64,000 nucleotides of DNA from Paracoccus sanguinis (GTDB lineage: Bacteria > Pseudomonadota > Alphaproteobacteria > Rhodobacterales > Rhodobacteraceae). The first letter of the stretch is position 1; each line of letters begins with the position of its first letter. The DNA is taken from positions 310,001-374,000 of the forward strand of contig NZ_FNNA01000002.1 in the NCBI RefSeq assembly GCF_900106665.1, given 5' to 3'. Below the pieces are notes generated by a model, which was not told the DNA's origin, searched no databases, and saw only the letters and a list, made by a program, of their open reading frames with translations. Below are positions 1 to 64,000 of the stretch, piece after piece. Both the position numbers and the translations under genes were made by a program.

Positions 1-512
1 GTCAGCCGCGGGTCGTCCGCCGCCACGTCCGGCGCGAACCGCCCGACCACGCGCCCGTCCCGGCCGATCAGGAACTTCTCGAAGTTCCACTGCACCTCGG
101 GCGCGGGGTTCGCGGTGATCCCGTAGCCCGCGAGCTTCTCGCGCCACGGCCCCTCGCCCTCGGCCGCGGGCTTCGCCGCGATCAGCGCCGCATACAGCGG
201 ATGCCGCACCGCGCCGCTGACCGGGGTCTTGGCGGCCAGCGGGAAGGTTACCCCATAGGTACCCTGGCAGAACGCCAGCACCTCGGCGTCCGTCCCCGGC
301 TCCTGCTCCTTGAAGTCGTTCGAGGGCACGCCCAGCACCACGAGCCCGTCGTCCTTGCGCGCGCGGTAGAGCGCCTCGAGCCCCTCGTACTGCCCCGTCA
401 GCCCGCATTTCGAGGCGACGTTCACCAGCAGCACCACCTTGCCCCGCCAGTCGTCCAGCGAGCCATGGCTGCCGTCGTTCATCGTCAGGTCGATCCGTCC
501 GATCTCGCTCAT
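1..512 (-). CDS. Glutathione peroxidase family protein (3' end cut by window)
   Basis: Thiol peroxidase that reduces hydroperoxides, probably cytoplasmic because no signal peptide is visible. The frame is open from an ATG at 512 to the window edge, giving 170 codons; only the C-terminus is missing. Seen directly: NVASKCGLT around Cys36, which is the peroxidatic Cys position (Cys, not selenocysteine), a later FCQ segment, and the family signature WNFEKFL near residue 142. The ATG overlaps the mnmA stop codon as ATGA (512-509), so translation is probably coupled to mnmA. Family membership is clear; the in vivo reductant (glutathione or thioredoxin) cannot be told from sequence. Confidence 0.92.
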
Positions 513-1690
513 CCGCGGCTCTCCGATCTGCGGGTTTCGGTGATGGTGATCCAGCCGCCGCCCAGCACGCGCGTGCCTTCGGCGGCGTAGAAGACGCAGG
601 CCTGCCCGGGGCTGACCCCCTCTTCGGCAGTGGCGAGCTCCACCGTCGCGGTTGTCGGTCCGGTCGGGCGCAGGATTGCCGGCGCCGGCGGCCGGGTCGA
701 GCGGATCCTCACCATGATCTCGCGCTCGGCCACGTCGCCGAGCGCGCCCCCGCCGATCCAGTTCACCTCCGCCACCGGCACCCGCCGGGTGGCGAGCGCG
801 ACCTTCGGCCCGACCACGACCTGCCGCGTCTCGGCGTCCAGTCGCACGACGTAGAGCGGGTCGCCCAGGCCCCCGATCCCCAGCCCCCGGCGCTGGCCGA
901 TGGTATAGTGGATCACGCCCCGGTGCCGCCCCAGCACCCGGCCGTCGAGATCGACGATGTCGCCCGGCTCGGCCGCGCCCGGGCGCAGCTTCTCGATCAC
1001 CGCGGCATAGTTGCCTTCGGGCACGAAGCAAATGTCCTGGCTGTCCGGCTTGTCGGCCACCACCAGCCCGAACTGCTGCGCCAGCGCCCGCGTCTCGGCC
1101 TTGCTGGCAAGGCCGCCGAGCGGAAAGCGCAGGAACTCGAGCTGCTCCTGCGCGGTCGAGAAGAGGAAATAGCTCTGGTCGCGCGCCGGGTCGGCGGCCA
1201 TGTGCAGCTCGGCACCCGCGGGCCCCTCGAGCCGGCGGATATAGTGCCCCGTCGCCATGCAGTCGGCGTCGAGCTCGCGGGCCGTCTGCAGCAGGTCGCG
1301 GAACTTCACCCGCTCGTTGCAGCGGATGCAGGGGACCGGCGTGGCGCCCGCGAGATAGGCGTCGGCAAACTCCTCGATCACCGATTCGCGGAACTTGTTC
1401 TCGTAATCGAGCACGTAATGCGGGATGCCGATGCGCTCGGCCACGCGGCGGGCATCGTGGATGTCCTGCCCGGCGCAGCAGGCGCCCTTCTTCTTCAGCG
1501 CCGCGCCGTGATCGTAAAGCTGCAGCGTAACGCCGATGACGTCGTAGCCCTCGGCCTTGAGCATTGCGGCCACGACCGAGCTGTCCACCCCGCCCGACAT
1601 CGCCACCACCACCCGCGTTTCGGCGGGCGGGCGGGCGAAGCCCAGGGAATTGAGATGCGGCGCCGGGGGGCGCGGGGAAAGGCTGGTCAC
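509..1690 (-). CDS. mnmA: tRNA-specific 2-thiouridylase MnmA
   Basis: Cytoplasmic enzyme that installs sulfur at C2 of the wobble uridine in tRNA-Lys, -Glu and -Gln using ATP and a sulfur relay. The PP-loop SGGVDSS lies near residue 31, a Cys-rich segment [11 protein letters not shown] in the middle, and [10 protein letters not shown] carries the second catalytic Cys. The GTG at 1690 was chosen as start: it gives 393 residues, normal for the family, and sits a short way before the conserved LNSLGF segment. Starting further upstream would run into sciP on the other strand. The stop overlaps the peroxidase ATG. The product is secure; the exact start is less so. Confidence 0.95.
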
Positions 1691-1798
1691 GGGGATGGTC
1701 CGGGCTGTCGGCAGATCGGGCGCGCGCCCGCGCGGACCGCACCAACTGGTGGATATAGCGAAAATGCCCGGCTTTTCAACCGAACCCCACGGCTGTTG

Positions 1799-1813
1799 TT
1801 CACCCGGCCTTAA
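1799..1813 (+). promoter_or_regulatory. Degenerate CtrA-type box upstream of sciP
   Basis: The sequence TTCA, seven bases, then TTAA is one base off the CtrA consensus TTAA-N7-TTAA. It lies about 50 bp upstream of the sciP ATG and is also upstream of mnmA on the opposite strand. This fits the known CtrA control of sciP in alphaproteobacteria, but a one-mismatch match of this length can arise by chance. Confidence 0.35.
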
Positions 1814-1861
1814 CGGCGGCCGTGTCAGGAACGCCTCACGACCCGATCCGAAAGGCCCGCC

Positions 1862-2137
1862 ATGTTCGTCCGCAAGACCCCCGGCCCGCGCACCGTGACC
1901 CTCCCCGACGGCTCGATCCTCAGCCGTGCGGACTTGCCGCGCACCACCGACCGCTGGGTGGCGCGGCGCAAGGCGGTCGTGGTGCAGGCGGTGGAACACG
2001 GGCTGCTCAGCCGCGACGAGGCGAGCGACCGCTACGCCCTGACCGAAGAGGAGCTCGACTGCTGGATCGCCGCCGTGGCGCGCGAGGGGGCGGCGGCGCT
2101 CAAGGTCAAGGCCATCCGCCGCAAATCGCCGGATTGA
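1862..2137 (+). CDS. sciP: CtrA inhibitor SciP (DUF1153 family)
   Basis: Small cytoplasmic protein of 91 residues with a Trp- and Arg-rich helix-turn-helix core ([11 protein letters not shown] near residue 40, then a [11 protein letters not shown] segment near residue 60). This is the DUF1153/SciP pattern. In Caulobacter, SciP binds CtrA and DNA and blocks transcription activation by CtrA in early G1. Here it directly precedes ctrA on the same strand with a 96-bp gap, which supports the call. The ATG at 1862 follows a purine-rich GAAAGGCCCGCC leader. Function in this organism is inferred from the family and the neighbour. Confidence 0.88.
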
Positions 2138-2166
2138 TCAACCTGCGGTAGATTTCTGTTGACCTG

Positions 2167-2181
2167 CTAACCGTAAATTAA
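2167..2181 (+). promoter_or_regulatory. CtrA-type box upstream of ctrA
   Basis: CTAA, seven bases (ccgtaaa), then TTAA, followed by C. This is one mismatch from TTAA-N7-TTAA and stands out as an AT-rich island in GC-rich DNA. It lies 53-67 bp before the ctrA ATG, the right place for autoregulation or for SciP/CtrA action. Inference from motif and position only. Confidence 0.5.
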
Positions 2182-2233
2182 CGATTCCTCGGGCAGGGTG
2201 CCGGGAAAGAGAGGGCACCGAAAGGGGACGGAA

Positions 2234-2947
<714 letters not shown>

Positions 2948-3011
2948 AAGCGCGGGGCGAGGCTTCGGCACGGGTGGGAGCGGATTCGGTGGAGGTTGGC
3001 CTCGGGGCTTG

Positions 3012-3760
3012 AGCGCCGCGCGTTAGTGGCCGGCTTTCCGCAGCAGAGCGAGTGCGCAGTCCCGGTCGCGGCGTTCGCCGGGCGGGTGATGCTCTCCGCC
3101 GCAGAGCGCGAGGGCACGGCCTGTCACGGTGACCGCCGGACCCGCGGGGCACTGCCTAGCAGAGCGCGCTCGGCGCGACCCGGTCACCATAAGCGCCGGA
3201 CGGCGGTTTTCGCAGCAGGGCGGGTGCGTGGCCCTGTCTTAATGACCGGCGGAGCGACGGGTCTCCGCCATAGAGCGCGAGGGCACGTTCAGTCGCTGTG
3301 ACCGCCGGACCCGCGGGGCTTTGTCCAGCAGAGCGTGAGGAGCGCGCCCCGATCACCATGAGCGCCGCACAGGCGGGGTTCTGCAGCAGAGCGGATGCAC
3401 GGCCCTGTCTTAGTGTCCGGCGGACCGACGGGGTCTCCGCCGCAGAGCGCGACGGCACGGCCAGTCGCGGTGATCGCCGGCCAGCGGTGCATTGCGCAGC
3501 AGAGCGCGAGGGGCGCGACCCCGGTCCCCCGTGAGCGCCGACCGGGCGGGGTTTCCGCAGGACGGCATGGGCGGACCGCCCGGTCGCGATGACCGCCGGA
3601 CGGTGGGGGCTCCCCTGCAGGGCGCGGGGTCGCGGCCATTCGCGGTGGGCGCCGGACGGGCAGGGTTTCCGCAGCAGGGCATGGGTGCACGGCCCGGTCG
3701 CGGTGATTGCCGAGCAGGCGGGGCTTTGAGCAGCGGGGCGTGTGGTCATGGCCGGTGGCA
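3012..3760. repeat. Degenerate tandem array: ~13 copies of a ~57-bp unit, with a ~171-bp higher-order period
   Basis: Units begin near 3012, 3073, 3131, 3191, 3244, 3300, 3360, 3415, 3472, 3533, 3591, 3647 and 3705. Each starts with a form of GACCGCCGGAC, passes through GCAGCAGAGCG and ends with GGTCGCGGT, so unit junctions often carry the dyad GCGGTGACCGC. Neighbouring units differ, but every third one is more alike (3131, 3300 and 3472 share CCCGCGGGGC and a GATCACC-like end; 3191 and 3360 share GGCCCTGTCTTA). Spacing of like units is 169-173 bp. Unit lengths vary from 53 to 61 bp and are not multiples of three, so no reading frame is preserved. Function unknown. Confidence 0.85.
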
Positions 3761-4038
3761 GTCAGGGCCGGTCGAAAGTCCGCGGTTGGGCGTGGCGGGC
3801 TCGACGCTACTCCACGGGCAAGTCCCCCAACCCGATTCCCCTGCGCCGTCCGCCATCCACTTCATCGCGCCGTCCACCATCCCTCCCCCGGGCCGTCCGC
3901 TACGCCCTTCCCCAGCGCCGGCGCCAGCGCTTACCCCGCCGTCTCCGTCCCCGCCCTCCCCCCTTTCCCCCGCCGCCTCATCGCGCCATGCTGCCCGGGC
4001 CGCGGACACGACGGCACCACCGACAGGACCACCCCCGC
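3761..4038. other. Gene-free, cytosine-rich leader before the nucleoside hydrolase gene
   Basis: Between the repeat array and the nucleoside hydrolase ATG lies a pyrimidine-rich stretch (many CCGCC, TCCCC and CGCCG runs). No conserved protein, RNA or clear promoter could be recognised. The reading frames that cross it have no recognisable domain. Confidence 0.5.
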
Positions 4039-4983
4039 ATGGCGCAGAAGATCATCATCGACACCGACCCCGGCCAGGACGATGCCGTGGCGATCCTGCT
4101 GGCGCTCGCCTCGCCCGAGCTCGAGGTGCTGGGGATCACGGCGGTGGCGGGCAACGTGCCGCTGCCGCTCACGCTGCGCAACGCCCGCGCGATCTGCGAG
4201 CTGGCCGGGCGCCCCGACATCCCCGTCTACGCCGGGTGCGACGCGCCGCTCGAGGGGCGGCTCGTCACCGCCGAGAACGTCCACGGCGCGACCGGCCTCG
4301 ACGGGATCACCCTGCCCGAGCCGACCATGCCCGTGCAGGACCGCCACGCGGTCGATTTCCTCGTCGAGACGCTGCGCCACGAACCCGCGGGCAGCGTCAC
4401 CCTCGTCCCGATCGGCCCGCTCACCAACATCGCCGCGGCCTTCCGGCAGGCACCCGACGTCATCGCCCGTGTCGGCCGCATCGTCATGATGGGCGGGGCC
4501 TATTTCGAGGTCGGCAACGTCACCCCGGCGGCCGAGTTCAACATCTTCGTCGACCCCCTCGCCGCGGCCGAGGTCTTCGCCGCCGGCGCCGATCTCGTCG
4601 TCATGCCCCTCGACGTCACCCACCGCGCGCTCACCAGCCGCGCCTGGGTCGAGGGGATGCGGGCAAGCGGCCGGGTGGGCGAGGTCGTGGCGAGCTGGAC
4701 GGATTTCTTCGAGCGCTACGACCGGGCGAAATACGGCCACGACGGGGCGCCGCTGCACGACCCCTGCGCGGTCGCCTATCTCATCGCGCCCGAACTCTTC
4801 TCGGGCCGTCGGATCAACGTCGAGATCGAGACCGAGGGCCGCTTCACCCGCGGCATGACCGTCGCCGACTGGTGGGGCGTGTCCGGGCGCCCGGCGAACG
4901 CGCTCTTCATCCGCGACCTCGACGCGCCGCGGTTCTTCGACCTGCTGACCGAGCGCATCGGGCGGCTCGACGCCCGCGGGTGA
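4039..4983 (+). CDS. Nucleoside hydrolase (IunH/RihA family)
   Basis: Hydrolyses the N-glycosidic bond of ribonucleosides in salvage, releasing base and ribose; cytoplasmic, calcium-dependent family. The protein starts MAQKIIIDTDPGQDDA, whose DTDPGQDD Asp cluster is the calcium and ribose site. A second family segment, GPLTNIAAA, lies near residue 140, and LHDPCAVA near residue 240 supplies the late Asp. Length 314 residues is typical. The ATG at 4039 is chosen because homology begins there; longer versions run into low-complexity DNA. Substrate preference (inosine, uridine or pyrimidine) cannot be read from sequence. It stands alone after the repeat array. Confidence 0.93.
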   Translation: MAQKIIIDTDPGQDDAVAILLALASPELEVLGITAVAGNVPLPLTLRNARAICELAGRPDIPVYAGCDAPLEGRLVTAENVHGATGLDGITLPEPTMPVQDRHAVDFLVETLRHEPAGSVTLVPIGPLTNIAAAFRQAPDVIARVGRIVMMGGAYFEVGNVTPAAEFNIFVDPLAAAEVFAAGADLVVMPLDVTHRALTSRAWVEGMRASGRVGEVVASWTDFFERYDRAKYGHDGAPLHDPCAVAYLIAPELFSGRRINVEIETEGRFTRGMTVADWWGVSGRPANALFIRDLDAPRFFDLLTERIGRLDARG

Positions 4984-5053
4984 GGGAACGCCCGGCGAGG
5001 CCGCCTCGGGCCCCCGCTGGACAACCGCGCGCCGATCGGGCATCGCGCGGGCC

Positions 5054-5671
5054 ATGAGCGCCACCTCGCCCGCCGCCATCGCCCATCCCCACAGCCGCGC
5101 CGAGGATGCCCAGGGCATCCTCTTCGGCGGGGTCATGGCCGCGTTCGGCGCGCATCTGCTGGCCTCGGCCGGGCTCATCACCGGCCAGCTCGCCGGTCTG
5201 GCGCTGCTCGTCGCGCAGGCGACCGGGGTTCCGTTCGGGCCGGTCTACCTCGCCCTCAGCCTGCCCTTCTACGGCTTCGGCTACCGCCGCCTCGGCGCGG
5301 GGTTCCTGCGCCGGACGGTCGCGGCGGTGCTGATCATGGTGGCGACCAGCCTCGCCCTGCCCCGGCTGATCGGCTTCCAGGCGATCCACCCCGGGGCCGC
5401 CGCGGTGCTCGCGGGGCTCGTCTGCGGGGCGGCGCTGCTCGCGCTCTTCCGCCACCGGGCGAGCCTCGGCGGCATCGGGGCCGTGGCGCTCGACGTGCAG
5501 GACCGCTTCGGGATCAAGGCCGGCTGGGTGCAGATGGGCTTCGACGCGCTCGTCTTCGCCGCCGCCCTCGCCCTCATGCCGTGGGAGCGGGTGGCCTGGT
5601 CGGCGCTCGGCGCGGCGGTGCTGAACCTCGTGATCGCGATCAACCACCGCCGCGACCGCTACATCGTCTGA
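5054..5671 (+). CDS. YitT family membrane protein (DUF161)
   Basis: Inner-membrane protein of 205 residues with about five hydrophobic segments, beginning near residue 22 (GILFGGVMAAFGAHLL). The segments LITGQLAGLALLV and PFYGFGYRRLG fit the YitT/DUF161 family. The short polar N-terminus is followed directly by the first helix. Family function is not established. It lies 70 bp downstream of the nucleoside hydrolase in the same direction and could be cotranscribed, but nothing else links them. Confidence 0.8.
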   Translation: MSATSPAAIAHPHSRAEDAQGILFGGVMAAFGAHLLASAGLITGQLAGLALLVAQATGVPFGPVYLALSLPFYGFGYRRLGAGFLRRTVAAVLIMVATSLALPRLIGFQAIHPGAAAVLAGLVCGAALLALFRHRASLGGIGAVALDVQDRFGIKAGWVQMGFDALVFAAALALMPWERVAWSALGAAVLNLVIAINHRRDRYIV

Positions 5672-5691
5672 TCGCGCCCCGCGCCCCCGGC

Positions 5692-6045
5692 TCAGGCCGG
5701 CACGCCCAGCGCCCGCTTGACGTTCGCCGTCCAGCCGAGCAGCCGCGCCTCGCCCGCGACGATCGCCGGGCGCTTCATGACCGAGGGTTTCGCGCCGAGC
5801 ATCGCCACCGGCGCCATCGACCGCTCGGCCTCGGACATCCCCCGCCACGTCAGGCTCGCGCGGTTCACCAGCTTGTCGCTGAACTCATCGACCAGCCGCG
5901 CCCGCTCGGCCTCGGAGAGCGGCTCGGCCGCCACGTCGCGGAACGCCACCTCCCAACCCGCGGCCTTTAGGTCCGCCTGCGCCTTCTGGCAGGTCGAGCA
6001 ATGCGAAAGCCCGTAGAGCGTCAGCCGCCGCGCGTCCTCACCCAT
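5692..6045 (-). CDS. ArsC/Spx/YffB-like thioredoxin-fold protein
   Basis: Cytoplasmic 117-residue protein of the arsenate reductase-like family. It starts with a beta strand then SHCSTCQKA (a CxxC near residues 16-19), and has the family segment around KPSVMKRPAIV near residue 90, which carries the cis-Pro/Arg region of ArsC-like folds. True arsenate reductases sit in ars operons; none is here, so a YffB-like thiol role is as likely. The ATG at 6045 overlaps the stop of the tiny lipoprotein gene upstream as TGATG, so the two are probably translationally coupled. Confidence 0.82.
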   Translation of the reverse strand: MGEDARRLTLYGLSHCSTCQKAQADLKAAGWEVAFRDVAAEPLSEAERARLVDEFSDKLVNRASLTWRGMSEAERSMAPVAMLGAKPSVMKRPAIVAGEARLLGWTANVKRALGVPA

Positions 6046-6119
6046 CAGATGAACGGCACGAACGGCACGCCGCAGCCGGCAAGCGCCAGCAGCGCGGCGA
6101 GGGACAGGGCAAGGCGCAT
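6045..6119 (-). CDS. Very small lipoprotein (24 residues)
   Basis: Too short for usual gene callers, but well formed. It has a ribosome site (AGAGGAGAG, about 6 bases before the ATG), a start at 6119, a hydrophobic signal segment LALSLAALLALA and a lipobox LAGC with Cys16. The predicted mature part is only nine residues, CGVPFVPFI. Its stop overlaps the ATG of the ArsC-like gene. Comparable tiny predicted lipoproteins occur in Rhodobacterales, but no function is assigned. It could be a true lipopeptide or a leader that couples translation of the next gene. Confidence 0.6.
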   Translation of the reverse strand: MRLALSLAALLALAGCGVPFVPFI

Positions 6120-6183
6120 GGGGACTCTCCTCTGGAACGGTCGGCCGCAGACTGCCCGCGGCGCGGGGGGCAGCGCAACCCCG

Positions 6184-7512
6184 TCAGAGATCGCCGTGCC
6201 CCGCCGCATCGTGCAGCCGCGCCCGCACCCGGCGCATCCCCAGCCACACCGCGACCACCACCAGCGGCGTCAGCGCCGCGACGAGCAGGGTCTTGTCGAT
6301 CCCCGCCGCATGCGCCAAGGGCGCCGCGGCATAGCCGAGCAGCCCGACGGCGTAATAGCTGATCGCCACCACCGACAGCCCCTCGACCGTGTGCTGCAGG
6401 CGCAGCTGCAGGTCGGCCCGGCGGTCCATCCGCGACAGGATCTCCTGGTTCTGTTCGCTGCGCTGCACGTCCACGCGGGTGCGCAGCAGTTCGCCCGCCC
6501 GCGCCGCCCGGTCGAGCATCGCCGCCAGCCGCGCCTCGGCCGAGCGTGCGGTGCGCATCGCCGGCTCGAAGCGGCGCGACATGAACTCGGCCAGCGTCTG
6601 GCGGCCCTGGAACCGGGTCTCGCGCAGGGCGGCGATGCGGTCGTGGACGATCGCCTCATAGGCGCGGGTGGCGCCGAAGCGGAAGTTGTGCTGCGTGGCC
6701 GCGGTCTCGAGCCGGGCCGACAGCGCGAGCAGATCCTGCAGCACCGCCTCGGCCGGGCGGGCGTCGTCGCCCAGGCCCTCGACCAGCGCCGCCATCTGGG
6801 TGTCGAGCGCGTTGAGCGTGGCGCTGAGCGCCCGCGCCCGGGGAAACCCCAGCATCGCCATGGCGCGATAGGTCTCAAGCTCGGTGAGCCGCTGCACCAC
6901 GCGCCCGAGCCGCCCCGGCCCCACGCCCTCGCGGGCAAAGACGGCAAAGCGCATCCAGCCCGCCGCGTCGATGCGGAAGTCGGTGGCGATCACCGCCGCC
7001 CCGTCGAGCACCTGCACCGCCGTCAGCCCGTCCACGACGAACCATTCGTCCAGCCGCTCGGCCAGCGCCGCGTCGGTGTCGGGGAACGGCTCAACGTCGA
7101 TCAGCGCCGCGACGAGGCGCTTGCCCGGCGCGCGGGCCTGCCACTCGGTCGGGAACAGCTCGGCCATGCCGGGGTCGAAGGGGCGGACCGGGCGGCCGGG
7201 GGTGAAGCTCGTGTAGCTGACGAACTCGGTATGCCCCTCCCACCGCAGCTCGTGGCGGCCCATGACGGCGGCGTAGTGGCCGATGCCGGGCTGCGGCGCG
7301 GGGGCGCCGTGGCGGCGCGCCAGCTCGGCCAGATGAGCGAAGTCCTGCGCGCGGTCGCGGTTGGCGGCGTCGCGCGGTTCCTTGAAGGCGAGGTAGACGA
7401 CCTTGCACGGCGCGGTCAGCCGCGGCGAGGGGCGGGCGTGCAGCTCGTTGACCATCTCGAACCGCAGCGGGTGGTCGAGCGACGTGTCGATGGGGGAAGC
7501 GTCCTGGCTCAT
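6184..7512 (-). CDS. DUF3422 family membrane-anchored protein
   Basis: Protein of 442 residues. The N-terminus carries HPLRFEMVNELHARP near residue 14, the usual DUF3422 opening. The middle is helical and Arg/Glu-rich, likely coiled (DRAARAGELLRTRVDV, RMDRRADLQLRLQ). Two hydrophobic segments follow near residues 378-425, so it is probably anchored in the inner membrane with the bulk in the cytoplasm. No enzymatic motif was recognised, and the family has no settled role. It is divergent from the YkuD-type gene across a 160-bp gap that holds a G/C-rich hairpin (7563-7590). Confidence 0.85.
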   Translation of the reverse strand: MSQDASPIDTSLDHPLRFEMVNELHARPSPRLTAPCKVVYLAFKEPRDAANRDRAQDFAHLAELARRHGAPAPQPGIGHYAAVMGRHELRWEGHTEFVSYTSFTPGRPVRPFDPGMAELFPTEWQARAPGKRLVAALIDVEPFPDTDAALAERLDEWFVVDGLTAVQVLDGAAVIATDFRIDAAGWMRFAVFAREGVGPGRLGRVVQRLTELETYRAMAMLGFPRARALSATLNALDTQMAALVEGLGDDARPAEAVLQDLLALSARLETAATQHNFRFGATRAYEAIVHDRIAALRETRFQGRQTLAEFMSRRFEPAMRTARSAEARLAAMLDRAARAGELLRTRVDVQRSEQNQEILSRMDRRADLQLRLQHTVEGLSVVAISYYAVGLLGYAAAPLAHAAGIDKTLLVAALTPLVVVAVWLGMRRVRARLHDAAGHGDL

Positions 7513-7672
7513 GGCCGCATCTCACGCGAGAATGGCCGCAGCGCGCAAGCCGTCCCTTGGGCGGGGGGCGGGGCTTCGCCGGCGCCCCCCCTGTCAGCGG
7601 GATGTGATGCCCGGCCCGGTTGCACCGGGGCCAGCCATTCGGCAGGGTTGGGCCAGAATCAGGGAATCCGTC

Positions 7673-8182
7673 ATGTCACGTCTCCTCCAGCTCATCACGG
7701 CGGGTCTGCTGCTGGCGCTCGTCGCGTCCTGCGCGCCGAGCAAGTTCAAGAGCTACAGCGGCCCGCCGGTCACCCAGATCGTGGTCAACAAGTCGGCGCG
7801 GCAGATGCTGTTCCTGTCGGGCAACACGGTGATCAAGTCCTACAACGTCGGGTTGGGGAACGAGCCGCGCGGCCACAAGCAGTTCTCGGGCGACGGCAAG
7901 ACGCCCGAGGGGCTCTATTACATCGACCGCCGCAACCCCGACAGCCGCTACCACCTGTCGATCGGGATCTCCTATCCGAACCCGGTGGACAGCGCCTATG
8001 CGGCGGCGCTGGGGCAGCAGGCGGGGGGCGACATCTTCATCCACGGCCAGGGGCCCGAGGGGCGGGCGCTGTCGCGCATCCGCCGGGACTGGACCGCGGG
8101 ATGCATCGCGGTGACGGATGCCGAGGCCGAGGACATCTATGCGATGGTCCGCGACGGCACGCCGATCCAGATCAACCCCTGA
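7673..8182 (+). CDS. L,D-transpeptidase (YkuD) family lipoprotein
   Basis: Predicted envelope enzyme of 169 residues. The signal ends in a lipobox LVASC with Cys20. A YkuD domain follows: strands from residue 35, HGQG at residues 124-127, and catalytic Cys144 in DWTAGCIAV. The usual SHGC is TAGC here, as in YafK-like members, which may act as transpeptidases or as hydrolases of peptidoglycan cross-links. ATG at 7673 is preferred because the signal peptide begins there. It acts on peptidoglycan in the periplasm by family inference; the substrate bond is unknown. Confidence 0.87.
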   Translation: MSRLLQLITAGLLLALVASCAPSKFKSYSGPPVTQIVVNKSARQMLFLSGNTVIKSYNVGLGNEPRGHKQFSGDGKTPEGLYYIDRRNPDSRYHLSIGISYPNPVDSAYAAALGQQAGGDIFIHGQGPEGRALSRIRRDWTAGCIAVTDAEAEDIYAMVRDGTPIQINP

Positions 8183-8204
8183 GGGCGGGGGCTGGCGCCG
8201 CGCC

Positions 8205-8600
8205 TCAGCCCGCCGCCGCGGCTTCGTCGGCCGCCGCAAACACCTCGGCCGCGGCGTTCAGGCCGTTGATCGCCGCCGGCATCCCGCCATAGACCGCCAT
8301 CTGCCAGATCGCCTCGGTGATCTCGGTGCGCGAGGCCCCCGCCGCCAGCGCATGGGCGACGTTGACCCGAAGCTGCGGCCCGGTGCCGCCACCCATCGCC
8401 GCCAGCGCCGCGACGGTGCAGAGCTGGCGGGTCTTCAGGTCCAGCCCGGGGCGGGCGTAGTGGTGGCCGTAGGCCCATTCGATCAAGCTGTCGGCCATGC
8501 CCGGCAGCAGCCCGTCGTAGCGGGCCGAGAGCGCCTCGTGCAGCGTCGGGTTCAGCCGGGCGGCCACCGCGGCGCCTGCCTCAAGATGTCGGTCGGTCAT
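8205..8600 (-). CDS. Carboxymuconolactone decarboxylase family protein
   Basis: Small helical protein of 131 residues with the CMD-family core: [19 protein letters not shown] near residue 55, then [24 protein letters not shown]. Members are gamma-carboxymuconolactone decarboxylases or AhpD-like reductases. There is no CxxC pair, so the AhpD redox role is unlikely. The gene overlaps the end of the merR-type gene by 20 bases and is probably in its operon, so expression is likely inducible. Its substrate is unknown. Confidence 0.83.
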
Positions 8601-8955
8601 GCTCTGCCTCCATGCGGCGATAGGTCTCGATCTTGTCGTCCATCAGCGCCAGCGCCGCGTTGAGTTCGGCCACGCGCGCGGCGATGGCCGTGCGGTGCGC
8701 CTCGATCATCGCCCGGCGGGCGGCGAGGGTCGTGTCGCCCTGCCGGCGCAGCGCGGCGTAGCGGACCCGGTCGGCCTGCCGCATCCCCGTCGCCGTCAGC
8801 CGGGCGAGGAAGGCGATCCAGTCCAGCACCGCCGGATCATAGTCGCGCCGCCCGCCCCCGTCGCGGGCCGGGCGCTGGATCAGGCCGATCCGCTCGTAGA
8901 AGCGCAGCGTGTCCACGCTGAGCCCGGTCTGCCGCGCCAGTTCGCCGATCTTCAT
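8581..8955 (-). CDS. MerR family transcriptional regulator
   Basis: 124-residue DNA-binding protein. The N-terminal winged helix-turn-helix is classic: [26 protein letters not shown], followed by a wing with [10 protein letters not shown] coiled-coil dimer helix fills the C-terminal half (residues 70-120). No metal-binding Cys set is present, so it is not MerR, CueR or SoxR; it resembles the AdhR/YhdM type. It likely controls its own promoter through the operator at 8993-9008, along with the downstream CMD-family gene. The inducer is unknown. Confidence 0.9.
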
Positions 8956-8982
8956 GGCCTGCCTCCGATGAAAACGAGAGGG

Positions 8983-9013
8983 GTTCTAGCGGCTGGAGCG
9001 CACTCCAGCTCAA
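8983..9013 (-). promoter_or_regulatory. MerR-type promoter with 19-bp spacer and operator
   Basis: On the minus strand TTGAGC (-35, 9013-9008) and TAGAAC (-10, 8988-8983) are 19 bp apart. The long spacer holds a perfect 16-bp palindrome, CTGGAGTGCGCTCCAG on that strand (8993-9008). Overlong 19-20 bp spacers with a dyad are typical of MerR-family activated promoters. It sits 28 bp before the merR-type ATG. Seen directly; binding is inferred. Confidence 0.8.
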
Positions 9014-9018
9014 GCACG

Positions 9019-9048
9019 AAAAAACCCCCGCCGGTCGGGCGGGGGTTT
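9019..9048 (-). terminator. Rho-independent terminator of pntAB
   Basis: Perfect 11-bp stem (9022-9032 with 9038-9048, five-base loop). On the minus strand it reads into a T run (TTTTTT). It lies 25 bp after the pntB stop codon and separates pntAB from the merR-type promoter. Confidence 0.85.
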
Positions 9049-9072
9049 CGGGTCGCGGGACCGGGGGTCCGG

Positions 9073-10593
9073 TCAGTCGATCATCGGCAGCAGCGCGTCG
9101 AGCGATTTCTTCGCGTCGCCGTAGAACATCCGCGTGTTCTCCTTGTAGAACAGCGGGTTCTCGATCCCCGAGTAGCCGGTGCCCTGACCGCGCTTGCTGA
9201 CGAACACCTGCTTGGCCTTCCACACCTCGAGCACCGGCATCCCGGCGATGGGCGAGTTCGGGTCTTCCTGCGCCGCCGGGTTCACGATGTCGTTCGAGCC
9301 GATGACGATCGCCACGTCGGTCGAGGGGAAGTCCTCGTTGATCTCGTCCATCTCGAGCACGATGTCATAGGGCACCTTGGCCTCGGCCAGCAGCACGTTC
9401 ATGTGCCCCGGCAGGCGGCCGGCGACCGGGTGAATGGCGAAGCGCACGTTCTTGCCGGCGGCGCGCAGCTTGCGGGTCAGCTCGCTGACCGACTGCTGGG
9501 CCTGGGCCACCGCCATGCCGTAGCCCGGCACGATGATGACGCTGTCGGCCTCGTTCAGCGCCGCGGCCACGCCCTCGGCGTCGATGGCGATCTGCTCGCC
9601 CTCGATCTCCATCGCCGGGCCCGTCTCGCCGCCGAAGCCGCCGAGGATCACGCTGATGAACGAGCGGTTCATCGCCTTGCACATGATGTAGCTGAGGATC
9701 GCACCCGACGAGCCGACCAGCGCGCCCACGACGATGAGCAGGTCGTTCGAGAGGGTGAAGCCGATCATCGCCGCCGCCCAGCCCGAGTAGCTGTTCAGCA
9801 TCGAGACGACCACCGGCATGTCCGCCCCGCCGATCCCCATGATCAGGTGCCAGCCGATGAAGCCGGCGATCACGGTCAGAAGCAGCAGCCACAGCATCGC
9901 CGGGCCGACGCCGGCGACGTAGAGGATGGTCAGCAGCAGAGACAGCGCCGCCGCGCCCGCGTTCAGCATATGCCCGCCGGGCAGCTTCTTCGGCTTGCCG
10001 TCCACCTTGCCGGCCAGCTTGCCGTAGGCCACGACCGACCCGGTAAAGGTCACCGCGCCGATGAACACGCCGAGCGCGACCTCGACCTTGAGCATGGCGA
10101 TCTCGGCCGGGGTCTTGTGGGCGAGGACGGCGGCGAAGCCGTGGAAGAACTCGGTCAGCCCGCTCAGGCGGGCGTGCAGGACCCGGCCCAGCTCGATCTG
10201 GGCGTTCAGCCCGATGAACACCGCGGCGAGGCCGACGAGGCTGTGCATCGCGGCAACGAGCTGCGGCATCTCGGTCATCTGCACGCGGGTGGCCAGCACG
10301 TAGCCCACCCCGCCGCCGATGGCGATCATGATGAGCGACAGCCACCAGTGCCCGAGGCCGGGCCCGAACAGCGTGGCCAGCACCGCCAGCGCCATGCCGA
10401 CGATCCCGTACCAGATCGCGCGCTTGGCGCTTTCCTGGCCCGAGAGCCCGCCCAGCGCGAGGATGAAGAGGACCGCGGCTACGACATAGGCGGCGGTGGT
10501 GAAGCCGAAGACCGGAACCGCGTCGAGGACGCCCGCGCCGTGCGACACGACGGGGGCGAGGCCGGGCTCGGTGGTGATCACAGTGGTTTCCAT
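9073..10593 (-). CDS. pntB: NAD(P) transhydrogenase subunit beta
   Basis: Inner-membrane subunit of proton-translocating transhydrogenase, which moves hydride between NADH and NADP using the proton gradient. 506 residues. Many transmembrane helices span residues 30-300. The C-terminal NADP-binding domain shows [12 protein letters not shown] near residue 375 and [15 protein letters not shown] near the end. The N-terminus is about 25 residues longer than many PntB proteins and the exact start may be later. It follows pntA with a 15-bp gap, so the two form one operon that ends at the hairpin at 9019-9048. Confidence 0.97.
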
Positions 10594-10608
10594 GCGCTCA
10601 CCCTACCC

Positions 10609-12186
10609 TTACGACTTCTGGAACATGGCGAGCATCCGGCGCGTGACCAGGAAGCCGCCGAAGATGTTGACGCCGGTCATCAGAACCGCGAGCGCCGCGA
10701 GGATGACGACCCAGGCCGAGCCCGACCCGATCTGCAGCAGCGCGCCGAGGATCACGATCGACGAGATCGCATTGGTGATCGCCATGAGCGGCGTGTGCAG
10801 CGAGTGCGCCACGTTCCAGATCACGCTGAAGCCCACGAAGCAGGCCAGCACGAAGACGATGAAATGCGACAGGAAGCTCGCGGGCGCGAACAGCCCCACC
10901 AGCAGCATCAGCACGCCGCCGGTGACGAGCATCCCGACCTGGCTGCGGGTCTGGCGCTTGAACTCGGCCAGCTCGTTGGCGCGGCGTTCCTCAGGCGTCA
11001 GCTCGCGGGCCTTTTCCTTCGGCTTCTGCACCGCGATCGCCTGCACCTTGGGGGGCGGCGGCGGCCAGGTCACGTCGTGGTCGCGCGTCACCGTGGCGCC
11101 GCGGATCACGTCGTCCTCCATGTTGTGGACCAGCGCGCCGTCCTTGGCGGGCGTCAGGTCGGCCATCAAGTGGCGAACGTTGTTGCCGTAAAGCTCGGAC
11201 GCCTGCGCCCCCATGCGCGAGGGGAAGTCGGTGTAGCCGATGATCGTGACGCCGTTCTCGGTCACGATCTTCTCGTCCGGCACGGTCAGCTCGCAGTTGC
11301 CGCCACGCTCGGCGGCAAGGTCCACGATGACGCTGCCGGGCTTCATCGCCGCGACCATGTCCTCGGTCCACAGCTTCGGCGCGGGCCGGCCGGGGATCAG
11401 CGCGGTGGTGATGACGATGTCCATCTCGGGCGCGAGTTCACGGAAGCGCGCAAGTTGCGCCTCGCGGAACTCGGGGCTCGAGGGCGCGGCATAGCCGCCG
11501 GTCGCGGCGCCGTCCTGCTGCTGCTGGTCCTTGAAGTCGAGATAGACGAACTCGGCGCCCATCGATTCGATCTGCTCGGCGACCTCGGGGCGGACGTCGA
11601 AGGCATAGACCTGCGCGCCGAGGCTGGTGGCCGCGCCGATGGCGGCCAGCCCCGCGACGCCCGCGCCGACGATCAGCACCTTGGCCGGCGGCACCTTGCC
11701 CGCGGCCGTGACCTGTCCGGTGAAGAAGCGGCCGAAGTTGTTCGCCGCCTCGATCACCGCGCGGTAGCCCGCGATGTTGGCCATCGAGGACAGCGCGTCC
11801 ATCTTCTGCGCGCGGCTGATGCGGGGCACCATGTCCATGGCGATGGCGTTCACGCCGCGGTCGCGCGCCGCCTCGAGCAGCTCGGGGTTCTGGCCGGGGT
11901 AGAAGAACGAGATGAGCGTCTGCCCCTCGCGCATCTGCGCCATCTCCGCCTCGGTCGGCGGGCGGACCTTGGCCACCACGTCGACCGCGCCTAGGAGCGC
12001 CGCAGCGGTCGGATGCACCGTCACGCCCGCCCGCTCATAGGCGGCGTCCGAGAACCCGGCCCGTGCGCCGGCCCCGGACTGGAGGTGGACCGCGTGGCCC
12101 AGCTTCTGCAGATGGCCGGCCGAGGAGGGCGTGATCGCCACCCGCGCCTCGCCGTCGAATGTTTCCTTCAACGCGCCGATCTTCAC
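10609..12186 (-). CDS. pntA: NAD(P) transhydrogenase subunit alpha
   Basis: NAD(H)-binding subunit fused to its membrane part, 525 residues. The N-terminal domain resembles alanine dehydrogenase: [16 protein letters not shown] at the start, and a Rossmann motif [14 protein letters not shown] near residue 175. Four hydrophobic segments follow residue 410. The two-part fusion is the E. coli form; in Rhodospirillum and Rhodobacter capsulatus this subunit is split in two. The GTG at 12186 is preferred because homology begins exactly there and GAGAGG precedes it; an upstream start would add 21 unconserved residues. Confidence 0.96.
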
Positions 12187-12337
12187 CGGTTTTCCTCTCC
12201 CCGCAGGCCGCAATCCGGGTCGCATTATCATCGGCCGGCGCGGGATCACAAGGTTTTGTCAGGCTTTCGCAGGGCAGGACGGGACGTCAGTGCGGGCTGC
12301 GGTCCCGCGCTCACCGTGCTTGGCGGCGCAAACGGAA

Positions 12338-12364
12338 ACCGCCGCGCAGAGGCTGCGCGGCGGT
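12338..12364 (-). terminator. Strong hairpin downstream of the Thr-rich protein gene
   Basis: Perfect 12-bp GC-rich stem (12338-12349 with 12353-12364, three-base loop). On the minus strand it is followed by TTTCCGTTTG. It lies 39 bp after the stop of the gene at 12403-12960 and upstream of pntA. Confidence 0.7.
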
Positions 12365-12402
12365 CAGTCTGGCCCGAGGTGTCAGGCCGGCGGTCGAACC
12401 GA

Positions 12403-12960
12403 TCAGTTCGACGGGGCCGGGGTGGTCACCGGGGTGGTGGTCGTGGTCGAGGTGGTGGCCGAGTCGGTCGCCGGGGTGGTGGCCGTGTCGGTCACCGGGG
12501 CGGTCGTCGTGGTCTCGGTCGTGGTGGTCTCGGTCGTCGCCGCGCCGGTCGCCGGGGCGGTGGTCGCCGGCTCGGTGGTCGTGGTGGTCGTCGCGGGCGC
12601 GGTGGTCGCCGGCTCGGTGGTGGTCACCGGGGCGGTCGTGCTCGACGAGGTGGTCGCCGGCTCGGTCGTGGTGGTCGTCGGCGTGGTGGTCGTCGTGGTC
12701 GCCGGCGCCGTGGTGGTGCTGGTCGTGGTGGTGTCGGTCGTGGTCGTGGTGCGGTCACCGCCCATGAACGTCGACAGCAGCCACCAGGCGAGCGCCAGCG
12801 CCAGCAGGATGCCGATGATCAGCGGCAGCGGCGAGGCTTTCTTCTCGACCGGCTCGACATAGGTTTCGGTCACGACGGTGCTGCGACCGCTCGGATCCAC
12901 CGGACGGTGGGGGTCGGTCGCGTCGGTGCGGCGCGGATCGTTCGGATCGTAGTTGGCCAT
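12403..12960 (-). CDS. Thr/Ala/Pro-rich single-pass membrane protein
   Basis: 185 residues. A polar N-terminus (MANYDPNDPRR and following) precedes one transmembrane helix near residues 50-68 (LPLIIGILLALALAWWLL). The tail, residues 75-185, consists almost only of T, A, P and V (repeats of TTTT, PATT and APATT) and is likely an extended periplasmic linker or brush. ATG at 12960 is preceded by GGAGACC. It resembles in style the linkers of the PRC-barrel proteins at 32753 and 34146. No enzyme domain is present and the function is unknown. It is divergent from pepN. Confidence 0.75.
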   Translation of the reverse strand: MANYDPNDPRRTDATDPHRPVDPSGRSTVVTETYVEPVEKKASPLPLIIGILLALALAWWLLSTFMGGDRTTTTTDTTTTSTTTAPATTTTTTPTTTTTEPATTSSSTTAPVTTTEPATTAPATTTTTTEPATTAPATGAATTETTTTETTTTAPVTDTATTPATDSATTSTTTTTPVTTPAPSN

Positions 12961-13128
12961 GATGGTCTCCATAGTAAATCGGTCGATCGTCGGACCGCCT
13001 TCGGCCACCCCGAGGGGAAATAGGCCCGGCTTGCGACCCGCTTATCCTGCGCTTAACACACGCCACAAGCACAAGTTCCGCTGCCTCAACATTTTTCCCC
13101 GCGCCGTGTGCAGTCAGCAAGGCCCAAG

Positions 13129-15690
13129 ATGTCCCAGACCCGATTCCTCAGCGAATACCGCCCCTCGCCCTTCCGCCTGCATGAAACGCGGCTCGACGTG
13201 ACGCTGGCCCCGCGGGGCACGCGGGTGCAGTCCGAACTGCGGCTCGAGCGGGTTTCCGCCGGCGATCTGACCCTCGACGGCGGCGCCGGGCTGCGGACGA
13301 TCGCGGTCGCCATTGACGGCACGCCGGTCCCCGAGACCGCCCTGACGCTGGCCGACGAAGCGATGACCATCGCCGCCGCGGCGCTGCCCGAGGGGCCGTT
13401 CACCCTCTCGGCCACCGTCGAGATCGACCCCGAGGCCAACACCGCGCTCGAGGGGCTCTATCTCTCGGGCGGGATGTTCTGCACCCAGTGCGAGGCCGAG
13501 GGCTTCCGCCACATCACCTGGTACCCCGATCGCTCCGACGTCATGGCGCCGTTCCGCGTCACCGTCCGCGCCGACCTGCCGGTGCTGCTGTCGAACGGCA
13601 ACCCCGTGGCCAGCGGCCCGAGCTGGGCCGAATGGCACGACCCGTGGCCCAAGCCCGCCTATCTCTTCGCCCTCGTCGCCGGCGATCTGCGCGCCGTCTC
13701 GGACCGCTTCACCACCATGTCGGGGCGCGAGGTCGCGCTGAACGTCTGGGTGCGCCCGGGCGACGAGGACCGCGCGGGCTTCGCGCTCGAAAGCCTCGTC
13801 AAGTCGATGCGCTGGGACGAAGAGGTCTACGGACGCGAATACGACCTCGACGTGTTCAACATCGTCGCCGTGGACGACTTCAACATGGGCGCGATGGAGA
13901 ACAAGGGGCTGAACATCTTCAACTCGAAGCTCGTGCTCGCCTCGCCCGAGACCGCCACCGACAGCGACTATGAGCGCATCGAGGCGGTGATCGCGCACGA
14001 GTATTTCCACAACTGGACCGGCAACCGCATCACCTGCCGCGACTGGTTCCAGCTCTGCCTCAAGGAAGGGCTGACGGTGTTCCGCGACCAGCAGTTCACC
14101 GCGGACCTGCGCTCGGCGGCGGTCAAGCGGATCGAGGACGTGGTGACCCTGCGCGCGCGCCAGTTCCGCGAGGATGCCGGCCCCCTCGCCCACCCACCGC
14201 GGCCCGACCGCTATGACGAGATCAACAATTTCTACACCGCGACGGTCTATGAAAAGGGCGCCGAGGTGATCGGGATGCTCAAGCGGCTGGTCGGCGACGA
14301 CGGCTACCGGGCGGCGCTCGACCTCTATTTCGACCGCCACGACGGGCAGGCCGCGACCATCGAGGACTGGCTCAAGGTGTTCGAGGACGCGACCGGCCGC
14401 GACCTCGCGCAGTTCAAGCGCTGGTACACGGACGCGGGCACGCCCGAACTGACCCTGACCGAGGCATGGGACGAGAAGGCGGGCCGGCTGACGCTGCACT
14501 TCACCCAGGCGACGCGCCCCACCCCCGGCCAGCCCGAGAAGCCCCCGCGCGTGATCGCCATCGCCGTCGGGCTGATCTCGGCCAACGGCGACGAGGTGGT
14601 GCCGACCACCGTGCTCGAGATGACCGAGGCCGCACAGAGCTTCAGCTTCGACGGGCTGGGCGGACGGCCCATCGTCTCGCTGCTGCGCGGCTTCTCGGCC
14701 CCCGTCACCGTCGCCCGCGAGATCCCGCGCGCCGACCGGGCGGTGCTCATGGCCCATGACACCGACCCCTTCGCCCGGTGGGAGGCCGCCAACAGCCTCG
14801 CCCTCGACACGCTGGTCGAGATGGCGGCGGGTGGCGAGGCGGACCCCGCCCTCACCTATGCCTATGGCGGGGTGCTGGCCGACAGCGCGATGGACCCGGC
14901 CTTCCTCGCCCTGATGCTGCGGCTGCCGGCCGAGGACGAGGTGGCGACCGAGATCGCGCGCCGCGGCGGCACCCCCGACCCCGACGCCATCCACCGCACC
15001 CGCGAGGCGCTGATGGAGGAGCTGGCGGCCCAGCACGCCCGCGTCCTCGACCGGATCATGGCCGAGATGGACTGCCCCTACGACTACGCCCCCGACGCCG
15101 AGCAGTCGGGCGCCCGCAGCGCGCGGCTTGCGGCGCTGGCGTGGCTGAGCCGCCTCGATGGCGGCGGGCGCGCGGCCGAGGTGTGGGCGAAGGCCCGCAA
15201 CATGACCGAGCGGATGGGCGCGCTGACCCAGCTCGTCCGCGCCGGGAAGGCCGAGGCGGCGCTGGCGGGGATGGAGGCGCAGTTCGGCGCCAACCGGCTG
15301 GTGATGGACAAGTTCTTCACCGTCCAGCCGATGGCGGCCGACCCGGCGCAGGCGGTGGGCATCGCCCAAAGCCTCGCCGCGCGGGCCGATTTCGACTGGC
15401 AGAACCCGAACCGCTTCCGGGCGCTGATCGGAGGCCTGGGCGCGAACCATGCCGCCTTCCACGCCGCCGACGGCTCGGGCTACGACTTCATCGCCGACTG
15501 GCTGATCCGCATGGACGCGGTGAACCCGCAGACGGCGGCGCGCATGACCTCGCTCTTCGAGACCTGGCCGCGCTACGACGCGGGCCGTCGCGCCCGCGCG
15601 CGGGCAGCGCTGGAACGGATGGCCGCCCGGCCGGGGCTTTCGCGCAACACGGCCGAGATGGTCACGCGCATTCTCGCCGCCGGAGGTTGA
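13129..15690 (+). CDS. pepN: Aminopeptidase N
   Basis: Zinc metallopeptidase (M1 family) of 853 residues that removes N-terminal amino acids from peptides in the cytoplasm. Seen: exopeptidase motif GAMEN (NMGAMENKGLN near residue 255), zinc site HEYFHN near residue 292, and the third ligand Glu 19 residues on (LKEGLTVFRD). The C-terminal helical domain is complete to residue 853. ATG at 13129 is chosen; a GTG 7 codons upstream is possible. The family assignment is certain. The gene stands between divergent and downstream genes with no operon partner except perhaps the acyltransferase 44 bp later. Confidence 0.96.
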   Translation: MSQTRFLSEYRPSPFRLHETRLDVTLAPRGTRVQSELRLERVSAGDLTLDGGAGLRTIAVAIDGTPVPETALTLADEAMTIAAAALPEGPFTLSATVEIDPEANTALEGLYLSGGMFCTQCEAEGFRHITWYPDRSDVMAPFRVTVRADLPVLLSNGNPVASGPSWAEWHDPWPKPAYLFALVAGDLRAVSDRFTTMSGREVALNVWVRPGDEDRAGFALESLVKSMRWDEEVYGREYDLDVFNIVAVDDFNMGAMENKGLNIFNSKLVLASPETATDSDYERIEAVIAHEYFHNWTGNRITCRDWFQLCLKEGLTVFRDQQFTADLRSAAVKRIEDVVTLRARQFREDAGPLAHPPRPDRYDEINNFYTATVYEKGAEVIGMLKRLVGDDGYRAALDLYFDRHDGQAATIEDWLKVFEDATGRDLAQFKRWYTDAGTPELTLTEAWDEKAGRLTLHFTQATRPTPGQPEKPPRVIAIAVGLISANGDEVVPTTVLEMTEAAQSFSFDGLGGRPIVSLLRGFSAPVTVAREIPRADRAVLMAHDTDPFARWEAANSLALDTLVEMAAGGEADPALTYAYGGVLADSAMDPAFLALMLRLPAEDEVATEIARRGGTPDPDAIHRTREALMEELAAQHARVLDRIMAEMDCPYDYAPDAEQSGARSARLAALAWLSRLDGGGRAAEVWAKARNMTERMGALTQLVRAGKAEAALAGMEAQFGANRLVMDKFFTVQPMAADPAQAVGIAQSLAARADFDWQNPNRFRALIGGLGANHAAFHAADGSGYDFIADWLIRMDAVNPQTAARMTSLFETWPRYDAGRRARARAALERMAARPGLSRNTAEMVTRILAAGG

Positions 15691-15734
15691 GCCGCCTTGC
15701 GGGCAAGCCGCGCGAGGGAAATAATCGCCCCACG

Positions 15735-16694
15735 ATGATCAGGTCGTCCGATCCGAACCTCGCCCCGCCCGGCCCCCTGCCGGCGCTGGCCGAGATGCAG
15801 CAGCGGCTTGACCCGCTGATCGCCGAACGGGCGCCGTGGCTCTATTCCGGCAAGCCGCACCACACCCTCGCCCGCTGGGGGATGATGCGGCTGCTGCGCT
15901 ATCCGCGCTCGATCATGCTCGCCGCCGAGTTCCGCGACCTGCCCACCGCCGAGATCATGCGCCGCATCTCGGCCCTGATCGTCCGCGACATCCGGGTCGA
16001 GGGGCTCGAGCACATCCCCGCCACCGGCCCGGCGCTGATCGTCTCGAACCACCCGACGGGGATCGCGGACGGGATCGTGCTGCACGCGGTCGTCTCGGCG
16101 GTGAGGGACGATCTCTTCATCTACGCCAACCACGACATGATCCGGGTGCTGCCGCAGACCGAAGAGTTGATCGCCCCGGTCGAGTGGCGGCTGGAAAAGC
16201 GTAGCCACGCCAAGACACGTTACACGATGGACTACACCCGCCGGGCGCTCGGGCAAGGCCGGATCGGGCTGATCTTTCCGTCCGGGCGGCTGGCCAAGCG
16301 GCACGGGCTGACGCTGCACGAGCGGCCCTGGATGCCCTCGGCCGCGATGATCGCGCGCAAGTTCGACGTGCCCGTGATCCCGCTCAACATCCGGGCGCGG
16401 AACTCGGCGCTGTTCTATCTGCTCGACGCGATCCACCCGACGCTCAGGGACGTGACGCTCTTCAACGAGGTGCTGAACAAGGCCGGCCACACCTACCGCA
16501 TCACCATCGGCGCCCCGATCCCGGCGGCCACCCTGCCCGCCCGGTCCGAGGACGGGATCGAGGCGCTGCGCCACGCGGTGCTGTCACTCCCCCCGCCCGG
16601 CCCCGACGCCGCGCATCTGTCGCATCTGCGCGAGGCGCGGCGGCGGCGCGGGATCGGCAAGCCCGCCGGAACGCTGCCCCCCGGCCGGCCCTGA
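15735..16694 (+). CDS. PlsC-type lysophospholipid acyltransferase
   Basis: 319-residue acyltransferase that probably transfers an acyl group to a lysolipid at the inner membrane. The active-site motif is NHPTGIADG near residue 100. His and Asp are separated by five residues rather than the usual four, a variant seen in hemolysin-like and ornithine-lipid acyltransferases. A later block, GLIFPSGRLAKR near residue 178, fits the acyl/phosphate-binding segment. The substrate is therefore open: lysophosphatidate, lyso-ornithine lipid or other. It is convergent with the FNT gene, with only 6 bp between the two stops. Confidence 0.82.
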   Translation: MIRSSDPNLAPPGPLPALAEMQQRLDPLIAERAPWLYSGKPHHTLARWGMMRLLRYPRSIMLAAEFRDLPTAEIMRRISALIVRDIRVEGLEHIPATGPALIVSNHPTGIADGIVLHAVVSAVRDDLFIYANHDMIRVLPQTEELIAPVEWRLEKRSHAKTRYTMDYTRRALGQGRIGLIFPSGRLAKRHGLTLHERPWMPSAAMIARKFDVPVIPLNIRARNSALFYLLDAIHPTLRDVTLFNEVLNKAGHTYRITIGAPIPAATLPARSEDGIEALRHAVLSLPPPGPDAAHLSHLREARRRRGIGKPAGTLPPGRP

Positions 16695-16700
16695 GCCGCG

Positions 16701-17519
16701 TCAGCCCGCGCGGTCGTAGCCCAGCCAGTAGCCCAGCGCGATCAGCCCGCCGCCGACGATGTTGCCGAGCGTGGACCACAGCAGGTTGTGCGCGAACCCC
16801 GCAACGGTCAGCGAGGGGTCGGCGACCGCCCCGGCCTCGGTCCACAGCACCCCCAGCCCGGCGGGGATCAGGGACATGTTGGCGACGGAATGCTCGAACC
16901 CGCCGGCGACGAAGGCCGCGATGGGCGGCGCGATGACCAGCACCTTGCCCGGCACGGTGCGCGCGGCGAACGTCATCCAGACCGCGAGGCAGACGAGCAT
17001 GTTGGCGAGGATGCCCGAGGCGAAGATCGCCCCCGCCCCCTTCGCCGTCTTGGACCCGGCGGTGTCGAGGATCGCGGCCTGCATCAGCCCGTCGCCCGCC
17101 TCGGCCCCGCCCGCCGCGAGGAACAGCGCGACGATCAGCACCGAGCCTATGAGGTTGCCCAGATAGACCAGCGCCCAGGCGGCGGCGATCTGCCCCAGCC
17201 CGCTTTCGCCCGCATAGAGGCGGGAGAGCATCAGCGTGTTGCCGGTGAAGAGCTCCGCCCCCGCGATCATCACGAGGATCAGGCCGAGCGAGAAGGCCGC
17301 CCCGGACAGCGCCTGCACGAAGCCATAGGGCACCGTGTCGGGGACCGACTGCACGATCAGGAAGAAGACCGACCCGAAGGCGATGAAGGCCCCGGCCATC
17401 ACCGCCAGCGCGAGGGTCTGCCCCGTCCCCAGCGCCAGCTTGTCGCTATACGCGGCCCGCGCCTTGGCCGGCAGGTCGGCGGGCTCGAAATCGTCGGGTC
17501 TGGTGTCGGCGCCGCTCAT
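16701..17519 (-). CDS. Formate/nitrite transporter (FNT) family protein
   Basis: Inner-membrane channel or carrier of small monovalent anions, 272 residues. Six hydrophobic helices are visible. Family segments are TGNTLMLSRLY near residue 95 and GFEHSVANM near residue 193. ATG at 17519 (MSGADTRPDD) is chosen; upstream extension has no homology. It lies 55 bp downstream of the racemase-like gene in the same direction and may be read from the hydroxyproline operon, but anion specificity (formate, nitrite or acetate) and any link to that pathway are unknown. Confidence 0.88.
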   Translation of the reverse strand: MSGADTRPDDFEPADLPAKARAAYSDKLALGTGQTLALAVMAGAFIAFGSVFFLIVQSVPDTVPYGFVQALSGAAFSLGLILVMIAGAELFTGNTLMLSRLYAGESGLGQIAAAWALVYLGNLIGSVLIVALFLAAGGAEAGDGLMQAAILDTAGSKTAKGAGAIFASGILANMLVCLAVWMTFAARTVPGKVLVIAPPIAAFVAGGFEHSVANMSLIPAGLGVLWTEAGAVADPSLTVAGFAHNLLWSTLGNIVGGGLIALGYWLGYDRAG

Positions 17520-17574
17520 CCGCTGTCCTTCCCTTGGGTCGGGGGTCAACGGCTGCCCGCACGCGGCGTTCCCG

Positions 17575-18603
17575 TCAGCGCGCGCCCCAGGTGTCGGACA
17601 GGCGGTAACCCTCGGGCCAGGGGTCGTTGGGGTCGAGCATGTGCTGGTGGATGCCGGTGATCCAGCCACGCCCCGAGATCTCGGGCCGGATCGCCGGGGT
17701 GCCGCCCACCTCGGTCTGGCCCAAGATGCGCCCCGCGAAGGTCGAGCCGATGAGCGAGCGCACCGTCAGCCGGTCCTCTGCCCCCATCTCGCCCCGCGCC
17801 GCCAGCACCGCCATCCGCGCCGAGAGCGCCGTGCCGGTGGGCGAGCGGTCCACCTTGCCCGGCCGGATGGCCACCGCGGCGCTGCTGGTCAGCTCGCGGC
17901 CGTCACGGCTGACCGGCCCGGCAAAGAGGCAGAACGAGAAATGCCGCCAGTCCGGGTTGGTCGGGTGGTGAAAGCCGATCTGCGCGTCGGCGGCCGCGGT
18001 GATCTGCACCCCCAGCCGGGCGATGGCGTGCGCCTCGTCCGGGACCAGCGCAAACCCCAGCGCGGCGGCGTCCACGATCACGAAGCTGTCGCCGCCATAG
18101 GCCGTGTCCACGGTGATCGTGCCCAGCCCCTCGACCGTCAGCGGGATGTCCAGCCGGGCGGCAAAGCTCGGCAGGTTCTCGACGAAGATGCGCTCGGCCT
18201 TGCCGTTCCGGCATTCGGCCCGCACCCGCACCAGCCCGCCCGGCGCCTCGAGCGTCAGCCGGGTCTCGGGCTCGGTCATCGGCACCAGCCCGCCGTCCAG
18301 AAGCACGGTCGAGACGCAGATCGAATTCGACCCCGACATCGGCGGCGTGTCCTCCGGCTCCATGATGATGAAGGCGGCGTCGGCCTCGGGGTGCTTCGGG
18401 GGGACGAGCAGGTTGACGTGCCGGAACACCCCGCCCCGCGGCTCGTTCAGGACGAAGTTCCGCAGCCGCCCGTCCGCCGCGATCCAGCGGGATTGCGCCC
18501 AGAGCGTCTCGCCCGGCGGCGGCAGGACGCCGCCCACGATGACGTCGCCGACCTCGCCCTCGGCATGGGCGGAGATCACGTGGATGGTCTGGCTGGACCG
18601 CAT
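17575..18603 (-). CDS. Proline racemase superfamily protein with Ser/Thr active site (3-hydroxyproline dehydratase-like)
   Basis: 342-residue paralogue of the epimerase at 20278. The two catalytic positions, Cys in racemases and epimerases, are Ser90 (PMSGSNS) and Thr256 (RSPTGTA). Known trans-3-hydroxy-L-proline dehydratases replace the second Cys by Thr, so a dehydratase role is the best guess; Ser at the first position makes it less usual. Cytoplasmic. It starts 4 bp after the AcnX stop and so belongs to the hydroxyproline operon. A further epimerase or a 3-hydroxyproline-specific step are alternatives. Confidence 0.8.
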
Positions 18604-18607
18604 CGCC

Positions 18608-20281
18608 TCACTCCTTCAGCCACGGCGGCAGGCCCTGCGGTGCCTGCCCGGTCAGCGCCGCGCGGGCGCAATCGCCAAGGCTGCCGAAGCGCAGCGCGCG
18701 CCCCGAGAGCCCCGGCCCGTAATGGGCGTACTTGGCCGAGTTCGTCATCACCACGCGGGCGGCGGGCGGAAACACCGGCTCGGTGATCGAACACCAGCAG
18801 AGGTCGGGGACCAGCCTGACGCCCCGCGCGGTGAGCCGGGCGGCGGTGCCGTCCGCCTCGACCGTCGCCAGCACCCCGCGCCCCAGCGTCACGATCAGCG
18901 GCACGGCCAGCGGCCCCGGCCCGGCCGCGTCCAGCGCGGCGGCCAAAGCCGCGGCCTCGGTGGCCGAGGCATGGGGGCTGCCGATGGCGACCAGATCGAC
19001 ACCCGCGGGGCCATCGTTCAGCGCCGCCCAGCCCGCCGCCAGCGCCGCCCGGTCGAGCGTCACCGCGTCGGCATCCGCCGCGATGTGCCCCGCCTCGGGC
19101 GTCACCCCCTCGACGTGCAGCATCGGCGCCGCCGAGGTGGTGCCGAAAGCCGCACACAGCGCCTTGAGATCGTCGGCCCCCGCGGTCCCCGCGCCCCGGA
19201 TCAGCGGGATCCGGTCGGGCGCCGCCGCCCCCGCCACCCAGCCGAGCAGCGGCCAGAAGGCGTCGTCGGCCCCCGCGGGCCGCGTGACGGTCAGCGCCCG
19301 CCGCGCCCTCCGGTTGGCGTCGAGGTAGACCCCGGTGTCCGGCGCCACCCCGGTCAGGGCGATGCAGAGGTCGAGGAAATCCGGGTGCTTCTCTGTCCGC
19401 GCGCCCAGAACGCTGTTGGCGTGGATCACCGCGTTCGATTCCGACCAAGCGATGACCTCGCCGAAGCGCGGCGGGTCGTCGAGATAGGGCGCGCAGGTGA
19501 AGTTCGGCCGGCAGCCCATCGCCACATAGGTGTCAGCGAGCCGCTGCGCCGGGCCGCCGAAGCTCGGCGGCACACCCTGCGCGCGCCAGTTCGCGTGGTC
19601 GACCGAGATCGCGTTCATCATTGTGGGCACCCGCACCCGCGCGCCCATCGCGGCAAAGGCCTCGGCAAAGCGCAGGTTGGCGGGCGAGGCGTAGATGCAG
19701 CCGTCGATATGGGCGCGGGTGACCGGGATCAGCCGCGCCGCGCCCTGCTGGCGGGCGGTGGCGGCGACGATCCGCATCGCCAGCGCCGCGGCCTCGCCCT
19801 CGGCCCCGTCCAGCATCGCCTGCTGCGCCTCCGTCAGCGCCAGCGCCGCCGCGGGCAGCGATCCGAGCGGCAGCCGCAGCCCGTCCGCGACCAGCGCCTC
19901 GGCCTCGATCCGCGCCGATCCCACGCGGGACAGAGCCGCGCGGGTCTCGGCCGACACCCGCAGCACTGGCAGGGGCGCGCCGAACAGCGCCGCCGCGACC
20001 TGCGCGCCGAGCGTTGCCACCTCCTCGGGGTCCGAGAACACCAGCGCCGCCGGCCCCTGCCCCGACAGCACCATGTCCAGCACCACGCCCGAGCCGCTGC
20101 ACGAGCCACGGGTGCCCGGCAGCACCAGCACCGTGCCCCCGAGCGAGCGGCCCGAAAGCGGGTGGTGCACGTCGATCACCCGCCCCGTCGCCGGGTCCAC
20201 CCCGCCCCAGAAGCTCAGCGGCGCGTCGGCCGCCAGCACCGGCCCCTCAGCCGTTCCGGGCAGGATGCGGGTGGCGCTCAC
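18608..20281 (-). CDS. AcnX (aconitase X) family, probable cis-3-hydroxy-L-proline dehydratase, fused subunits
   Basis: 557-residue protein combining the AcnX small domain (residues 1-135, with [10 protein letters not shown] near residue 50) and the large domain (residues 150-557). AcnX enzymes are Fe-S dehydratases; bacterial members act on cis-3-hydroxy-L-proline, giving delta-1-pyrroline-2-carboxylate. The GTG at 20281 overlaps the epimerase stop as GTGA, giving tight coupling. Being next to epimerase, dehydrogenase and racemase-like genes supports a hydroxyproline substrate. The substrate is inferred; mevalonate-5-phosphate dehydratase is the archaeal alternative and is unlikely here. Confidence 0.85.
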
Positions 20282-21279
20282 CGGACCACGAAACCGTGCG
20301 CGAAGGGGTCGCGGTCGTCGATGAAGATGGTGTTGTAGCCGGTCATCCGCGCCCAGCCGGCGATCGAGGGGATGATCGCGGCGCGGTCGCCCACCCGCGC
20401 GTCGGCCTCGACCCGGCCCTTGAAGATCGAGCCGATGATCGATTCGTGGTGAAACTCGTCCCCCACCCCCAGCCGCCCCTTGGCAGCCAGCTGCGCCATG
20501 CGGGCCGAGGTGCCGGTGCCGCAGGGGCTGCGGTCGATGGCCTTGTCGCCATAGAACACCGCATTGCGGGCGTGCGCGCCGGGCTGGGTCGCGACCCCGG
20601 TCCACAGGATGTGCGACAGCCCGTTGATCGCCGGATGCTCGGGGTGGGTGAACGCGTACTTCGCGTTCAGCGCCGCGCGCAGCTTCGGCGACCAGCCGAT
20701 CAGCTCGCCCGCGGTGTGGTCGGCGATGTCGCGGAAGTTCTTCTGCGGCTCGACGATAGCGTAGAAATTGCCGCCGTAGGCGACGTCCACGACGATCTCG
20801 CCCAGACCATCGACCTCGGCGGTCAGCCCCTCGGCATAGAGGAAGCCGGGGACGTTCGTCAGCCGCACCTCCTCGACGAAGCGGCCCTCCTGCACGTAGC
20901 TGATGTCCACCTTGCCGGCGGGCGTCTCGATCGACAGGGCGCCCGGCGCGCGCGGGGTGATGAGGCCGTTCTCGATCCCCATGGTGATCGTGCCGATGGT
21001 GCCGTGGCCGCACATCGGCAGGCAGCCCGAGGTCTCGATGAACAGCACCGCCACGTCGCAGTCGGGCCGCGTCGGCGGGTAGAGGATCGAGCCCGACATC
21101 ATGTCGTGGCCGCGCGGCTCGAACATCAGGCCGGTGCGGATCCAGTCGAACTCGCGCAGGAAATGGGCGCGCTTCTCGAGCATGTCGGCGCCCACGAGCT
21201 GCGGCCCGCCGCCGGCGACGAGGCGCACCGGGTTGCCGCAGGTGTGGCCGTCGATGCAGGTGAAGGTGTGGACGGCCAT
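20278..21279 (-). CDS. 4-hydroxyproline 2-epimerase
   Basis: Proline racemase superfamily, 333 residues, with both catalytic Cys present: Cys90 in MCGHGTIG and Cys253 in SPCGTGTSA. This Cys/Cys pair fits epimerisation of trans-4-hydroxy-L-proline to cis-4-hydroxy-D-proline. Proline racemase itself is an alternative, but the neighbours (D-amino acid dehydrogenase, DapA-type deaminase) point to hydroxyproline. ATG at 21279 lies 1 bp after the dehydrogenase stop, and the stop overlaps the AcnX start. Cytoplasmic. Confidence 0.9.
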
Positions 21280-21280
21280 G

Positions 21281-22519
21281 TCAGAACCTCTGGGGCGAAA
21301 ACGGGGACAGGTCGAGGACCGGCGCGGCGCCGGTCAGCAGGTCGGCGACCAGCCGGGCGGTGCCGGCGGACTGGGTGAGGCCCAGGTGGCCGTGGCCGAA
21401 GGCGTGGATCACCCGCGGCGTGGCCCGCGCCCGGCCGATGGCGGGGAGGCTGTCGGGCAGCGACGGGCGGAAGCCCATCCATTGGGTGCCGCCCTCGGTC
21501 CTGAGCGCGGGCAGGAATGCCTTGGCCTTGGCCAGCATCGCCTGCGCGCGGCGCCAGTTCGGGGGCAGCGCCAGCCCGCCCAGCTCGACCGCGCCGCCGA
21601 CCCGGATGCCGGTCGAGAGCCGCGTGACGACGAACCCGTGGCCGCCAAAGGTGACCTGCGTGCGCAGGTCGAGCGCGTCGGGCGGCAGCGTGGTGTTGTA
21701 GCCGCGCTCGGTCTCGAGCGGGATGCGCTCGCCCAGCGTCCGGGCAAGGCGGTGGGAATGGGCCCCGGCGGCCAGCACCGCCTGCGCCACGGTCAGGCGG
21801 CGGCCGTCGGCGGTTTCGGCCGCGATGCCGGTATCGGTGGCGGAGAGCCGGGAGACGGCGGCGACCTCGATCCGGCCGCCGCGAGCGCGGAAATGATCGG
21901 CGAGCGCGAGCGTGTAGAGCTTCGGGTCGTTGATCGAGTACCAGCCGGGGGTGAAGGTGCCACGGATGAAGCGCGGGGCAAGCCCGGGCTGGATCGCCGC
22001 CATCTCGTCCCGCTCCACATGACGGAACGCGATCCCGTGCGCTTCGCGCGCCGCCCAGCCGGGGGCGGCGGCGGCGAACTCGGCGTCGCTTTCATAGACC
22101 TGCAGGTTGCCGTCCTTGCGCAGCATCCCCTCGGTCCCGGTGGCCCTCAGGAACGGCTGCAGTTCGTCGCGCGAGAGATCCATCAGCGCCGTCTGCGCCG
22201 CAATCGAGGCCGCCACCCGGCCGGGCCGGCAGGCGGCGGCAAAGCGGACCATCCACGGCGCGATCCTGAGCGCATAGGCGGGCGGCACCGTCAGCGGCCC
22301 CACCGGGTCCAGCAGCCAGCCCGGCGCCTTGCGCATGATCCCCGGCGAGGCGAGCGGCAGGATATCGGTAAAGGCAAACGCCCCCGCATTCCCGGCCGAG
22401 GCGCCCGCTGCCGGCCCCTCGCGGTCCACCACCGTCACCGACAGCCCACGCGCCTGCGCCGCAATCGCCGCCGACAGGCCGACCACGCCGGCGCCGATCA
22501 CCAGAACATCAGGCTGCAT
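21281..22519 (-). CDS. FAD-dependent D-amino acid (D-hydroxyproline) dehydrogenase
   Basis: DadA-like flavoenzyme of 412 residues. It has an N-terminal FAD motif GAGVVGLS at residues 9-16 and a GHGHLGLTQSAGTARLVADLL block near the end, typical of the DAO fold. Expected step: cis-4-hydroxy-D-proline to delta-1-pyrroline-4-hydroxy-2-carboxylate, passing electrons to the respiratory chain. It lies between the ABC transporter ATPase and the epimerase with gaps of 14 and 1 bp, so the operon is continuous. Substrate inferred from context. Confidence 0.87.
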   Translation of the reverse strand: MQPDVLVIGAGVVGLSAAIAAQARGLSVTVVDREGPAAGASAGNAGAFAFTDILPLASPGIMRKAPGWLLDPVGPLTVPPAYALRIAPWMVRFAAACRPGRVAASIAAQTALMDLSRDELQPFLRATGTEGMLRKDGNLQVYESDAEFAAAAPGWAAREAHGIAFRHVERDEMAAIQPGLAPRFIRGTFTPGWYSINDPKLYTLALADHFRARGGRIEVAAVSRLSATDTGIAAETADGRRLTVAQAVLAAGAHSHRLARTLGERIPLETERGYNTTLPPDALDLRTQVTFGGHGFVVTRLSTGIRVGGAVELGGLALPPNWRRAQAMLAKAKAFLPALRTEGGTQWMGFRPSLPDSLPAIGRARATPRVIHAFGHGHLGLTQSAGTARLVADLLTGAAPVLDLSPFSPQRF

Positions 22520-22533
22520 CGCGGGGCGTCCTG

Positions 22534-23256
22534 TCAGTGGGTCGCGGCCAGGAACTTCTGCAACTCGGGCGTCTTCGGCGCCCCGAACAGCTCGGCCGGC
22601 GGGGCGATCTCGCGCATCACGCCCTGATGGAAGAAGGCCACGCGATCAGAGACTTCGCGGGCGAACTTCATCTCGTGGGTGACGCAGATCATGGTCATCC
22701 CCTCGCGCGCCAGCATCCTGAGCGTGTCCAGCACCTCGCCCACCAGCATCGGGTCAAGCGCCGAGGTCACCTCGTCGAAGAGCATATAGGCCGGCTGCAT
22801 CGCCAGCGCCCGGGCAATCGCCATGCGCTGCTGCTGGCCGCCCGACATCCGCCCCGGATAGACGTCGAGCTTGTCGCCAAGCCCCACGTGCTCGAGCTGC
22901 TTCTTCGCCTCGGCCTCGGCCTCGGCCCGGCCCATCCCCAGCACCTTGCGCGGCGCCAGCGTCACGTTGTCGAGCACGGTCAGATGCGGAAAGGCGTTGA
23001 ACTGCTGGAAGACGATGCCGATCTTGCGGCGCAGCTTGTTGAGGTTGGTGGACTTGGCGTGAACCTCGGTCCCGTCGACCAGGATGCGGCCGGAATCGAT
23101 CGGCTCAAGCCCGTTGATGCAGGTCAGCAGCGTCGATTTCCCCGACCCCGAGCCGCCGATCACCGTCAGCACCTCGCCCTTGGCCACCGTCAGGTCGATG
23201 CCCTTGAGCACCTCGAGCGGGCCGAAGGATTTGCGGACGTTCTCGATCTCAATCAT
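22534..23256 (-). CDS. Polar amino acid ABC transporter, ATP-binding protein
   Basis: 240-residue ATPase of a polar amino acid uptake system. Walker A is GGSGSGKST near residue 35, Q-loop FQQFNAFPHL, signature SGGQQQR near residue 137, and Walker B MLFDEVTSALDP. ATG at 23256 gives MIEIENVRKSF, the usual start. It overlaps the upstream permease stop by 8 bases. With the two permeases and the binding protein it should import hydroxyproline or a related amino acid, by position in the locus. Confidence 0.95.
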   Translation of the reverse strand: MIEIENVRKSFGPLEVLKGIDLTVAKGEVLTVIGGSGSGKSTLLTCINGLEPIDSGRILVDGTEVHAKSTNLNKLRRKIGIVFQQFNAFPHLTVLDNVTLAPRKVLGMGRAEAEAEAKKQLEHVGLGDKLDVYPGRMSGGQQQRMAIARALAMQPAYMLFDEVTSALDPMLVGEVLDTLRMLAREGMTMICVTHEMKFAREVSDRVAFFHQGVMREIAPPAELFGAPKTPELQKFLAATH

Positions 23257-23902
23257 GGGACCACCGTCTTTCAAGCCAGCCGCCGAACCGGGCGAGCGGG
23301 AAGCTGATGAGGAAATAGAAGGCACCGCAGATCAGCAGCAGGAACAGCGGCTCCTGCAGGCGGGTGATGAGGATCTGGGTGGATTTGAGCAGCTCGGTGA
23401 CCTGCACGACATAGACCAGCGCGCTGTCCTTCATCACCCCGAGCGCCAGCCCGATCCAGGACGGCAGCGCCACGCGGGTGGCCAGCGGCATGACGATGTT
23501 GGCCATGTCCTGCCACCAGTTGAGCCCCAGCGAGCGTGCCGCGCGCCGCGTGGTGGCCGGCACCGCGCCGATGGCGCCGCGCACGATCTCGGCGCAATAG
23601 GCGGCGGTGTAGAGGGTCAGCACCCCGCAGGCGATGGTGAAGCCCGACAGTTGCAGGCGCAGCACCATGCCCATGAAGGCGTTGGCGAGGACGAGCTGGA
23701 TGAGCAGCGGGATCGAGCGGAAGACGTCGAGCACGAAGGTCAGCGGCGCGGCCCAGACCGGCCCGACCTGGGTGCGGAACACCCCGAAGATCACGCCGAG
23801 GATGGTGCCGAGCACGACCGAGATCGCGGTGACGAGCAGCGTCATCCCCGCGCCCTTGGCGAGGAAGACGAGGTCGGCCGAGGTGAGTGCGGTGTCGAAC
23901 AT
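23249..23902 (-). CDS. Polar amino acid ABC transporter permease (second)
   Basis: 217-residue inner-membrane permease of the HisM/GlnP type. Helices are evident, and the EAA-like loop GAVPATTRRAARSLGLNWWQ lies near residue 125. ATG at 23902 (MFDTALTSADLV) is used, because a longer frame to 24556 covers the other permease in the wrong frame. It starts 8 bp after the first permease stop and overlaps the ATPase gene. It is one half of the heterodimeric channel of the importer. Confidence 0.93.
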   Translation of the reverse strand: MFDTALTSADLVFLAKGAGMTLLVTAISVVLGTILGVIFGVFRTQVGPVWAAPLTFVLDVFRSIPLLIQLVLANAFMGMVLRLQLSGFTIACGVLTLYTAAYCAEIVRGAIGAVPATTRRAARSLGLNWWQDMANIVMPLATRVALPSWIGLALGVMKDSALVYVVQVTELLKSTQILITRLQEPLFLLLICGAFYFLISFPLARFGGWLERRWSHD

Positions 23903-23910
23903 GGCGCCCC

Positions 23911-24576
23911 TCAGTACCGGAACATCCGCGCCGCAAGCAGGCGCGCGCCGAGCTGGACGGTCTTGGTCATCAGGTAGAAGATCACCGCGGCGATGGCGAA
24001 GAGCTCGAAGGTGCGGAAGGTCAGCGCGTTCAGGTCCTGGGTGACGCCGTAGAGGTCGGTGTTCATCCCCACCGTGACGCCGAGCGAGGTCATCAGGATC
24101 GCCCACACCATCTGGTTGGTCATCGGCAGGAAGGCGATGCGCAGCATCTGCGGCATGACCACGTAGCGGAAGGATTGCAGCGGCGTCATCCCCAGCGACC
24201 GCCCGGCCCGCGGCTGGGTGTCGGGAATGGCCTTGAGCGCGCCGCGGAAGTTCTCGGCCAGATAGCCCGCGTTGTTGAAGGTGATCCCGATCAGCAGCGA
24301 GGTGAAGGGCGAGAAGTGGATGCCGAAGCTCGCCACCCCGAAATGCGCCATGTAGATCTGGAACAGCGCCGGCGTGTTGCGGGCGATCTCGACCCAGGCG
24401 GTGGCGAACCCCGACAGGATGCGGTTCCCCGACAGCCGGAACAGCGTGAGCACGATGGCCAGCAGGATGCCGAGGGCCATCGACAGCAGCGCGATCTGCA
24501 GCGTGACGGCCGCGCCGTCGAGCATCTGCGGCAGGCGGGCGAGCGCCTGTTTCCACTGGAACGTATAACCGAACAT
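23911..24576 (-). CDS. Polar amino acid ABC transporter permease (first)
   Basis: 221-residue inner-membrane permease. It begins MFGYTFQWKQALARLPQML, and the EAA-type loop KAIPDTQPRAGRSLGMTP lies near residue 115. It pairs with the permease at 23249-23902. Together with the upstream binding protein it forms a four-gene importer within the hydroxyproline locus; the order binding protein, permease, permease, ATPase is standard for this family. Confidence 0.93.
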   Translation of the reverse strand: MFGYTFQWKQALARLPQMLDGAAVTLQIALLSMALGILLAIVLTLFRLSGNRILSGFATAWVEIARNTPALFQIYMAHFGVASFGIHFSPFTSLLIGITFNNAGYLAENFRGALKAIPDTQPRAGRSLGMTPLQSFRYVVMPQMLRIAFLPMTNQMVWAILMTSLGVTVGMNTDLYGVTQDLNALTFRTFELFAIAAVIFYLMTKTVQLGARLLAARMFRY

Positions 24577-24636
24577 GCGCCCCCCTATCGGTCAGGCCGG
24601 GCGGCGCGCGGCCTCAGCCGGCGCCGCCCCTGCCGA

Positions 24637-25458
24637 TCAGCGATAGACGCCCTTGATGGTCAGGTCGGCAGGCTCACCCTCGCCCACCCACTTGTTGTAC
24701 AGTTCCTTGTAGCGGCCGGTGCGGACCTGCTGGTTGATGAACAGGTTCATGTAGTTGATGAGCCCGTATTCCTGCCGCAGCGTGAAGAGCGACACGTAGT
24801 CCGGCACCATCGGCGCCTTGTCCACGACGCGGATGCCGGGGAAGTTGCCCGACTTGACGTTGGCGTTGGCGACCTCGACCGTCGAGACGGTGGCGTCGAG
24901 CTGGCCCTGGCTCAGTGCCAGGAACACGTCGGCCTGGGTCTGGTAGGGCCGGAACTGCCCCTCGCCCCACTCCTTGACCTTGCCTTCCAGCCAGATCGCC
25001 TCGTAGGTGCCGGCGGTGGCGCCGACGGTCTTGCCCTTCATGCCTTCCCAGTTGGTCATCTCGACCTTGTCGTTGGCGACGACGGCGTTCTCGAACGCGT
25101 AATAGGGCACGGTCATGCCGACCGTCTTGGCCCGCTCGAGCGTGTCCGAGGTCGAGGCGACGCCGACATCGACGCGGCCCGCCATCAACGCCGGGATGCG
25201 CTCGGGGAACGGGGTCTCGACGATCTCGGCGGTGACGCCTAGCGCCTTGGCGAGGTCGTTGCAGTAGTCCACGTCAAAGCCGACCGGCTGGTTGTTGGCG
25301 TCGCGCGACCCCATCGGCGGGAAGTCGAGCACCACGGCGCAACGCAGCGTGCCCGAGGCGATGATGTCGTCGAGCTTGTCGGCCTGCGCCGTGCCCGCAA
25401 GCGCGGTCGCGGCCATGAGCCCGAAGGCCAGAGTCTTCACGGTGGTCTTGGCGGTCAT
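24637..25458 (-). CDS. Amino acid ABC transporter substrate-binding protein
   Basis: 273-residue periplasmic protein. A signal peptide (KTLAFGLMAATALAGTAQA) is cleaved near residue 26. The SBP_bac_3 fold follows, with GTLRCAVVLDFPPMGSRD and VGFDVDYCNDLAKALGV as ligand-site strands. ATG at 25458 is preceded by GGGAGAGAC. It is the first gene of the importer and is probably made in excess over the permeases. A hydroxyproline or proline-like ligand is inferred from the locus only. Confidence 0.93.
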   Translation of the reverse strand: MTAKTTVKTLAFGLMAATALAGTAQADKLDDIIASGTLRCAVVLDFPPMGSRDANNQPVGFDVDYCNDLAKALGVTAEIVETPFPERIPALMAGRVDVGVASTSDTLERAKTVGMTVPYYAFENAVVANDKVEMTNWEGMKGKTVGATAGTYEAIWLEGKVKEWGEGQFRPYQTQADVFLALSQGQLDATVSTVEVANANVKSGNFPGIRVVDKAPMVPDYVSLFTLRQEYGLINYMNLFINQQVRTGRYKELYNKWVGEGEPADLTIKGVYR

Positions 25459-25510
25459 GTGTCTCTCCCTGTTCTCGGGCGCTCTGGCCCGGTTTCGATT
25501 CCCGATTGTT

Positions 25511-25573
25511 CTCACCTTCGGGTGAGCGCCGCCACGGATCAATCTGAAATACATGGATTATGCAGATCGATCC
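25511..25573 (-). promoter_or_regulatory. Two stem-loops between the deaminase and binding-protein genes
   Basis: The 143-bp gap holds a 6-bp stem with a four-base loop (25511-25526, CTCACC/GGTGAG) and an 11-bp imperfect stem (25536-25546 with 25563-25573, one mismatch). Neither is followed by a long T run. They may tune mRNA stability so that the binding protein is made at a different level. A role is inferred. Confidence 0.4.
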
Positions 25574-25601
25574 GCCTCTCTCCGGCGGCGTTGGGCGGAC
25601 C

Positions 25602-26564
25602 TCAGGGCAGGCAGTCCTGCACCGCGCCGGGCAGCTTGCTCCATTCCGCGTACCAGGCGCGGAACTGGTTGAACTGCGCTTCGGCCCAGGCCCGCTGGCT
25701 CGGGGTCAGCTCGTCGGTCTCGTTGAAATGCAGCGCGTATTCGGCGTCGCCCTGCATGACCATCATGTGCTTGTAATAGAGGACGAGGTCCGTCCCCTCG
25801 TCCCAGGTCGACAGCACCTCGAGCGCCTCGCCCAGCTCGCGGGCGCGGACGCGGGCATCGACGTCGCCGGTCGCGGCCTTCTGGGCCAGTGCGACGAAGT
25901 GCAGCACCTCGCGCGGGATGGCGTTGCCGATGCCGGTGATCGTGCCCGCCGCACCTGCCTTGACGTAGCCGTGGTAGACGCCGGTATCGACGCCCGCCAT
26001 CAGCACCACGTCGGGGTTGCCCGCGGTGATGTACTCGGCGGCATAGGACATCGCGGCCTTGCCCCCGAACTCCTTGAAGCCGACGAGGTTCGGGTGCTCG
26101 GCCCGCAGCGCGAAGAACAGGTCGGCGCGGGTCTCGAACCCGTAGTGGGGCGAGTTGTAGATCACTGCCGGCAGGTCGGGCGCGGCCGACAGGATGGCCT
26201 TGAAGTGGTGACGCTGGGCGATGGGCGAGTTGCCGCGCGACAGCACCCGCGGGATCACCATGAGACCCGCGGCGCCGATCTTCTGCGCGTGGGCGGCGTG
26301 GGCCACGGCCGAGGCGGTGTTGACCGCGCCGGTCCCGACGATCACCGGAATGCCCGCCTTGACCAGCCGTTCGACGCCTTCCATCCGCTCCGCGTCCGTG
26401 AGCAGCGGCCAGTCGCCCATCGAGCCGCAATAGACGACCGAGGACATCCCCGCCTCGATCAGCTCGCGCGCCTTGCGGACCAGCGCCTCGAAATCGGGCT
26501 TCCGGTCGGCGGTGCAGGGGGTCATCAGCGCCGGGATCACGCCAGTGAAGATCGCAGGGGTCAT
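25602..26564 (-). CDS. DapA-family enzyme, probable 1-pyrroline-4-hydroxy-2-carboxylate deaminase
   Basis: 320-residue TIM-barrel lyase of the DHDPS family. The Schiff-base Lys is Lys164 (VGFKEFGG) and the partner Tyr is Tyr136 (VIYNSPHYG). In the hydroxyproline route this enzyme turns delta-1-pyrroline-4-hydroxy-2-carboxylate into 2-oxoglutarate semialdehyde and ammonia. True DHDPS is less likely given the neighbours. It is the first gene after the GntR operator, so it probably starts the operon. Cytoplasmic. Confidence 0.87.
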   Translation of the reverse strand: MTPAIFTGVIPALMTPCTADRKPDFEALVRKARELIEAGMSSVVYCGSMGDWPLLTDAERMEGVERLVKAGIPVIVGTGAVNTASAVAHAAHAQKIGAAGLMVIPRVLSRGNSPIAQRHHFKAILSAAPDLPAVIYNSPHYGFETRADLFFALRAEHPNLVGFKEFGGKAAMSYAAEYITAGNPDVVLMAGVDTGVYHGYVKAGAAGTITGIGNAIPREVLHFVALAQKAATGDVDARVRARELGEALEVLSTWDEGTDLVLYYKHMMVMQGDAEYALHFNETDELTPSQRAWAEAQFNQFRAWYAEWSKLPGAVQDCLP

Positions 26565-26642
26565 CGGGCCGTCTCCTCCTCATGTCACAGCCGGGCGGTG
26601 CCCGACTCGTCCTCGCCGCTCACTCTGCCAGATTGTATTTTA

Positions 26643-26654
26643 CTTGTCGACAAG
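26643..26654. promoter_or_regulatory. GntR-type operator
   Basis: Perfect 12-bp palindrome CTTGTCGACAAG in an AT-rich patch, between the gntR stop and the deaminase start. The core TTGTCGACAA has the FadR-subfamily TTGT-ACAA style. On the minus strand a TACAAT -10 lies just downstream, so the site would overlap the promoter of the hydroxyproline operon. Confidence 0.7.
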
Positions 26655-26663
26655 AATTTGAGG

Positions 26664-27380
26664 TCAGAGCGCCGGGTCGTCGCGGTCGTCGCGCGCGAGC
26701 AGCGCCTGGATGTGGGCCACGATCTGGTCGGCATGGGCGCGCCCCAGCCGGTCGGCGGCGCCCACGTCGCCCGACGCGATGGCGGCGATGATCGCCTCGT
26801 GCTCCTCGACGTATTCCTGCGGCAGCCGGTCGTCGAAGGACTGGTAGTAGAGCCGCAAGAGCCGCCGCCCCTCGTCCAGCATCCGCACGAAGAACTGGGT
26901 GTAATAGGGGTTGCCGCCCGCCTCGGCGATGGCGGCATGGAAGGCGCGGTTGGCGGCGATCATCGCCAGCGCGTCCTGCGCGTTCACCGCCGCGGCATAG
27001 TCCGCCTGCGCGGCGCGGATGCGGGCCAGGTCGGCCGGGGTGTGATAGCGCGCTGCCTGCCGGTTGCTGACCCGGTACATCAGCGTGATCGCGTCGAAGA
27101 AATGATGCAGGTTCAGATAGTCGATGGGCGCCACAATCGTCGAGCGGTTGGGCAGCGTGTCCACCAGCCCCTCGCCCGCCAGACGCACCAGCGCCTCGCG
27201 GATCGGCGTGCGCGACATCCCGAAGCGCTCGGCCAGCGCCACCTCGTCCAGCGCGCTGCCGGGGCGCAGCACGAGGTCGAGGATCTCGTCGCGCAGGGTC
27301 TCATAGACAAGGCGCACGCCGGACCCCCGACGGCGCTCCGGCGCGGCGTCGGGCAGGGCTGCCAGGCTCTCGTCGGTCAT
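26664..27380 (-). CDS. GntR family regulator (FCD domain)
   Basis: 238-residue FadR-type repressor. The N-terminal winged HTH lies at residues 22-85 (LRDEILDLVLRPGSALDEVALAERFGMSRTPIREAL in part), and the C-terminal all-helical FCD domain binds an effector (the His in HAAIAEAGGNPYY is a likely metal ligand). It lies just upstream of the operator and the catabolic operon in the same direction. It most likely represses the locus until hydroxyproline or an intermediate binds. Confidence 0.92.
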   Translation of the reverse strand: MTDESLAALPDAAPERRRGSGVRLVYETLRDEILDLVLRPGSALDEVALAERFGMSRTPIREALVRLAGEGLVDTLPNRSTIVAPIDYLNLHHFFDAITLMYRVSNRQAARYHTPADLARIRAAQADYAAAVNAQDALAMIAANRAFHAAIAEAGGNPYYTQFFVRMLDEGRRLLRLYYQSFDDRLPQEYVEEHEAIIAAIASGDVGAADRLGRAHADQIVAHIQALLARDDRDDPAL

Positions 27381-27532
27381 CGATTCGGTTCTCTTCGCAA
27401 GGGAGCAGTGGGGGGCGTGGCGGGGCCGCGTGCGACACGCCCGCCTGCCCCGCCGGTGTTAACGGCCCCGGGCGCGTCGGTATATGTTTTTCTCGGTCAA
27501 CCGCTTGAGCGCGCCTCACGCGCCGCGCGGCC

Positions 27533-28228
27533 TCAGTCCGCGGACCCGACCGAAAGCGTCACCGGCGCGAGCCCGTCGATCCGCCCCTCGAGCCGGTCGC
27601 CGGGGACCACGGCCCCCACCCCCGCCGGGGTGCCCGTCATGATCAGGTCGCCCGGCCCAAGCCGTTCGTAGCGCGAGAGGTCCGCGATCAGCTCGGGCAC
27701 GCGCCAGACCATCTCGGCCAGCACCGCGTCCTGCCGCAGGTCGCCGTTCACGCTGAGCGCGATGCGCTGCGCGTCCGGGCTGAACCCGGCGACGGGCGTC
27801 AGCGGCCCGATCACCGCGCTGCCCGCGAAGTCCTTGCCCATCGACCAGGGCCGCCGCTTGTCCTTGGCCGCCGCCTGCAGGTCGCGGCGGGTCATGTCGA
27901 GCCCGACGCCGTAGCCCCAGACCAGCCCCAGCGCCGCCTCGGGCGCGACGCGGAACCCCGCGGTCCCCAGCGCCACCACCAGCTCGACCTCATGGTGCAG
28001 GTCGGCGGTCGCGGGGGGATAGGGCTGGGTCGTCCCCGAGGGGACCACCGCCAGCGCGGACTTGGTGAAGTAGAACGGCGCCTCGCGGTCGACCTCGGCC
28101 CCCATCTCGGCGGCGTGGGCGGCGTAGTTGCGCCCGACGCAGAACACCCGGCGGACCGGGAAGCGGGCGTCGGAGCCGTCGACCGGAAGGGTTGGCCAGT
28201 CGGGGGCGGGAAAGAGCAGAGCGGTCAT
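27533..28228 (-). CDS. Fumarylacetoacetate hydrolase family protein
   Basis: 231-residue hydrolase. Opening VFCVGRNYAAHAAEM, then the metal-binding HHEVELVVALG near residue 80, and MTGTPAGVGAVVPGD near residue 205 are hallmarks of the family (fumarylpyruvate hydrolase, acylpyruvase). ATG at 28228 begins MTALLFPAPDWP. The substrate is probably an acylpyruvate or fumarylpyruvate. It lies downstream of fumC on the same strand with a small possible gene between. Not linked clearly to the hydroxyproline genes. Confidence 0.9.
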   Translation of the reverse strand: MTALLFPAPDWPTLPVDGSDARFPVRRVFCVGRNYAAHAAEMGAEVDREAPFYFTKSALAVVPSGTTQPYPPATADLHHEVELVVALGTAGFRVAPEAALGLVWGYGVGLDMTRRDLQAAAKDKRRPWSMGKDFAGSAVIGPLTPVAGFSPDAQRIALSVNGDLRQDAVLAEMVWRVPELIADLSRYERLGPGDLIMTGTPAGVGAVVPGDRLEGRIDGLAPVTLSVGSAD

Positions 28229-28260
28229 GCGGGTCACCCGGGGTTGAGGGGCCGGCGGCC

Positions 28261-28407
28261 TCACCGCCAGCCCGAGAGGACGAACGGCGCCAGCAGCGCC
28301 GCCAGCACGAACGCGGAGCCGCGCAGGCTGGCGCGGCCGACCGGCGCCGCGAGGCGGGCGTGGTGAGCGCGGATGCCCCGGCCCGCCGCCGCGAGCCCTC
28401 GCGCCAC
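28261..28407 (-). CDS. Possible small single-pass membrane protein
   Basis: A GTG-started frame of 48 residues between fumC and the FAH-family gene. It has an Arg-rich N-terminus and one hydrophobic helix (GSAFVLAALLAPFVLSGW). The fit of the frame into the gap, ending 32 bp before the next start, is suggestive, but no homologue is recognised and no strong ribosome site is visible. It could also be noise of GC-rich DNA. Confidence 0.3.
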   Translation of the reverse strand: MARGLAAAGRGIRAHHARLAAPVGRASLRGSAFVLAALLAPFVLSGWR

Positions 28408-28444
28408 GACCCGGCGCAAGGGCGGCTCCGCGCCCCGCCGCGCC

Positions 28445-29839
<1,395 letters not shown>

Positions 29840-29903
29840 CCTCAATCCCCCTTGCGAGTCCTGGCGCGGCTTCTAGGCAAGCGGCCGCGGCTTGGCAACG
29901 GGT

Positions 29904-29915
29904 ATGCAATTGCAT
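29904..29915. promoter_or_regulatory. 12-bp perfect palindrome between fumC and the Hint gene
   Basis: ATGCAATTGCAT, perfectly palindromic, in the 239-bp divergent spacer, 65 bp before the fumC start. It looks like a dimeric operator. The regulator is unknown; the spacer also holds an A/T-rich patch near 29990. Confidence 0.4.
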
Positions 29916-30078
29916 GCCGACCAGGCCCGGCTTATCCCAACCGACAGGTCGCCGGCACGGGAAAGCTGTTTTCATCGGCGCGAAATCAGTTAAAATGGGA
30001 AAGCTTCGATAGCATGCGCTGTCTGCAAGGGACCGTTCGGCCCGCCCTTTTCGACCAGCGCAACGAAAAAGGTGCACG

Positions 30079-31026
30079 ATGGCGACTCTGGAATTCTCGC
30101 TGTATCAGTATACGGTCGTCAACGGTGCCGTGACCGAGGTGTCCGGCCTGCAGACCCTGACCGTCGACGACAAGAACGGCGACGGACTGCTTAGCCAGAA
30201 AGAGCTGGCGGCCTATTTCCAGAAACAGGGCCACGGCCATCTTTGGGGGATCGGCGGAACCGATCCCGCCCGCCCCGCCACCTTTACCGTGGGCGACACC
30301 GGGAACCTCAAGGACTTCACCCTGTTCACCACCAGCCTCTACGAGGTCGGGGACAAGGTCGACACCAGCGGGCTGGTGCAGAACTTCAAACCGTTCGATC
30401 CGCACGAGGCGGGCGTGCCCTGCTTTTCCGCCGCCACGCTGATCGAGACGGCACGCGGCCCCGTGGCCGCCGGCGACCTGGCGGTGGGCGACATGGTGCG
30501 CACCCGCGACGCCGGGCTGCAGCCGATCCGCTGGATCGGGCGGCGTGCGCTGGACACCGCCGCGCTGGAACGCGCGCCGCATCTGCGGCCGATCCGCATC
30601 CGGGCCGGCGCCTTGGGCGAGGGCTGCCCGGCGGCCGACTTGGTCGTGTCGCCGCAGCACCGCATCCTGGTCCGCTCGCGGATCGCCCAGCGCATGTTCG
30701 GCACGGACGAGGTGCTGGTCGCCGCCAAGCAACTGTGCCAGCTGGACGGAATCGACGTCGCGCAGGACCTGAGCGAAGTCGTCTACATCCATTTCCTGTT
30801 CGACGACCACCAGATCGTGTTCTCGAACGGCGCCGAGACGGAATCGCTGCTGGTCGGACCCGAGGCACTGAAATCCGTGGGCATCGCGGCCCGCGCCGAA
30901 ATCCTGGCCCTGTTCCCGGAACTGGCCGACCATGCGGCCGTGCCCGCCCGGACCGTGACCAGCGGCCGGATGGCCCGCAAGCTGGCGGTGCGCCACCTGC
31001 AGAACCAACGGCCGCTGGTCAACTGA
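30079..31026 (+). CDS. Hint-domain protein with EF-hand motif
   Basis: 315-residue protein of the Rhodobacterales Hint_2 type. Residues 31-42 (DKNGDGLLSQKE) match the EF-hand calcium loop at every key position (D1, N3, D5, G6, S9, E12). The Hint part starts at Cys115 (PCFSAATLIET), runs through DLAVGDMVRTRD and has SPQHRILV near residue 195. Hint domains self-cleave at the Cys and occur in secreted RTX-type proteins. Here no C-terminal partner follows and no signal peptide is visible, so it may be exported by a type I system. Role unknown. Confidence 0.85.
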   Translation: MATLEFSLYQYTVVNGAVTEVSGLQTLTVDDKNGDGLLSQKELAAYFQKQGHGHLWGIGGTDPARPATFTVGDTGNLKDFTLFTTSLYEVGDKVDTSGLVQNFKPFDPHEAGVPCFSAATLIETARGPVAAGDLAVGDMVRTRDAGLQPIRWIGRRALDTAALERAPHLRPIRIRAGALGEGCPAADLVVSPQHRILVRSRIAQRMFGTDEVLVAAKQLCQLDGIDVAQDLSEVVYIHFLFDDHQIVFSNGAETESLLVGPEALKSVGIAARAEILALFPELADHAAVPARTVTSGRMARKLAVRHLQNQRPLVN

Positions 31027-31075
31027 CCTCGGCTCGTCGTCCGTCGCGCGGGCACGGCGCGCGCCTGTCGGCGCG

Positions 31076-31633
31076 TCAGCCCGGGGCCTGGCGAAAGATA
31101 TAAACCTGCGCCGGCGGCAGGTTCATCCAGATGCGGCGGCTGCGGGTATGGGTCAGGCCGAGATCGGCCCGCACCCGCGCCGACAGCGGCGGCTGGGTGC
31201 CATAGGTGATCTGCACAAAGGGCGCGCCCGGCTTCAGCATCCACAGCGCCGACCCGACGATGGCGTGCTGCATTTCATCGGACATCGGCAGGGTCGGCAC
31301 GCCAGAGATCACCGCGTCCAGACCGCCCCGCCCGACATTCACCATGTCCTGCGCCGGACGGTTATGCACCGTCGTGCCAGGGAACAGGCTGCGGAGCCGG
31401 TCGCAGAACGCGGCGTTCAGTTCGTACAGCTCGAGCCTCTCGGGCGCGAGGCCGCGATCGAGGATGGCGCGGGTGATGGTGCCCGTCCCTGCCCCGATCT
31501 CTGCGACTGCCTGCATGTCCGGGCGGACGATGCGTGCCATTTCGCGCGCCGCGGCGCTGGCTGTCGGCGCGATGGCACGGATCTCGGTCGGGCGGCGGAT
31601 CAGCTGGCCGAGAAAGAGAGAGAGGTCGGACAT
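31076..31633 (-). CDS. PmtA-like SAM-dependent methyltransferase
   Basis: 185-residue methyltransferase. The SAM motif is AEIGAGTGTIT near residue 45, followed by LELYELNAAFCDRL, and a later GVPTLPMSD replaces the usual DPPY block. It resembles the Rhodobacter phosphatidylethanolamine N-methyltransferase family, which makes phosphatidylcholine. ATG at 31633 begins MSDLSLFLGQLIRRP. The lipid substrate is inferred; another small-molecule or rRNA target is possible. Cytoplasmic, membrane-associated. Confidence 0.78.
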   Translation of the reverse strand: MSDLSLFLGQLIRRPTEIRAIAPTASAAAREMARIVRPDMQAVAEIGAGTGTITRAILDRGLAPERLELYELNAAFCDRLRSLFPGTTVHNRPAQDMVNVGRGGLDAVISGVPTLPMSDEMQHAIVGSALWMLKPGAPFVQITYGTQPPLSARVRADLGLTHTRSRRIWMNLPPAQVYIFRQAPG

Positions 31634-31769
31634 CGGGGCTCTCATGCGGGGGGCGGGTTCCGCCCTCCCTTAGCCGCCCGATGTGACAGTCGCGCCGCGG
31701 CCCCGTGTCGGTCGCGCGTCAGTCCCGCGACGGTCCGATGTCAGCCGGAGGCCGCTGCGCCGTTCGCGG

Positions 31770-32240
31770 CTATTTTCGCCACTTGTCGAGGCTGACGACC
31801 TCGGCCCCGCCGGTGGCGGGGGTCGAGGGCGCGGCGGCCTCGGGCTCGGCCGGGGCCTCGGCGGGCTCCTCGTCGTCCTCGCCGTCCTCCTGCGTCTCGA
31901 ACCGCAGCCCGAACTCGACCGAAGGGTCAACGAAGGTCCGCAGCGAATCGAACGGGATGTAGAGCGGCTCGGGCGAGTTGCCGAAGTTCAGCGTGATCGC
32001 GAACCCCTCGTGCGTCACCGACAGGTTCTCGAACCAGTGCTGGATGACGATGGTCATTTCCTCGGGATAGCGCTCGCGCAGCCAGTCGGCCATCTCGACC
32101 CCCTCGTCGCGGGTGTCGAAGGTAATGAAGAAATGATGCTCGCCCGGCAGGCCGTCCTCGGCCACGGCCTGCAGCACATCGGCGATCAAACCCTGCATCG
32201 CCCGATGCATCATGCCGCCATAGTCGATTCCGCGTGCCAT
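31770..32240 (-). CDS. ClpXP adaptor SspB-like protein
   Basis: 156 residues. An alpha/beta N-terminal fold of the alphaproteobacterial SspB type (IDYGGMMHRAMQGLI opening, HHFFITFDTR near residue 36) is followed by an acidic, disordered linker of E, D, A and P. The extreme C-terminus is VVSLDKWRK, the ClpX-binding tail of adaptors. It probably delivers ssrA-tagged or other substrates to ClpXP in the cytoplasm. It lies upstream of the methyltransferase gene and downstream of the tRNA-Asp pair on the same strand. Confidence 0.9.
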   Translation of the reverse strand: MARGIDYGGMMHRAMQGLIADVLQAVAEDGLPGEHHFFITFDTRDEGVEMADWLRERYPEEMTIVIQHWFENLSVTHEGFAITLNFGNSPEPLYIPFDSLRTFVDPSVEFGLRFETQEDGEDDEEPAEAPAEPEAAAPSTPATGGAEVVSLDKWRK

Positions 32241-32360
32241 GTGGCGTCTCTCCTGCAGGCTCGTCCCTTGGGTCGAGCATAGGGATGGCGCGGGGAATGA
32301 AAAGCCCGGCGCGTCGGGGCGACGCGGCGGCGCATCGGTCAGGTGGGGGGAGGGGAAGGA

Positions 32361-32437
32361 TGGCGCGGTTGACGGGGCTCGAACCCGCGACCCCCGGCGT
32401 GACAGGCCGGTACTCTAACCAACTGAGCTACAACCGC
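32361..32437 (-). tRNA. tRNA-Asp (anticodon GTC), copy 1
   Basis: 77 nt including an encoded CCA. Cloverleaf: acceptor GCGGTTG, D arm with GCTCAGTTGGTTAGAG, anticodon loop CTGTCAC, T arm GGGTTCGAGCCC. Anticodon GTC is at 32403-32401. Identical to the copy at 32465-32541. Confidence 0.97.
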
Positions 32438-32464
32438 GCATGGTCCAGGGCGATGGTGTGGTGG

Positions 32465-32541
32465 TGGCGCGGTTGACGGGGCTCGAACCCGCGACCCCCG
32501 GCGTGACAGGCCGGTACTCTAACCAACTGAGCTACAACCGC
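32465..32541 (-). tRNA. tRNA-Asp (anticodon GTC), copy 2
   Basis: 77 nt with encoded CCA; the same sequence as the copy 27 bp further left. Anticodon GTC is at 32507-32505. The two are tandem on the minus strand and probably cotranscribed from a promoter to the right. Confidence 0.97.
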
Positions 32542-32702
32542 CCAACCACACCCGGATCGCCTCCGGGGTGCGGGGGGTTTACGCAGCCCCGCCGGTGCGG
32601 TCAAGCGACAAAGCGCGGGTCGGAGGGGTTTCCCGCAAAAAACCCCCCGACCCCGGACGCGGGCGCGTGGCGGTGCCGTGATCACACCGGCGCGGAACGT
32701 GA

Positions 32703-32728
32703 AAAGGCCCCGCGGGTGCGGGGCCTTT
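32703..32728 (-). terminator. Terminator of the larger PRC-barrel gene
   Basis: Perfect 11-bp stem (32703-32713 with 32718-32728, loop gggt), 25 bp after the stop. On the minus strand it ends in TTTT. Confidence 0.75.
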
Positions 32729-32752
32729 CCGGTCCAGAAGCCGAGCCTCGGA

Positions 32753-33967
32753 TCAGTTGCGGGTGTAGGCCGTCAGGTTTTCGATCTGGTCGGCGGGGGT
32801 GCCGACATAGGCCTCGAGGTCGCCCGCGGCGGTGCGCTGGAACGAGATCTGGTCCAGCGGGTAGGAAACCTGACGCTCGCCGATCCCGAGGAAACCGCCC
32901 ACCGACACGATGGCCGCGTTGTTCGCGGCGTCGAAGGCGTCGATCTCGCCGATTTCGCGGTAGTCGTTGCCTTCGCGGGCAAAGACCTGCAGCCCGTCGA
33001 GGCCCTCGCCGGTCACTTCACCGGCCGGGACGGCGGTATAGCCCTCACGCAGCGCGATGTCCGAGGCCATCACCGGGGCCACGGCCACGGTGCCGTCGGC
33101 GGGCGCCGCGGCGGGGTCCGCGGCCGGGGCAGCGGCGCCGGCGGCGGGGGTCGCGCCGGTCACGTTGACCGCGGCATCACCCTGCTCGACCTTGACCTGA
33201 GCCTCGCCGGCCTTCTCGACCGCGACTTCCGGGGCCGGGGCGGCGCCGACGTTGACCTGCGCTTCGCCGGTCTGCTGGACGTCGACGGTGGCCTCGTTCT
33301 GGCGGATCTCGACCTGGGCCTCGTTGGCCTTGGTCACCTCGACCTGCGCCTCGGCGTCGGTCACGTTGACCTTCGCATCGGCGCTCTCGACCACGACGCG
33401 CGGCTCGGGCTGGACGAAGGAGACGACCGGCTCGGGCACGTCGACGGTGACCACCGGGGTCACGTCACCCACGGTCACGACCGGATCGGGCAGCGCGACC
33501 GAGACGACCGGCTGCGGGATGTTGACGGTGACGGTCGGCTCGGCCTGGGTCACGGTGATCTTCGGGGCGCACTGCTCGACGTTCACCTCGGGCGGGGCCT
33601 GGGTGACGGTCACGGTCGGCTCGGGCTGTTCCACAGTCACCTGCGGCGCGGGCTGGTTCACCTTGACGTCCGGGGTCGGCACGTTGACGTTCACGGTCGG
33701 CTCGGCCTGCTGGACGACGACCTGGCCGCCGGGGACGGCAACGGTCGCGTCGGTCGCCGGGGCGACGGCGGGGGCGGTGGTTGCCGCATCGGTCGCGGCC
33801 GGGGCCGTGGTCGCCGCGTCGGTTGCCGCAGGCGCGGTCGCCGCAGGCGCGGTCGCATCGGCGGCGGGCGCGGTCGTCTCGGCCGGGGCCGGGGCCGTCT
33901 GGGCCATCGCGCCGGCTGCGACGAAGGACAGGGCGGCCGCGGTGCCCAGAAGCTGCTTGATCATCAT
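32753..33967 (-). CDS. PRC-barrel envelope protein with beta-repeat linker
   Basis: 404 residues. A signal peptide (LLGTAAALSFVAAGAMA, ending AQT) comes first. Then an Ala/Thr/Pro-rich stretch to about residue 85. Residues 85-250 are about 14 repeats of a ~10-residue beta pattern, P-x-V-x-V-x-Q, shown as EPTVTVTQA and similar. A second Ala/Pro-rich stretch follows. Residues 315-400 form a PRC-barrel-like domain with SVGGFLGIGERQVSYPLDQI. It is probably periplasmic. Function unknown. It is the twin of the gene at 34146, with a hairpin between them. ATG at 33967 is used; 33964 is also possible. Confidence 0.85.
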   Translation of the reverse strand: MMIKQLLGTAAALSFVAAGAMAQTAPAPAETTAPAADATAPAATAPAATDAATTAPAATDAATTAPAVAPATDATVAVPGGQVVVQQAEPTVNVNVPTPDVKVNQPAPQVTVEQPEPTVTVTQAPPEVNVEQCAPKITVTQAEPTVTVNIPQPVVSVALPDPVVTVGDVTPVVTVDVPEPVVSFVQPEPRVVVESADAKVNVTDAEAQVEVTKANEAQVEIRQNEATVDVQQTGEAQVNVGAAPAPEVAVEKAGEAQVKVEQGDAAVNVTGATPAAGAAAPAADPAAAPADGTVAVAPVMASDIALREGYTAVPAGEVTGEGLDGLQVFAREGNDYREIGEIDAFDAANNAAIVSVGGFLGIGERQVSYPLDQISFQRTAAGDLEAYVGTPADQIENLTAYTRN

Positions 33968-34079
33968 GGGGAGTTTCCTCTCGGTCATTCTAAGGTCATT
34001 TTTGTTATGACGTGCCCGCCGGTGTCTCAGGCATCGGTGTCACAACAACTTGACCCGCCTCGGGTTCCCCAGAATTGGA

Positions 34080-34102
34080 AAGGGCGCCCCGGGGGCGCCC
34101 TT
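34080..34102 (-). terminator. Hairpin between the two PRC-barrel genes
   Basis: Perfect 10-bp stem (34080-34089 with 34093-34102, loop cgg), 43 bp after the stop of the smaller gene, with TTTCCAATTC following on the minus strand. Confidence 0.65.
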
Positions 34103-34145
34103 GTTCTTTGTTAAGTGGGGTGGCCGCCGCGATGGCAGCCACGGA

Positions 34146-34940
34146 TCACTTGAGCACGGTGGTCGAGTCGAAGTCGGGCAGCGCCTCGAGCTCTTCCTTG
34201 GTGAAGTTGGTCGCGTAGAACACGTCGTCACCGATGCGGACCAGGTGCAGGGCGTCTTTGCCCAGCAGCACGGTCTTGGCGCCGAGGCCCAGGAACCCGC
34301 CGATGTCAGCGGTGTAGCCCATGATGTTGCCCTCGGGGTCGACCACGATGTCGCCGACCTTGGCGATGTCGGTCCACTCGGCCGGACGCTCGGTCATGGT
34401 CGTATCGGCCCACGCGGTCGAGGACGGCTGGTTGGTCGTCCAGATCCGGCGGTTCATGATGTAGGAACCGAGCAGACCGGGGTTCTCGGCCGACATCACA
34501 GGCGCGTCGACGTCGGGGGCCACGACAACGGCGTCAGCCGGGGTCGCGGTGGTCGCCGTGGTGGTGGTCGTCGCGGCCGGCGCCGTGGTGGTGGTCGCAG
34601 CCGGAGCGGTCGTGGTCGTGGTGGTCGCGGTGCCCGCGGTCGCGGCCGCGTCGGCCTTGTCCTCGGCCTTGTCCGCCGCATCCTCGGCGCGGTCGGCGGC
34701 ATCCTCGGCCTTGTCGGCGGCCGAGGTCGTCACGGCCTCGTCGACCTTGTTGCCGGCGGCATCAACCGCGTTCTCGGCCTTGTCGGCGGCGTCCTCGGCC
34801 TTGTCGCCCGCGGCGGCCACCGGGTCGGCGACGGTCGTGGTGGTGGTCGTGGCCGGTGCAGGCGCCGGGGCGGCGGTCTGCGCCATGGCGAAACCGGTCA
34901 GCGCAAGCGACGAGGTCGCGGCGAGAAGCAAAGCTTTCAT
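34146..34940 (-). CDS. PRC-barrel envelope protein with DKAED coiled repeats
   Basis: 264 residues. A signal peptide ends near residue 22 (ALTGFAMA). Thr-rich and Ala-rich linkers flank a helical region with repeated DKAEDAADKAE (residues 45-100), likely an alpha-helical coil. A PRC-barrel domain occupies roughly residues 190-255, with IGGFLGLGAKTVLLGKDALHL. It shares domain order and the FLGLG/FLGIG block with the protein at 32753, so the two probably arose by duplication. Periplasmic or envelope-bound. Function unknown. Confidence 0.85.
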   Translation of the reverse strand: MKALLLAATSSLALTGFAMAQTAAPAPAPATTTTTTVADPVAAAGDKAEDAADKAENAVDAAGNKVDEAVTTSAADKAEDAADRAEDAADKAEDKADAAATAGTATTTTTTAPAATTTTAPAATTTTTATTATPADAVVVAPDVDAPVMSAENPGLLGSYIMNRRIWTTNQPSSTAWADTTMTERPAEWTDIAKVGDIVVDPEGNIMGYTADIGGFLGLGAKTVLLGKDALHLVRIGDDVFYATNFTKEELEALPDFDSTTVLK

Positions 34941-35078
34941 CGGGTCAGTCCTTCCTCTAGGTCTCGGCGGCGACCCTTCCGGACCCCCGCTTCGAGCCGA
35001 CAACGCACCCCGCGAGAAAGTCGTTCCCTCGGAAATGTTTCCGCGCCGCCGGCGAGGCGGCCGCCCGCCGCGCGCCCC

Positions 35079-36203
35079 TTACGGAGCGCTGATCCGCCCC
35101 CCGCAGACCGGGCCCGGAACGCCGGTCGTGGACGGCCCCGAGGTCGGCAACCCGCGCAGCACCCGCACGGCGAGAAAGGCGAAGGCCTGCGCCTCGATCA
35201 TGTCGCCGTCGAGGCCGGCGGCCTCGACCGGCTGCACCGCGACGCCCGTGCGGGTGCCCAGCGCCGCCATCAGCGCCGCGTTCCGCCGCCCGCCGCCGCA
35301 GACGAGGATCGACGCCGGGCGCGCCGGCAGCAGCGCCAGCCCCACCCCCACCGCCGCCGCCGCGGCGTGGACCAGGGTCGCCGCGGCATCGGCGTCATCC
35401 ATCTGCGCGACCGCCGGGCCGAGCGCCGCGAAGGCATCCCGGTCCAGCGACTTGGGCGCCGGCCGGGCGAAATACGGGTGGCGCAGGAAGTCCGCGATCA
35501 CCGCCTCGCGCGGGGCCCCCGCGGCGGCCAGCGCCCCGCCCTCGTCGCGCGCAGCACCCCGTCGCGCCCGCATCAGGTCGTTCAGCGGCGCGTTCGCCGG
35601 GCCGGTGTCGAAGGCAAGGCAGGCACCCAGCGGATCGGCCGCGCGCGGGTCGCACCAGGTCAGGTTGCCGACCCCGCCGAGGTTGAGGAACACCACCGGC
35701 GCGGACGGCAGTCGCCCCTGCCCGACCGCCCAGCGGGCCAGCGCATGGTGAAAGACCGGCACCAGCGGCGCCCCCTCGCCGCCCTGCCGCACGTCCTCGG
35801 TGCGAAAGTCCCACACCACGGGCCGCCCGGTCGCCCGCGCCAGCCGCCACCCCTGCCCGGCCTGGTGGGTCCGCCCCCCGCCCGGATCATGGGCAAGCGT
35901 CTGGCCGTGGTAGCCGATCACCGCCGCCTCGGGGAAATCCGCCGCGAGCGCCGCGTGCGAGGCGACCGACAGCGCCGCCGCCGCCGCGACCCCCGGCTCA
36001 CCCGGCCAGCGCCCGAGGGCGGCGTGCAGCACGTCGGCCTCGGCCGCGCCGTAGGGGCGAAAGCCGCTGCGCCCGAAATCCGCGATCTCCTCGCCGTCGG
36101 TCATCAGCACCGCCGCATCGACCCCGTCGAGCGAGGTGCCCGACATCATCCCCAGCGCCGTGACCAACCGGCCCCGGGTCAGGCCCCCCGCCGTGCCGAA
36201 CAT
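35079..36203 (-). CDS. anmK: Anhydro-N-acetylmuramic acid kinase
   Basis: 374-residue kinase that phosphorylates and opens 1,6-anhydro-MurNAc from peptidoglycan turnover. N-terminal [18 protein letters not shown] holds the nucleotide and sugar motif; [13 protein letters not shown] and [11 protein letters not shown] are later family blocks. ATG at 36203 ([13 protein letters not shown]) is chosen because upstream frames enter the tyrS leader. It is divergent from tyrS, a neighbourhood seen in other proteobacteria. Cytoplasmic. It may recycle fragments released by AmiC and lytic enzymes. Confidence 0.95.
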
Positions 36204-36294
36204 CCGCCCCTCACTTTCCCTTGCCCCTGCCCGGCTGTATAGCCACGTCGAAACCTGGGGAAAAACCCCTGCCACCCGACCCGGAGCTGCGCCG

Positions 36295-37542
36295 ATGACC
36301 ACATACCGTCCGAAATCCGACTTTCTCGGCGTGATGATCGAGCGCGGCTATCTGGCCGACTGCACCGACCTTCAGGCCCTCGACGAGGCGCTGATCGAGG
36401 GGCCGGTCACCGCCTACATCGGCTACGACGCCACGGCGGCCAGCCTGCACGTCGGGCACCTGCTCAATATCATGATGCTGCGCTGGTTCCAGAAGACCGG
36501 CAACCGCCCGATCACGCTGATGGGCGGCGGCACCACCAAGGTCGGCGACCCGTCCTTCCGGTCCGAGGAGCGCCCGCTGCTCGACGATGCCGCCATCCAG
36601 CGCAACATCGACGGCATGGGGCAGGTCTTCGCGCGCTACCTCGACTACGGCCCCGAGGGCGCGCGGATGCTCAACAACGCCGAATGGCTCGACGGGCTCA
36701 ACTACCTCGAGTTCCTGCGCGACATCGGCCGGCATTTCTCGGTCAACCGGATGCTGTCGTTCGAAAGCGTCAAGTCGCGGCTCGACCGCGAACAGTCGCT
36801 GTCGTTCCTCGAGTTCAACTACATGATCCTGCAGGCCTACGACTTCCTCGAGCTCTACCGCCGCTACGACTGCCGGCTGCAGATGGGCGGGTCGGACCAG
36901 TGGGGCAACATCGTCAACGGGATCGACCTGACCCGCCGGGTGCTCGACCGCGAGATCTGGGGCCTGACCTCGCCGCTGCTGGCGACCTCGGACGGGCGCA
37001 AGATGGGCAAGTCGGCGGGCGGCGCGGTGTGGCTGAACGGCGCGATGCTGTCGCCCTACGAGTTCTGGCAGTTCTGGCGCAACACCACCGACGCCGACGT
37101 CGGCCGCTTCCTCAAGCTCTACACCGAGCTGCCGGTTGCGGAATGCGAGCGTCTGGGCGCGCTCGGCGGGTCCGAGATCAACGCGGCCAAGGTGCGGCTG
37201 GCCAACGAGGTCACGGCGCTGCTGCACGGTCCCGACGCCGCCGCCTCGGCCGAGGCGACCGCCCGCGAGGTGTTCGAGCAGGGCGGCGCCGGCGGCGACC
37301 TCGAGGTGGTGACGCTGCCCGCCGCGGTGCTGGCCGAGGGCGTGAGCGTCCAGCAGATGCTGGTGCAGGCGGGGCTGGTCGGCTCGGGGAAAGAGGCCAA
37401 GCGGCTGATCGCCGAGGGCGGGCTCAGGCTCGACAACGCCGCCGTCAGCGACCCGCAGGCGATGGTCACGGCCGCGACGGTGGGCGACGGGATCAAGGTC
37501 TCGATCGGCAAGAAGAAGCACCGGATGCTGCGCCCGGCATGA
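36295..37542 (+). CDS. tyrS: Tyrosyl-tRNA synthetase
   Basis: 415-residue class I synthetase. HIGH-type HVGH near residue 52 ([14 protein letters not shown]), KMSKS-type KMGKS near residue 237, and a C-terminal S4 RNA-binding domain. It attaches Tyr to tRNA-Tyr. ATG at 36295 follows GGAG. The stop overlaps the psuK start as ATGA. The long shadow frame on the opposite strand is not real. Confidence 0.97.
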
Positions 37543-38429
37543 GCGCGGCCCTGCCCGTCCTCTGTCTCGGCGCGGTGCTCTGGGACGTGATCGGCCGCAG
37601 CCCGGCGCCGATGGGGCCGGGCGCGGACGTGCCGGGCCGCATCCGCCACCAGCCGGGGGGCGTCGCCCTCAACGTCGCCGCGGCGTTGGCCGCGCGCGGG
37701 CGGGCGGCGGCGGTGCTGGGCGCGGTCGGCACCGACCCCGAGGGCGCGGCGCTGATCGACGCGGCCCGCGCGCTGGGCGTGGGGGTGGACTGGGTTCACC
37801 GCGACCCGACGCGCCCCACCGACGCCTACATGGCGATCGAGGACAGCGAGGGGCTGATCGCCGCCATCGCCGACGCCCACTCGCTTGAGGCGGCGGGCGA
37901 GGCGGTGCTGGCGCCCCTGCGCGACGGCCGGCTGGGCAGCGCCGCCGCCCCGTGGCGAGGCCTCATCGTGGTGGACGGGAACCTTACGACCGCGCAGCTT
38001 GCGGCCATCGCCGCCGACCCGGCGCTTGCCCGCGCCGACCTGCGGGTGGTGCCGGCGAGCCCGGGCAAGGCCGAACGCCTCGCCCCGCTGATCGGGCCGG
38101 GTCACGTCACGCTCTACCTCAACCGCGCCGAGGCCGAGACGCTCGCCGGCCACCCCTGCGCCGGCGCGGCCGAGGCTGCCGCCGCAGTCGTCGCCCGCGG
38201 GGCGGCCCGCGTCCTCGTCACGGACGGCGCGCGCCCCGCCGCCTGCGCGGCCCGCGGGGCGGCCGAGGTGCTGACCCGCCAGCCGCCGCCCGTCACCATC
38301 GCCCGCGTCACCGGCGCAGGCGACTGCTTCCTCGCCGCCCATCTTCTGGCAGAAGAGCAGGGCGCCGACCGCGCCACGGCGCTCGACGCCGCCATCGCCG
38401 CCGCCGCCGCCCATGTCGCGGGACACTGA
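37539..38429 (+). CDS. psuK: PfkB-family kinase, probable pseudouridine kinase
   Basis: 296-residue sugar kinase. The substrate glycine pair is in [11 protein letters not shown] near residue 38, and the catalytic [13 protein letters not shown] lies near residue 258. PfkB kinases of this size next to psuG phosphorylate pseudouridine, feeding PsuG. Specificity is inferred from that pairing. It overlaps tyrS by four bases, so it is translated from the same message. Cytoplasmic. Confidence 0.88.
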
Positions 38430-38433
38430 TCTT

Positions 38434-38484
38434 CTCTTCTGGCCCAAATATCCCGGGGTCCGGGGCAGCGCCCCGGTCCGGCCT
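38434..38484 (+). repeat. Intergenic palindromic element (GGCCCAAATATCCCGG type)
   Basis: In the 72-bp gap between psuK and psuG lies GGCCCAAATATCCCGGGG followed by the hairpin CGGGGCAGCGCCCCG (6-bp stem, 38461-38466 with 38470-38475). Elements with this 'ccaaatatcccgg' look recur in Rhodobacteraceae genomes in my recollection. Only one copy occurs in this window. Confidence 0.5.
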
Positions 38485-38501
38485 CGCAGAAAGGACCGCC
38501 G

Positions 38502-39410
38502 ATGACCGACCTGCCGCTCAGCTTCGCCCCCGAGGTCGCCGCCGCGCGTGACGCGGGCCGCCCGATCGTGGCGCTCGAATCAACCATCATCACCCACGGG
38601 ATGCCCTACCCCCAGAACCTCGAGATGGCCCGCGCCGTCGAGGCCGCGGTGCGCGAGGCCGGCGCGGTCCCCGCCACCATCGCGCTGATGGGCGGGCGCA
38701 TCCACGTCGGCCTGACCGACGCCGCGCTCGAGGAACTCGCGCAGGCGACCGGCGTGATGAAGGTCAGCCGCGCCGATCTGGCCGTCTGCCTGACCACCGG
38801 GCGCACCGGCGCCACCACCGTCGCCGCGACGATGATCTGCGCGGCGCTCGCCGGCATCCGCGTCTTCGCCACCGGTGGGATCGGCGGGGTGCACCGGGGG
38901 GTGGAGCGGACCATGGACGTCTCGGCCGACCTGACCGAGCTCGCCGCGACCCCCGTCACCGTGGTCTCGGCGGGCGCCAAGGCGATCCTCGACATCCCCC
39001 GCACCTTCGAGATGCTCGAGACGCTGGGCGTCCCCGTCATCGCCGTGGGCCAGGACGCCATCCCCGCCTTCTGGTCGCGCGATTCGGGCCTGCCCGCGCC
39101 GCTGCGGCTGGACGACCCGGCCGAGATCGCCGCGGCCGCCCGGATGCGCCGCGCGCTGGGGATTCCCGGCGGGCAGCTGGTTGTGAACCCGATCCCGGCC
39201 GAGGCCGAGATCCCCCGCGCCGAGATGATCCCGGTGGTCGATGCCGCGCTGGCCGAGGCCGAGGCGCAGGGGATCGCGGCGAAAGCGGTGACGCCGTTCC
39301 TGCTCGACCGGATCTTTGCGCTGACCGAGGGGCGCTCGCTTCAGGCCAACATCGCGCTGGTGCTGTCGAACGCGCGGCTCGCGGCGCGGATCGCGGCGGC
39401 GGGGGCCTGA
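38502..39410 (+). CDS. psuG: Pseudouridine-5'-phosphate glycosidase
   Basis: 302-residue enzyme that splits pseudouridine 5'-phosphate into uracil and ribose 5-phosphate. N-terminal VALESTIITHGMPYPQN near residue 23 carries the conserved Glu26, and Lys160 (SAGAKAILDIPRT) is the catalytic Lys position. ATG at 38502 follows AGAAAGGACC. Forms a salvage pair with the upstream kinase. Cytoplasmic. Confidence 0.95.
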   Translation: MTDLPLSFAPEVAAARDAGRPIVALESTIITHGMPYPQNLEMARAVEAAVREAGAVPATIALMGGRIHVGLTDAALEELAQATGVMKVSRADLAVCLTTGRTGATTVAATMICAALAGIRVFATGGIGGVHRGVERTMDVSADLTELAATPVTVVSAGAKAILDIPRTFEMLETLGVPVIAVGQDAIPAFWSRDSGLPAPLRLDDPAEIAAAARMRRALGIPGGQLVVNPIPAEAEIPRAEMIPVVDAALAEAEAQGIAAKAVTPFLLDRIFALTEGRSLQANIALVLSNARLAARIAAAGA

Positions 39411-39476
39411 CCCACCCTATCACCGCCCCGTCCATCGCCCCTTGACCCGGCGGGCCTGCCGCACGAGCGTCGCGGC

Positions 39477-40190
39477 ATGCGCCACCCCGACGACCTGCCC
39501 CCGCTGTCCCCGACCCCGCAGCCCGTGCGCAGGCCCGGCCCCTTCGCCTCGCTGCGCGGATCGTTCCTCGCCGGCCTCGCGGTGATGCTGCCGATCGCGC
39601 TGACGATCTGGCTCTTCTGGTCGCTGACCGGCTGGATCGACGGCTGGGTGATGCCGGTGATCCCGGCCCGCTGGCACCCGGACCGCTGGCTCGGCATCAA
39701 CCCGCGCGGCGTCGGCGTGATCATCTTCCTGATCTTCACCGTGATCGTCGGCTGGGTCGCCAAGGGCTACATCGGCCGCCGCCTGCTGCGCGCGGGCGAA
39801 CGCCTGCTGGACCGCGTGCCGATCGTCCGCTCGGTCTACGGCGGGCTCAAGCAGATCAGCGAGACGCTGCTCAGCCAGGGCGACAGCAAGTTCGACCGCG
39901 CTTGCCTGATCGAATACCCCCGCAAGGGCCTGTGGGGGGTGGGCTTCGTCGCCGGTCCCGCCAAGGGCGAGCTGGACGGGCTGGCCCCGCCGGGATCGCG
40001 GATGATGGCGGTGTTCCTGCCGACGACGCCGAACCCCACCTCGGGCTTCCTGCTCTACGTGCCGGAAACCGACGTGATCTATCTCGAGATGTCGGTCGAG
40101 GATGCGGCCAAGCTGATCATCTCGGGCGGGCTCGTCTATCCGCCGCCGCGCCCGGCCCTCGCCGCACCGTCACTCGCCGCTCAGCCGTAG
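39477..40190 (+). CDS. DUF502 family membrane protein
   Basis: 237 residues with two hydrophobic helices (residues 30-52 and 80-95) and the DUF502 core: VPIVRSVYGGLKQISETLL near residue 120 and VFLPTTPNPTSGFLLYVPETDVIYL near residue 180. Inner membrane with a cytoplasmic C-terminal domain. The family function is unknown. Its stop is convergent with the patatin-like gene, with a 10-bp overlap of the two ends. Confidence 0.88.
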   Translation: MRHPDDLPPLSPTPQPVRRPGPFASLRGSFLAGLAVMLPIALTIWLFWSLTGWIDGWVMPVIPARWHPDRWLGINPRGVGVIIFLIFTVIVGWVAKGYIGRRLLRAGERLLDRVPIVRSVYGGLKQISETLLSQGDSKFDRACLIEYPRKGLWGVGFVAGPAKGELDGLAPPGSRMMAVFLPTTPNPTSGFLLYVPETDVIYLEMSVEDAAKLIISGGLVYPPPRPALAAPSLAAQP

Positions 40191-41230
40191 AGCCGCGGCA
40201 GATCGACCGAATCGGCCTTGCCGATGTTCTGCGCATCCCCCTCGAGGAACGCCTGCGCGGCATCCCGCCCCGCCGCCTTCATCTGCGCGAGAAGCCCGGG
40301 GCGCGGCATCACCTTGGTCCGCGTCCCGAGCGAGGTCATCAGGTTGTCGTCCGAGATCATGTGGATCAGCGGCTCCTTCATCCCGCGGCCCGACAGACGC
40401 CCCTCGCGCTCGAGCCGCTTCATGAACTGGATGGCACGCAATTCGCGCAGCAGGCTCGAATTGAAGCTGATCTCGTTGATCCTGTCCTGGATCTCGACCG
40501 GCGTGCGGGGCACGGCCTCACGCACCATCGGGTTGATGGTGACGATCACGATGTCGGCCGGCAGGCGGCGGTCGAACAGCGGGAACAGTGCCGGGTTGCC
40601 CGAATAGCCGCCGTCCCAATAGGCCTCGCGCTGGCCGGTCGCCGGGTCGTCGATCTCGACCGCGCGGAACAGCGTCGGCAGGCAGCCCGAGGCCATCACC
40701 GCCTCGGGCGAGACCTCGTCGCCCGAGAAGATGCGGACCCGGCCGGTGCGCACGTTGGTGGCGGTCACGAAGAACTCGGGCGCGGTGGCGTGGTGACCGT
40801 CCAGCGGATGCGGCATCTCGCGGATGATCGCCGACAGCGGATTGGTGTAGAACGGCCCGGAATCGTAGGGGCTGAAGATGCGCGAGAACCCCTCGAGCCA
40901 GGCCACGGGCGACACCATCTCGGCCCAGCGCTGCATCCCGCGCGGCATCGGCACCATGCTGGTCATCCAGCGCACCATGCGGTTGTCGCTGACCTGCCCG
41001 ACCTGCGACCAGACGTAATCGAGGTTCTCGCGCGCCGCCTCGCGCCCTTCGCGCCCCGGAATGGCCGACAGCCCCGCCGTCACCGCCGCCCCGTTCAGCG
41101 CCCCGGCCGAGGTGCCGCTGATCCCTGCGATGTCGATCTCGTCCCCCTCCAGGAGCCGGTCGAGCACACCCCAGGCAAAGGCTCCGTGCGCGCCGCCGCC
41201 CTGCAGGGCCAGGTTGATCTTCTTCGCCAT
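40181..41230 (-). CDS. Patatin-like phospholipase/esterase
   Basis: 349-residue serine hydrolase. Oxyanion loop GGGAHGAF (residues 11-18), nucleophile Ser41 in GTSAG, and the dyad Asp in YWDGGYSGN near residue 205 are all present. The likely reaction is ester hydrolysis of a lipid or of stored polyester; no signal peptide, so cytoplasmic. The 15-bp PhaR-type palindrome just upstream suggests a link to polyhydroxyalkanoate metabolism, perhaps as a granule hydrolase. That role is inference. Confidence 0.88.
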   Translation of the reverse strand: MAKKINLALQGGGAHGAFAWGVLDRLLEGDEIDIAGISGTSAGALNGAAVTAGLSAIPGREGREAARENLDYVWSQVGQVSDNRMVRWMTSMVPMPRGMQRWAEMVSPVAWLEGFSRIFSPYDSGPFYTNPLSAIIREMPHPLDGHHATAPEFFVTATNVRTGRVRIFSGDEVSPEAVMASGCLPTLFRAVEIDDPATGQREAYWDGGYSGNPALFPLFDRRLPADIVIVTINPMVREAVPRTPVEIQDRINEISFNSSLLRELRAIQFMKRLEREGRLSGRGMKEPLIHMISDDNLMTSLGTRTKVMPRPGLLAQMKAAGRDAAQAFLEGDAQNIGKADSVDLPRLYG

Positions 41231-41249
41231 CGTCCGCTCCGCTCATCCA

Positions 41250-41264
41250 TGCTGCACTGCAGCA
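41250..41264. promoter_or_regulatory. PhaR-type operator upstream of the patatin gene
   Basis: TGCTGCACTGCAGCA is a perfect 15-bp palindrome around one central base. It contains CTGC-N3-GCAG, the site described for PhaR of Paracoccus and Rhodobacter. It lies 20-34 bp before the ATG. Confidence 0.65.
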
Positions 41265-41395
41265 ATAGCACGGAACGTCGGCCGCGAAAAATGGTTGCCC
41301 GCAGCGACGCCACGGCCCGGGGCGCGGCGACAGGCATTCGTTCCTGCAGAAACATCCCCGCCGGAGGCTCCGGCGGCCCACGCCCGCGCCGCGGG

Positions 41396-42523
41396 TCAGT
41401 CGTCGGCGTTGGCCTCGGCCCGGCTCTTGCCCGAGACGTCCATCGCCAGCGTCGCGGCCATGAACCCGTCCAGATCGCCGTCGAGCACCCCTTGGGTGTC
41501 CGAGGTCTCGTAGCTCGTGCGCAGGTCCTTCACCATCTGGTAGGGCTGCAGCACGTAGCTGCGGATCTGGTTGCCCCAGCCGGCGTCGCCCTTGTTCTCG
41601 TGCGCCGCGTTGATCGCCGCGTTCCGCTTGTCGAGTTCGAGCTGATAGAGCCGCGCCTTGAGCGCGTTCATCGCCGCCTCGCGGTTCTGGTGCTGCGACT
41701 TCATCGAGCTGGTCACGACGATGTTGGTCGGCAGGTGGGTGATCCGCACCGCCGAGTCGGTGGTGTTGACGTGCTGCCCACCGGCGCCCGACGAGCGATA
41801 GGTGTCGATGCGGATCTCGTTGTCTGGGATCACGATCTCGATGTTGTCATCGACCACCGGATAGACCCAGACCGAGGAGAACGACGTGTGCCGCCGCGCC
41901 GCGCTGTCATAGGGCGAGATACGGACCAGCCGGTGCACGCCCGATTCCGACTTGAGCCAGCCATAGGCGTTCGGCCCGCTGATCTTGTAGGCGGCCGAGC
42001 GGATGCCGGCCTCGTCGCCCGCGGTTTCGGACTGCAGCTCGACCTTGTAGCCCTTCTTCTCGGCCCAGCGGGTGTACATCCGCGCCAGCATCGCCGCCCA
42101 GTCGCAGCTTTCGGTGCCGCCGGCGCCGGCGTTGATTTCCAGGAAGGTGTCGTTGCCGTCCGCCTCGCCGTCGAGCAGCGCCTCAAGCTCCTTGCTGGCC
42201 GCCAGCTCGGCCAGACCCTTCAACGTCGCCTCGGCGTCCGAGACGATCTCGGCATCGCCCTCGGCCTCGCCCAGCTCGATCAGCTCGACCGAGTCCTTGA
42301 GGTCCTGATCGATGCGCCGGTAGGTCTCGACCTTGTCCGACAGCACCTGCCGGTCGCGCATGAGCTTTTGCGCGCGGGACGGATCGGACCACAGGTCGCC
42401 GTCCTCGATCATGGCGTTCATCTCTTCCAGCCGGTGCGGCGCGGTCTCCCAGTCCATGCGCTGCGCAAGCAGGCCCAGCGACTTGCGGATGGATTCGACG
42501 GTGGCTTGGGTCTCGGCACGCAT
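41396..42523 (-). CDS. prfB: Peptide chain release factor 2
   Basis: 375-residue factor that ends translation at UGA and UAA. The GGQ loop [14 protein letters not shown] lies near residue 253. The tripeptide anticodon region reads SPYD in place of SPFD, as in other alphaproteobacterial RF2 proteins. ATG at 42523 ([11 protein letters not shown]) is chosen. No in-frame UGA frameshift site is seen. It is downstream of mrcA on the same strand. Confidence 0.96.
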
Positions 42524-42641
42524 GGGGCGGTCCCTCGGGCAGGGTCGGGGCTTGGGAATGAAAGCGGCAGATAGCGCCTCGGACGCGGACAGACAAGGCG
42601 GGGGGGGGCGTGGCACCCTGCCCCCGCCGGATCACGCGGCG

Positions 42642-45170
42642 CTAGTAGAGGCCGCCCGAACTCATCGTGTTGTAGTCGGCCTTCTTCGGGATGACCTTCT
42701 TTTTGCCGGTCGAGGTCGTCACCGACTTCGCCGCGCGCTCGGTCACGTCGGTGCTTTTCTTGAAGCCCGGAAGCTGGTCGGCCGGCACCCGCTGGAAGCC
42801 GCCGTCGACGACGCGCTGGCCGCTGGCCGCGTTGGTCCCGTTGCGGAAATATTCCGAGATCACGCCCTTGCCATAGGAGACGTCGGCGAAATACCCGCCC
42901 GGCGGCACCCGGAACTTGGTCCCGCCATACTGCTTGACCGCCTGCCGCATGAAGGCGTTGAACACCGGCACGCAGAGCGTCCCGCCGAAGGCGTTCGACC
43001 CCAGGCTGCGCGGCTCGTCGTAGCCCAGATAGCAGCCTGCCACCATGTTCGAGGTGAAGCCCACGAACCACACGTCCTTGGCGTCGTTGGTGGTGCCGGT
43101 CTTGCCGGCCACCGGCACCGGCAGCTTGACGCCCTTGCCCGAGCCGCGGTTGACCACGCCCTCCAGCATCGAGGTGAGCTGATAGGCCGTGATCGCGTCC
43201 ATCACCCGCTCGCGGTCCGAGACGATCACCGGCGCCTCGCCCGCGGGCAGCGCGCCCATGGCGCAGGTCGTGCAGACCCGCTTGTCGTGGCGATAGACGG
43301 TGCGGCCGTTGCGGTCCTGCACCCGGTCCACGAGCGTCGGCTCGACCCGCTCGCCGCCGTTGGCGAACATCGCGTAGGCGGCGACCATCTTGAACAGCGT
43401 CGTCTCTTGCGCGCCAAGGCTGTTGGCGAGGAACGGCGACAGCTTGTCATAGACCCCGAAGCGCTCGGCGTAGCGGGCGACGGTGTTCATCCCGATGTCC
43501 TGGGCGATGCGGATGGTCATCAGGTTGCGCGACTGCTCGATCCCGGTCCGCAGCGGCGTGGGGCCGTAGAACCCGCCGCCCGCGTTCTTCGGCGTCCACA
43601 GGCCCTGCGGCGTGTTCACCGTGATCGGCTCGTCCGCGACGATGGTGGCGGGGGTGTAGCCGTTGTCCAGCGCCGCGGCATAGACGAAGGGCTTGAAGGC
43701 CGAGCCGGGCTGGCGCTGCGCCTGCGTCGCGCGGTTGAAGACCGAGGACTGGTAGCTGAACCCGCCCTGCATCGCGTAGACGCGACCGGTGTTCACGTCC
43801 ATGGCCATGAACCCGCCCTCGATCGCCGGCACCTGGCGCAGCGTCCAGCGGATGAACTTGCCCGAGCCGTCCTCGGTCATCCGCCGCACCAGCACCACGT
43901 CGCCGACCTCAAGCAGGTCCGCGGCCACCCTCGCCTGCGGCGCCCGCTTCGACCCCGGCATGAGCTTGCGGGCCCACTGCACGTCGCGGGCCGGGATCAC
44001 CTGCGGCTCGGCCTCGGTGGGCGGGATGCCCTCGATGCCGATCTGGGCGTCGGACTTGCCGAGCGACAGCACGACCGCCGGATACCAGCCGTCGATGTCG
44101 CGCGGAACCTTGGCCTTGGCCAACGCGGCGCGCCATTGCGCCTCGGACCCCAGCTCGGCCGGGTCGATCTTCTGCCCGGTCCCGCGCCACAGGCCGATGC
44201 CGCGGTCATAGCGCTCGAGCGCGTCCTGCAGCGCCTTCGCGGCGATTTTCTGCAACTGCGGCTCGACCGTGGCCCGGATCGACAGGCCGCCCGAGAAGAA
44301 CTCCTCCTCGCCGAACTGCGCCGAGAGCTGGCGGCGGATCTCGTCGGTGAAATAGTCGCGCGGCGGCAGGCTGTTGCGGAAGGCCGGGAAGTCGCCGTTC
44401 TGGACCGAGCGCAGCGGCAGCGCCGCCTCGGACTTGAAGGCGGCCTCGGTCAGGTAGCCGTTCTCCCACATCTGCCGCAGGACATAGTTGCGCCGCTCGG
44501 TCAGCCGGTCCTTGTCGCGCACGACCGAGCGCGAGGGCGCCTGCGGCATCGCCGCCAGCAGAGCCGCCTCGTGCGGGGCCAGCTCGCCCAGCGGCTTGTT
44601 GAAATAGGTCTGCGCCGCGGCACCGACGCCGTAGCTGTTCTGGCCGAGGAAGATCTCGTTCAGGTACAGCTCGAGGATCTGGTCCTTGCTCAGCGTCCGG
44701 GTCAGACGCGCGGCGATGATCAGCTCCTTGATCTTGCGCTCGGCGGTGCGGTCGGCGCTGAGAAAGAAGTTCTTGGCCACCTGCTGCGGGATGGTCGAGG
44801 CGCCGCGCACGCTTTCCCCGCGCGAGCGGACCAGCTCGACCGCCGCGGCCGCCATGCCGCGCGGGTCATAGCCTGGGTGGGTGTAGAAGTTCTTGTCCTC
44901 GGCCGAGATGAAGGCGTCCTTGACCACCGGCGGGATCTCGGCGACCGGGACGAAGATGCGGCGTTCCTCGGCGAATTCGTCGATCAGCTTGCCCTCGCCG
45001 GAATAGATCCGGCTGATCGTCTTGGGGCTGTAGCGGCTGAGCTCGTCGGTCGAGGGCAGGTCGCGGGCATAGAGCCAGAAGATGCCGCCGAGACCCAGCG
45101 CCAGGAACACCGTCGCGGTCACGAACCACGAAAACACGGCGCCGATGAAGTTCAGGACGAAACGGATCAA
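42642..45170 (-). CDS. mrcA: Bifunctional penicillin-binding protein 1A
   Basis: 842-residue class A PBP. One N-terminal helix (ATVFLALGLGGIFWLYA near residue 24), a transglycosylase domain with EDKNFYTHPGYDPRG and the GASTIPQQVAKNFFL block, then a transpeptidase domain with SAFK (QRQPGSAFKPF), SRN (IEQSRNLM) and KTGTT (VAGKTGTTND). It makes and cross-links peptidoglycan in the periplasm. The TTG at 45170 is preferred because homology begins LIRFVLNF; a GTG upstream at 45182 is also possible. Part of the run aminotransferase, amiC, mrcA, prfB. Confidence 0.95.
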   Translation of the reverse strand: MIRFVLNFIGAVFSWFVTATVFLALGLGGIFWLYARDLPSTDELSRYSPKTISRIYSGEGKLIDEFAEERRIFVPVAEIPPVVKDAFISAEDKNFYTHPGYDPRGMAAAAVELVRSRGESVRGASTIPQQVAKNFFLSADRTAERKIKELIIAARLTRTLSKDQILELYLNEIFLGQNSYGVGAAAQTYFNKPLGELAPHEAALLAAMPQAPSRSVVRDKDRLTERRNYVLRQMWENGYLTEAAFKSEAALPLRSVQNGDFPAFRNSLPPRDYFTDEIRRQLSAQFGEEEFFSGGLSIRATVEPQLQKIAAKALQDALERYDRGIGLWRGTGQKIDPAELGSEAQWRAALAKAKVPRDIDGWYPAVVLSLGKSDAQIGIEGIPPTEAEPQVIPARDVQWARKLMPGSKRAPQARVAADLLEVGDVVLVRRMTEDGSGKFIRWTLRQVPAIEGGFMAMDVNTGRVYAMQGGFSYQSSVFNRATQAQRQPGSAFKPFVYAAALDNGYTPATIVADEPITVNTPQGLWTPKNAGGGFYGPTPLRTGIEQSRNLMTIRIAQDIGMNTVARYAERFGVYDKLSPFLANSLGAQETTLFKMVAAYAMFANGGERVEPTLVDRVQDRNGRTVYRHDKRVCTTCAMGALPAGEAPVIVSDRERVMDAITAYQLTSMLEGVVNRGSGKGVKLPVPVAGKTGTTNDAKDVWFVGFTSNMVAGCYLGYDEPRSLGSNAFGGTLCVPVFNAFMRQAVKQYGGTKFRVPPGGYFADVSYGKGVISEYFRNGTNAASGQRVVDGGFQRVPADQLPGFKKSTDVTERAAKSVTTSTGKKKVIPKKADYNTMSSGGLY

Positions 45171-45264
45171 AAGAGGGCCCACCCAGCCAATCGGGGCGCA
45201 CCTATAGCGGCCCACCCCCCCGGGGTCAAAGCAAGCTTGCGTCAGGCCGCAGCCCGGTCAGCGG

Positions 45265-46491
45265 TCAGCCGCCGGGTTTGGGGGGTGCCGCGTCCGCGGC
45301 CTCGGGGCGGTCGGGCGCGGGCTTCCCCGCCATGTCCGCGGCCCAGGCCTCGACGCCCGAGGCGATGGCGCCCGCCACCCGCGCCCGCCAGTCGGGGTCG
45401 AACAGGTTGGCGCGGTCGCCCGGATCGGTCAGGAACCCCATCTCGAGCAGCAGCGAGGGGATGTCGGGCGACTTGAGGACCGAGAACGCCGCCCCCCGCA
45501 CCGGCACCCGGTGCATCGTCACCCCGGCCGCGTTCATCCGCGCGACGAGGTGGCGGGCGGCATCCTGGCTGCGCGGCTGGGTGTCGAGCCGGGCGAGGTC
45601 CATCAGCGCCCGGCTGACATCCTCGCCCGCGTCCGACAGGTCCAGCCCGGCCAGCAGGTCGCTGCGGTCGTGCAGCAGCGCAAGCTGGCGCGCGGCGCGA
45701 TCATTCGACTGGGCGTCCCAGGTGTAGATCGTGGCCCCGGCCGCCTCGCCCGCGGGCAGGGCGTCGGCGTGCAGCGACAGGAACAGGTCGGCGCCTTGCG
45801 CGCGGGCGATACTGGTGCGCCGCTCGAGCGGCACGAAGCTGTCGTCGCCGCGGGTCAGCGCCACGGCGATGCCGCGCGCCTCAAGCGCCGCGGCGAGTTC
45901 GCGCGCGAACCCCAGCATGACCGCGGCCTCGGAGATGCCGCCCACCTGCGCGCCGGGGTCGATGCCGCCGTGGCCGGGGTCGAGCACCACCTTGAGCCGC
46001 CCGTCCCCAACCGGCGCGGGCGCCGTCGCGGGCGCGGGCAGGCCGCGCAGCACGGTCAGCGTGTCGCGGCGCGGCGCGAAGGCCTCGGGCGCGACGGGCG
46101 CGAGGCGCAGGACGAGCGACGCCGGCGGCCCCCCGCGCATCGCCGCGCTCTCCACCCGCATCGGCCCCGGCAGCGTCATCACCGCCCGCGCCCCGCCCTG
46201 CGGGGCGGCACCCCAGCGCAGCGCCTGCGGCAGGGGCGCGCCCGTCGCCGCGGGCGGCTCGGCCGCCGGCAGATCGACGACCAGCCGCGGCGGCCCGTCG
46301 ATCACCGCGACCCGGACCGGCACCGCACGGCTCAGCCCCAGCACGAGCGTCAGCGGGCGCGGCGCGCCCGTGTCGCGGCCCTCGGCGGTCAGGCTGCTGC
46401 GGGCGGCCTCGAACGCCACGGGCGCCTCGGCCCGCGCCAGCCCCGGCAGCAGCAGCGCCAGCGCCACCATGAGCGCCGCCCATCGCCTCAT
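45265..46491 (-). CDS. amiC: N-acetylmuramoyl-L-alanine amidase (AmiC type)
   Basis: 408-residue periplasmic enzyme. A signal peptide ends near residue 22. An AMIN domain is at about residues 30-150. The Amidase_3 domain shows VVLDPGHGGIDPGAQ near residue 178, the zinc His of SLHADAL, and a C-terminal LLLEMGFLTDPGD. It cleaves the stem peptide from MurNAc at division. ATG at 46491 overlaps the aminotransferase stop as ATGA. It lies 94 bp before the PBP1A start on the same strand. Confidence 0.95.
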   Translation of the reverse strand: MRRWAALMVALALLLPGLARAEAPVAFEAARSSLTAEGRDTGAPRPLTLVLGLSRAVPVRVAVIDGPPRLVVDLPAAEPPAATGAPLPQALRWGAAPQGGARAVMTLPGPMRVESAAMRGGPPASLVLRLAPVAPEAFAPRRDTLTVLRGLPAPATAPAPVGDGRLKVVLDPGHGGIDPGAQVGGISEAAVMLGFARELAAALEARGIAVALTRGDDSFVPLERRTSIARAQGADLFLSLHADALPAGEAAGATIYTWDAQSNDRAARQLALLHDRSDLLAGLDLSDAGEDVSRALMDLARLDTQPRSQDAARHLVARMNAAGVTMHRVPVRGAAFSVLKSPDIPSLLLEMGFLTDPGDRANLFDPDWRARVAGAIASGVEAWAADMAGKPAPDRPEAADAAPPKPGG

Positions 46492-47630
46492 CGCGCCGCC
46501 ATCCATTCGGCCAGCCGCTCGAGCCCCAGCGCGATCTCGTCGGTTGCCCCGGCGTAGGAGAAGCGCAGCGTCTGCCGCCCCCGCACCGGGTCGAAGTCGA
46601 TCCCCGGCGTGACCGCCACCCCGGCGTGTTCGAGGATCTCGGCGGCGAGCGCGGCGCTGTCGTCGGTCAGGGCCGAGACGTCGGCGTAGAGATAGAAGGC
46701 CCCGTCCGGCGGCGCGATGCGGTCGAAGCCGATCGCCGGCAGCCGGTCGAGCAGCAGCCGCCGGTTCTCGGCATAGACGGCGAGGTTCGCCTGCGCCTCG
46801 GCCTCGCCCTCGGGCGAAAGCGCGGCCAGCGCCGCCACCTGGCTCACATGCGGCGGGCAGATGAACATGTTCGCAGCCAGCCGGTCCATCGTGCGGACCA
46901 GATCGGGCGGCACGACCATCCAGCCGATCCGCCAGCCGGTCATGCTGAAGAACTTCGAGAAGCTGTTGATCACCACCATGTCGTCGGTGACCTCGAGCGC
47001 GCTGACGCAGCGCGCCCCGTAGCTCAGCCCGTGGTAGATCTCGTCCGAGATCAGCGCCGCGCCGATCTCGGCCGCGCGCGCGGCCAACGCCGCCAGCGCC
47101 GCGTGGTCGAGCATCGTGCCCGAGGGGTTGCCGGGCGAGGCGAGCATCACCCCCTGCACATCGCCGGGGATGTCCGCGGGCAGCGGCTGATAGCGGTTCT
47201 CAAAGCGGGTCGGCATCCCCACCGGCTCGACCGACATGGCACGCAGGATCTGGCGGTAGCTCGGATAGCCCGGCTCGCCCACCGCCACCCGGTCGCCCGC
47301 CTCGAAGAGCGCCGCGAAGGCCAGCAGGAACGCGCCCGAGGAGCCCGCGGTGATCACCACCCGGCCGGGGTCCAGCTCGACCCCGTACCAGCGCCGGTAG
47401 AGCCCGGCGATCGCCTCGCGCAGCGCCGGCAGGCCCAACGCGACGGTGTAGCCGAGCGGCTGGTCCAGCGCCGCCGCCAGTGTCCGGCGGGCCACCGCGG
47501 GGGCGGGGGTGGCGGGCTGGCCGACCTCCATGTGGACGATGCGGCGGCCAGCGGCCTCGGCGCGGCGCGCGGCCTCCATCACGTCCATGACGATGAACGG
47601 GTCCACCTGGCCGCGTCGTGACTGTCTCAT
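46488..47630 (-). CDS. PLP-dependent class I aminotransferase
   Basis: 380-residue enzyme. Fold-type I motifs include SPGNPSGTML (residue ~175), the Schiff-base Lys in NSFSKFFSMTGWRIGW (near 235), and a C-terminal LRFSYAGAT. It moves an amino group between an amino acid and a 2-oxo acid. The substrate (aspartate, aromatic or other) is not readable. ATG at 47630 begins MRQSRRGQVDP. Its stop overlaps the amiC start; no functional link to cell wall is proven. Cytoplasmic. Confidence 0.9.
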   Translation of the reverse strand: MRQSRRGQVDPFIVMDVMEAARRAEAAGRRIVHMEVGQPATPAPAVARRTLAAALDQPLGYTVALGLPALREAIAGLYRRWYGVELDPGRVVITAGSSGAFLLAFAALFEAGDRVAVGEPGYPSYRQILRAMSVEPVGMPTRFENRYQPLPADIPGDVQGVMLASPGNPSGTMLDHAALAALAARAAEIGAALISDEIYHGLSYGARCVSALEVTDDMVVINSFSKFFSMTGWRIGWMVVPPDLVRTMDRLAANMFICPPHVSQVAALAALSPEGEAEAQANLAVYAENRRLLLDRLPAIGFDRIAPPDGAFYLYADVSALTDDSAALAAEILEHAGVAVTPGIDFDPVRGRQTLRFSYAGATDEIALGLERLAEWMAAR

Positions 47631-47772
47631 CTGCTGCCCCCTCGGCTCTTCGTCAGGGGGCGCTTGTGGCCGAGCCGCGGGGGACGGGTCAAGCGCCTCG
47701 CGCCCCCGGCGCGGGCTGGACAGCGGCGCCCCGACCCGCCAAGGTCGCGCGCGAAACCCGAAAGGACCCGCG

Positions 47773-48540
47773 ATGAAATCCGTGCTCACCGCCGCGGCGC
47801 TTGCCGCCGCCGCCGCCCTGCCGCTGACCGCCCTGCCGGCCGCCGCCTTCGACCCGGCGCAGATGACCGACGCCGAGCGCGAGGCCTTCGGCGCCGCCGT
47901 CCGCGACTACATCATGGACCACCCCGAGGTGCTGATCGAGGCGGTGAACAAGATGGAAGCCCAGCGCCTGGCCGACGAGGCCAAGAACGACCGCGTGCTG
48001 GTCGAGACGCACAAGGCCGCGATCTTCGACGACGGCCACTCGTGGGTCGGCGGCAACCCCAAGGGCGACCTGACCGTGGTCGAGTTCATCGACTATCGCT
48101 GCGGCTACTGCCGCAAGATCGCCCCCGAGGTCGACGCGCTGGTCGAGAAGGACGGCAACATCCGCTTGATCCTCAAGGAGTTCCCGATCCTCGGGCAAGA
48201 GAGCGAGCTCGCCTCGCGCTATGCCATCGCGGTCCGCCAGATCGCCGGCGACGCGGCCTACAAGACGGCGCACGACAAGCTCTACGAGATCCGCGGGGCG
48301 GTGACGCTCGAGTCGCTCGGGGCGCTGGCGAAGGATCAGGGGCTCGACTCGCAAGCGATCATCCAGCGGATGAACACCGAAGAGGTGACGGCCGAGATCC
48401 GCGCCAACCGGCAGCTGGCCGAGCAGATGCAGATCATGGGCACGCCGACCTTCGTGATCGGCCCCGAACTGCTGCGCGGCATCCCCTCGAGCGGGCTCGA
48501 GGCCGCCGTGACGCAGATCCGCGCCGAAGCGAAAGGCTGA
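47773..48540 (+). CDS. DsbA-family thiol:disulfide oxidoreductase
   Basis: 255-residue periplasmic protein. A signal peptide is cleaved near residue 25. The redox motif is Cys110-GY-Cys113 (DYRCGYCRK), with the cis-Pro in MGTPTFVIG near residue 223. An N-terminal helical extension (residues 27-85) is the ScsC/Com1 style. It forms, isomerises or reduces disulfides in exported proteins. ATG at 47773 follows AAAGGA. A UUCG-type hairpin lies just after the stop. Confidence 0.9.
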   Translation: MKSVLTAAALAAAAALPLTALPAAAFDPAQMTDAEREAFGAAVRDYIMDHPEVLIEAVNKMEAQRLADEAKNDRVLVETHKAAIFDDGHSWVGGNPKGDLTVVEFIDYRCGYCRKIAPEVDALVEKDGNIRLILKEFPILGQESELASRYAIAVRQIAGDAAYKTAHDKLYEIRGAVTLESLGALAKDQGLDSQAIIQRMNTEEVTAEIRANRQLAEQMQIMGTPTFVIGPELLRGIPSSGLEAAVTQIRAEAKG

Positions 48541-48547
48541 GGTCTGA

Positions 48548-48565
48548 GGGGGGCTTCGGCCCCTC
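48548..48565. terminator. Bidirectional hairpin between convergent genes
   Basis: GGGGC-TTCG-GCCCC plus outer pairs, a stable tetraloop stem, in the 48-bp gap between the dsbA-like and araC-type stops. Confidence 0.6.
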
Positions 48566-48588
48566 GACCCCGACGGAAACCTGCCCTC

Positions 48589-49554
48589 TCAGCCCGCCAT
48601 GCGCGCCCGGTACGCGCCCGGCGGGCAGCCCGTCGCCCGGGCAAAGGCGCGGCAGAAGGCGGCTTCCGAGCTGTAGCCGCTCTCTTCGGCCAGCGCGCCG
48701 ATCGAGACATCCGCGCGGGCCAGCCGCTCGCGCGCCAGCAGCAGGCGCCAGTAGCGCAGATAGGACATCGGCGTGCGGCCCAACCGGGCGCCGAAGCGCG
48801 CCGCGATGACGCTGCGTGAGGCCCCGGCCTCGCGCGCCAGCAGCGCCACCGTCCAGGGCCGCGCCGGGTCGGCGTGCATCAGCCCGAGACAGCGCCCCAC
48901 CACCGGATCGCGGATCGCCGAAAGCCAGCCGGTCGTCCCCCGCGGCTCGGCCAGCAACTGCCGGCGCAGCACCTCGATCAGCGCGAGTTCGGTGAGCCGC
49001 TCGAGGATTGCCGTGCCGCCCCCCTGCGGCGCGTCCACCTCGGCCACGATGCGGGCCACGATGGGGGCAAGCCAGTCGTCGCCGCCCGCCGTGGCGACAA
49101 GCACCAGTTCGGGCAGGGCCGCGCGGAAGGGGCCGAAGGACAGCGCCTCGCAGCGGACGTAGCCGCAGAGGATGCGGACCACCCGCTCGCCCCCGCCGAA
49201 CCGCAGCACCGGGGTCTCGCGCCACGGGCCCGGGGGCAGCGCCCCGCCGGGGTCGATCTCGGGCCCGCCCGCGCCGGCGCCGATGCGGTGGGGCGTGCCG
49301 AACGGAAACGCCGCGATGTCGCCCGCGCGCAGGGTTCGCCGCTGCCCGCCCATCTCGAGCCAGCAAGTCCCCTCGGCGAGGATATGGAAGCTGACCGCGT
49401 CGTGCGGCTTCCACGCGGCGGGGGTCGCGTCCGTCTCCCAGTCGCCGGAGGGCATGTAGCAGTACTGCATCGAGTCGGTGATCCGCACCCGCCGCAAGGC
49501 CGCGGCCAGCAGCGCCGCGGCGGGCTCGGGCGGCAGGTCCGGCGTTGCGATCAA
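48589..49554 (-). CDS. AraC family regulator (cupin-6 type)
   Basis: 321-residue regulator. The N-terminal half is a cupin (YMPSGDWETD, FPFGTPHRIG), and the C-terminal double HTH lies near residues 215-315 (LAREAGASRSVIAARF, then LAEESGYSSEAAFCRAF). TTG at 49554 is preferred because cupin homology starts there and it leaves room for a promoter; an ATG at 49617 would leave only 22 bp to the divergent dsrE-like gene. It probably controls that gene. The ligand is unknown. Confidence 0.87.
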   Translation of the reverse strand: MIATPDLPPEPAAALLAAALRRVRITDSMQYCYMPSGDWETDATPAAWKPHDAVSFHILAEGTCWLEMGGQRRTLRAGDIAAFPFGTPHRIGAGAGGPEIDPGGALPPGPWRETPVLRFGGGERVVRILCGYVRCEALSFGPFRAALPELVLVATAGGDDWLAPIVARIVAEVDAPQGGGTAILERLTELALIEVLRRQLLAEPRGTTGWLSAIRDPVVGRCLGLMHADPARPWTVALLAREAGASRSVIAARFGARLGRTPMSYLRYWRLLLARERLARADVSIGALAEESGYSSEAAFCRAFARATGCPPGAYRARMAG

Positions 49555-49639
49555 GCTTTCCGGTCTCGCGGCCAAAGCCGGACCCTTCGGACAAGGCGCA
49601 TACTCGGCGCGGAACATCCTGAGCAAAAGGAAACCTATC

Positions 49640-50008
49640 ATGGATGCGACGACCGACAAACTGGTGATCGTGATGACGAAGGGCATCGACTCAGAGCTGT
49701 CGTCGGTGGCCTTCACCCTCGCCAACGGCGCCCAGACGGCGGGGATGGAGGTTTTCGTCTTTCTGACCAGCGCCGCCGTGGACCTGGTCCGGCGCAAGGG
49801 CCACGCCCTGACCCACGTGCCGCCGCTCGAGCCGCTGGCGAGCCTCGTCAGCGCGTTTCAGGCCCGCGGCGGCACGATCTGGGCCTGCCCGCCCTGCGTG
49901 ACGTCCCGCGACTACGAGGCCGGCGACCTGATCGACGGGGTGGAGATCAAGGGCGCCAGCGCGATGTTCGCCGAGGTCCGGGCAGGCGCGGCCACGCTGT
50001 CGTTCTGA
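49640..50008 (+). CDS. DsrE/DsrF-like sulfur-carrier family protein
   Basis: 122-residue cytoplasmic protein with the DsrE fold: VIVMTKGIDSELSSVAFTLANGA at the start and WACPPCVTSRDY near residue 82 (Cys83, Cys86). Cys in this loop can carry sulfur in persulfide transfer. Divergent from an AraC gene, so probably inducible. No other sulfur-oxidation genes lie next to it, although a sulfate importer starts 1 kb on. Role uncertain. Confidence 0.82.
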   Translation: MDATTDKLVIVMTKGIDSELSSVAFTLANGAQTAGMEVFVFLTSAAVDLVRRKGHALTHVPPLEPLASLVSAFQARGGTIWACPPCVTSRDYEAGDLIDGVEIKGASAMFAEVRAGAATLSF

Positions 50009-50332
50009 AGGGGACGGCACCGCAGGGGTTGGCGGCGGGACCGGGCGTGGGGGGTGGGGTGGCCGTCCCCGGCGCCCGTGCCTCGTTGGCTTCCAGTGAA
50101 GGGGTTGCGGACGCGACCTGCCCACCGCGCCCACGGTTTGACCGCTGGGACCCGACCGGCGCCGCGCTGCAGCCGACACGGGGTGCGACGCGCATGAGCG
50201 CCGCGCTAGCGCGCCCCCCTCCCTCGCTTCCCCCGGCTGGCATTCCGCCACGTCGCCCCCTATCTGCTGATCGTCTTTCACCAACAGACCCGCTTGCTTG
50301 CGTCCCGGCCGGCGTCTGCCTAGGGCTAGCCC
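50009..50332. other. Gene-free stretch before the Rrf2 gene
   Basis: 324 bp, GC-rich. No protein or RNA gene could be supported. A TTGCGT ... TAGGGC pair with 17-bp spacing just before the ATG is a possible weak promoter for the Rrf2 gene. Confidence 0.4.
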
Positions 50333-50788
50333 ATGATCACGCAGAAGATGAAATACGCGCTCAAGGCGCTGCTGGTGCTGGCTGACGAGGCCGCCAGCGG
50401 CGCGCCGCAGGCGCTGTCCATCGAGCAGGTCGCCAAGCGCGCCGGAACCCCCAAGCGGTTTCTCGAACACATCCTGCTCGAGATCCGCGACGCGGGCGTG
50501 ATCGCCTCGCGGCGCGGCCGGGCGGGGGGGTATCTGCTCGCGCAGCCGCCGTCCGAGGTAAAGCTCGCCGATCTGCTGCGGCTGATCGACGGGCCGCTCG
50601 CGCCCCTGCCCTGCCTGTCGCGTACCGCCTATCAGCGCTGCCCCGACTGCACGGATGAAGAAACGTGCCGCATCCGCCGGACCTTTGCGGACGTGTTCTC
50701 GGGCTATCTGCAGATCATCGATTCGCTGACGCTGGCCGACCTGATGCGCTCGGACGCGCTGTCTGCACAGGTCATCGCCGACGCCTGA
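50333..50788 (+). CDS. Rrf2 family transcriptional regulator
   Basis: 151-residue regulator. Winged HTH at residues 3-70 ([35 protein letters not shown]). Four Cys follow (Cys94, 103, 106, 112), spaced C-x8-C-x2-C-x5-C; IscR/NsrR-like members use Cys to hold an Fe-S cluster, but this spacing differs. It lies 239 bp upstream of the sulfate importer on the same strand, so it may sense sulfur or redox status and control that operon. Target and cluster are inferred. Confidence 0.88.
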
Positions 50789-50919
50789 CCGGCCCGGCGA
50801 CCGGAACCAAAACCTCCCCGCGCCCCGCTCTGGCGGTCATTCGTCCCGCGCCCGCCCGCCGGGCGAGGGTCCGCGCCTGCGGTCCGGCAGCCGCCGCGAC
50901 GAATCTCCCTTTCTTAATC

Positions 50920-50980
50920 ACGACAAGAAAAGCCGATATTTTTTACTTGCTAAAGACGACAGGTGAGGTCGATATTTATC
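50920..50980 (+). promoter_or_regulatory. AT-rich promoter with two direct repeats upstream of the sulfate operon
   Basis: Two 22-bp copies (ACGACAAGAAAAGCCGATATTT at heart; 50920-50941 and 50956-50977) match at 17 positions and are 36 bp apart. They lie within an unusually AT-rich island. TTGCTA at 50947 and GATATT at 50971, 18 bp apart, could be -35 and -10. This fits regulator binding at the sbp promoter, perhaps by the Rrf2 protein. Confidence 0.55.
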
Positions 50981-51027
50981 GGGCAAGCCGGCCCTGCGGC
51001 CCGCGCAGCTCAAGAAGGAATGACCCG

Positions 51028-52095
51028 ATGGACCGTCCCACCCTTGGCTCTATCGCCCCCCGCCCGGCCCCGCTGACCACCGCCGAGATCATGGCGCCGC
51101 TGGCGCGACTGCGGCCGCTGATCGGCTGGGGCGTGATCGCCGCAGCCCTGGCGCTCGGCCTCGGTCAGGCCCGCGCCGAGTCGCTGCTCAACGTCAGCTA
51201 CGACCCGACGCGCGAGCTTTACCGCGACATCAACGCCGCCTTCGCCGACTACTGGACCGCACAGGGCCACGACGCCCCGCAGATCGAGACGAGCCACGGC
51301 GGCTCGGGCGCGCAGGCGCGCGCGGTGGTCGAGGGGCTGGGCGCGCAGGTGGTCACGCTGGCGCTCGCCTCGGACATCGACCGCATCGCCGCGGCGGGCA
51401 AGCTGCCGGCCGATTGGCAGAAGCGGCTGCCGCACAACTCCTCGCCCTACACCTCGACGATCGTGTTCCTCGTCCGCGAGGGGAACCCCAAGGGCATCAA
51501 GGACTGGGGCGATCTCGTCGCCGACGGCGTGCAGGTCATCACCCCGAACCCCAAGACGTCGGGCGGGGCGCGCTGGAACTACCTCGCCGCCTGGGCCTGG
51601 GCCGAGCGCAACGGCCAGGACCCCAAGGAGTTCGTGGGCAAGCTGTTCCGCAACGTGCCCGTCCTCGACTCGGGCGCCCGCGGCGCCACCACCACCTTCT
51701 CGCAGCGCGGCATCGGCGACGTTCTGCTCGCGTGGGAGAACGAGGCCTATCTGGCGCTCGCCGAGCTCGGCGACGACAAGTTCGACATCGTGGTGCCCTC
51801 GGTCTCGGTGCTGGCCGAGCCGCCGGTCGCGGTGGTGGACGCCAACATCACCAGCGACGCCCAGCGCGAGCTGGCGCAGGGGTATCTCGACTTCCTCTAT
51901 TCGCCGCAGGGGCAGGCGCTGGCGTGGAAGCACTACTACCGCGCCTGGGACACCTCGGCCGCGGCGCCCGAGGACGTGGCCCGCTTCCCCAAGATCGACC
52001 TCGTCGACATCTCGCACTTCGGCGGCTGGGCCAAGGCGCAGCCCGAGCACTTCGGCGACGGCGGCATCTTCGACCAGATCTACGTGCCGAAATGA
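51028..52095 (+). CDS. sbp: Sulfate ABC transporter substrate-binding protein
   Basis: 355-residue periplasmic protein. A long N-terminal tail and signal ([20 protein letters not shown]) precede the mature start at [14 protein letters not shown], the Sbp/CysP opening. [12 protein letters not shown] near residue 92 and [20 protein letters not shown] near residue 172 line the sulfate site. ATG at 51028 follows AAGGAA. It binds sulfate or thiosulfate for the CysTWA importer; the stop overlaps cysT by ATGA. Confidence 0.95.
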
Positions 52096-52931
52096 GCCGA
52101 GGGCCGTTCCGCCAGCCCTCACCCATGCCGGGCTTCGGCCCGGCGATGGGGATCACGGTCGCCATGCTCTCGATCGTGGTGCTGCTGCCGATCGGCGCCC
52201 TGCTGCTCAAGGGCGCCGACTACGGGGCGGCGGGCATCTGGGCCACCGTCAACCGCGAGCGCGTGTGGCGGGCGCTCTGGCTGTCGTTCCGGCTGTCGTT
52301 CCTCGCCGCGCTCTTCAACCTCGTCTTCGGCGTGGTGCTGGCGTGGGTGCTGTCGCGCTATCGCTTCCCGGGCCGACGGCTGCTGGACGCTGCGGTGGAC
52401 CTGCCCTTCGCGCTGCCCACCGCCGTCGCGGGGATCGCGCTGACCGCGCTCTACGCCCCGAACGGGGTCTTCGGCGCGGCGCTGGCGCCGCTCGGGATCA
52501 AGATCGCCTATTCGCAATGGGGCATCCTGATCGCCCTGATCTTCGTCGGCCTGCCTTTCGTCACCCGCACCGTCCAGCCGGTCATCGAAGAGATCGACCG
52601 CGAGGTCGAGGAGGCGTCGGCCACGCTCGGCGCCTCGCGGCTGACCACGCTGCGCAAGGTGATCCTGCCGATGCTGGCGCCGGCCGCGCTGACCGGCTTT
52701 GCCCTCGCGCTGGCGCGGGCGGTGGGCGAATACGGCTCGGTCATCTTCATCGCCGGCAACATCCCGCTGGTGACCGAGATCGCCCCCCTGCTGATCGTCA
52801 TCCAGCTGGAAGAGTTCAACTATGACGCCGCCGCCGCCATCGGCATCGTCATGCTGCTGATCTCGTTCGCGCTGCTTCTGGCGATCAACCTCATCCAGAT
52901 CTGGAGCCGGCGGAGGATCGGCTATGTCTGA
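52092..52931 (+). CDS. cysT: Sulfate ABC transporter permease CysT
   Basis: 279-residue inner-membrane permease. Six helices; the EAA loop [18 protein letters not shown] lies near residue 175. ATG at 52092 overlaps the sbp stop, and its own stop overlaps cysW by 8 bases. It forms the channel with CysW. Confidence 0.94.
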
Positions 52932-53817
52932 CCTGTCCCTGACCCACCCCGCGCCCCGCCCGCCCAAGGCGGGCCGCTTCCGCGCCCCCACCGACGAGGC
53001 CCCGGCCGCGCGCCGGGCGCTGATCCTCGTCTCGGTGCTGGGGCTCGCGGTGCTGGTGCTGGCCCCGCTGGTCACGGTCTTCGCCGAGGCACTCGCGCGC
53101 GGCGTGGGCCCGGCGCTGGCCAGCCTCGCCGATCCGAAGGCCTGGCCCGCGATCCGCCTGACGCTGATCGTCGCGGCCATCGCGGTGCCGCTGAACGCCC
53201 TCTTCGGGCTCGCCGCGGCCTGGGCGATCACCAAGTTCGACTTTCGCGGCAAGGCGGTGCTCATCACCCTTATCGACCTGCCATTCTCGGTCAGCCCGGT
53301 GGTGGCGGGGCTCTGCATCGTGCTGACCTTCGGGGCCAACTCGCTGATCGGCGGCTGGTTGGTGGCGCACGGGTTTCCCATCGTCTTCGCCCTGCCGGGC
53401 ATCGTGCTGGCGACGATGTTCGTCACCTTCCCCTTCGTCGCCCGCGAGCTGATCCCGGTGATGATCGAGCAGGGCCGCGCCGAAGAGGAAGCCGCCCTGA
53501 CCCTCGGCGCCTCGGGCTGGCGGGTGTTCCGCACCGTGACCCTGCCCAACATCCGCTGGGCGCTGCTTTACGGCGTGCTGCTCTGCAACGCCCGCGCGAT
53601 GGGCGAGTTCGGGGCGGTCGCGGTCGTCTCGGGCAAGATCCGCGGCAAGACCGCGACCATGCCGATCACCATCGAGATGCTCTACAACGAATACCTGTCG
53701 GTCGCCGCGTTCTCGATGGCGGCGACGCTGGGCGTCCTCGGGCTGGTGACGCTGATGATCAAGACGCTGCTGGAAATCCGCCACGCCGACGCGCTCGCCG
53801 CGCAGCGCCGGCATTGA
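52924..53817 (+). CDS. cysW: Sulfate ABC transporter permease CysW
   Basis: 297-residue inner-membrane permease. A polar N-terminus (residues 1-30) is followed by six helices, and the EAA loop [19 protein letters not shown] lies near residue 190. The ATG at 52924 lies inside the cysT end. Second half of the sulfate channel. Confidence 0.94.
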
Positions 53818-53833
53818 GAGGGGAGAGAGGCTC

Positions 53834-54553
53834 ATGCTGATCGAGATCGACGAAATCTCAAAGCAGTTCGGGACCACCGCGGCGCTGCATCCCGTGTCGC
53901 TGACCATCCCCGGCGGCGCGCTCGTCGCGCTGCTGGGGCCGTCGGGGTCAGGCAAGACGACGCTGCTGCGCATCCTCGGGGGCCTCGAATACCCGACCGC
54001 GGGGCGGGTGCTGTTCGAGGGGCAGGACGCGACCGGGATGACCGTGCAGGAACGCCGCGCGGGCTTCGTCTTCCAGTCCTATGCGCTCTTCCGGCACATG
54101 ACGGTGTTCGACAACATCGCCTATGGCCTCGCCGCGCGCCCGCGCGCCACCCGCCCGCCCAAGGCCGAGATCGCCCGCCGCGTGACCCGGCTGCTGGCCC
54201 TGATCCAGCTGCCCCACATCGGCGACCGCTACCCCAGCCAGCTGTCGGGCGGCCAGCGCCAGCGGGTCGCGCTGGCCCGCGCATTGGCCATCGAGCCGCG
54301 GATGCTGCTGCTCGACGAGCCCTTCGGCGCGCTCGACGCCAAGGTGCGCAAGGAACTGCGCCAGGGCCTGCGCGAGATCCACGACGAGACCGGCCTGACC
54401 ACGGTCTTCGTGACCCACGACCAGGACGAAGCGATGGAGCTGGCCGATCTGGTGGTCATCATGTCGATGGGACGGATCGAGCAGATCGGCCGCCCGCAGG
54501 ACATCCGTGCGCGGCCCGCGACGCCTTTCGTGCGCGACTTCATCTCGACCTGA
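53834..54553 (+). CDS. cysA: Sulfate ABC transporter ATP-binding protein CysA (short)
   Basis: 239-residue ATPase. Walker [10 protein letters not shown] near residue 35, signature [13 protein letters not shown] near residue 135, Walker [15 protein letters not shown], then the switch His in [12 protein letters not shown]. It ends about 100 residues earlier than typical CysA (near 340-360), so the C-terminal regulatory TOBE-like domain is absent. The ATG at 53834 follows GAGAGAGG. It powers CysTW. Confidence 0.93.
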
Positions 54554-54572
54554 GGCCGCTCACCCTCACGGT

Positions 54573-54593
54573 CCGCCCCCGCCCCGGGGGCGG
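54573..54593 (+). terminator. Hairpin downstream of cysA
   Basis: Perfect 8-bp stem CCGCCCCC/GGGGGCGG, five-base loop, 20 bp after the cysA stop. No T run follows, so termination is uncertain. Confidence 0.4.
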
Positions 54594-54692
54594 TCGCCGC
54601 CGACGCGGGCCGCTCCATCGGGCCTGCGTCGCGCCGCTTGTCAGGATCGGAAATCTCGGCCACGCTCGCGGCCGGATGCCCGGGAACCCGAT

Positions 54693-55382
54693 ATGAACCT
54701 GACACCGACCGCGAACGGCCAGCTTTTCGTCTGGACCGACATCGACCCCGCGCATGAGGCGGATTTCAACGCCTGGTACGACCGCGAGCACATGGAGGAG
54801 CGGGTCGCCATCCCCGGAATGCTCTGGGCGCGCCGCTACCGCGCGCACGACGACGCCGCGCGGCGCTATCTGGCGATCTACCGCACCGAGAGCCTCGGCA
54901 CCTTCACCTCGGACGCCTATCGCGCGGCCTTCACCCGGCAGACCGACTGGTCCAACCGCAACTTCGCCCGCATGGACAACACCCAGCGCCGGGTGATGGC
55001 GGTCAGCGCCGAGGCCGGCTTCGGCGCCGGCTGCGCCGTGGCGCTGGCCGAACTGGGCGACGCCACGGCGGGCGACGAGGCCGCCGCGGCCCGCGCCTCC
55101 GACCTCGCCGCAGCGCTCGCCAGCCGGCCCGAGGTGCTGCGCGTGCAGCTGCTCGCGCCCGATCCGGCGCTCTCGACCCCCCTGCCCTCCGAGGCGGGCT
55201 CCGAACGGGTGATGCGGCGGGTGCTGATGGCCGACACGCTCACCCGCGCGGCCGCGGCCGAGCTCGCGGCCGAGCTGCCCGCGCTGGCCGGGGGCGACCT
55301 GCACGGTGCGGGGGCCTTTGACCTGATCTGGTCCCTCGACCACGCCGATCTTTCGGCCCGGCGCGGCGACACCCGCGCCTAA
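54693..55382 (+). CDS. Ferredoxin-fold (DUF4286-like) protein
   Basis: 229 residues, cytoplasmic. The N-terminal WTDIDPAHEADFNAWYDREHMEERVAIPG block (seen in part as FNAWYDREHMEER near residue 28) fits dimeric alpha/beta-barrel proteins of the EthD/DUF4286 type; it seems duplicated, with a second half after residue 110. No catalytic residues were identified. It precedes the TRAP transporter by 50 bp on the same strand, so it may handle the imported compound. Function unknown. Confidence 0.7.
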   Translation: MNLTPTANGQLFVWTDIDPAHEADFNAWYDREHMEERVAIPGMLWARRYRAHDDAARRYLAIYRTESLGTFTSDAYRAAFTRQTDWSNRNFARMDNTQRRVMAVSAEAGFGAGCAVALAELGDATAGDEAAAARASDLAAALASRPEVLRVQLLAPDPALSTPLPSEAGSERVMRRVLMADTLTRAAAAELAAELPALAGGDLHGAGAFDLIWSLDHADLSARRGDTRA

Positions 55383-55431
55383 CCACAAGACGCGCCGCAA
55401 ACGGCGCCCAACAGGAGAGAGAGAAGAACCA

Positions 55432-56412
55432 ATGCTTCACCGTCTTTTCGCCACCGTGATCCCGGGCGCGCTGATCGGCGCAACGCTGGTCGCCGCCCCG
55501 CTCGCCGCCGAGACCTGGCAGATGTCCGCGCATGACCCGGACGGCAACTTCCACACCGAGAACATCCGCCAGTTCGCCGCCGACGTGGGCGAGAAATCCG
55601 GCGGCGCGCTGACGCTCGACGTCAAGTCGAACGCGGTGCTCTTGTCGCGCACCGACCTCAAGCGCGGGGTGCAGCGCAATGTCGTGCCGATCGGCGAGGT
55701 GCTGATCTCGGCGCTCGCCAACGAGGACCCGATCTACGCCGCCGACTCGGTGCCGCTGCTCGCCACCACCTTCGAGGACGCGAAGAAGCTGTGGGACGCC
55801 TCGAAGCCCGTCTACGAGAAAAAGCTGGCCGGCGAAGGGCTGAAGATCCTGTGGGCCGAGCCGTGGCCGCCGCAGGGGATCTACATGAAGACCCCGATCG
55901 AAAGCGCGGCCGACCTCAAGGGCGTCAAGTTCCGCGCCTACAACCCGACCACCGCGCGCTTTGCCGAGCTGATGGGCGCGGTCCCGGCGACGGTCGCCTC
56001 GGCCGAGATCGGGCAGGCGTTCTCGACCGGGGTGATCTCGGGGATGCTGACCTCGCCGATCACCGGGGTGGACAGCCAGGCGTGGGATTTCGTCAAGCAC
56101 TACTACGACCTGCGGGCGTTCATCCCGAAGAACATGGTGCTGGTGAACCAGGCGGCCTTCGACGCGCTGCCGCCGGAAAGCCAGAAGGCGCTGACCGACG
56201 CCGCCGCCGCCGCCGAGACCCGCGGCTGGGCGATGGCCGAAGAGGCGAACGCCAAGGCCACCGAGACGCTCAAGACCAACGGGATGGAGATCCACGAGCC
56301 GCCGGCCGCGCTGGTCACCGACCTGTCCTCGGTGGGCAAGACCATGGCCGACGAGTGGGTGGCCTCGGGCGGCGAGGGCGTCGCCGAGATCATGCGCGCC
56401 TATCGTCCCTGA
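55432..56412 (+). CDS. dctP: TRAP transporter substrate-binding protein (DctP)
   Basis: 326-residue periplasmic protein. A signal peptide ends near residue 25. The DctP fold follows, with KGVKFRAYNPTTARF near residue 163, whose Arg usually clamps the ligand carboxylate. It delivers an organic acid to DctQM using the ion gradient. The substrate is unknown. RBS GGAGAGAG. Confidence 0.92.
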   Translation: MLHRLFATVIPGALIGATLVAAPLAAETWQMSAHDPDGNFHTENIRQFAADVGEKSGGALTLDVKSNAVLLSRTDLKRGVQRNVVPIGEVLISALANEDPIYAADSVPLLATTFEDAKKLWDASKPVYEKKLAGEGLKILWAEPWPPQGIYMKTPIESAADLKGVKFRAYNPTTARFAELMGAVPATVASAEIGQAFSTGVISGMLTSPITGVDSQAWDFVKHYYDLRAFIPKNMVLVNQAAFDALPPESQKALTDAAAAAETRGWAMAEEANAKATETLKTNGMEIHEPPAALVTDLSSVGKTMADEWVASGGEGVAEIMRAYRP

Positions 56413-56484
56413 CGCCGTCCGGCGCGTCCCCGGCCCGGCCCGGCCGGGCGGCGGACGCGCCCCTCGCATCGCAAAGGCCGTCCG

Positions 56485-56994
56485 ATGGGTGTCACCCGTT
56501 TCCTTTACCGTGCCGCGGGCGCGCTGGCCTGCGTGGCGCTGGCCGGCATCGCCGCGCTGATCCTCGCCCAGATCGCCGCCCGGCTGATGGGCGCGCAGAT
56601 CAAGTCGGCCGACGACTTCGCCGGCTGGATGCTCGCCGCCTCGATGTTTCTGGCCCTGCCGATGACGCTGAACGCGGGCGACCACATCCGCGTCACGGTG
56701 ATCTCTGAATCGCTGCCCGCGGGGGCGCGGCGGGTGCTCGACACCGTGGTGACGGCGCTGGGCGTTGGCCTCATGCTGTGGGCGGCGTGGCACATCCTCG
56801 CCTATGTCCGCGAAAGCTGGGTGTTCGGGGACGTCTCGCAGGGGCTGCTCGCCGTGCCGCTGTGGATCCCGCAGCTGTCGATGGCGGTGGGGATGGTCCT
56901 GCTGGCGGTGGCCCTGGTCGAGCGGCTGTTTCGCCGCCTGACCGGGCGCCCGGTGCCCGAGGACGACCGCGACGCGCAAGGCCACGGAGAGTGA
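56485..56994 (+). CDS. dctQ: TRAP transporter small permease (DctQ)
   Basis: 169-residue inner-membrane protein with four helices, including FAGWMLAASMFLALPMTLNAG near residue 48, a typical DctQ block. It couples DctP with DctM. Its stop is 1 bp before the dctM ATG. Confidence 0.9.
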   Translation: MGVTRFLYRAAGALACVALAGIAALILAQIAARLMGAQIKSADDFAGWMLAASMFLALPMTLNAGDHIRVTVISESLPAGARRVLDTVVTALGVGLMLWAAWHILAYVRESWVFGDVSQGLLAVPLWIPQLSMAVGMVLLAVALVERLFRRLTGRPVPEDDRDAQGHGE

Positions 56995-56995
56995 G

Positions 56996-58285
56996 ATGAC
57001 CAGTTCCATCGAGGCCCTGACTATCGCCCTCGTCCTGATCGTCCTGCTGGGCGCCGGCGTCTGGATCGGGCTGGCGCTGATCCTGACCGGCTGGTTCACG
57101 ATCTGGGCCTTCACCTCGTCGCCGCCCGGGATGATCTTCGCCACCACCGCGTGGGAGGCGTCGTCGAACTGGACGCTGACCGCGCTGCCGCTGTTCATCT
57201 GGATGGGCGAGATCCTGTACCGCACCCGGCTGGCGCAGGACATGTTCACCGGGCTGGCGCCGTTCCTGCAACGACTGCCGGGGCGGCTGGCGCACGTCAA
57301 CGTGGTGGCCTGCGGCATCTTCGCCGCCGTGTCGGGGTCGTCGGCGGCCACCACCGCCACCATCGGCCGCATCTCGCTGCCGGAACTCAAGAAGCGCGGC
57401 TATGACGACCGGCTCGCCATCGGCTCGCTGGCGGGCGCAGGCACGCTGGGGCTGCTGATCCCGCCCTCGGTGGTGATGATCGTCTACGGGGTCGCGGCGC
57501 AGGTCTCGATCACCCGGCTCTTCATCGCGGGCATCCTGCCGGGGCTGCTGCTCATGGCGCTGTTCTCGGGCTACATCGTGATCTGGGCGCTGATGAACCC
57601 CGAGCGCATGCCGCAGGTGATCGAGCGCATCAGCCTGACCGAAAAGATCGTGCGCGCGCGGCTGCTGATCCCGGTGGTGGCGCTGATCGTGGCGGTGATC
57701 GGCTCGATCTACGCCGGCATCGCCACCGCGACCGAGGCCGCCGCGCTGGGCGTCCTCGGCGCGCTGATCATCGCCGCCGCCTCGGGCGGGCTGACGCGGG
57801 CAAGCTTCGTCGAGGCGCTGGTGGGCGCGGCCAAGACCTCGTGCATGATCGGCCTGATCCTGCTAGGGGCGGCCTACCTCACCAAGGCGATGAGCTTCTC
57901 CGGCCTGCCCGCCGACCTCGCCCGGCTGATCGCCGGGCTGGGGCTGAGCGAGGCGATGCTGGTCCTGGTGCTCACGCTCTTCTACATCCTGCTCGGGATG
58001 TTCCTCGACGGCATCTCGATCGTGGTGCTCACGACCTCGGTGGTGCTGCCGGCGGTGGTGGCGGCGGGGCTCGACCCGGTGTGGTTCGGCATCTACCTCG
58101 TGATCGTGGTCGAGATGGCGCAGATCACCCCGCCGCTGGGGTTCAACCTCTTCGTGATCCAGGGGCTGACCGGGCGCGGCATCTTCACCATCGCGCGGAT
58201 GACCTTCCCGTTCTTCCTGATGCTCTGCCTGCTGGTGGTGCTGATCACGATGTTCCCAGGGATCGTGAAGGCGCTGCTGCCCTGA
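56996..58285 (+). CDS. dctM: TRAP transporter large permease (DctM)
   Basis: 429-residue inner-membrane protein with about 12 helices. SGSSAATTATIGRISLPELKKRGYD near residue 115 (SGSSAATTATIG part) and ITPPLGFNLFVIQGL near residue 378 are DctM signatures. It is the ion-coupled transport subunit. Convergent with ispG. Confidence 0.95.
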   Translation: MTSSIEALTIALVLIVLLGAGVWIGLALILTGWFTIWAFTSSPPGMIFATTAWEASSNWTLTALPLFIWMGEILYRTRLAQDMFTGLAPFLQRLPGRLAHVNVVACGIFAAVSGSSAATTATIGRISLPELKKRGYDDRLAIGSLAGAGTLGLLIPPSVVMIVYGVAAQVSITRLFIAGILPGLLLMALFSGYIVIWALMNPERMPQVIERISLTEKIVRARLLIPVVALIVAVIGSIYAGIATATEAAALGVLGALIIAAASGGLTRASFVEALVGAAKTSCMIGLILLGAAYLTKAMSFSGLPADLARLIAGLGLSEAMLVLVLTLFYILLGMFLDGISIVVLTTSVVLPAVVAAGLDPVWFGIYLVIVVEMAQITPPLGFNLFVIQGLTGRGIFTIARMTFPFFLMLCLLVVLITMFPGIVKALLP

Positions 58286-58327
58286 CGGGCAGCGCCCCCG
58301 GCCCCGGCGGCGCCCAGAGTGCGGGCG

Positions 58328-59497
58328 TCAGGAGGCCGAGCGCGCTGTTGCCACCGGCGCGTCGCCCGGACCGGTCCCCGCGGCCGGTGCGCCAGCCTCT
58401 GCCAGCGCGGCGGCGCGCTGCTCGACCAGCTCGACGATGTGGTCGATCATCTGCGCGTTCGACATCTTGTGGCTCTGCCGCCCGGCCACATAGACCATCC
58501 CCGACCCCGCGCCCCCGCCCGTGAAGCCGAGGTCGGTCATCAACGCCTCGCCCGGCCCGTTCACCACGCAGCCGATGATCGACAGGCTCATCGGCGTCTT
58601 GATGTGCTCGAGCCGCTTTTCCAGCGCCTCGACGGTGGCGATCACGTCGAACCCCTGCCGCGCGCAGCTCGGGCACGAGATGATCTGCACCCCCCGCGTC
58701 CGCAGCCCCAGCGACTTCAGGATCTCGTAGCCGACCTTCACCTCCTCGACCGGATCGGCCGAGAGGGAGACGCGGATCGTGTCGCCGATTCCCATCCACA
58801 GCAGGTTGCCCATCCCCACCGCCGACTTGACCGTGCCGCCGCGCAAGCCCCCCGCCTCGGTGATCCCGAGGTGGATCGGCGCGTCCGTCGCCTCGGCCAG
58901 CTGCTGGTACGCGGCGGCGGCGAGGAACACGTCGGACGCCTTCACGCTGATCTTGAACTCGTGGAAATCGTTGTCCTGCAACAGCTTGATGTGATCGAGC
59001 CCGCTTTCGACCATGGCCGCCGGGCAGGGCTCACCGTATTTTTCCAGCAGGTGCCGTTCGAGGCTGCCGGCGTTGACGCCGATGCGGATCGAGCAGCCGT
59101 GGTCCTTGGCCGCCTGCACCACCTCGCGCACGCGGGCGGCGTCGCCGATGTTGCCGGGGTTGATCCGCAGGCAGGCGGCGCCTGCCTCGGCCGCCTCGAT
59201 GGCGCGGCGGTAGTGGAAGTGGATGTCGGCGACGATCGGCACCGGGCTTTCCCGGCAGATCTCGCGCAGGGCCCGCGTGGCGGCCTCATCGGGGGTCGAG
59301 ACGCGCACGATGTCCGCACCCGCATCGGCCGCCGCGATCACCTGCGCGAGGGTCGCGCGCACGTCGGTGCTGTCGGTGTTGGTCATCGTCTGGACGCTGA
59401 TCGGCGCGTCGCCGCCCACCGGGACGTTGCCGACCATGATCCGGCGGCTCGGCCGGCGGTCGATGTTGCGCCAGGGGCGGATCGGGTTGTGAGTCAT
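58328..59497 (-). CDS. ispG: 4-hydroxy-3-methylbut-2-en-1-yl diphosphate synthase
   Basis: 389-residue Fe-S enzyme of the MEP isoprenoid route, converting MEcPP to HMBPP. N-terminal [28 protein letters not shown] block ([18 protein letters not shown]), and C-terminal cluster Cys in SCPSCARQ and [11 protein letters not shown] at 59497 ([11 protein letters not shown]) is chosen; upstream lies a 7-bp tandem repeat. Downstream of the RodZ-like gene on the same strand, an order also seen in gammaproteobacteria. Confidence 0.96.
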
Positions 59498-59595
59498 CGC
59501 GCGGGGCCTTTCGCTGACGCGCGCCAGACATAGGCGCCGCGGAGGCCGGGGGCAACCGCGGGTGGGTCGGGCTGGGTGTGGGGGTGGGTGAGCGA

Positions 59596-59634
59596 GGTGA
59601 GCGGTGAGCGGTGAGCGGTGAGCGGTGAGCGGTG
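59596..59634. repeat. Heptanucleotide tandem repeat (GGTGAGC)5.6
   Basis: Five perfect copies of GGTGAGC plus GGTG, preceded by a diverged copy. It lies 99-137 bp before the ispG ATG, between it and the RodZ-like gene. Perfect short repeats can change copy number; 7 bp shifts would alter promoter spacing. Confidence 0.9.
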
Positions 59635-59770
59635 TCAATCAGCTGGCGCTCTGACCGTCGCCTAGATTCAACAAAACCGTACAGCCCGCCGAGCGCGGAT
59701 AGGCGACCCCACCCCGCCACCCAGCGCATCCCCTGCGCCGCTCAACCCCGGCCCAGCCGCCGCGCGCCGG

Positions 59771-61045
59771 TCACTCCACCGGCGCGTCGTTCGCCGTCCC
59801 GGCCTGCGGCACCGTGGCCATGGCCACCATGCTCGCCAGTTCCGGGTCCGCGGCCGGATCGGCCAGCGCGTATTTCTGCGTCAGCGCGGTCGGCGAGAGT
59901 TCCACGTTCTTCACCACCTGCGGCCCCGGCGCGGCCGGGCCGTAGGTCTGCCCGTTCACCGCGAAATAGACCGCGCCCGAGTTCCCCGTGCGCAGCACCG
60001 GCGGCTGCTCGGTCGAGGGCAGCGCGAAGCGCTCGCCCGCGTCCATCGTCTTCTCGAGGATCACCGTGCCGTCGGCGGCGCTGACCCTTACCCAGGCGGG
60101 GCGGGCGGCCATGATCTCGACCTGCGGGGCGTCGGGGGCGAGCGTGCGCACCGGCTGCACCGCCGCACCCTCGGGCTGCGGGCCGGCCATCGCGGTCTGC
60201 ACCCCGGTCATCCCGGGCAACGGGGCGGCCGACGGCGCGGCGATGGCGGGGTCCGCGGCGGCCTCGCGCACCTGCGGCGTCTCGGCGGCCTGCAACCCGG
60301 GGTCGATCGCGGCGATAGGGGTGTCGCGGGGGGTCAGCTCGGGCACGTCCAGCGCCTGCGGGCGATAGACCCGGTCCAGCGCCTCGGGCTGCGGCAGGTC
60401 GGCCGCGGCCATGTCCACCGGCTCGGCCGCGGCGGTGTCCTGCACCGGGTCGAGCGTGGCAATCACCGCCGGGGACTGGTCCGAGGGCGTCAGGTTGACC
60501 TTCTGCACCTCTTGCAGCACGGCCCAGCCGCCGTAGCCGAGACCCAACGCCAGCCCGGCCATGACCAGCACCGAGCCGATGGCCCGCGGCTCGACCGAGG
60601 ACCAGAAGCTTTCCTTCTGCGGGATGAACAGCGCCTTGGGGTTGGCCAGCGCCTCGGCCGGGTCGGCCGGGCGGCGCGTGGGCTTCGGACCGGCGGCGGC
60701 GGGGGCCATGCCGTGCACGGGCTGGAAGCCCGACTCCTGGCAGAAGCGCTGGAACACCCAGTCCGGGTCCATGCCGAGATAGCGCGCATAGGACCGCACA
60801 TAGCCCGACACGAAGCTTGGCGCATCGAAGGCCGACACGTCGCAGTTCTCGACCGCCGCGACATAGGACGCGCGGATGCGCAGCTCGCGCTGCACGTCGA
60901 GCAGCGACTTGCCCATCGTCGCCCGCTCGCCGCGCATGATGTCGCCGAGGCGCATTTCGAAATCGTCGAACGCCGGCGCATTGGCCGGAGTCCCCTGCCC
61001 CAAGCTGGAATCGTCCGCCGTCGCCGGCGCCCGCATCCCGATCAT
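59771..61045 (-). CDS. RodZ-like helix-turn-helix membrane protein
   Basis: 424 residues. Cytoplasmic HTH at about residues 30-100 (FEMRLGDIMRGERATMGKSLLDVQ in part, RIRASYVAAVE), one transmembrane helix near 160-180 (IGSVLVMAGLALGLGYGGW), an Ala/Pro-rich periplasmic linker, and a C-terminal DUF4115-like beta domain (RPAWVRVSAADGTVI). This is the layout of RodZ, which links MreB to the wall synthesis machinery. ATG at 61045 (MIGMRAP) preferred. Confidence 0.87.
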   Translation of the reverse strand: MIGMRAPATADDSSLGQGTPANAPAFDDFEMRLGDIMRGERATMGKSLLDVQRELRIRASYVAAVENCDVSAFDAPSFVSGYVRSYARYLGMDPDWVFQRFCQESGFQPVHGMAPAAAGPKPTRRPADPAEALANPKALFIPQKESFWSSVEPRAIGSVLVMAGLALGLGYGGWAVLQEVQKVNLTPSDQSPAVIATLDPVQDTAAAEPVDMAAADLPQPEALDRVYRPQALDVPELTPRDTPIAAIDPGLQAAETPQVREAAADPAIAAPSAAPLPGMTGVQTAMAGPQPEGAAVQPVRTLAPDAPQVEIMAARPAWVRVSAADGTVILEKTMDAGERFALPSTEQPPVLRTGNSGAVYFAVNGQTYGPAAPGPQVVKNVELSPTALTQKYALADPAADPELASMVAMATVPQAGTANDAPVE

Positions 61046-61156
61046 TCCGCCTGCCCCATTCCTCGTCGCCCGAATCTCCCTTCCGGTCGAATCTGGCACT
61101 CTTTCGTTAATCGCAGGTTATCACGGGTATGCGAGGCCGAACACCGCCGATGTGGC

Positions 61157-62386
61157 TCAGGCGACCGCGACTTGGCGGTTTAGCGCGCATCGCGACCACA
61201 GCGCATCCATCGCCCGCACCAGGTGGTCGATCTGCTGGCTGTCGTGGACCGGCGAGGGCGTGAAGCGCAGCCGCTCGGTCCCGCGCGGCACCGTGGGGAA
61301 GTTGATCGGCTGCACGTAGATGCCGAAATCCGACAGCAGCATGTCCGACAGCGCCTTGCAGTGCACCGGGTTGCCGACATGGACCGGGACGATGTGGCTG
61401 CCGCGGTCGTCGATCGGCAGCCCCAGCCCGCGCAGCCGCATCTTGAGGATGCGCGCGTGCAGCTGCTGGGCGTCGCGCAGCTCCTGCCCGCCGGCCGTCT
61501 TGAGGAACGCGATCGAGGCCGCCGCCCCCGCCGCCACTGCGGGCGGGATCGAGGTGGTGAAGATGAACCCAGGCGCATAGCTGCGGATCGCGTCGCACAT
61601 CCGCGCGCTCGCGGCGATGTAGCCGCCGAAGACGCCGAAGGCCTTGCCCAGCGTGCCGTTGAAGATGTCGATGCGGTCCATCAGCCCGTCGCGCTCGGCC
61701 ACGCCGCCGCCGCGGGGGCCGTACATGCCGACCGCGTGCACCTCGTCCAGATAGGTCAGCGCGTTGAACTCGACCGCGAGGTCGCAGATCTCGGCGATCG
61801 GCCCGAAATCGCCGTCCATCGAGTAGATCGATTCGAAGGCGATCAGCTTCGGCAGCGCCGGGTCGTCGGCCGCCAGCAGCTCGCGCAGATGCTCCACGTC
61901 ATTGTGGCGGAAGATCCGCTTGGCGCCGTCGAAGCGCTTGATCCCCTCGATCATCGAGGCGTGGTTCAGCTCGTCGGAATAGATGATGAGGCCGGGAAAG
62001 AGCTTCCGCAGCGTCGAAAGCGTCGCGTCGTTGGCGATGTAGGCCGACGAGAAGACCAGCGCCGATTCCTTGCCGTGCAGGTCGGCGAGCTCGGCCTCGA
62101 GCCGCTTGTGATAGACCGTGGTGCCCGAGATGTTGCGCGTCCCGCCCGACCCGGCGCCGGTGGCGTCGAGCGCCTCGTGCATCGCGGCGAGCACGGCCGG
62201 GTGCTGGCCCATGCCGAGGTAGTCGTTGCCGCACCAGACGGTGATCTCGGTCTCGGACCCGTCCGGGCGGGTCCAGACCGCCTGCGGATAGGCGCCCTTG
62301 CGACGCTCGATGTCGATGAACGTGCGGTAGCGGCCTTCGTCATGCAGGCGTTGGATGGCCTGCTCGAGTGCGGCATCGTAGTTCAT
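61157..62386 (-). CDS. hemA: 5-aminolevulinate synthase
   Basis: 409-residue PLP enzyme that condenses glycine and succinyl-CoA, the first step of haem and bacteriochlorophyll synthesis in alphaproteobacteria. Seen: [16 protein letters not shown] near residue 95, the Schiff-base Lys in [13 protein letters not shown] near residue 245, and [15 protein letters not shown] at 62386 ([11 protein letters not shown]) is chosen. An FNR-type box lies 61-74 bp upstream. Confidence 0.97.
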
Positions 62387-62446
62387 CGCGGGCTCCCTTG
62401 CGTCAGTAGCTGGGTCCGACCATGGTCCGGTCGGGCGAGCGAGACC

Positions 62447-62460
62447 TTGATAAGGGTCAA
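62447..62460. promoter_or_regulatory. FNR/FnrL-type box between hemA and the M20 peptidase gene
   Basis: TTGATAAGGGTCAA: TTGAT, four bases, then GTCAA, one mismatch from TTGAT-N4-ATCAA. It lies 61-74 bp before hemA and 88 bp before the peptidase start. FnrL control of hemA is known in Rhodobacter. A separate 10-bp palindrome GACCATGGTC is at 62418-62427. Confidence 0.7.
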
Positions 62461-62547
62461 AGCCCGTCAGGAACACCCGCATTTTCCCCGGTTGCGACAA
62501 AAAGTCGTCATGGGAACCCGATGAAACTGCTCAGGAAAGGGATGCAG

Positions 62548-63939
62548 ATGGCCAACGATACACGCCTGGACGAGGTGCTTGCGGCGCTCGACGCGGGACA
62601 GCCGGCGGCGCTGGACCGGCTCAAGACGTTCCTGCGCATCCCCTCGGTCTCGACCGATCCGGCCTATGCGCCCGAGGTGCGGCGCGCCGCCGGCTGGCTG
62701 CGGGACGAGCTTGCGGCGCTGGGGTTTGCGGCCGAGGTGCGCGAGACGGCGGGCCACCCGGTGGTGGTGGCGCGGACCGCGCCGGACGGCTCGGGCGCGC
62801 GGCGGCTGCTGTTTTACGGCCATTACGACGTGCAGCCGGTGGACCCGATCGGGCTCTGGACCCGCGACCCCTTCGATCCGGTGGTCGAGGACACGCCCGA
62901 CGGCCCGGTGATCCGCGGCCGCGGCGCATCGGACGACAAGGGCCAGCTCATGACCTTCGTCGAGGCCTGCCGGGCCTGGAAAACCGCCCACGGCGCGCTG
63001 CCCGCCGGGCTGACGCTCCTTTTCGAGGGCGAGGAGGAGAGCGGCTCGCCGAACCTCATGCCCTTCCTTCAGGCCAATGCCGCCGAGTTCGCCACCGACC
63101 TCGCGCTGATCTGCGACACGGGGATGTATGCCGACGGCCGCCCCGCCATCACCACCCAGCTCCGCGGGCTGATGGGCGAGGAGATCGTCGTCCGCGCCGC
63201 CGACCGCGACCTGCACTCGGGGATGTTCGGCGGGCTGGCGGCGAATCCGATCCAGATCCTCGTCAACGCGCTGGCCGGGATCAAGGACGCCGACGGCCGG
63301 GTGACGCTGCCCGGCTTCTACGACGGCGTCGAGGAGCTGTCGAACCAGCTGCGCGCCGACTGGGACGACCTCGGCTTCGACGCGGGCGAGTATCTCTCGC
63401 GCGTCGGCCTGCGCCACCCGGTGGGCGAGACGGGGCGCACCGGGCTCGAGATGGTGTGGAACCGCCCGACGTTCGAGATCAACGGGATCAGCGGCGGCTA
63501 TGCCGGCGACGGGTTCAAGACCGTCCTGCCCGCCGAGGCCCGCGCCAAGGTCAGCTGCCGCCTCGTCGGCACCCAGGACCCCGAGGCGATCCGCGCCGCC
63601 TTGCAGGCCCATGTCCGCGCCCATGTCCCCGAGGATTGCAGCGTCGAGTTCCACCCCCACGGCAGCTCGCAGGCGAGCCGGATGGACGTCTCGGACCCCG
63701 CCTTCGCCGCCGCCCGCGCGGCGCTCAACGCCGAATGGGGGCGCGAGGCGGCGTTCATCGGCATGGGCGGCTCGATCCCCGTCGCGGGGGATTTCCAGCG
63801 GCTTCTCGACGTGGACGTGATGCTGATCGGCTTCGGCCGCGACAACGACCGCATCCATTCGCCGAACGAGAAATACAACCTCGAGAGCTTCGCCAAGGGC
63901 GCGCGCTCCTGGGCACGGATTCTCGCGGCGCTGCGGTGA
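62548..63939 (+). CDS. M20 family metallopeptidase (dipeptidase-like)
   Basis: 463-residue zinc peptidase. LLFYGHYDVQPVDP near residue 92 and GRGASDDKGQLM near residue 127 bring the first metal ligands; LLFEGEEESGSPN near residue 160 has the catalytic and ligand Glu pair; a dimerisation insert follows residue 185. It resembles the CNDP/PepV-like dipeptidases. No signal peptide, so cytoplasmic. ATG at 62548 follows AAAGGG; a start at 62521 is possible. Divergent from hemA. Confidence 0.93.
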   Translation: MANDTRLDEVLAALDAGQPAALDRLKTFLRIPSVSTDPAYAPEVRRAAGWLRDELAALGFAAEVRETAGHPVVVARTAPDGSGARRLLFYGHYDVQPVDPIGLWTRDPFDPVVEDTPDGPVIRGRGASDDKGQLMTFVEACRAWKTAHGALPAGLTLLFEGEEESGSPNLMPFLQANAAEFATDLALICDTGMYADGRPAITTQLRGLMGEEIVVRAADRDLHSGMFGGLAANPIQILVNALAGIKDADGRVTLPGFYDGVEELSNQLRADWDDLGFDAGEYLSRVGLRHPVGETGRTGLEMVWNRPTFEINGISGGYAGDGFKTVLPAEARAKVSCRLVGTQDPEAIRAALQAHVRAHVPEDCSVEFHPHGSSQASRMDVSDPAFAAARAALNAEWGREAAFIGMGGSIPVAGDFQRLLDVDVMLIGFGRDNDRIHSPNEKYNLESFAKGARSWARILAALR

Positions 63940-64000
63940 GGCGCTAAGGGCGCTTGGTGCACCAGTACCGACGAGCGGGCCGCCCGCCCGAGCCAAAGAA

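Follow-up and report, generated by a model that had tools for sequence, protein, structure and literature searches.

The spacer behind the predicted ctrA gene of this Paracoccus sanguinis contig contains a tandem array whose 13 degenerate units are each about 57 bp long (3035–3778, plus strand; coordinates refer to the window, which is the whole stretch of 64,000 nucleotides analyzed). The array is 744 bp long, decayed, and without coding signal, and its central units follow a nested three-unit order. It is most likely a non-coding minisatellite that slipped-strand or unequal duplication produced in this lineage and that has since decayed mostly neutrally. Most of the array probably has no function.

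The gene preceding the array (2234–2947, plus strand) encodes an OmpR-type response regulator with matches to PF00072 and PF00486. We take it to be ctrA from knowledge of the family and from its upstream neighbor, a DUF1153 gene (1862–2137, plus strand; Pfam PF06627, E = 3e-31) that is presumably SciP-like. A DUF1153 match adjoins ctrA in 30 of 30 loci (L003–L032), and of 60 other genomes searched from the genus, 56 have a full-length CtrA match of 83–94% identity. The spacer measures 1,091 bp and ends at a nucleoside hydrolase gene (4039–4983, plus strand; PF01156, E = 6.8e-107). The remainder of the spacer beyond the array (3783–4038; GC 0.75) does not resemble the unit (P = 0.42) and carries a short repeat of its own, with a period of 24 (3843–3900, TRF), unrelated to the array. 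The CtrA box has the motif TTAA-N7-TTAA; with one mismatch, CtrA-box-like sites occur four times in the window, against 0.2 expected, among them sites at 2167–2187 before ctrA and at 1799–1813 before the DUF1153 gene. One base beyond the site upstream of ctrA lies a GATTC, an instance of GANTC. This pentanucleotide is strongly depleted in the whole window (57 sites versus a shuffle mean of 266), as would be expected of a CcrM-type methylation motif.

Periods of 57 and 171 bp are recovered alike by TRF, by a direct-repeat search, and by a lag test. TRF reports 3531–3739 with a period of 57 (3.6 copies, score 167) and 3093–3553 with a period of 169 (2.7 copies, score 595). Between 2948 and 3782, 29 pairs of shared 7-mers fall at lags of 53–61 (mean 2.1 and maximum 11 in 500 dinucleotide shuffles), and 71 pairs fall at lags of 164–176 (mean 2.4, maximum 12). 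A unit model derived from sequence only, built from a 14-row alignment that included a candidate unit u0 (2977–3034), gives 13 matches within 3035–3778, u1 to u13, with E-values from 6.8e-13 to 1.9e-7. The unit boundaries used in the alignment place successive starts 55–61 bp apart, and u1–u13 are 50–88% identical to one another. The 57-bp array of about 13 units that had been proposed at this locus is real, with 13 units, and its left border moves inward: the stretch 2948–3034 does not detectably resemble the unit (P = 0.62), and u0 was not recovered by the very model that included it, so that the array starts near 3035 and not at 2948. The 3′ end of ctrA is unsupported as the seed of the unit (local score 23 versus 18.3 for shuffles, P = 0.07). 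The 13 units stand head to tail with starts 55–61 bp apart, as in a minisatellite; repetition and divergence extend over the entire period, without the unrelated spacers between near-identical repeats that define a CRISPR array.

The higher-order core spans units u2–u9 (3093–3553, plus strand), is built from a trimer of about 171 bp in the order ABC-ABC-AB, and is bordered by other units on both sides. Corresponding units resemble each other closely: identities are 0.82–0.88 among u2, u5, and u8, 0.82 between u4 and u7, and 0.69–0.78 among u3, u6, and u9. Over the array, mean identity is 0.72 for units three positions apart (10 pairs), compared with 0.62 at a distance of one (12 pairs) and 0.64 at a distance of two (11 pairs). 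The excess likeness of every third unit amounts to +0.18 in u2–u9 (permutation P = 0.003) and is absent from u9–u13 (permutation P = 0.47). The right flank, u10–u13 (3552–3778, plus strand), accordingly lacks three-unit order; TRF finds a period of 57 on this side, and a likeness at 114 bp connects 3531–3611 with 3645–3725 (79%). Trimer blocks T1–T3 (3093–3608) are 78–83% identical among one another, block T4 (u11–u13) is 69–75% identical to them, and gaps of 1–3 nt separate the copies. The 171-bp periodicity, ascribed at first to the array as a whole, is thus strong in the core and missing from u9–u13, and the proposal that the array grew by duplicating a block of three units is supported for the core only.

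Within its own genome, the array occupies a single locus. A DNA search places the unit at this locus alone (40 candidates scored), and the profile reveals no second array in the 3.59-Mb genome, the next match having an E-value of 0.016 (150 scored of 13,050 first-look candidates). No array was found in 124 other genomes of the genus, one per species, either by DNA (4 candidates scored per genome) or by profile (44 per genome), a limited number of candidates on which this absence depends; of the full set of 125, 113 genomes have a completeness of 90% or more and a contamination of no more than 5%. By DNA, matches of 32–59 bp turned up in 14 genomes (E ≤ 1e-3, best 7.3e-5), each covering one piece of the array (12 of the 14 were aligned), and the profile gave one or two weak matches in 27 genomes (best E = 3.4e-4); the run of matches expected of an array appears in none of the 124. 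Nor was an array found in 393 sampled genomes from elsewhere in the family (2 candidates scored per genome), the one match being a 34-bp segment (E = 4.8e-6) in a locus devoid of tandem repeats, a site also reached via Rhodobaculum claviforme. With one locus in one genome and no array in those 124, the suggestion of a previously undescribed family of elements is not supported.

The surroundings of ctrA in related genomes bound the origin of the array. Sixty other genomes of the genus were searched with CtrA, and the best 29 yielded loci with 1.5-kb flanks (L004–L032). In five of them (L004, L005, L007, L008, and L009), ctrA is followed by the same hydrolase gene across a spacer of only ~165–200 bp that contains no unit; the hydrolase gene was not found behind ctrA in the other 24 congener loci or in four named Paracoccus loci. 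These short, array-free spacers indicate that the array was most simply gained in this lineage. Tandem arrays are also rare behind ctrA more broadly: among 109 loci (those of the 29 congeners plus 80 named ones, which include four from Paracoccus; 105 offer 1,400 nt or more), a TRF score of at least 90 was reached up to 1.5 kb downstream in one, by a 15-bp repeat unrelated to the array. In 400 kb sampled from the same contig, TRF lists 18 arrays with a score of at least 100 or a length of at least 150; every one has a period divisible by three, and these are therefore probably coding repeats. In the window itself, clusters of imperfect short repeats at 12439–12751 and 33401–34721, most with periods divisible by 3 (TRF), are probably low-complexity coding sequence. 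A perfect heptanucleotide repeat, GGTGAGC × 5.6 (59596–59634, TRF), lies close to the beginning of an ORF on the minus strand (58328–59638) that we take to be ispG, in its first few codons or upstream of it if the gene starts further in; this young, slippage-prone tract contrasts with the old array behind ctrA.

One homologous array came to light through a database protein. A reverse ORF of the array used as a query has a sole match among 1,523 candidates, a 322-residue protein encoded on a 4,447-bp ENA contig (E = 1.1e-30), hereafter P0001. Used as a query in turn, P0001 finds no homolog but itself among 7,993 candidates scored, and within the genus, it matches the array of the window only. 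Residues 2–69 correspond to the distal end of the array (3655–3861) with 52% identity, and residues 258–322 correspond to the ctrA-proximal end (3026–3220) with 84% identity. Between these matching ends, P0001 spans 960 nt versus 833 in the window, a difference of ~127 nt, and when it is cut into 20-residue pieces, these hit B, A, and C units again and again, in the order expected. Outside the array, similarity in the flank is weak (score 32, against a mean of 21 and a maximum of 36 for 60 shuffled controls). We infer that P0001 covers an array at the same locus, with roughly one block more.

These data are consistent with a stepwise origin. Monomers would have duplicated first; one trimer would then have been copied in its entirety, and the copies would have been blurred by point changes together with indels of 1–3 nt. 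The length of the array probably still shifts by about one block between close relatives, and the ctrA-proximal pair of units may have been co-opted as a 3′ hairpin of the ctrA message. The distribution of changes agrees with mostly neutral decay: their variance per unit column is 1.88, versus 1.45–1.77 in simulations, they do not cluster along the unit columns (P = 0.51), and change is spread evenly over the unit, with no site kept better than the rest. Against neutrality, the array is long-lasting for functionless DNA, as its units are only 50–88% alike and another contig carries a homologous array.

The first two units, u1 and u2, are both the best conserved and the site of the strongest predicted fold. 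In a scan of the plus strand, the segment starting at 3060 has the lowest z-score (−3.29) of 114, and a 92-nt hairpin is predicted at 3059–3150, beginning ~110 nt past the ctrA stop codon, with −64.9 kcal/mol and a z-score of −4.3 (3059–3151 has the same z-score, with 1 of 1000 shuffles as good). The borders of this hairpin were chosen after the scan, and another cut, 3023–3150, reaches a z-score of only −1.88 (8 of 200 shuffles as good). The overlapping stretch 3026–3151 is identical to P0001 residues 281–322 at 41 of 42 positions, far above the 52% at the distal end; together with the strongest fold at the same place, this suggests that the ctrA-proximal part of the array may be under constraint. 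The predicted hairpin of the first two units is perhaps the 3′ end of the ctrA message, a lead rather than a proof.

On this basis, the array could be regarded as a functional ctrA 3′ element, in which the u1–u2 hairpin would end or protect the transcript while the other units would be a tolerated by-product or a spacer ahead of the hydrolase gene. We consider this possible if doubtful. Congeners also carry folds behind ctrA: the best 95-nt fold within 200 nt has a median z-score of −1.98 in the 29 loci, three of which lie below the −3.15 of the window, each value being the best of several windows, a maximum without a null of its own. In 50-nt pieces, the window is weak (z = −0.48 versus a congener median of −1.97, with only 1 of 29 congeners weaker), although the 92-nt hairpin is too long to fit such pieces. 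Two further points speak against a 3′ element: no U-tract terminator was found in 2100–4200, and the homologous array is known as a predicted protein alone. A more elaborate version, in which the proximal pair is a selected terminal hairpin of the ctrA mRNA and the rest expands and shrinks by 171-bp blocks from lineage to lineage, thereby modulating readthrough into the next gene, strikes us as unlikely. If the proximal hairpin is real, it would be a case of a repeat supplying the 3′ end of a master regulator’s transcript. The RNA hairpin in every unit envisaged by the initial annotation does not hold beyond this one pair: a common fold of the units has 0 consensus pairs, and folding of the entire array is no stronger than that of its shuffles on either strand (z = 0.01 and 0.45). 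A search of region 1800–4200 against Rfam found nothing within the array at E ≤ 10.

A second idea, that the array binds CtrA, a nucleoid protein, or another factor at a GCGGTGACCGC-like dyad, we judge very improbable. The near-regular spacing of the units would suit such a role, as would the four sites in the array that differ from the dyad by one mismatch. The exact string GCGGTGACCGC, proposed earlier as a candidate protein or RNA hairpin site at unit junctions, is absent from the array, and the dyad is no better kept than its surroundings, with 2.36 changes per column versus 2.11 outside it. Nor does the array contain a TTAA-N7-TTAA with at most one mismatch, the four such sites of the window all lying outside it, and the proposed binding array for CtrA is not supported. 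Unit starts spaced 55–61 bp apart vary by more than half a helical turn, so that the sites would not face one side, and no array was found in the congeners. There are no G-quadruplexes in the array on either strand, and GGGNAGGG, which we take to be KOPS, occurs once in the array versus 28 times on both strands of the window.

The insertion of a mobile or dispersed repeat behind ctrA (a MITE, a MIRU-like element, or a phage-borne sequence) would account for a spacer ~0.9 kb longer than in the five syntenic relatives, and is nevertheless highly unlikely. Instead of the several genomic copies expected of a MITE, both the DNA and the profile search find one locus (40 and 150 candidates scored, respectively). 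Three inverted pairs are present in 2700–4100, and none frames the array as terminal inverted repeats would. Plasmid and phage collections contain no match to the array, and of 33 pattern matches among viral contigs, 0 were confirmed.

A repeat-protein gene with 19-residue units, or a recent pseudogene of one, is suggested by several features: 57 and 171 are both divisible by three, three of the six frames of the 171-bp trimer consensus are open, a 197-aa reverse ORF runs over the array, and the 322-aa ORF of P0001 is predicted over the homologous one. The composition of the array argues otherwise. Its G+C content by codon position is flat (0.73/0.72/0.76), compared with 0.63–0.77/0.33–0.53/0.94–0.98 in five neighboring ORFs taken as genes, three of which have Pfam matches. 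Codon scores range from −0.72 to −0.93 over the six frames of the array and from −0.67 to −0.87 over those of the trimer consensus, whereas three of those five ORFs, also part of the training set, score +0.66 to +0.80 in frame. The 197-aa ORF scores −0.71, a value reached by 17 of 1000 base shuffles; it therefore beats its own shuffles, which counts against the non-coding reading, but remains far below genes. Neither of two reverse ORFs tested has a Pfam domain, and the 133-aa reverse ORF (3289–3687), used as a protein query, gave no match among 128 candidates. The gaps of 1–3 nt between copies also disagree with a repeated frame. Finally, P0001 matches frames −1, −2, and −3 of the window, so that the counterpart of its single ORF is spread over all three reverse frames, and no frame is kept in the only homolog found; a conserved protein frame is precisely what the initial annotation had named as evidence against its non-coding view. 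That view stands on composition, codon scores, gaps, and frames, while the reason originally given, lengths that are not multiples of three, is a weak one. A repeat-protein gene is thus scarcely credible, and P0001 is very likely a spurious protein, a gene call across an array without coding signal here. Arrays such as 3035–3778 can place very likely spurious proteins in databases.

The minisatellite reading sets the array in a known general class, the intergenic minisatellites or VNTR loci of bacteria. It shares with them head-to-tail units of tens of base pairs in a spacer, a non-coding nature, restriction to a lineage, and a homolog of different length; it differs in the strong decay of its present units (50–88%) and in the three-unit block nested within it. 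The latter recalls the higher-order satellites of eukaryotes such as alpha satellite, in which an ordered multi-monomer block occupies the center and disordered monomers lie at the edges. Both have an ordered core and disordered edge units, but the present array is bacterial, shorter than 1 kb, and built from a 57-bp monomer, and the 171 bp common to both is a numerical coincidence. The available part of the Borg study (PMC9879509) describes tandem repeats that arose independently, are partly intergenic, and have intergenic unit lengths mostly indivisible by three, with slippage discussed as a possible origin. Those repeats are likewise tandem and in part intergenic, yet they are perfect, A-enriched, and genome-wide according to that part, in contrast to the one G+C-rich, decayed array described here (PMC9879509). 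BrickBuilt of Porphyromonas gingivalis, as far as the accessible text goes, is a minisatellite-in-MITE with 23-nt units and a leader and tail with inverted repeats, found at 19 places in one genome and endowed with promoter activity (PMC4596501). Like the array behind ctrA, it is an intergenic, species-restricted minisatellite; unlike BrickBuilt, our array has one locus and no framing inverted repeats (PMC4596501). Among the published systems compared, these two are the closest in kind, and the accessible portion of neither text shows a decayed array with nested three-unit order (PMC9879509, PMC4596501). Judged by title and abstract, no paper among the matches listed gives an account of this array or of a higher-order minisatellite in Paracoccus. 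The array is ordinary in kind and instructive in structure: it displays the core-and-edge order of eukaryotic satellites in less than 1 kb of bacterial DNA, with an origin bounded by five array-free syntenic congeners.
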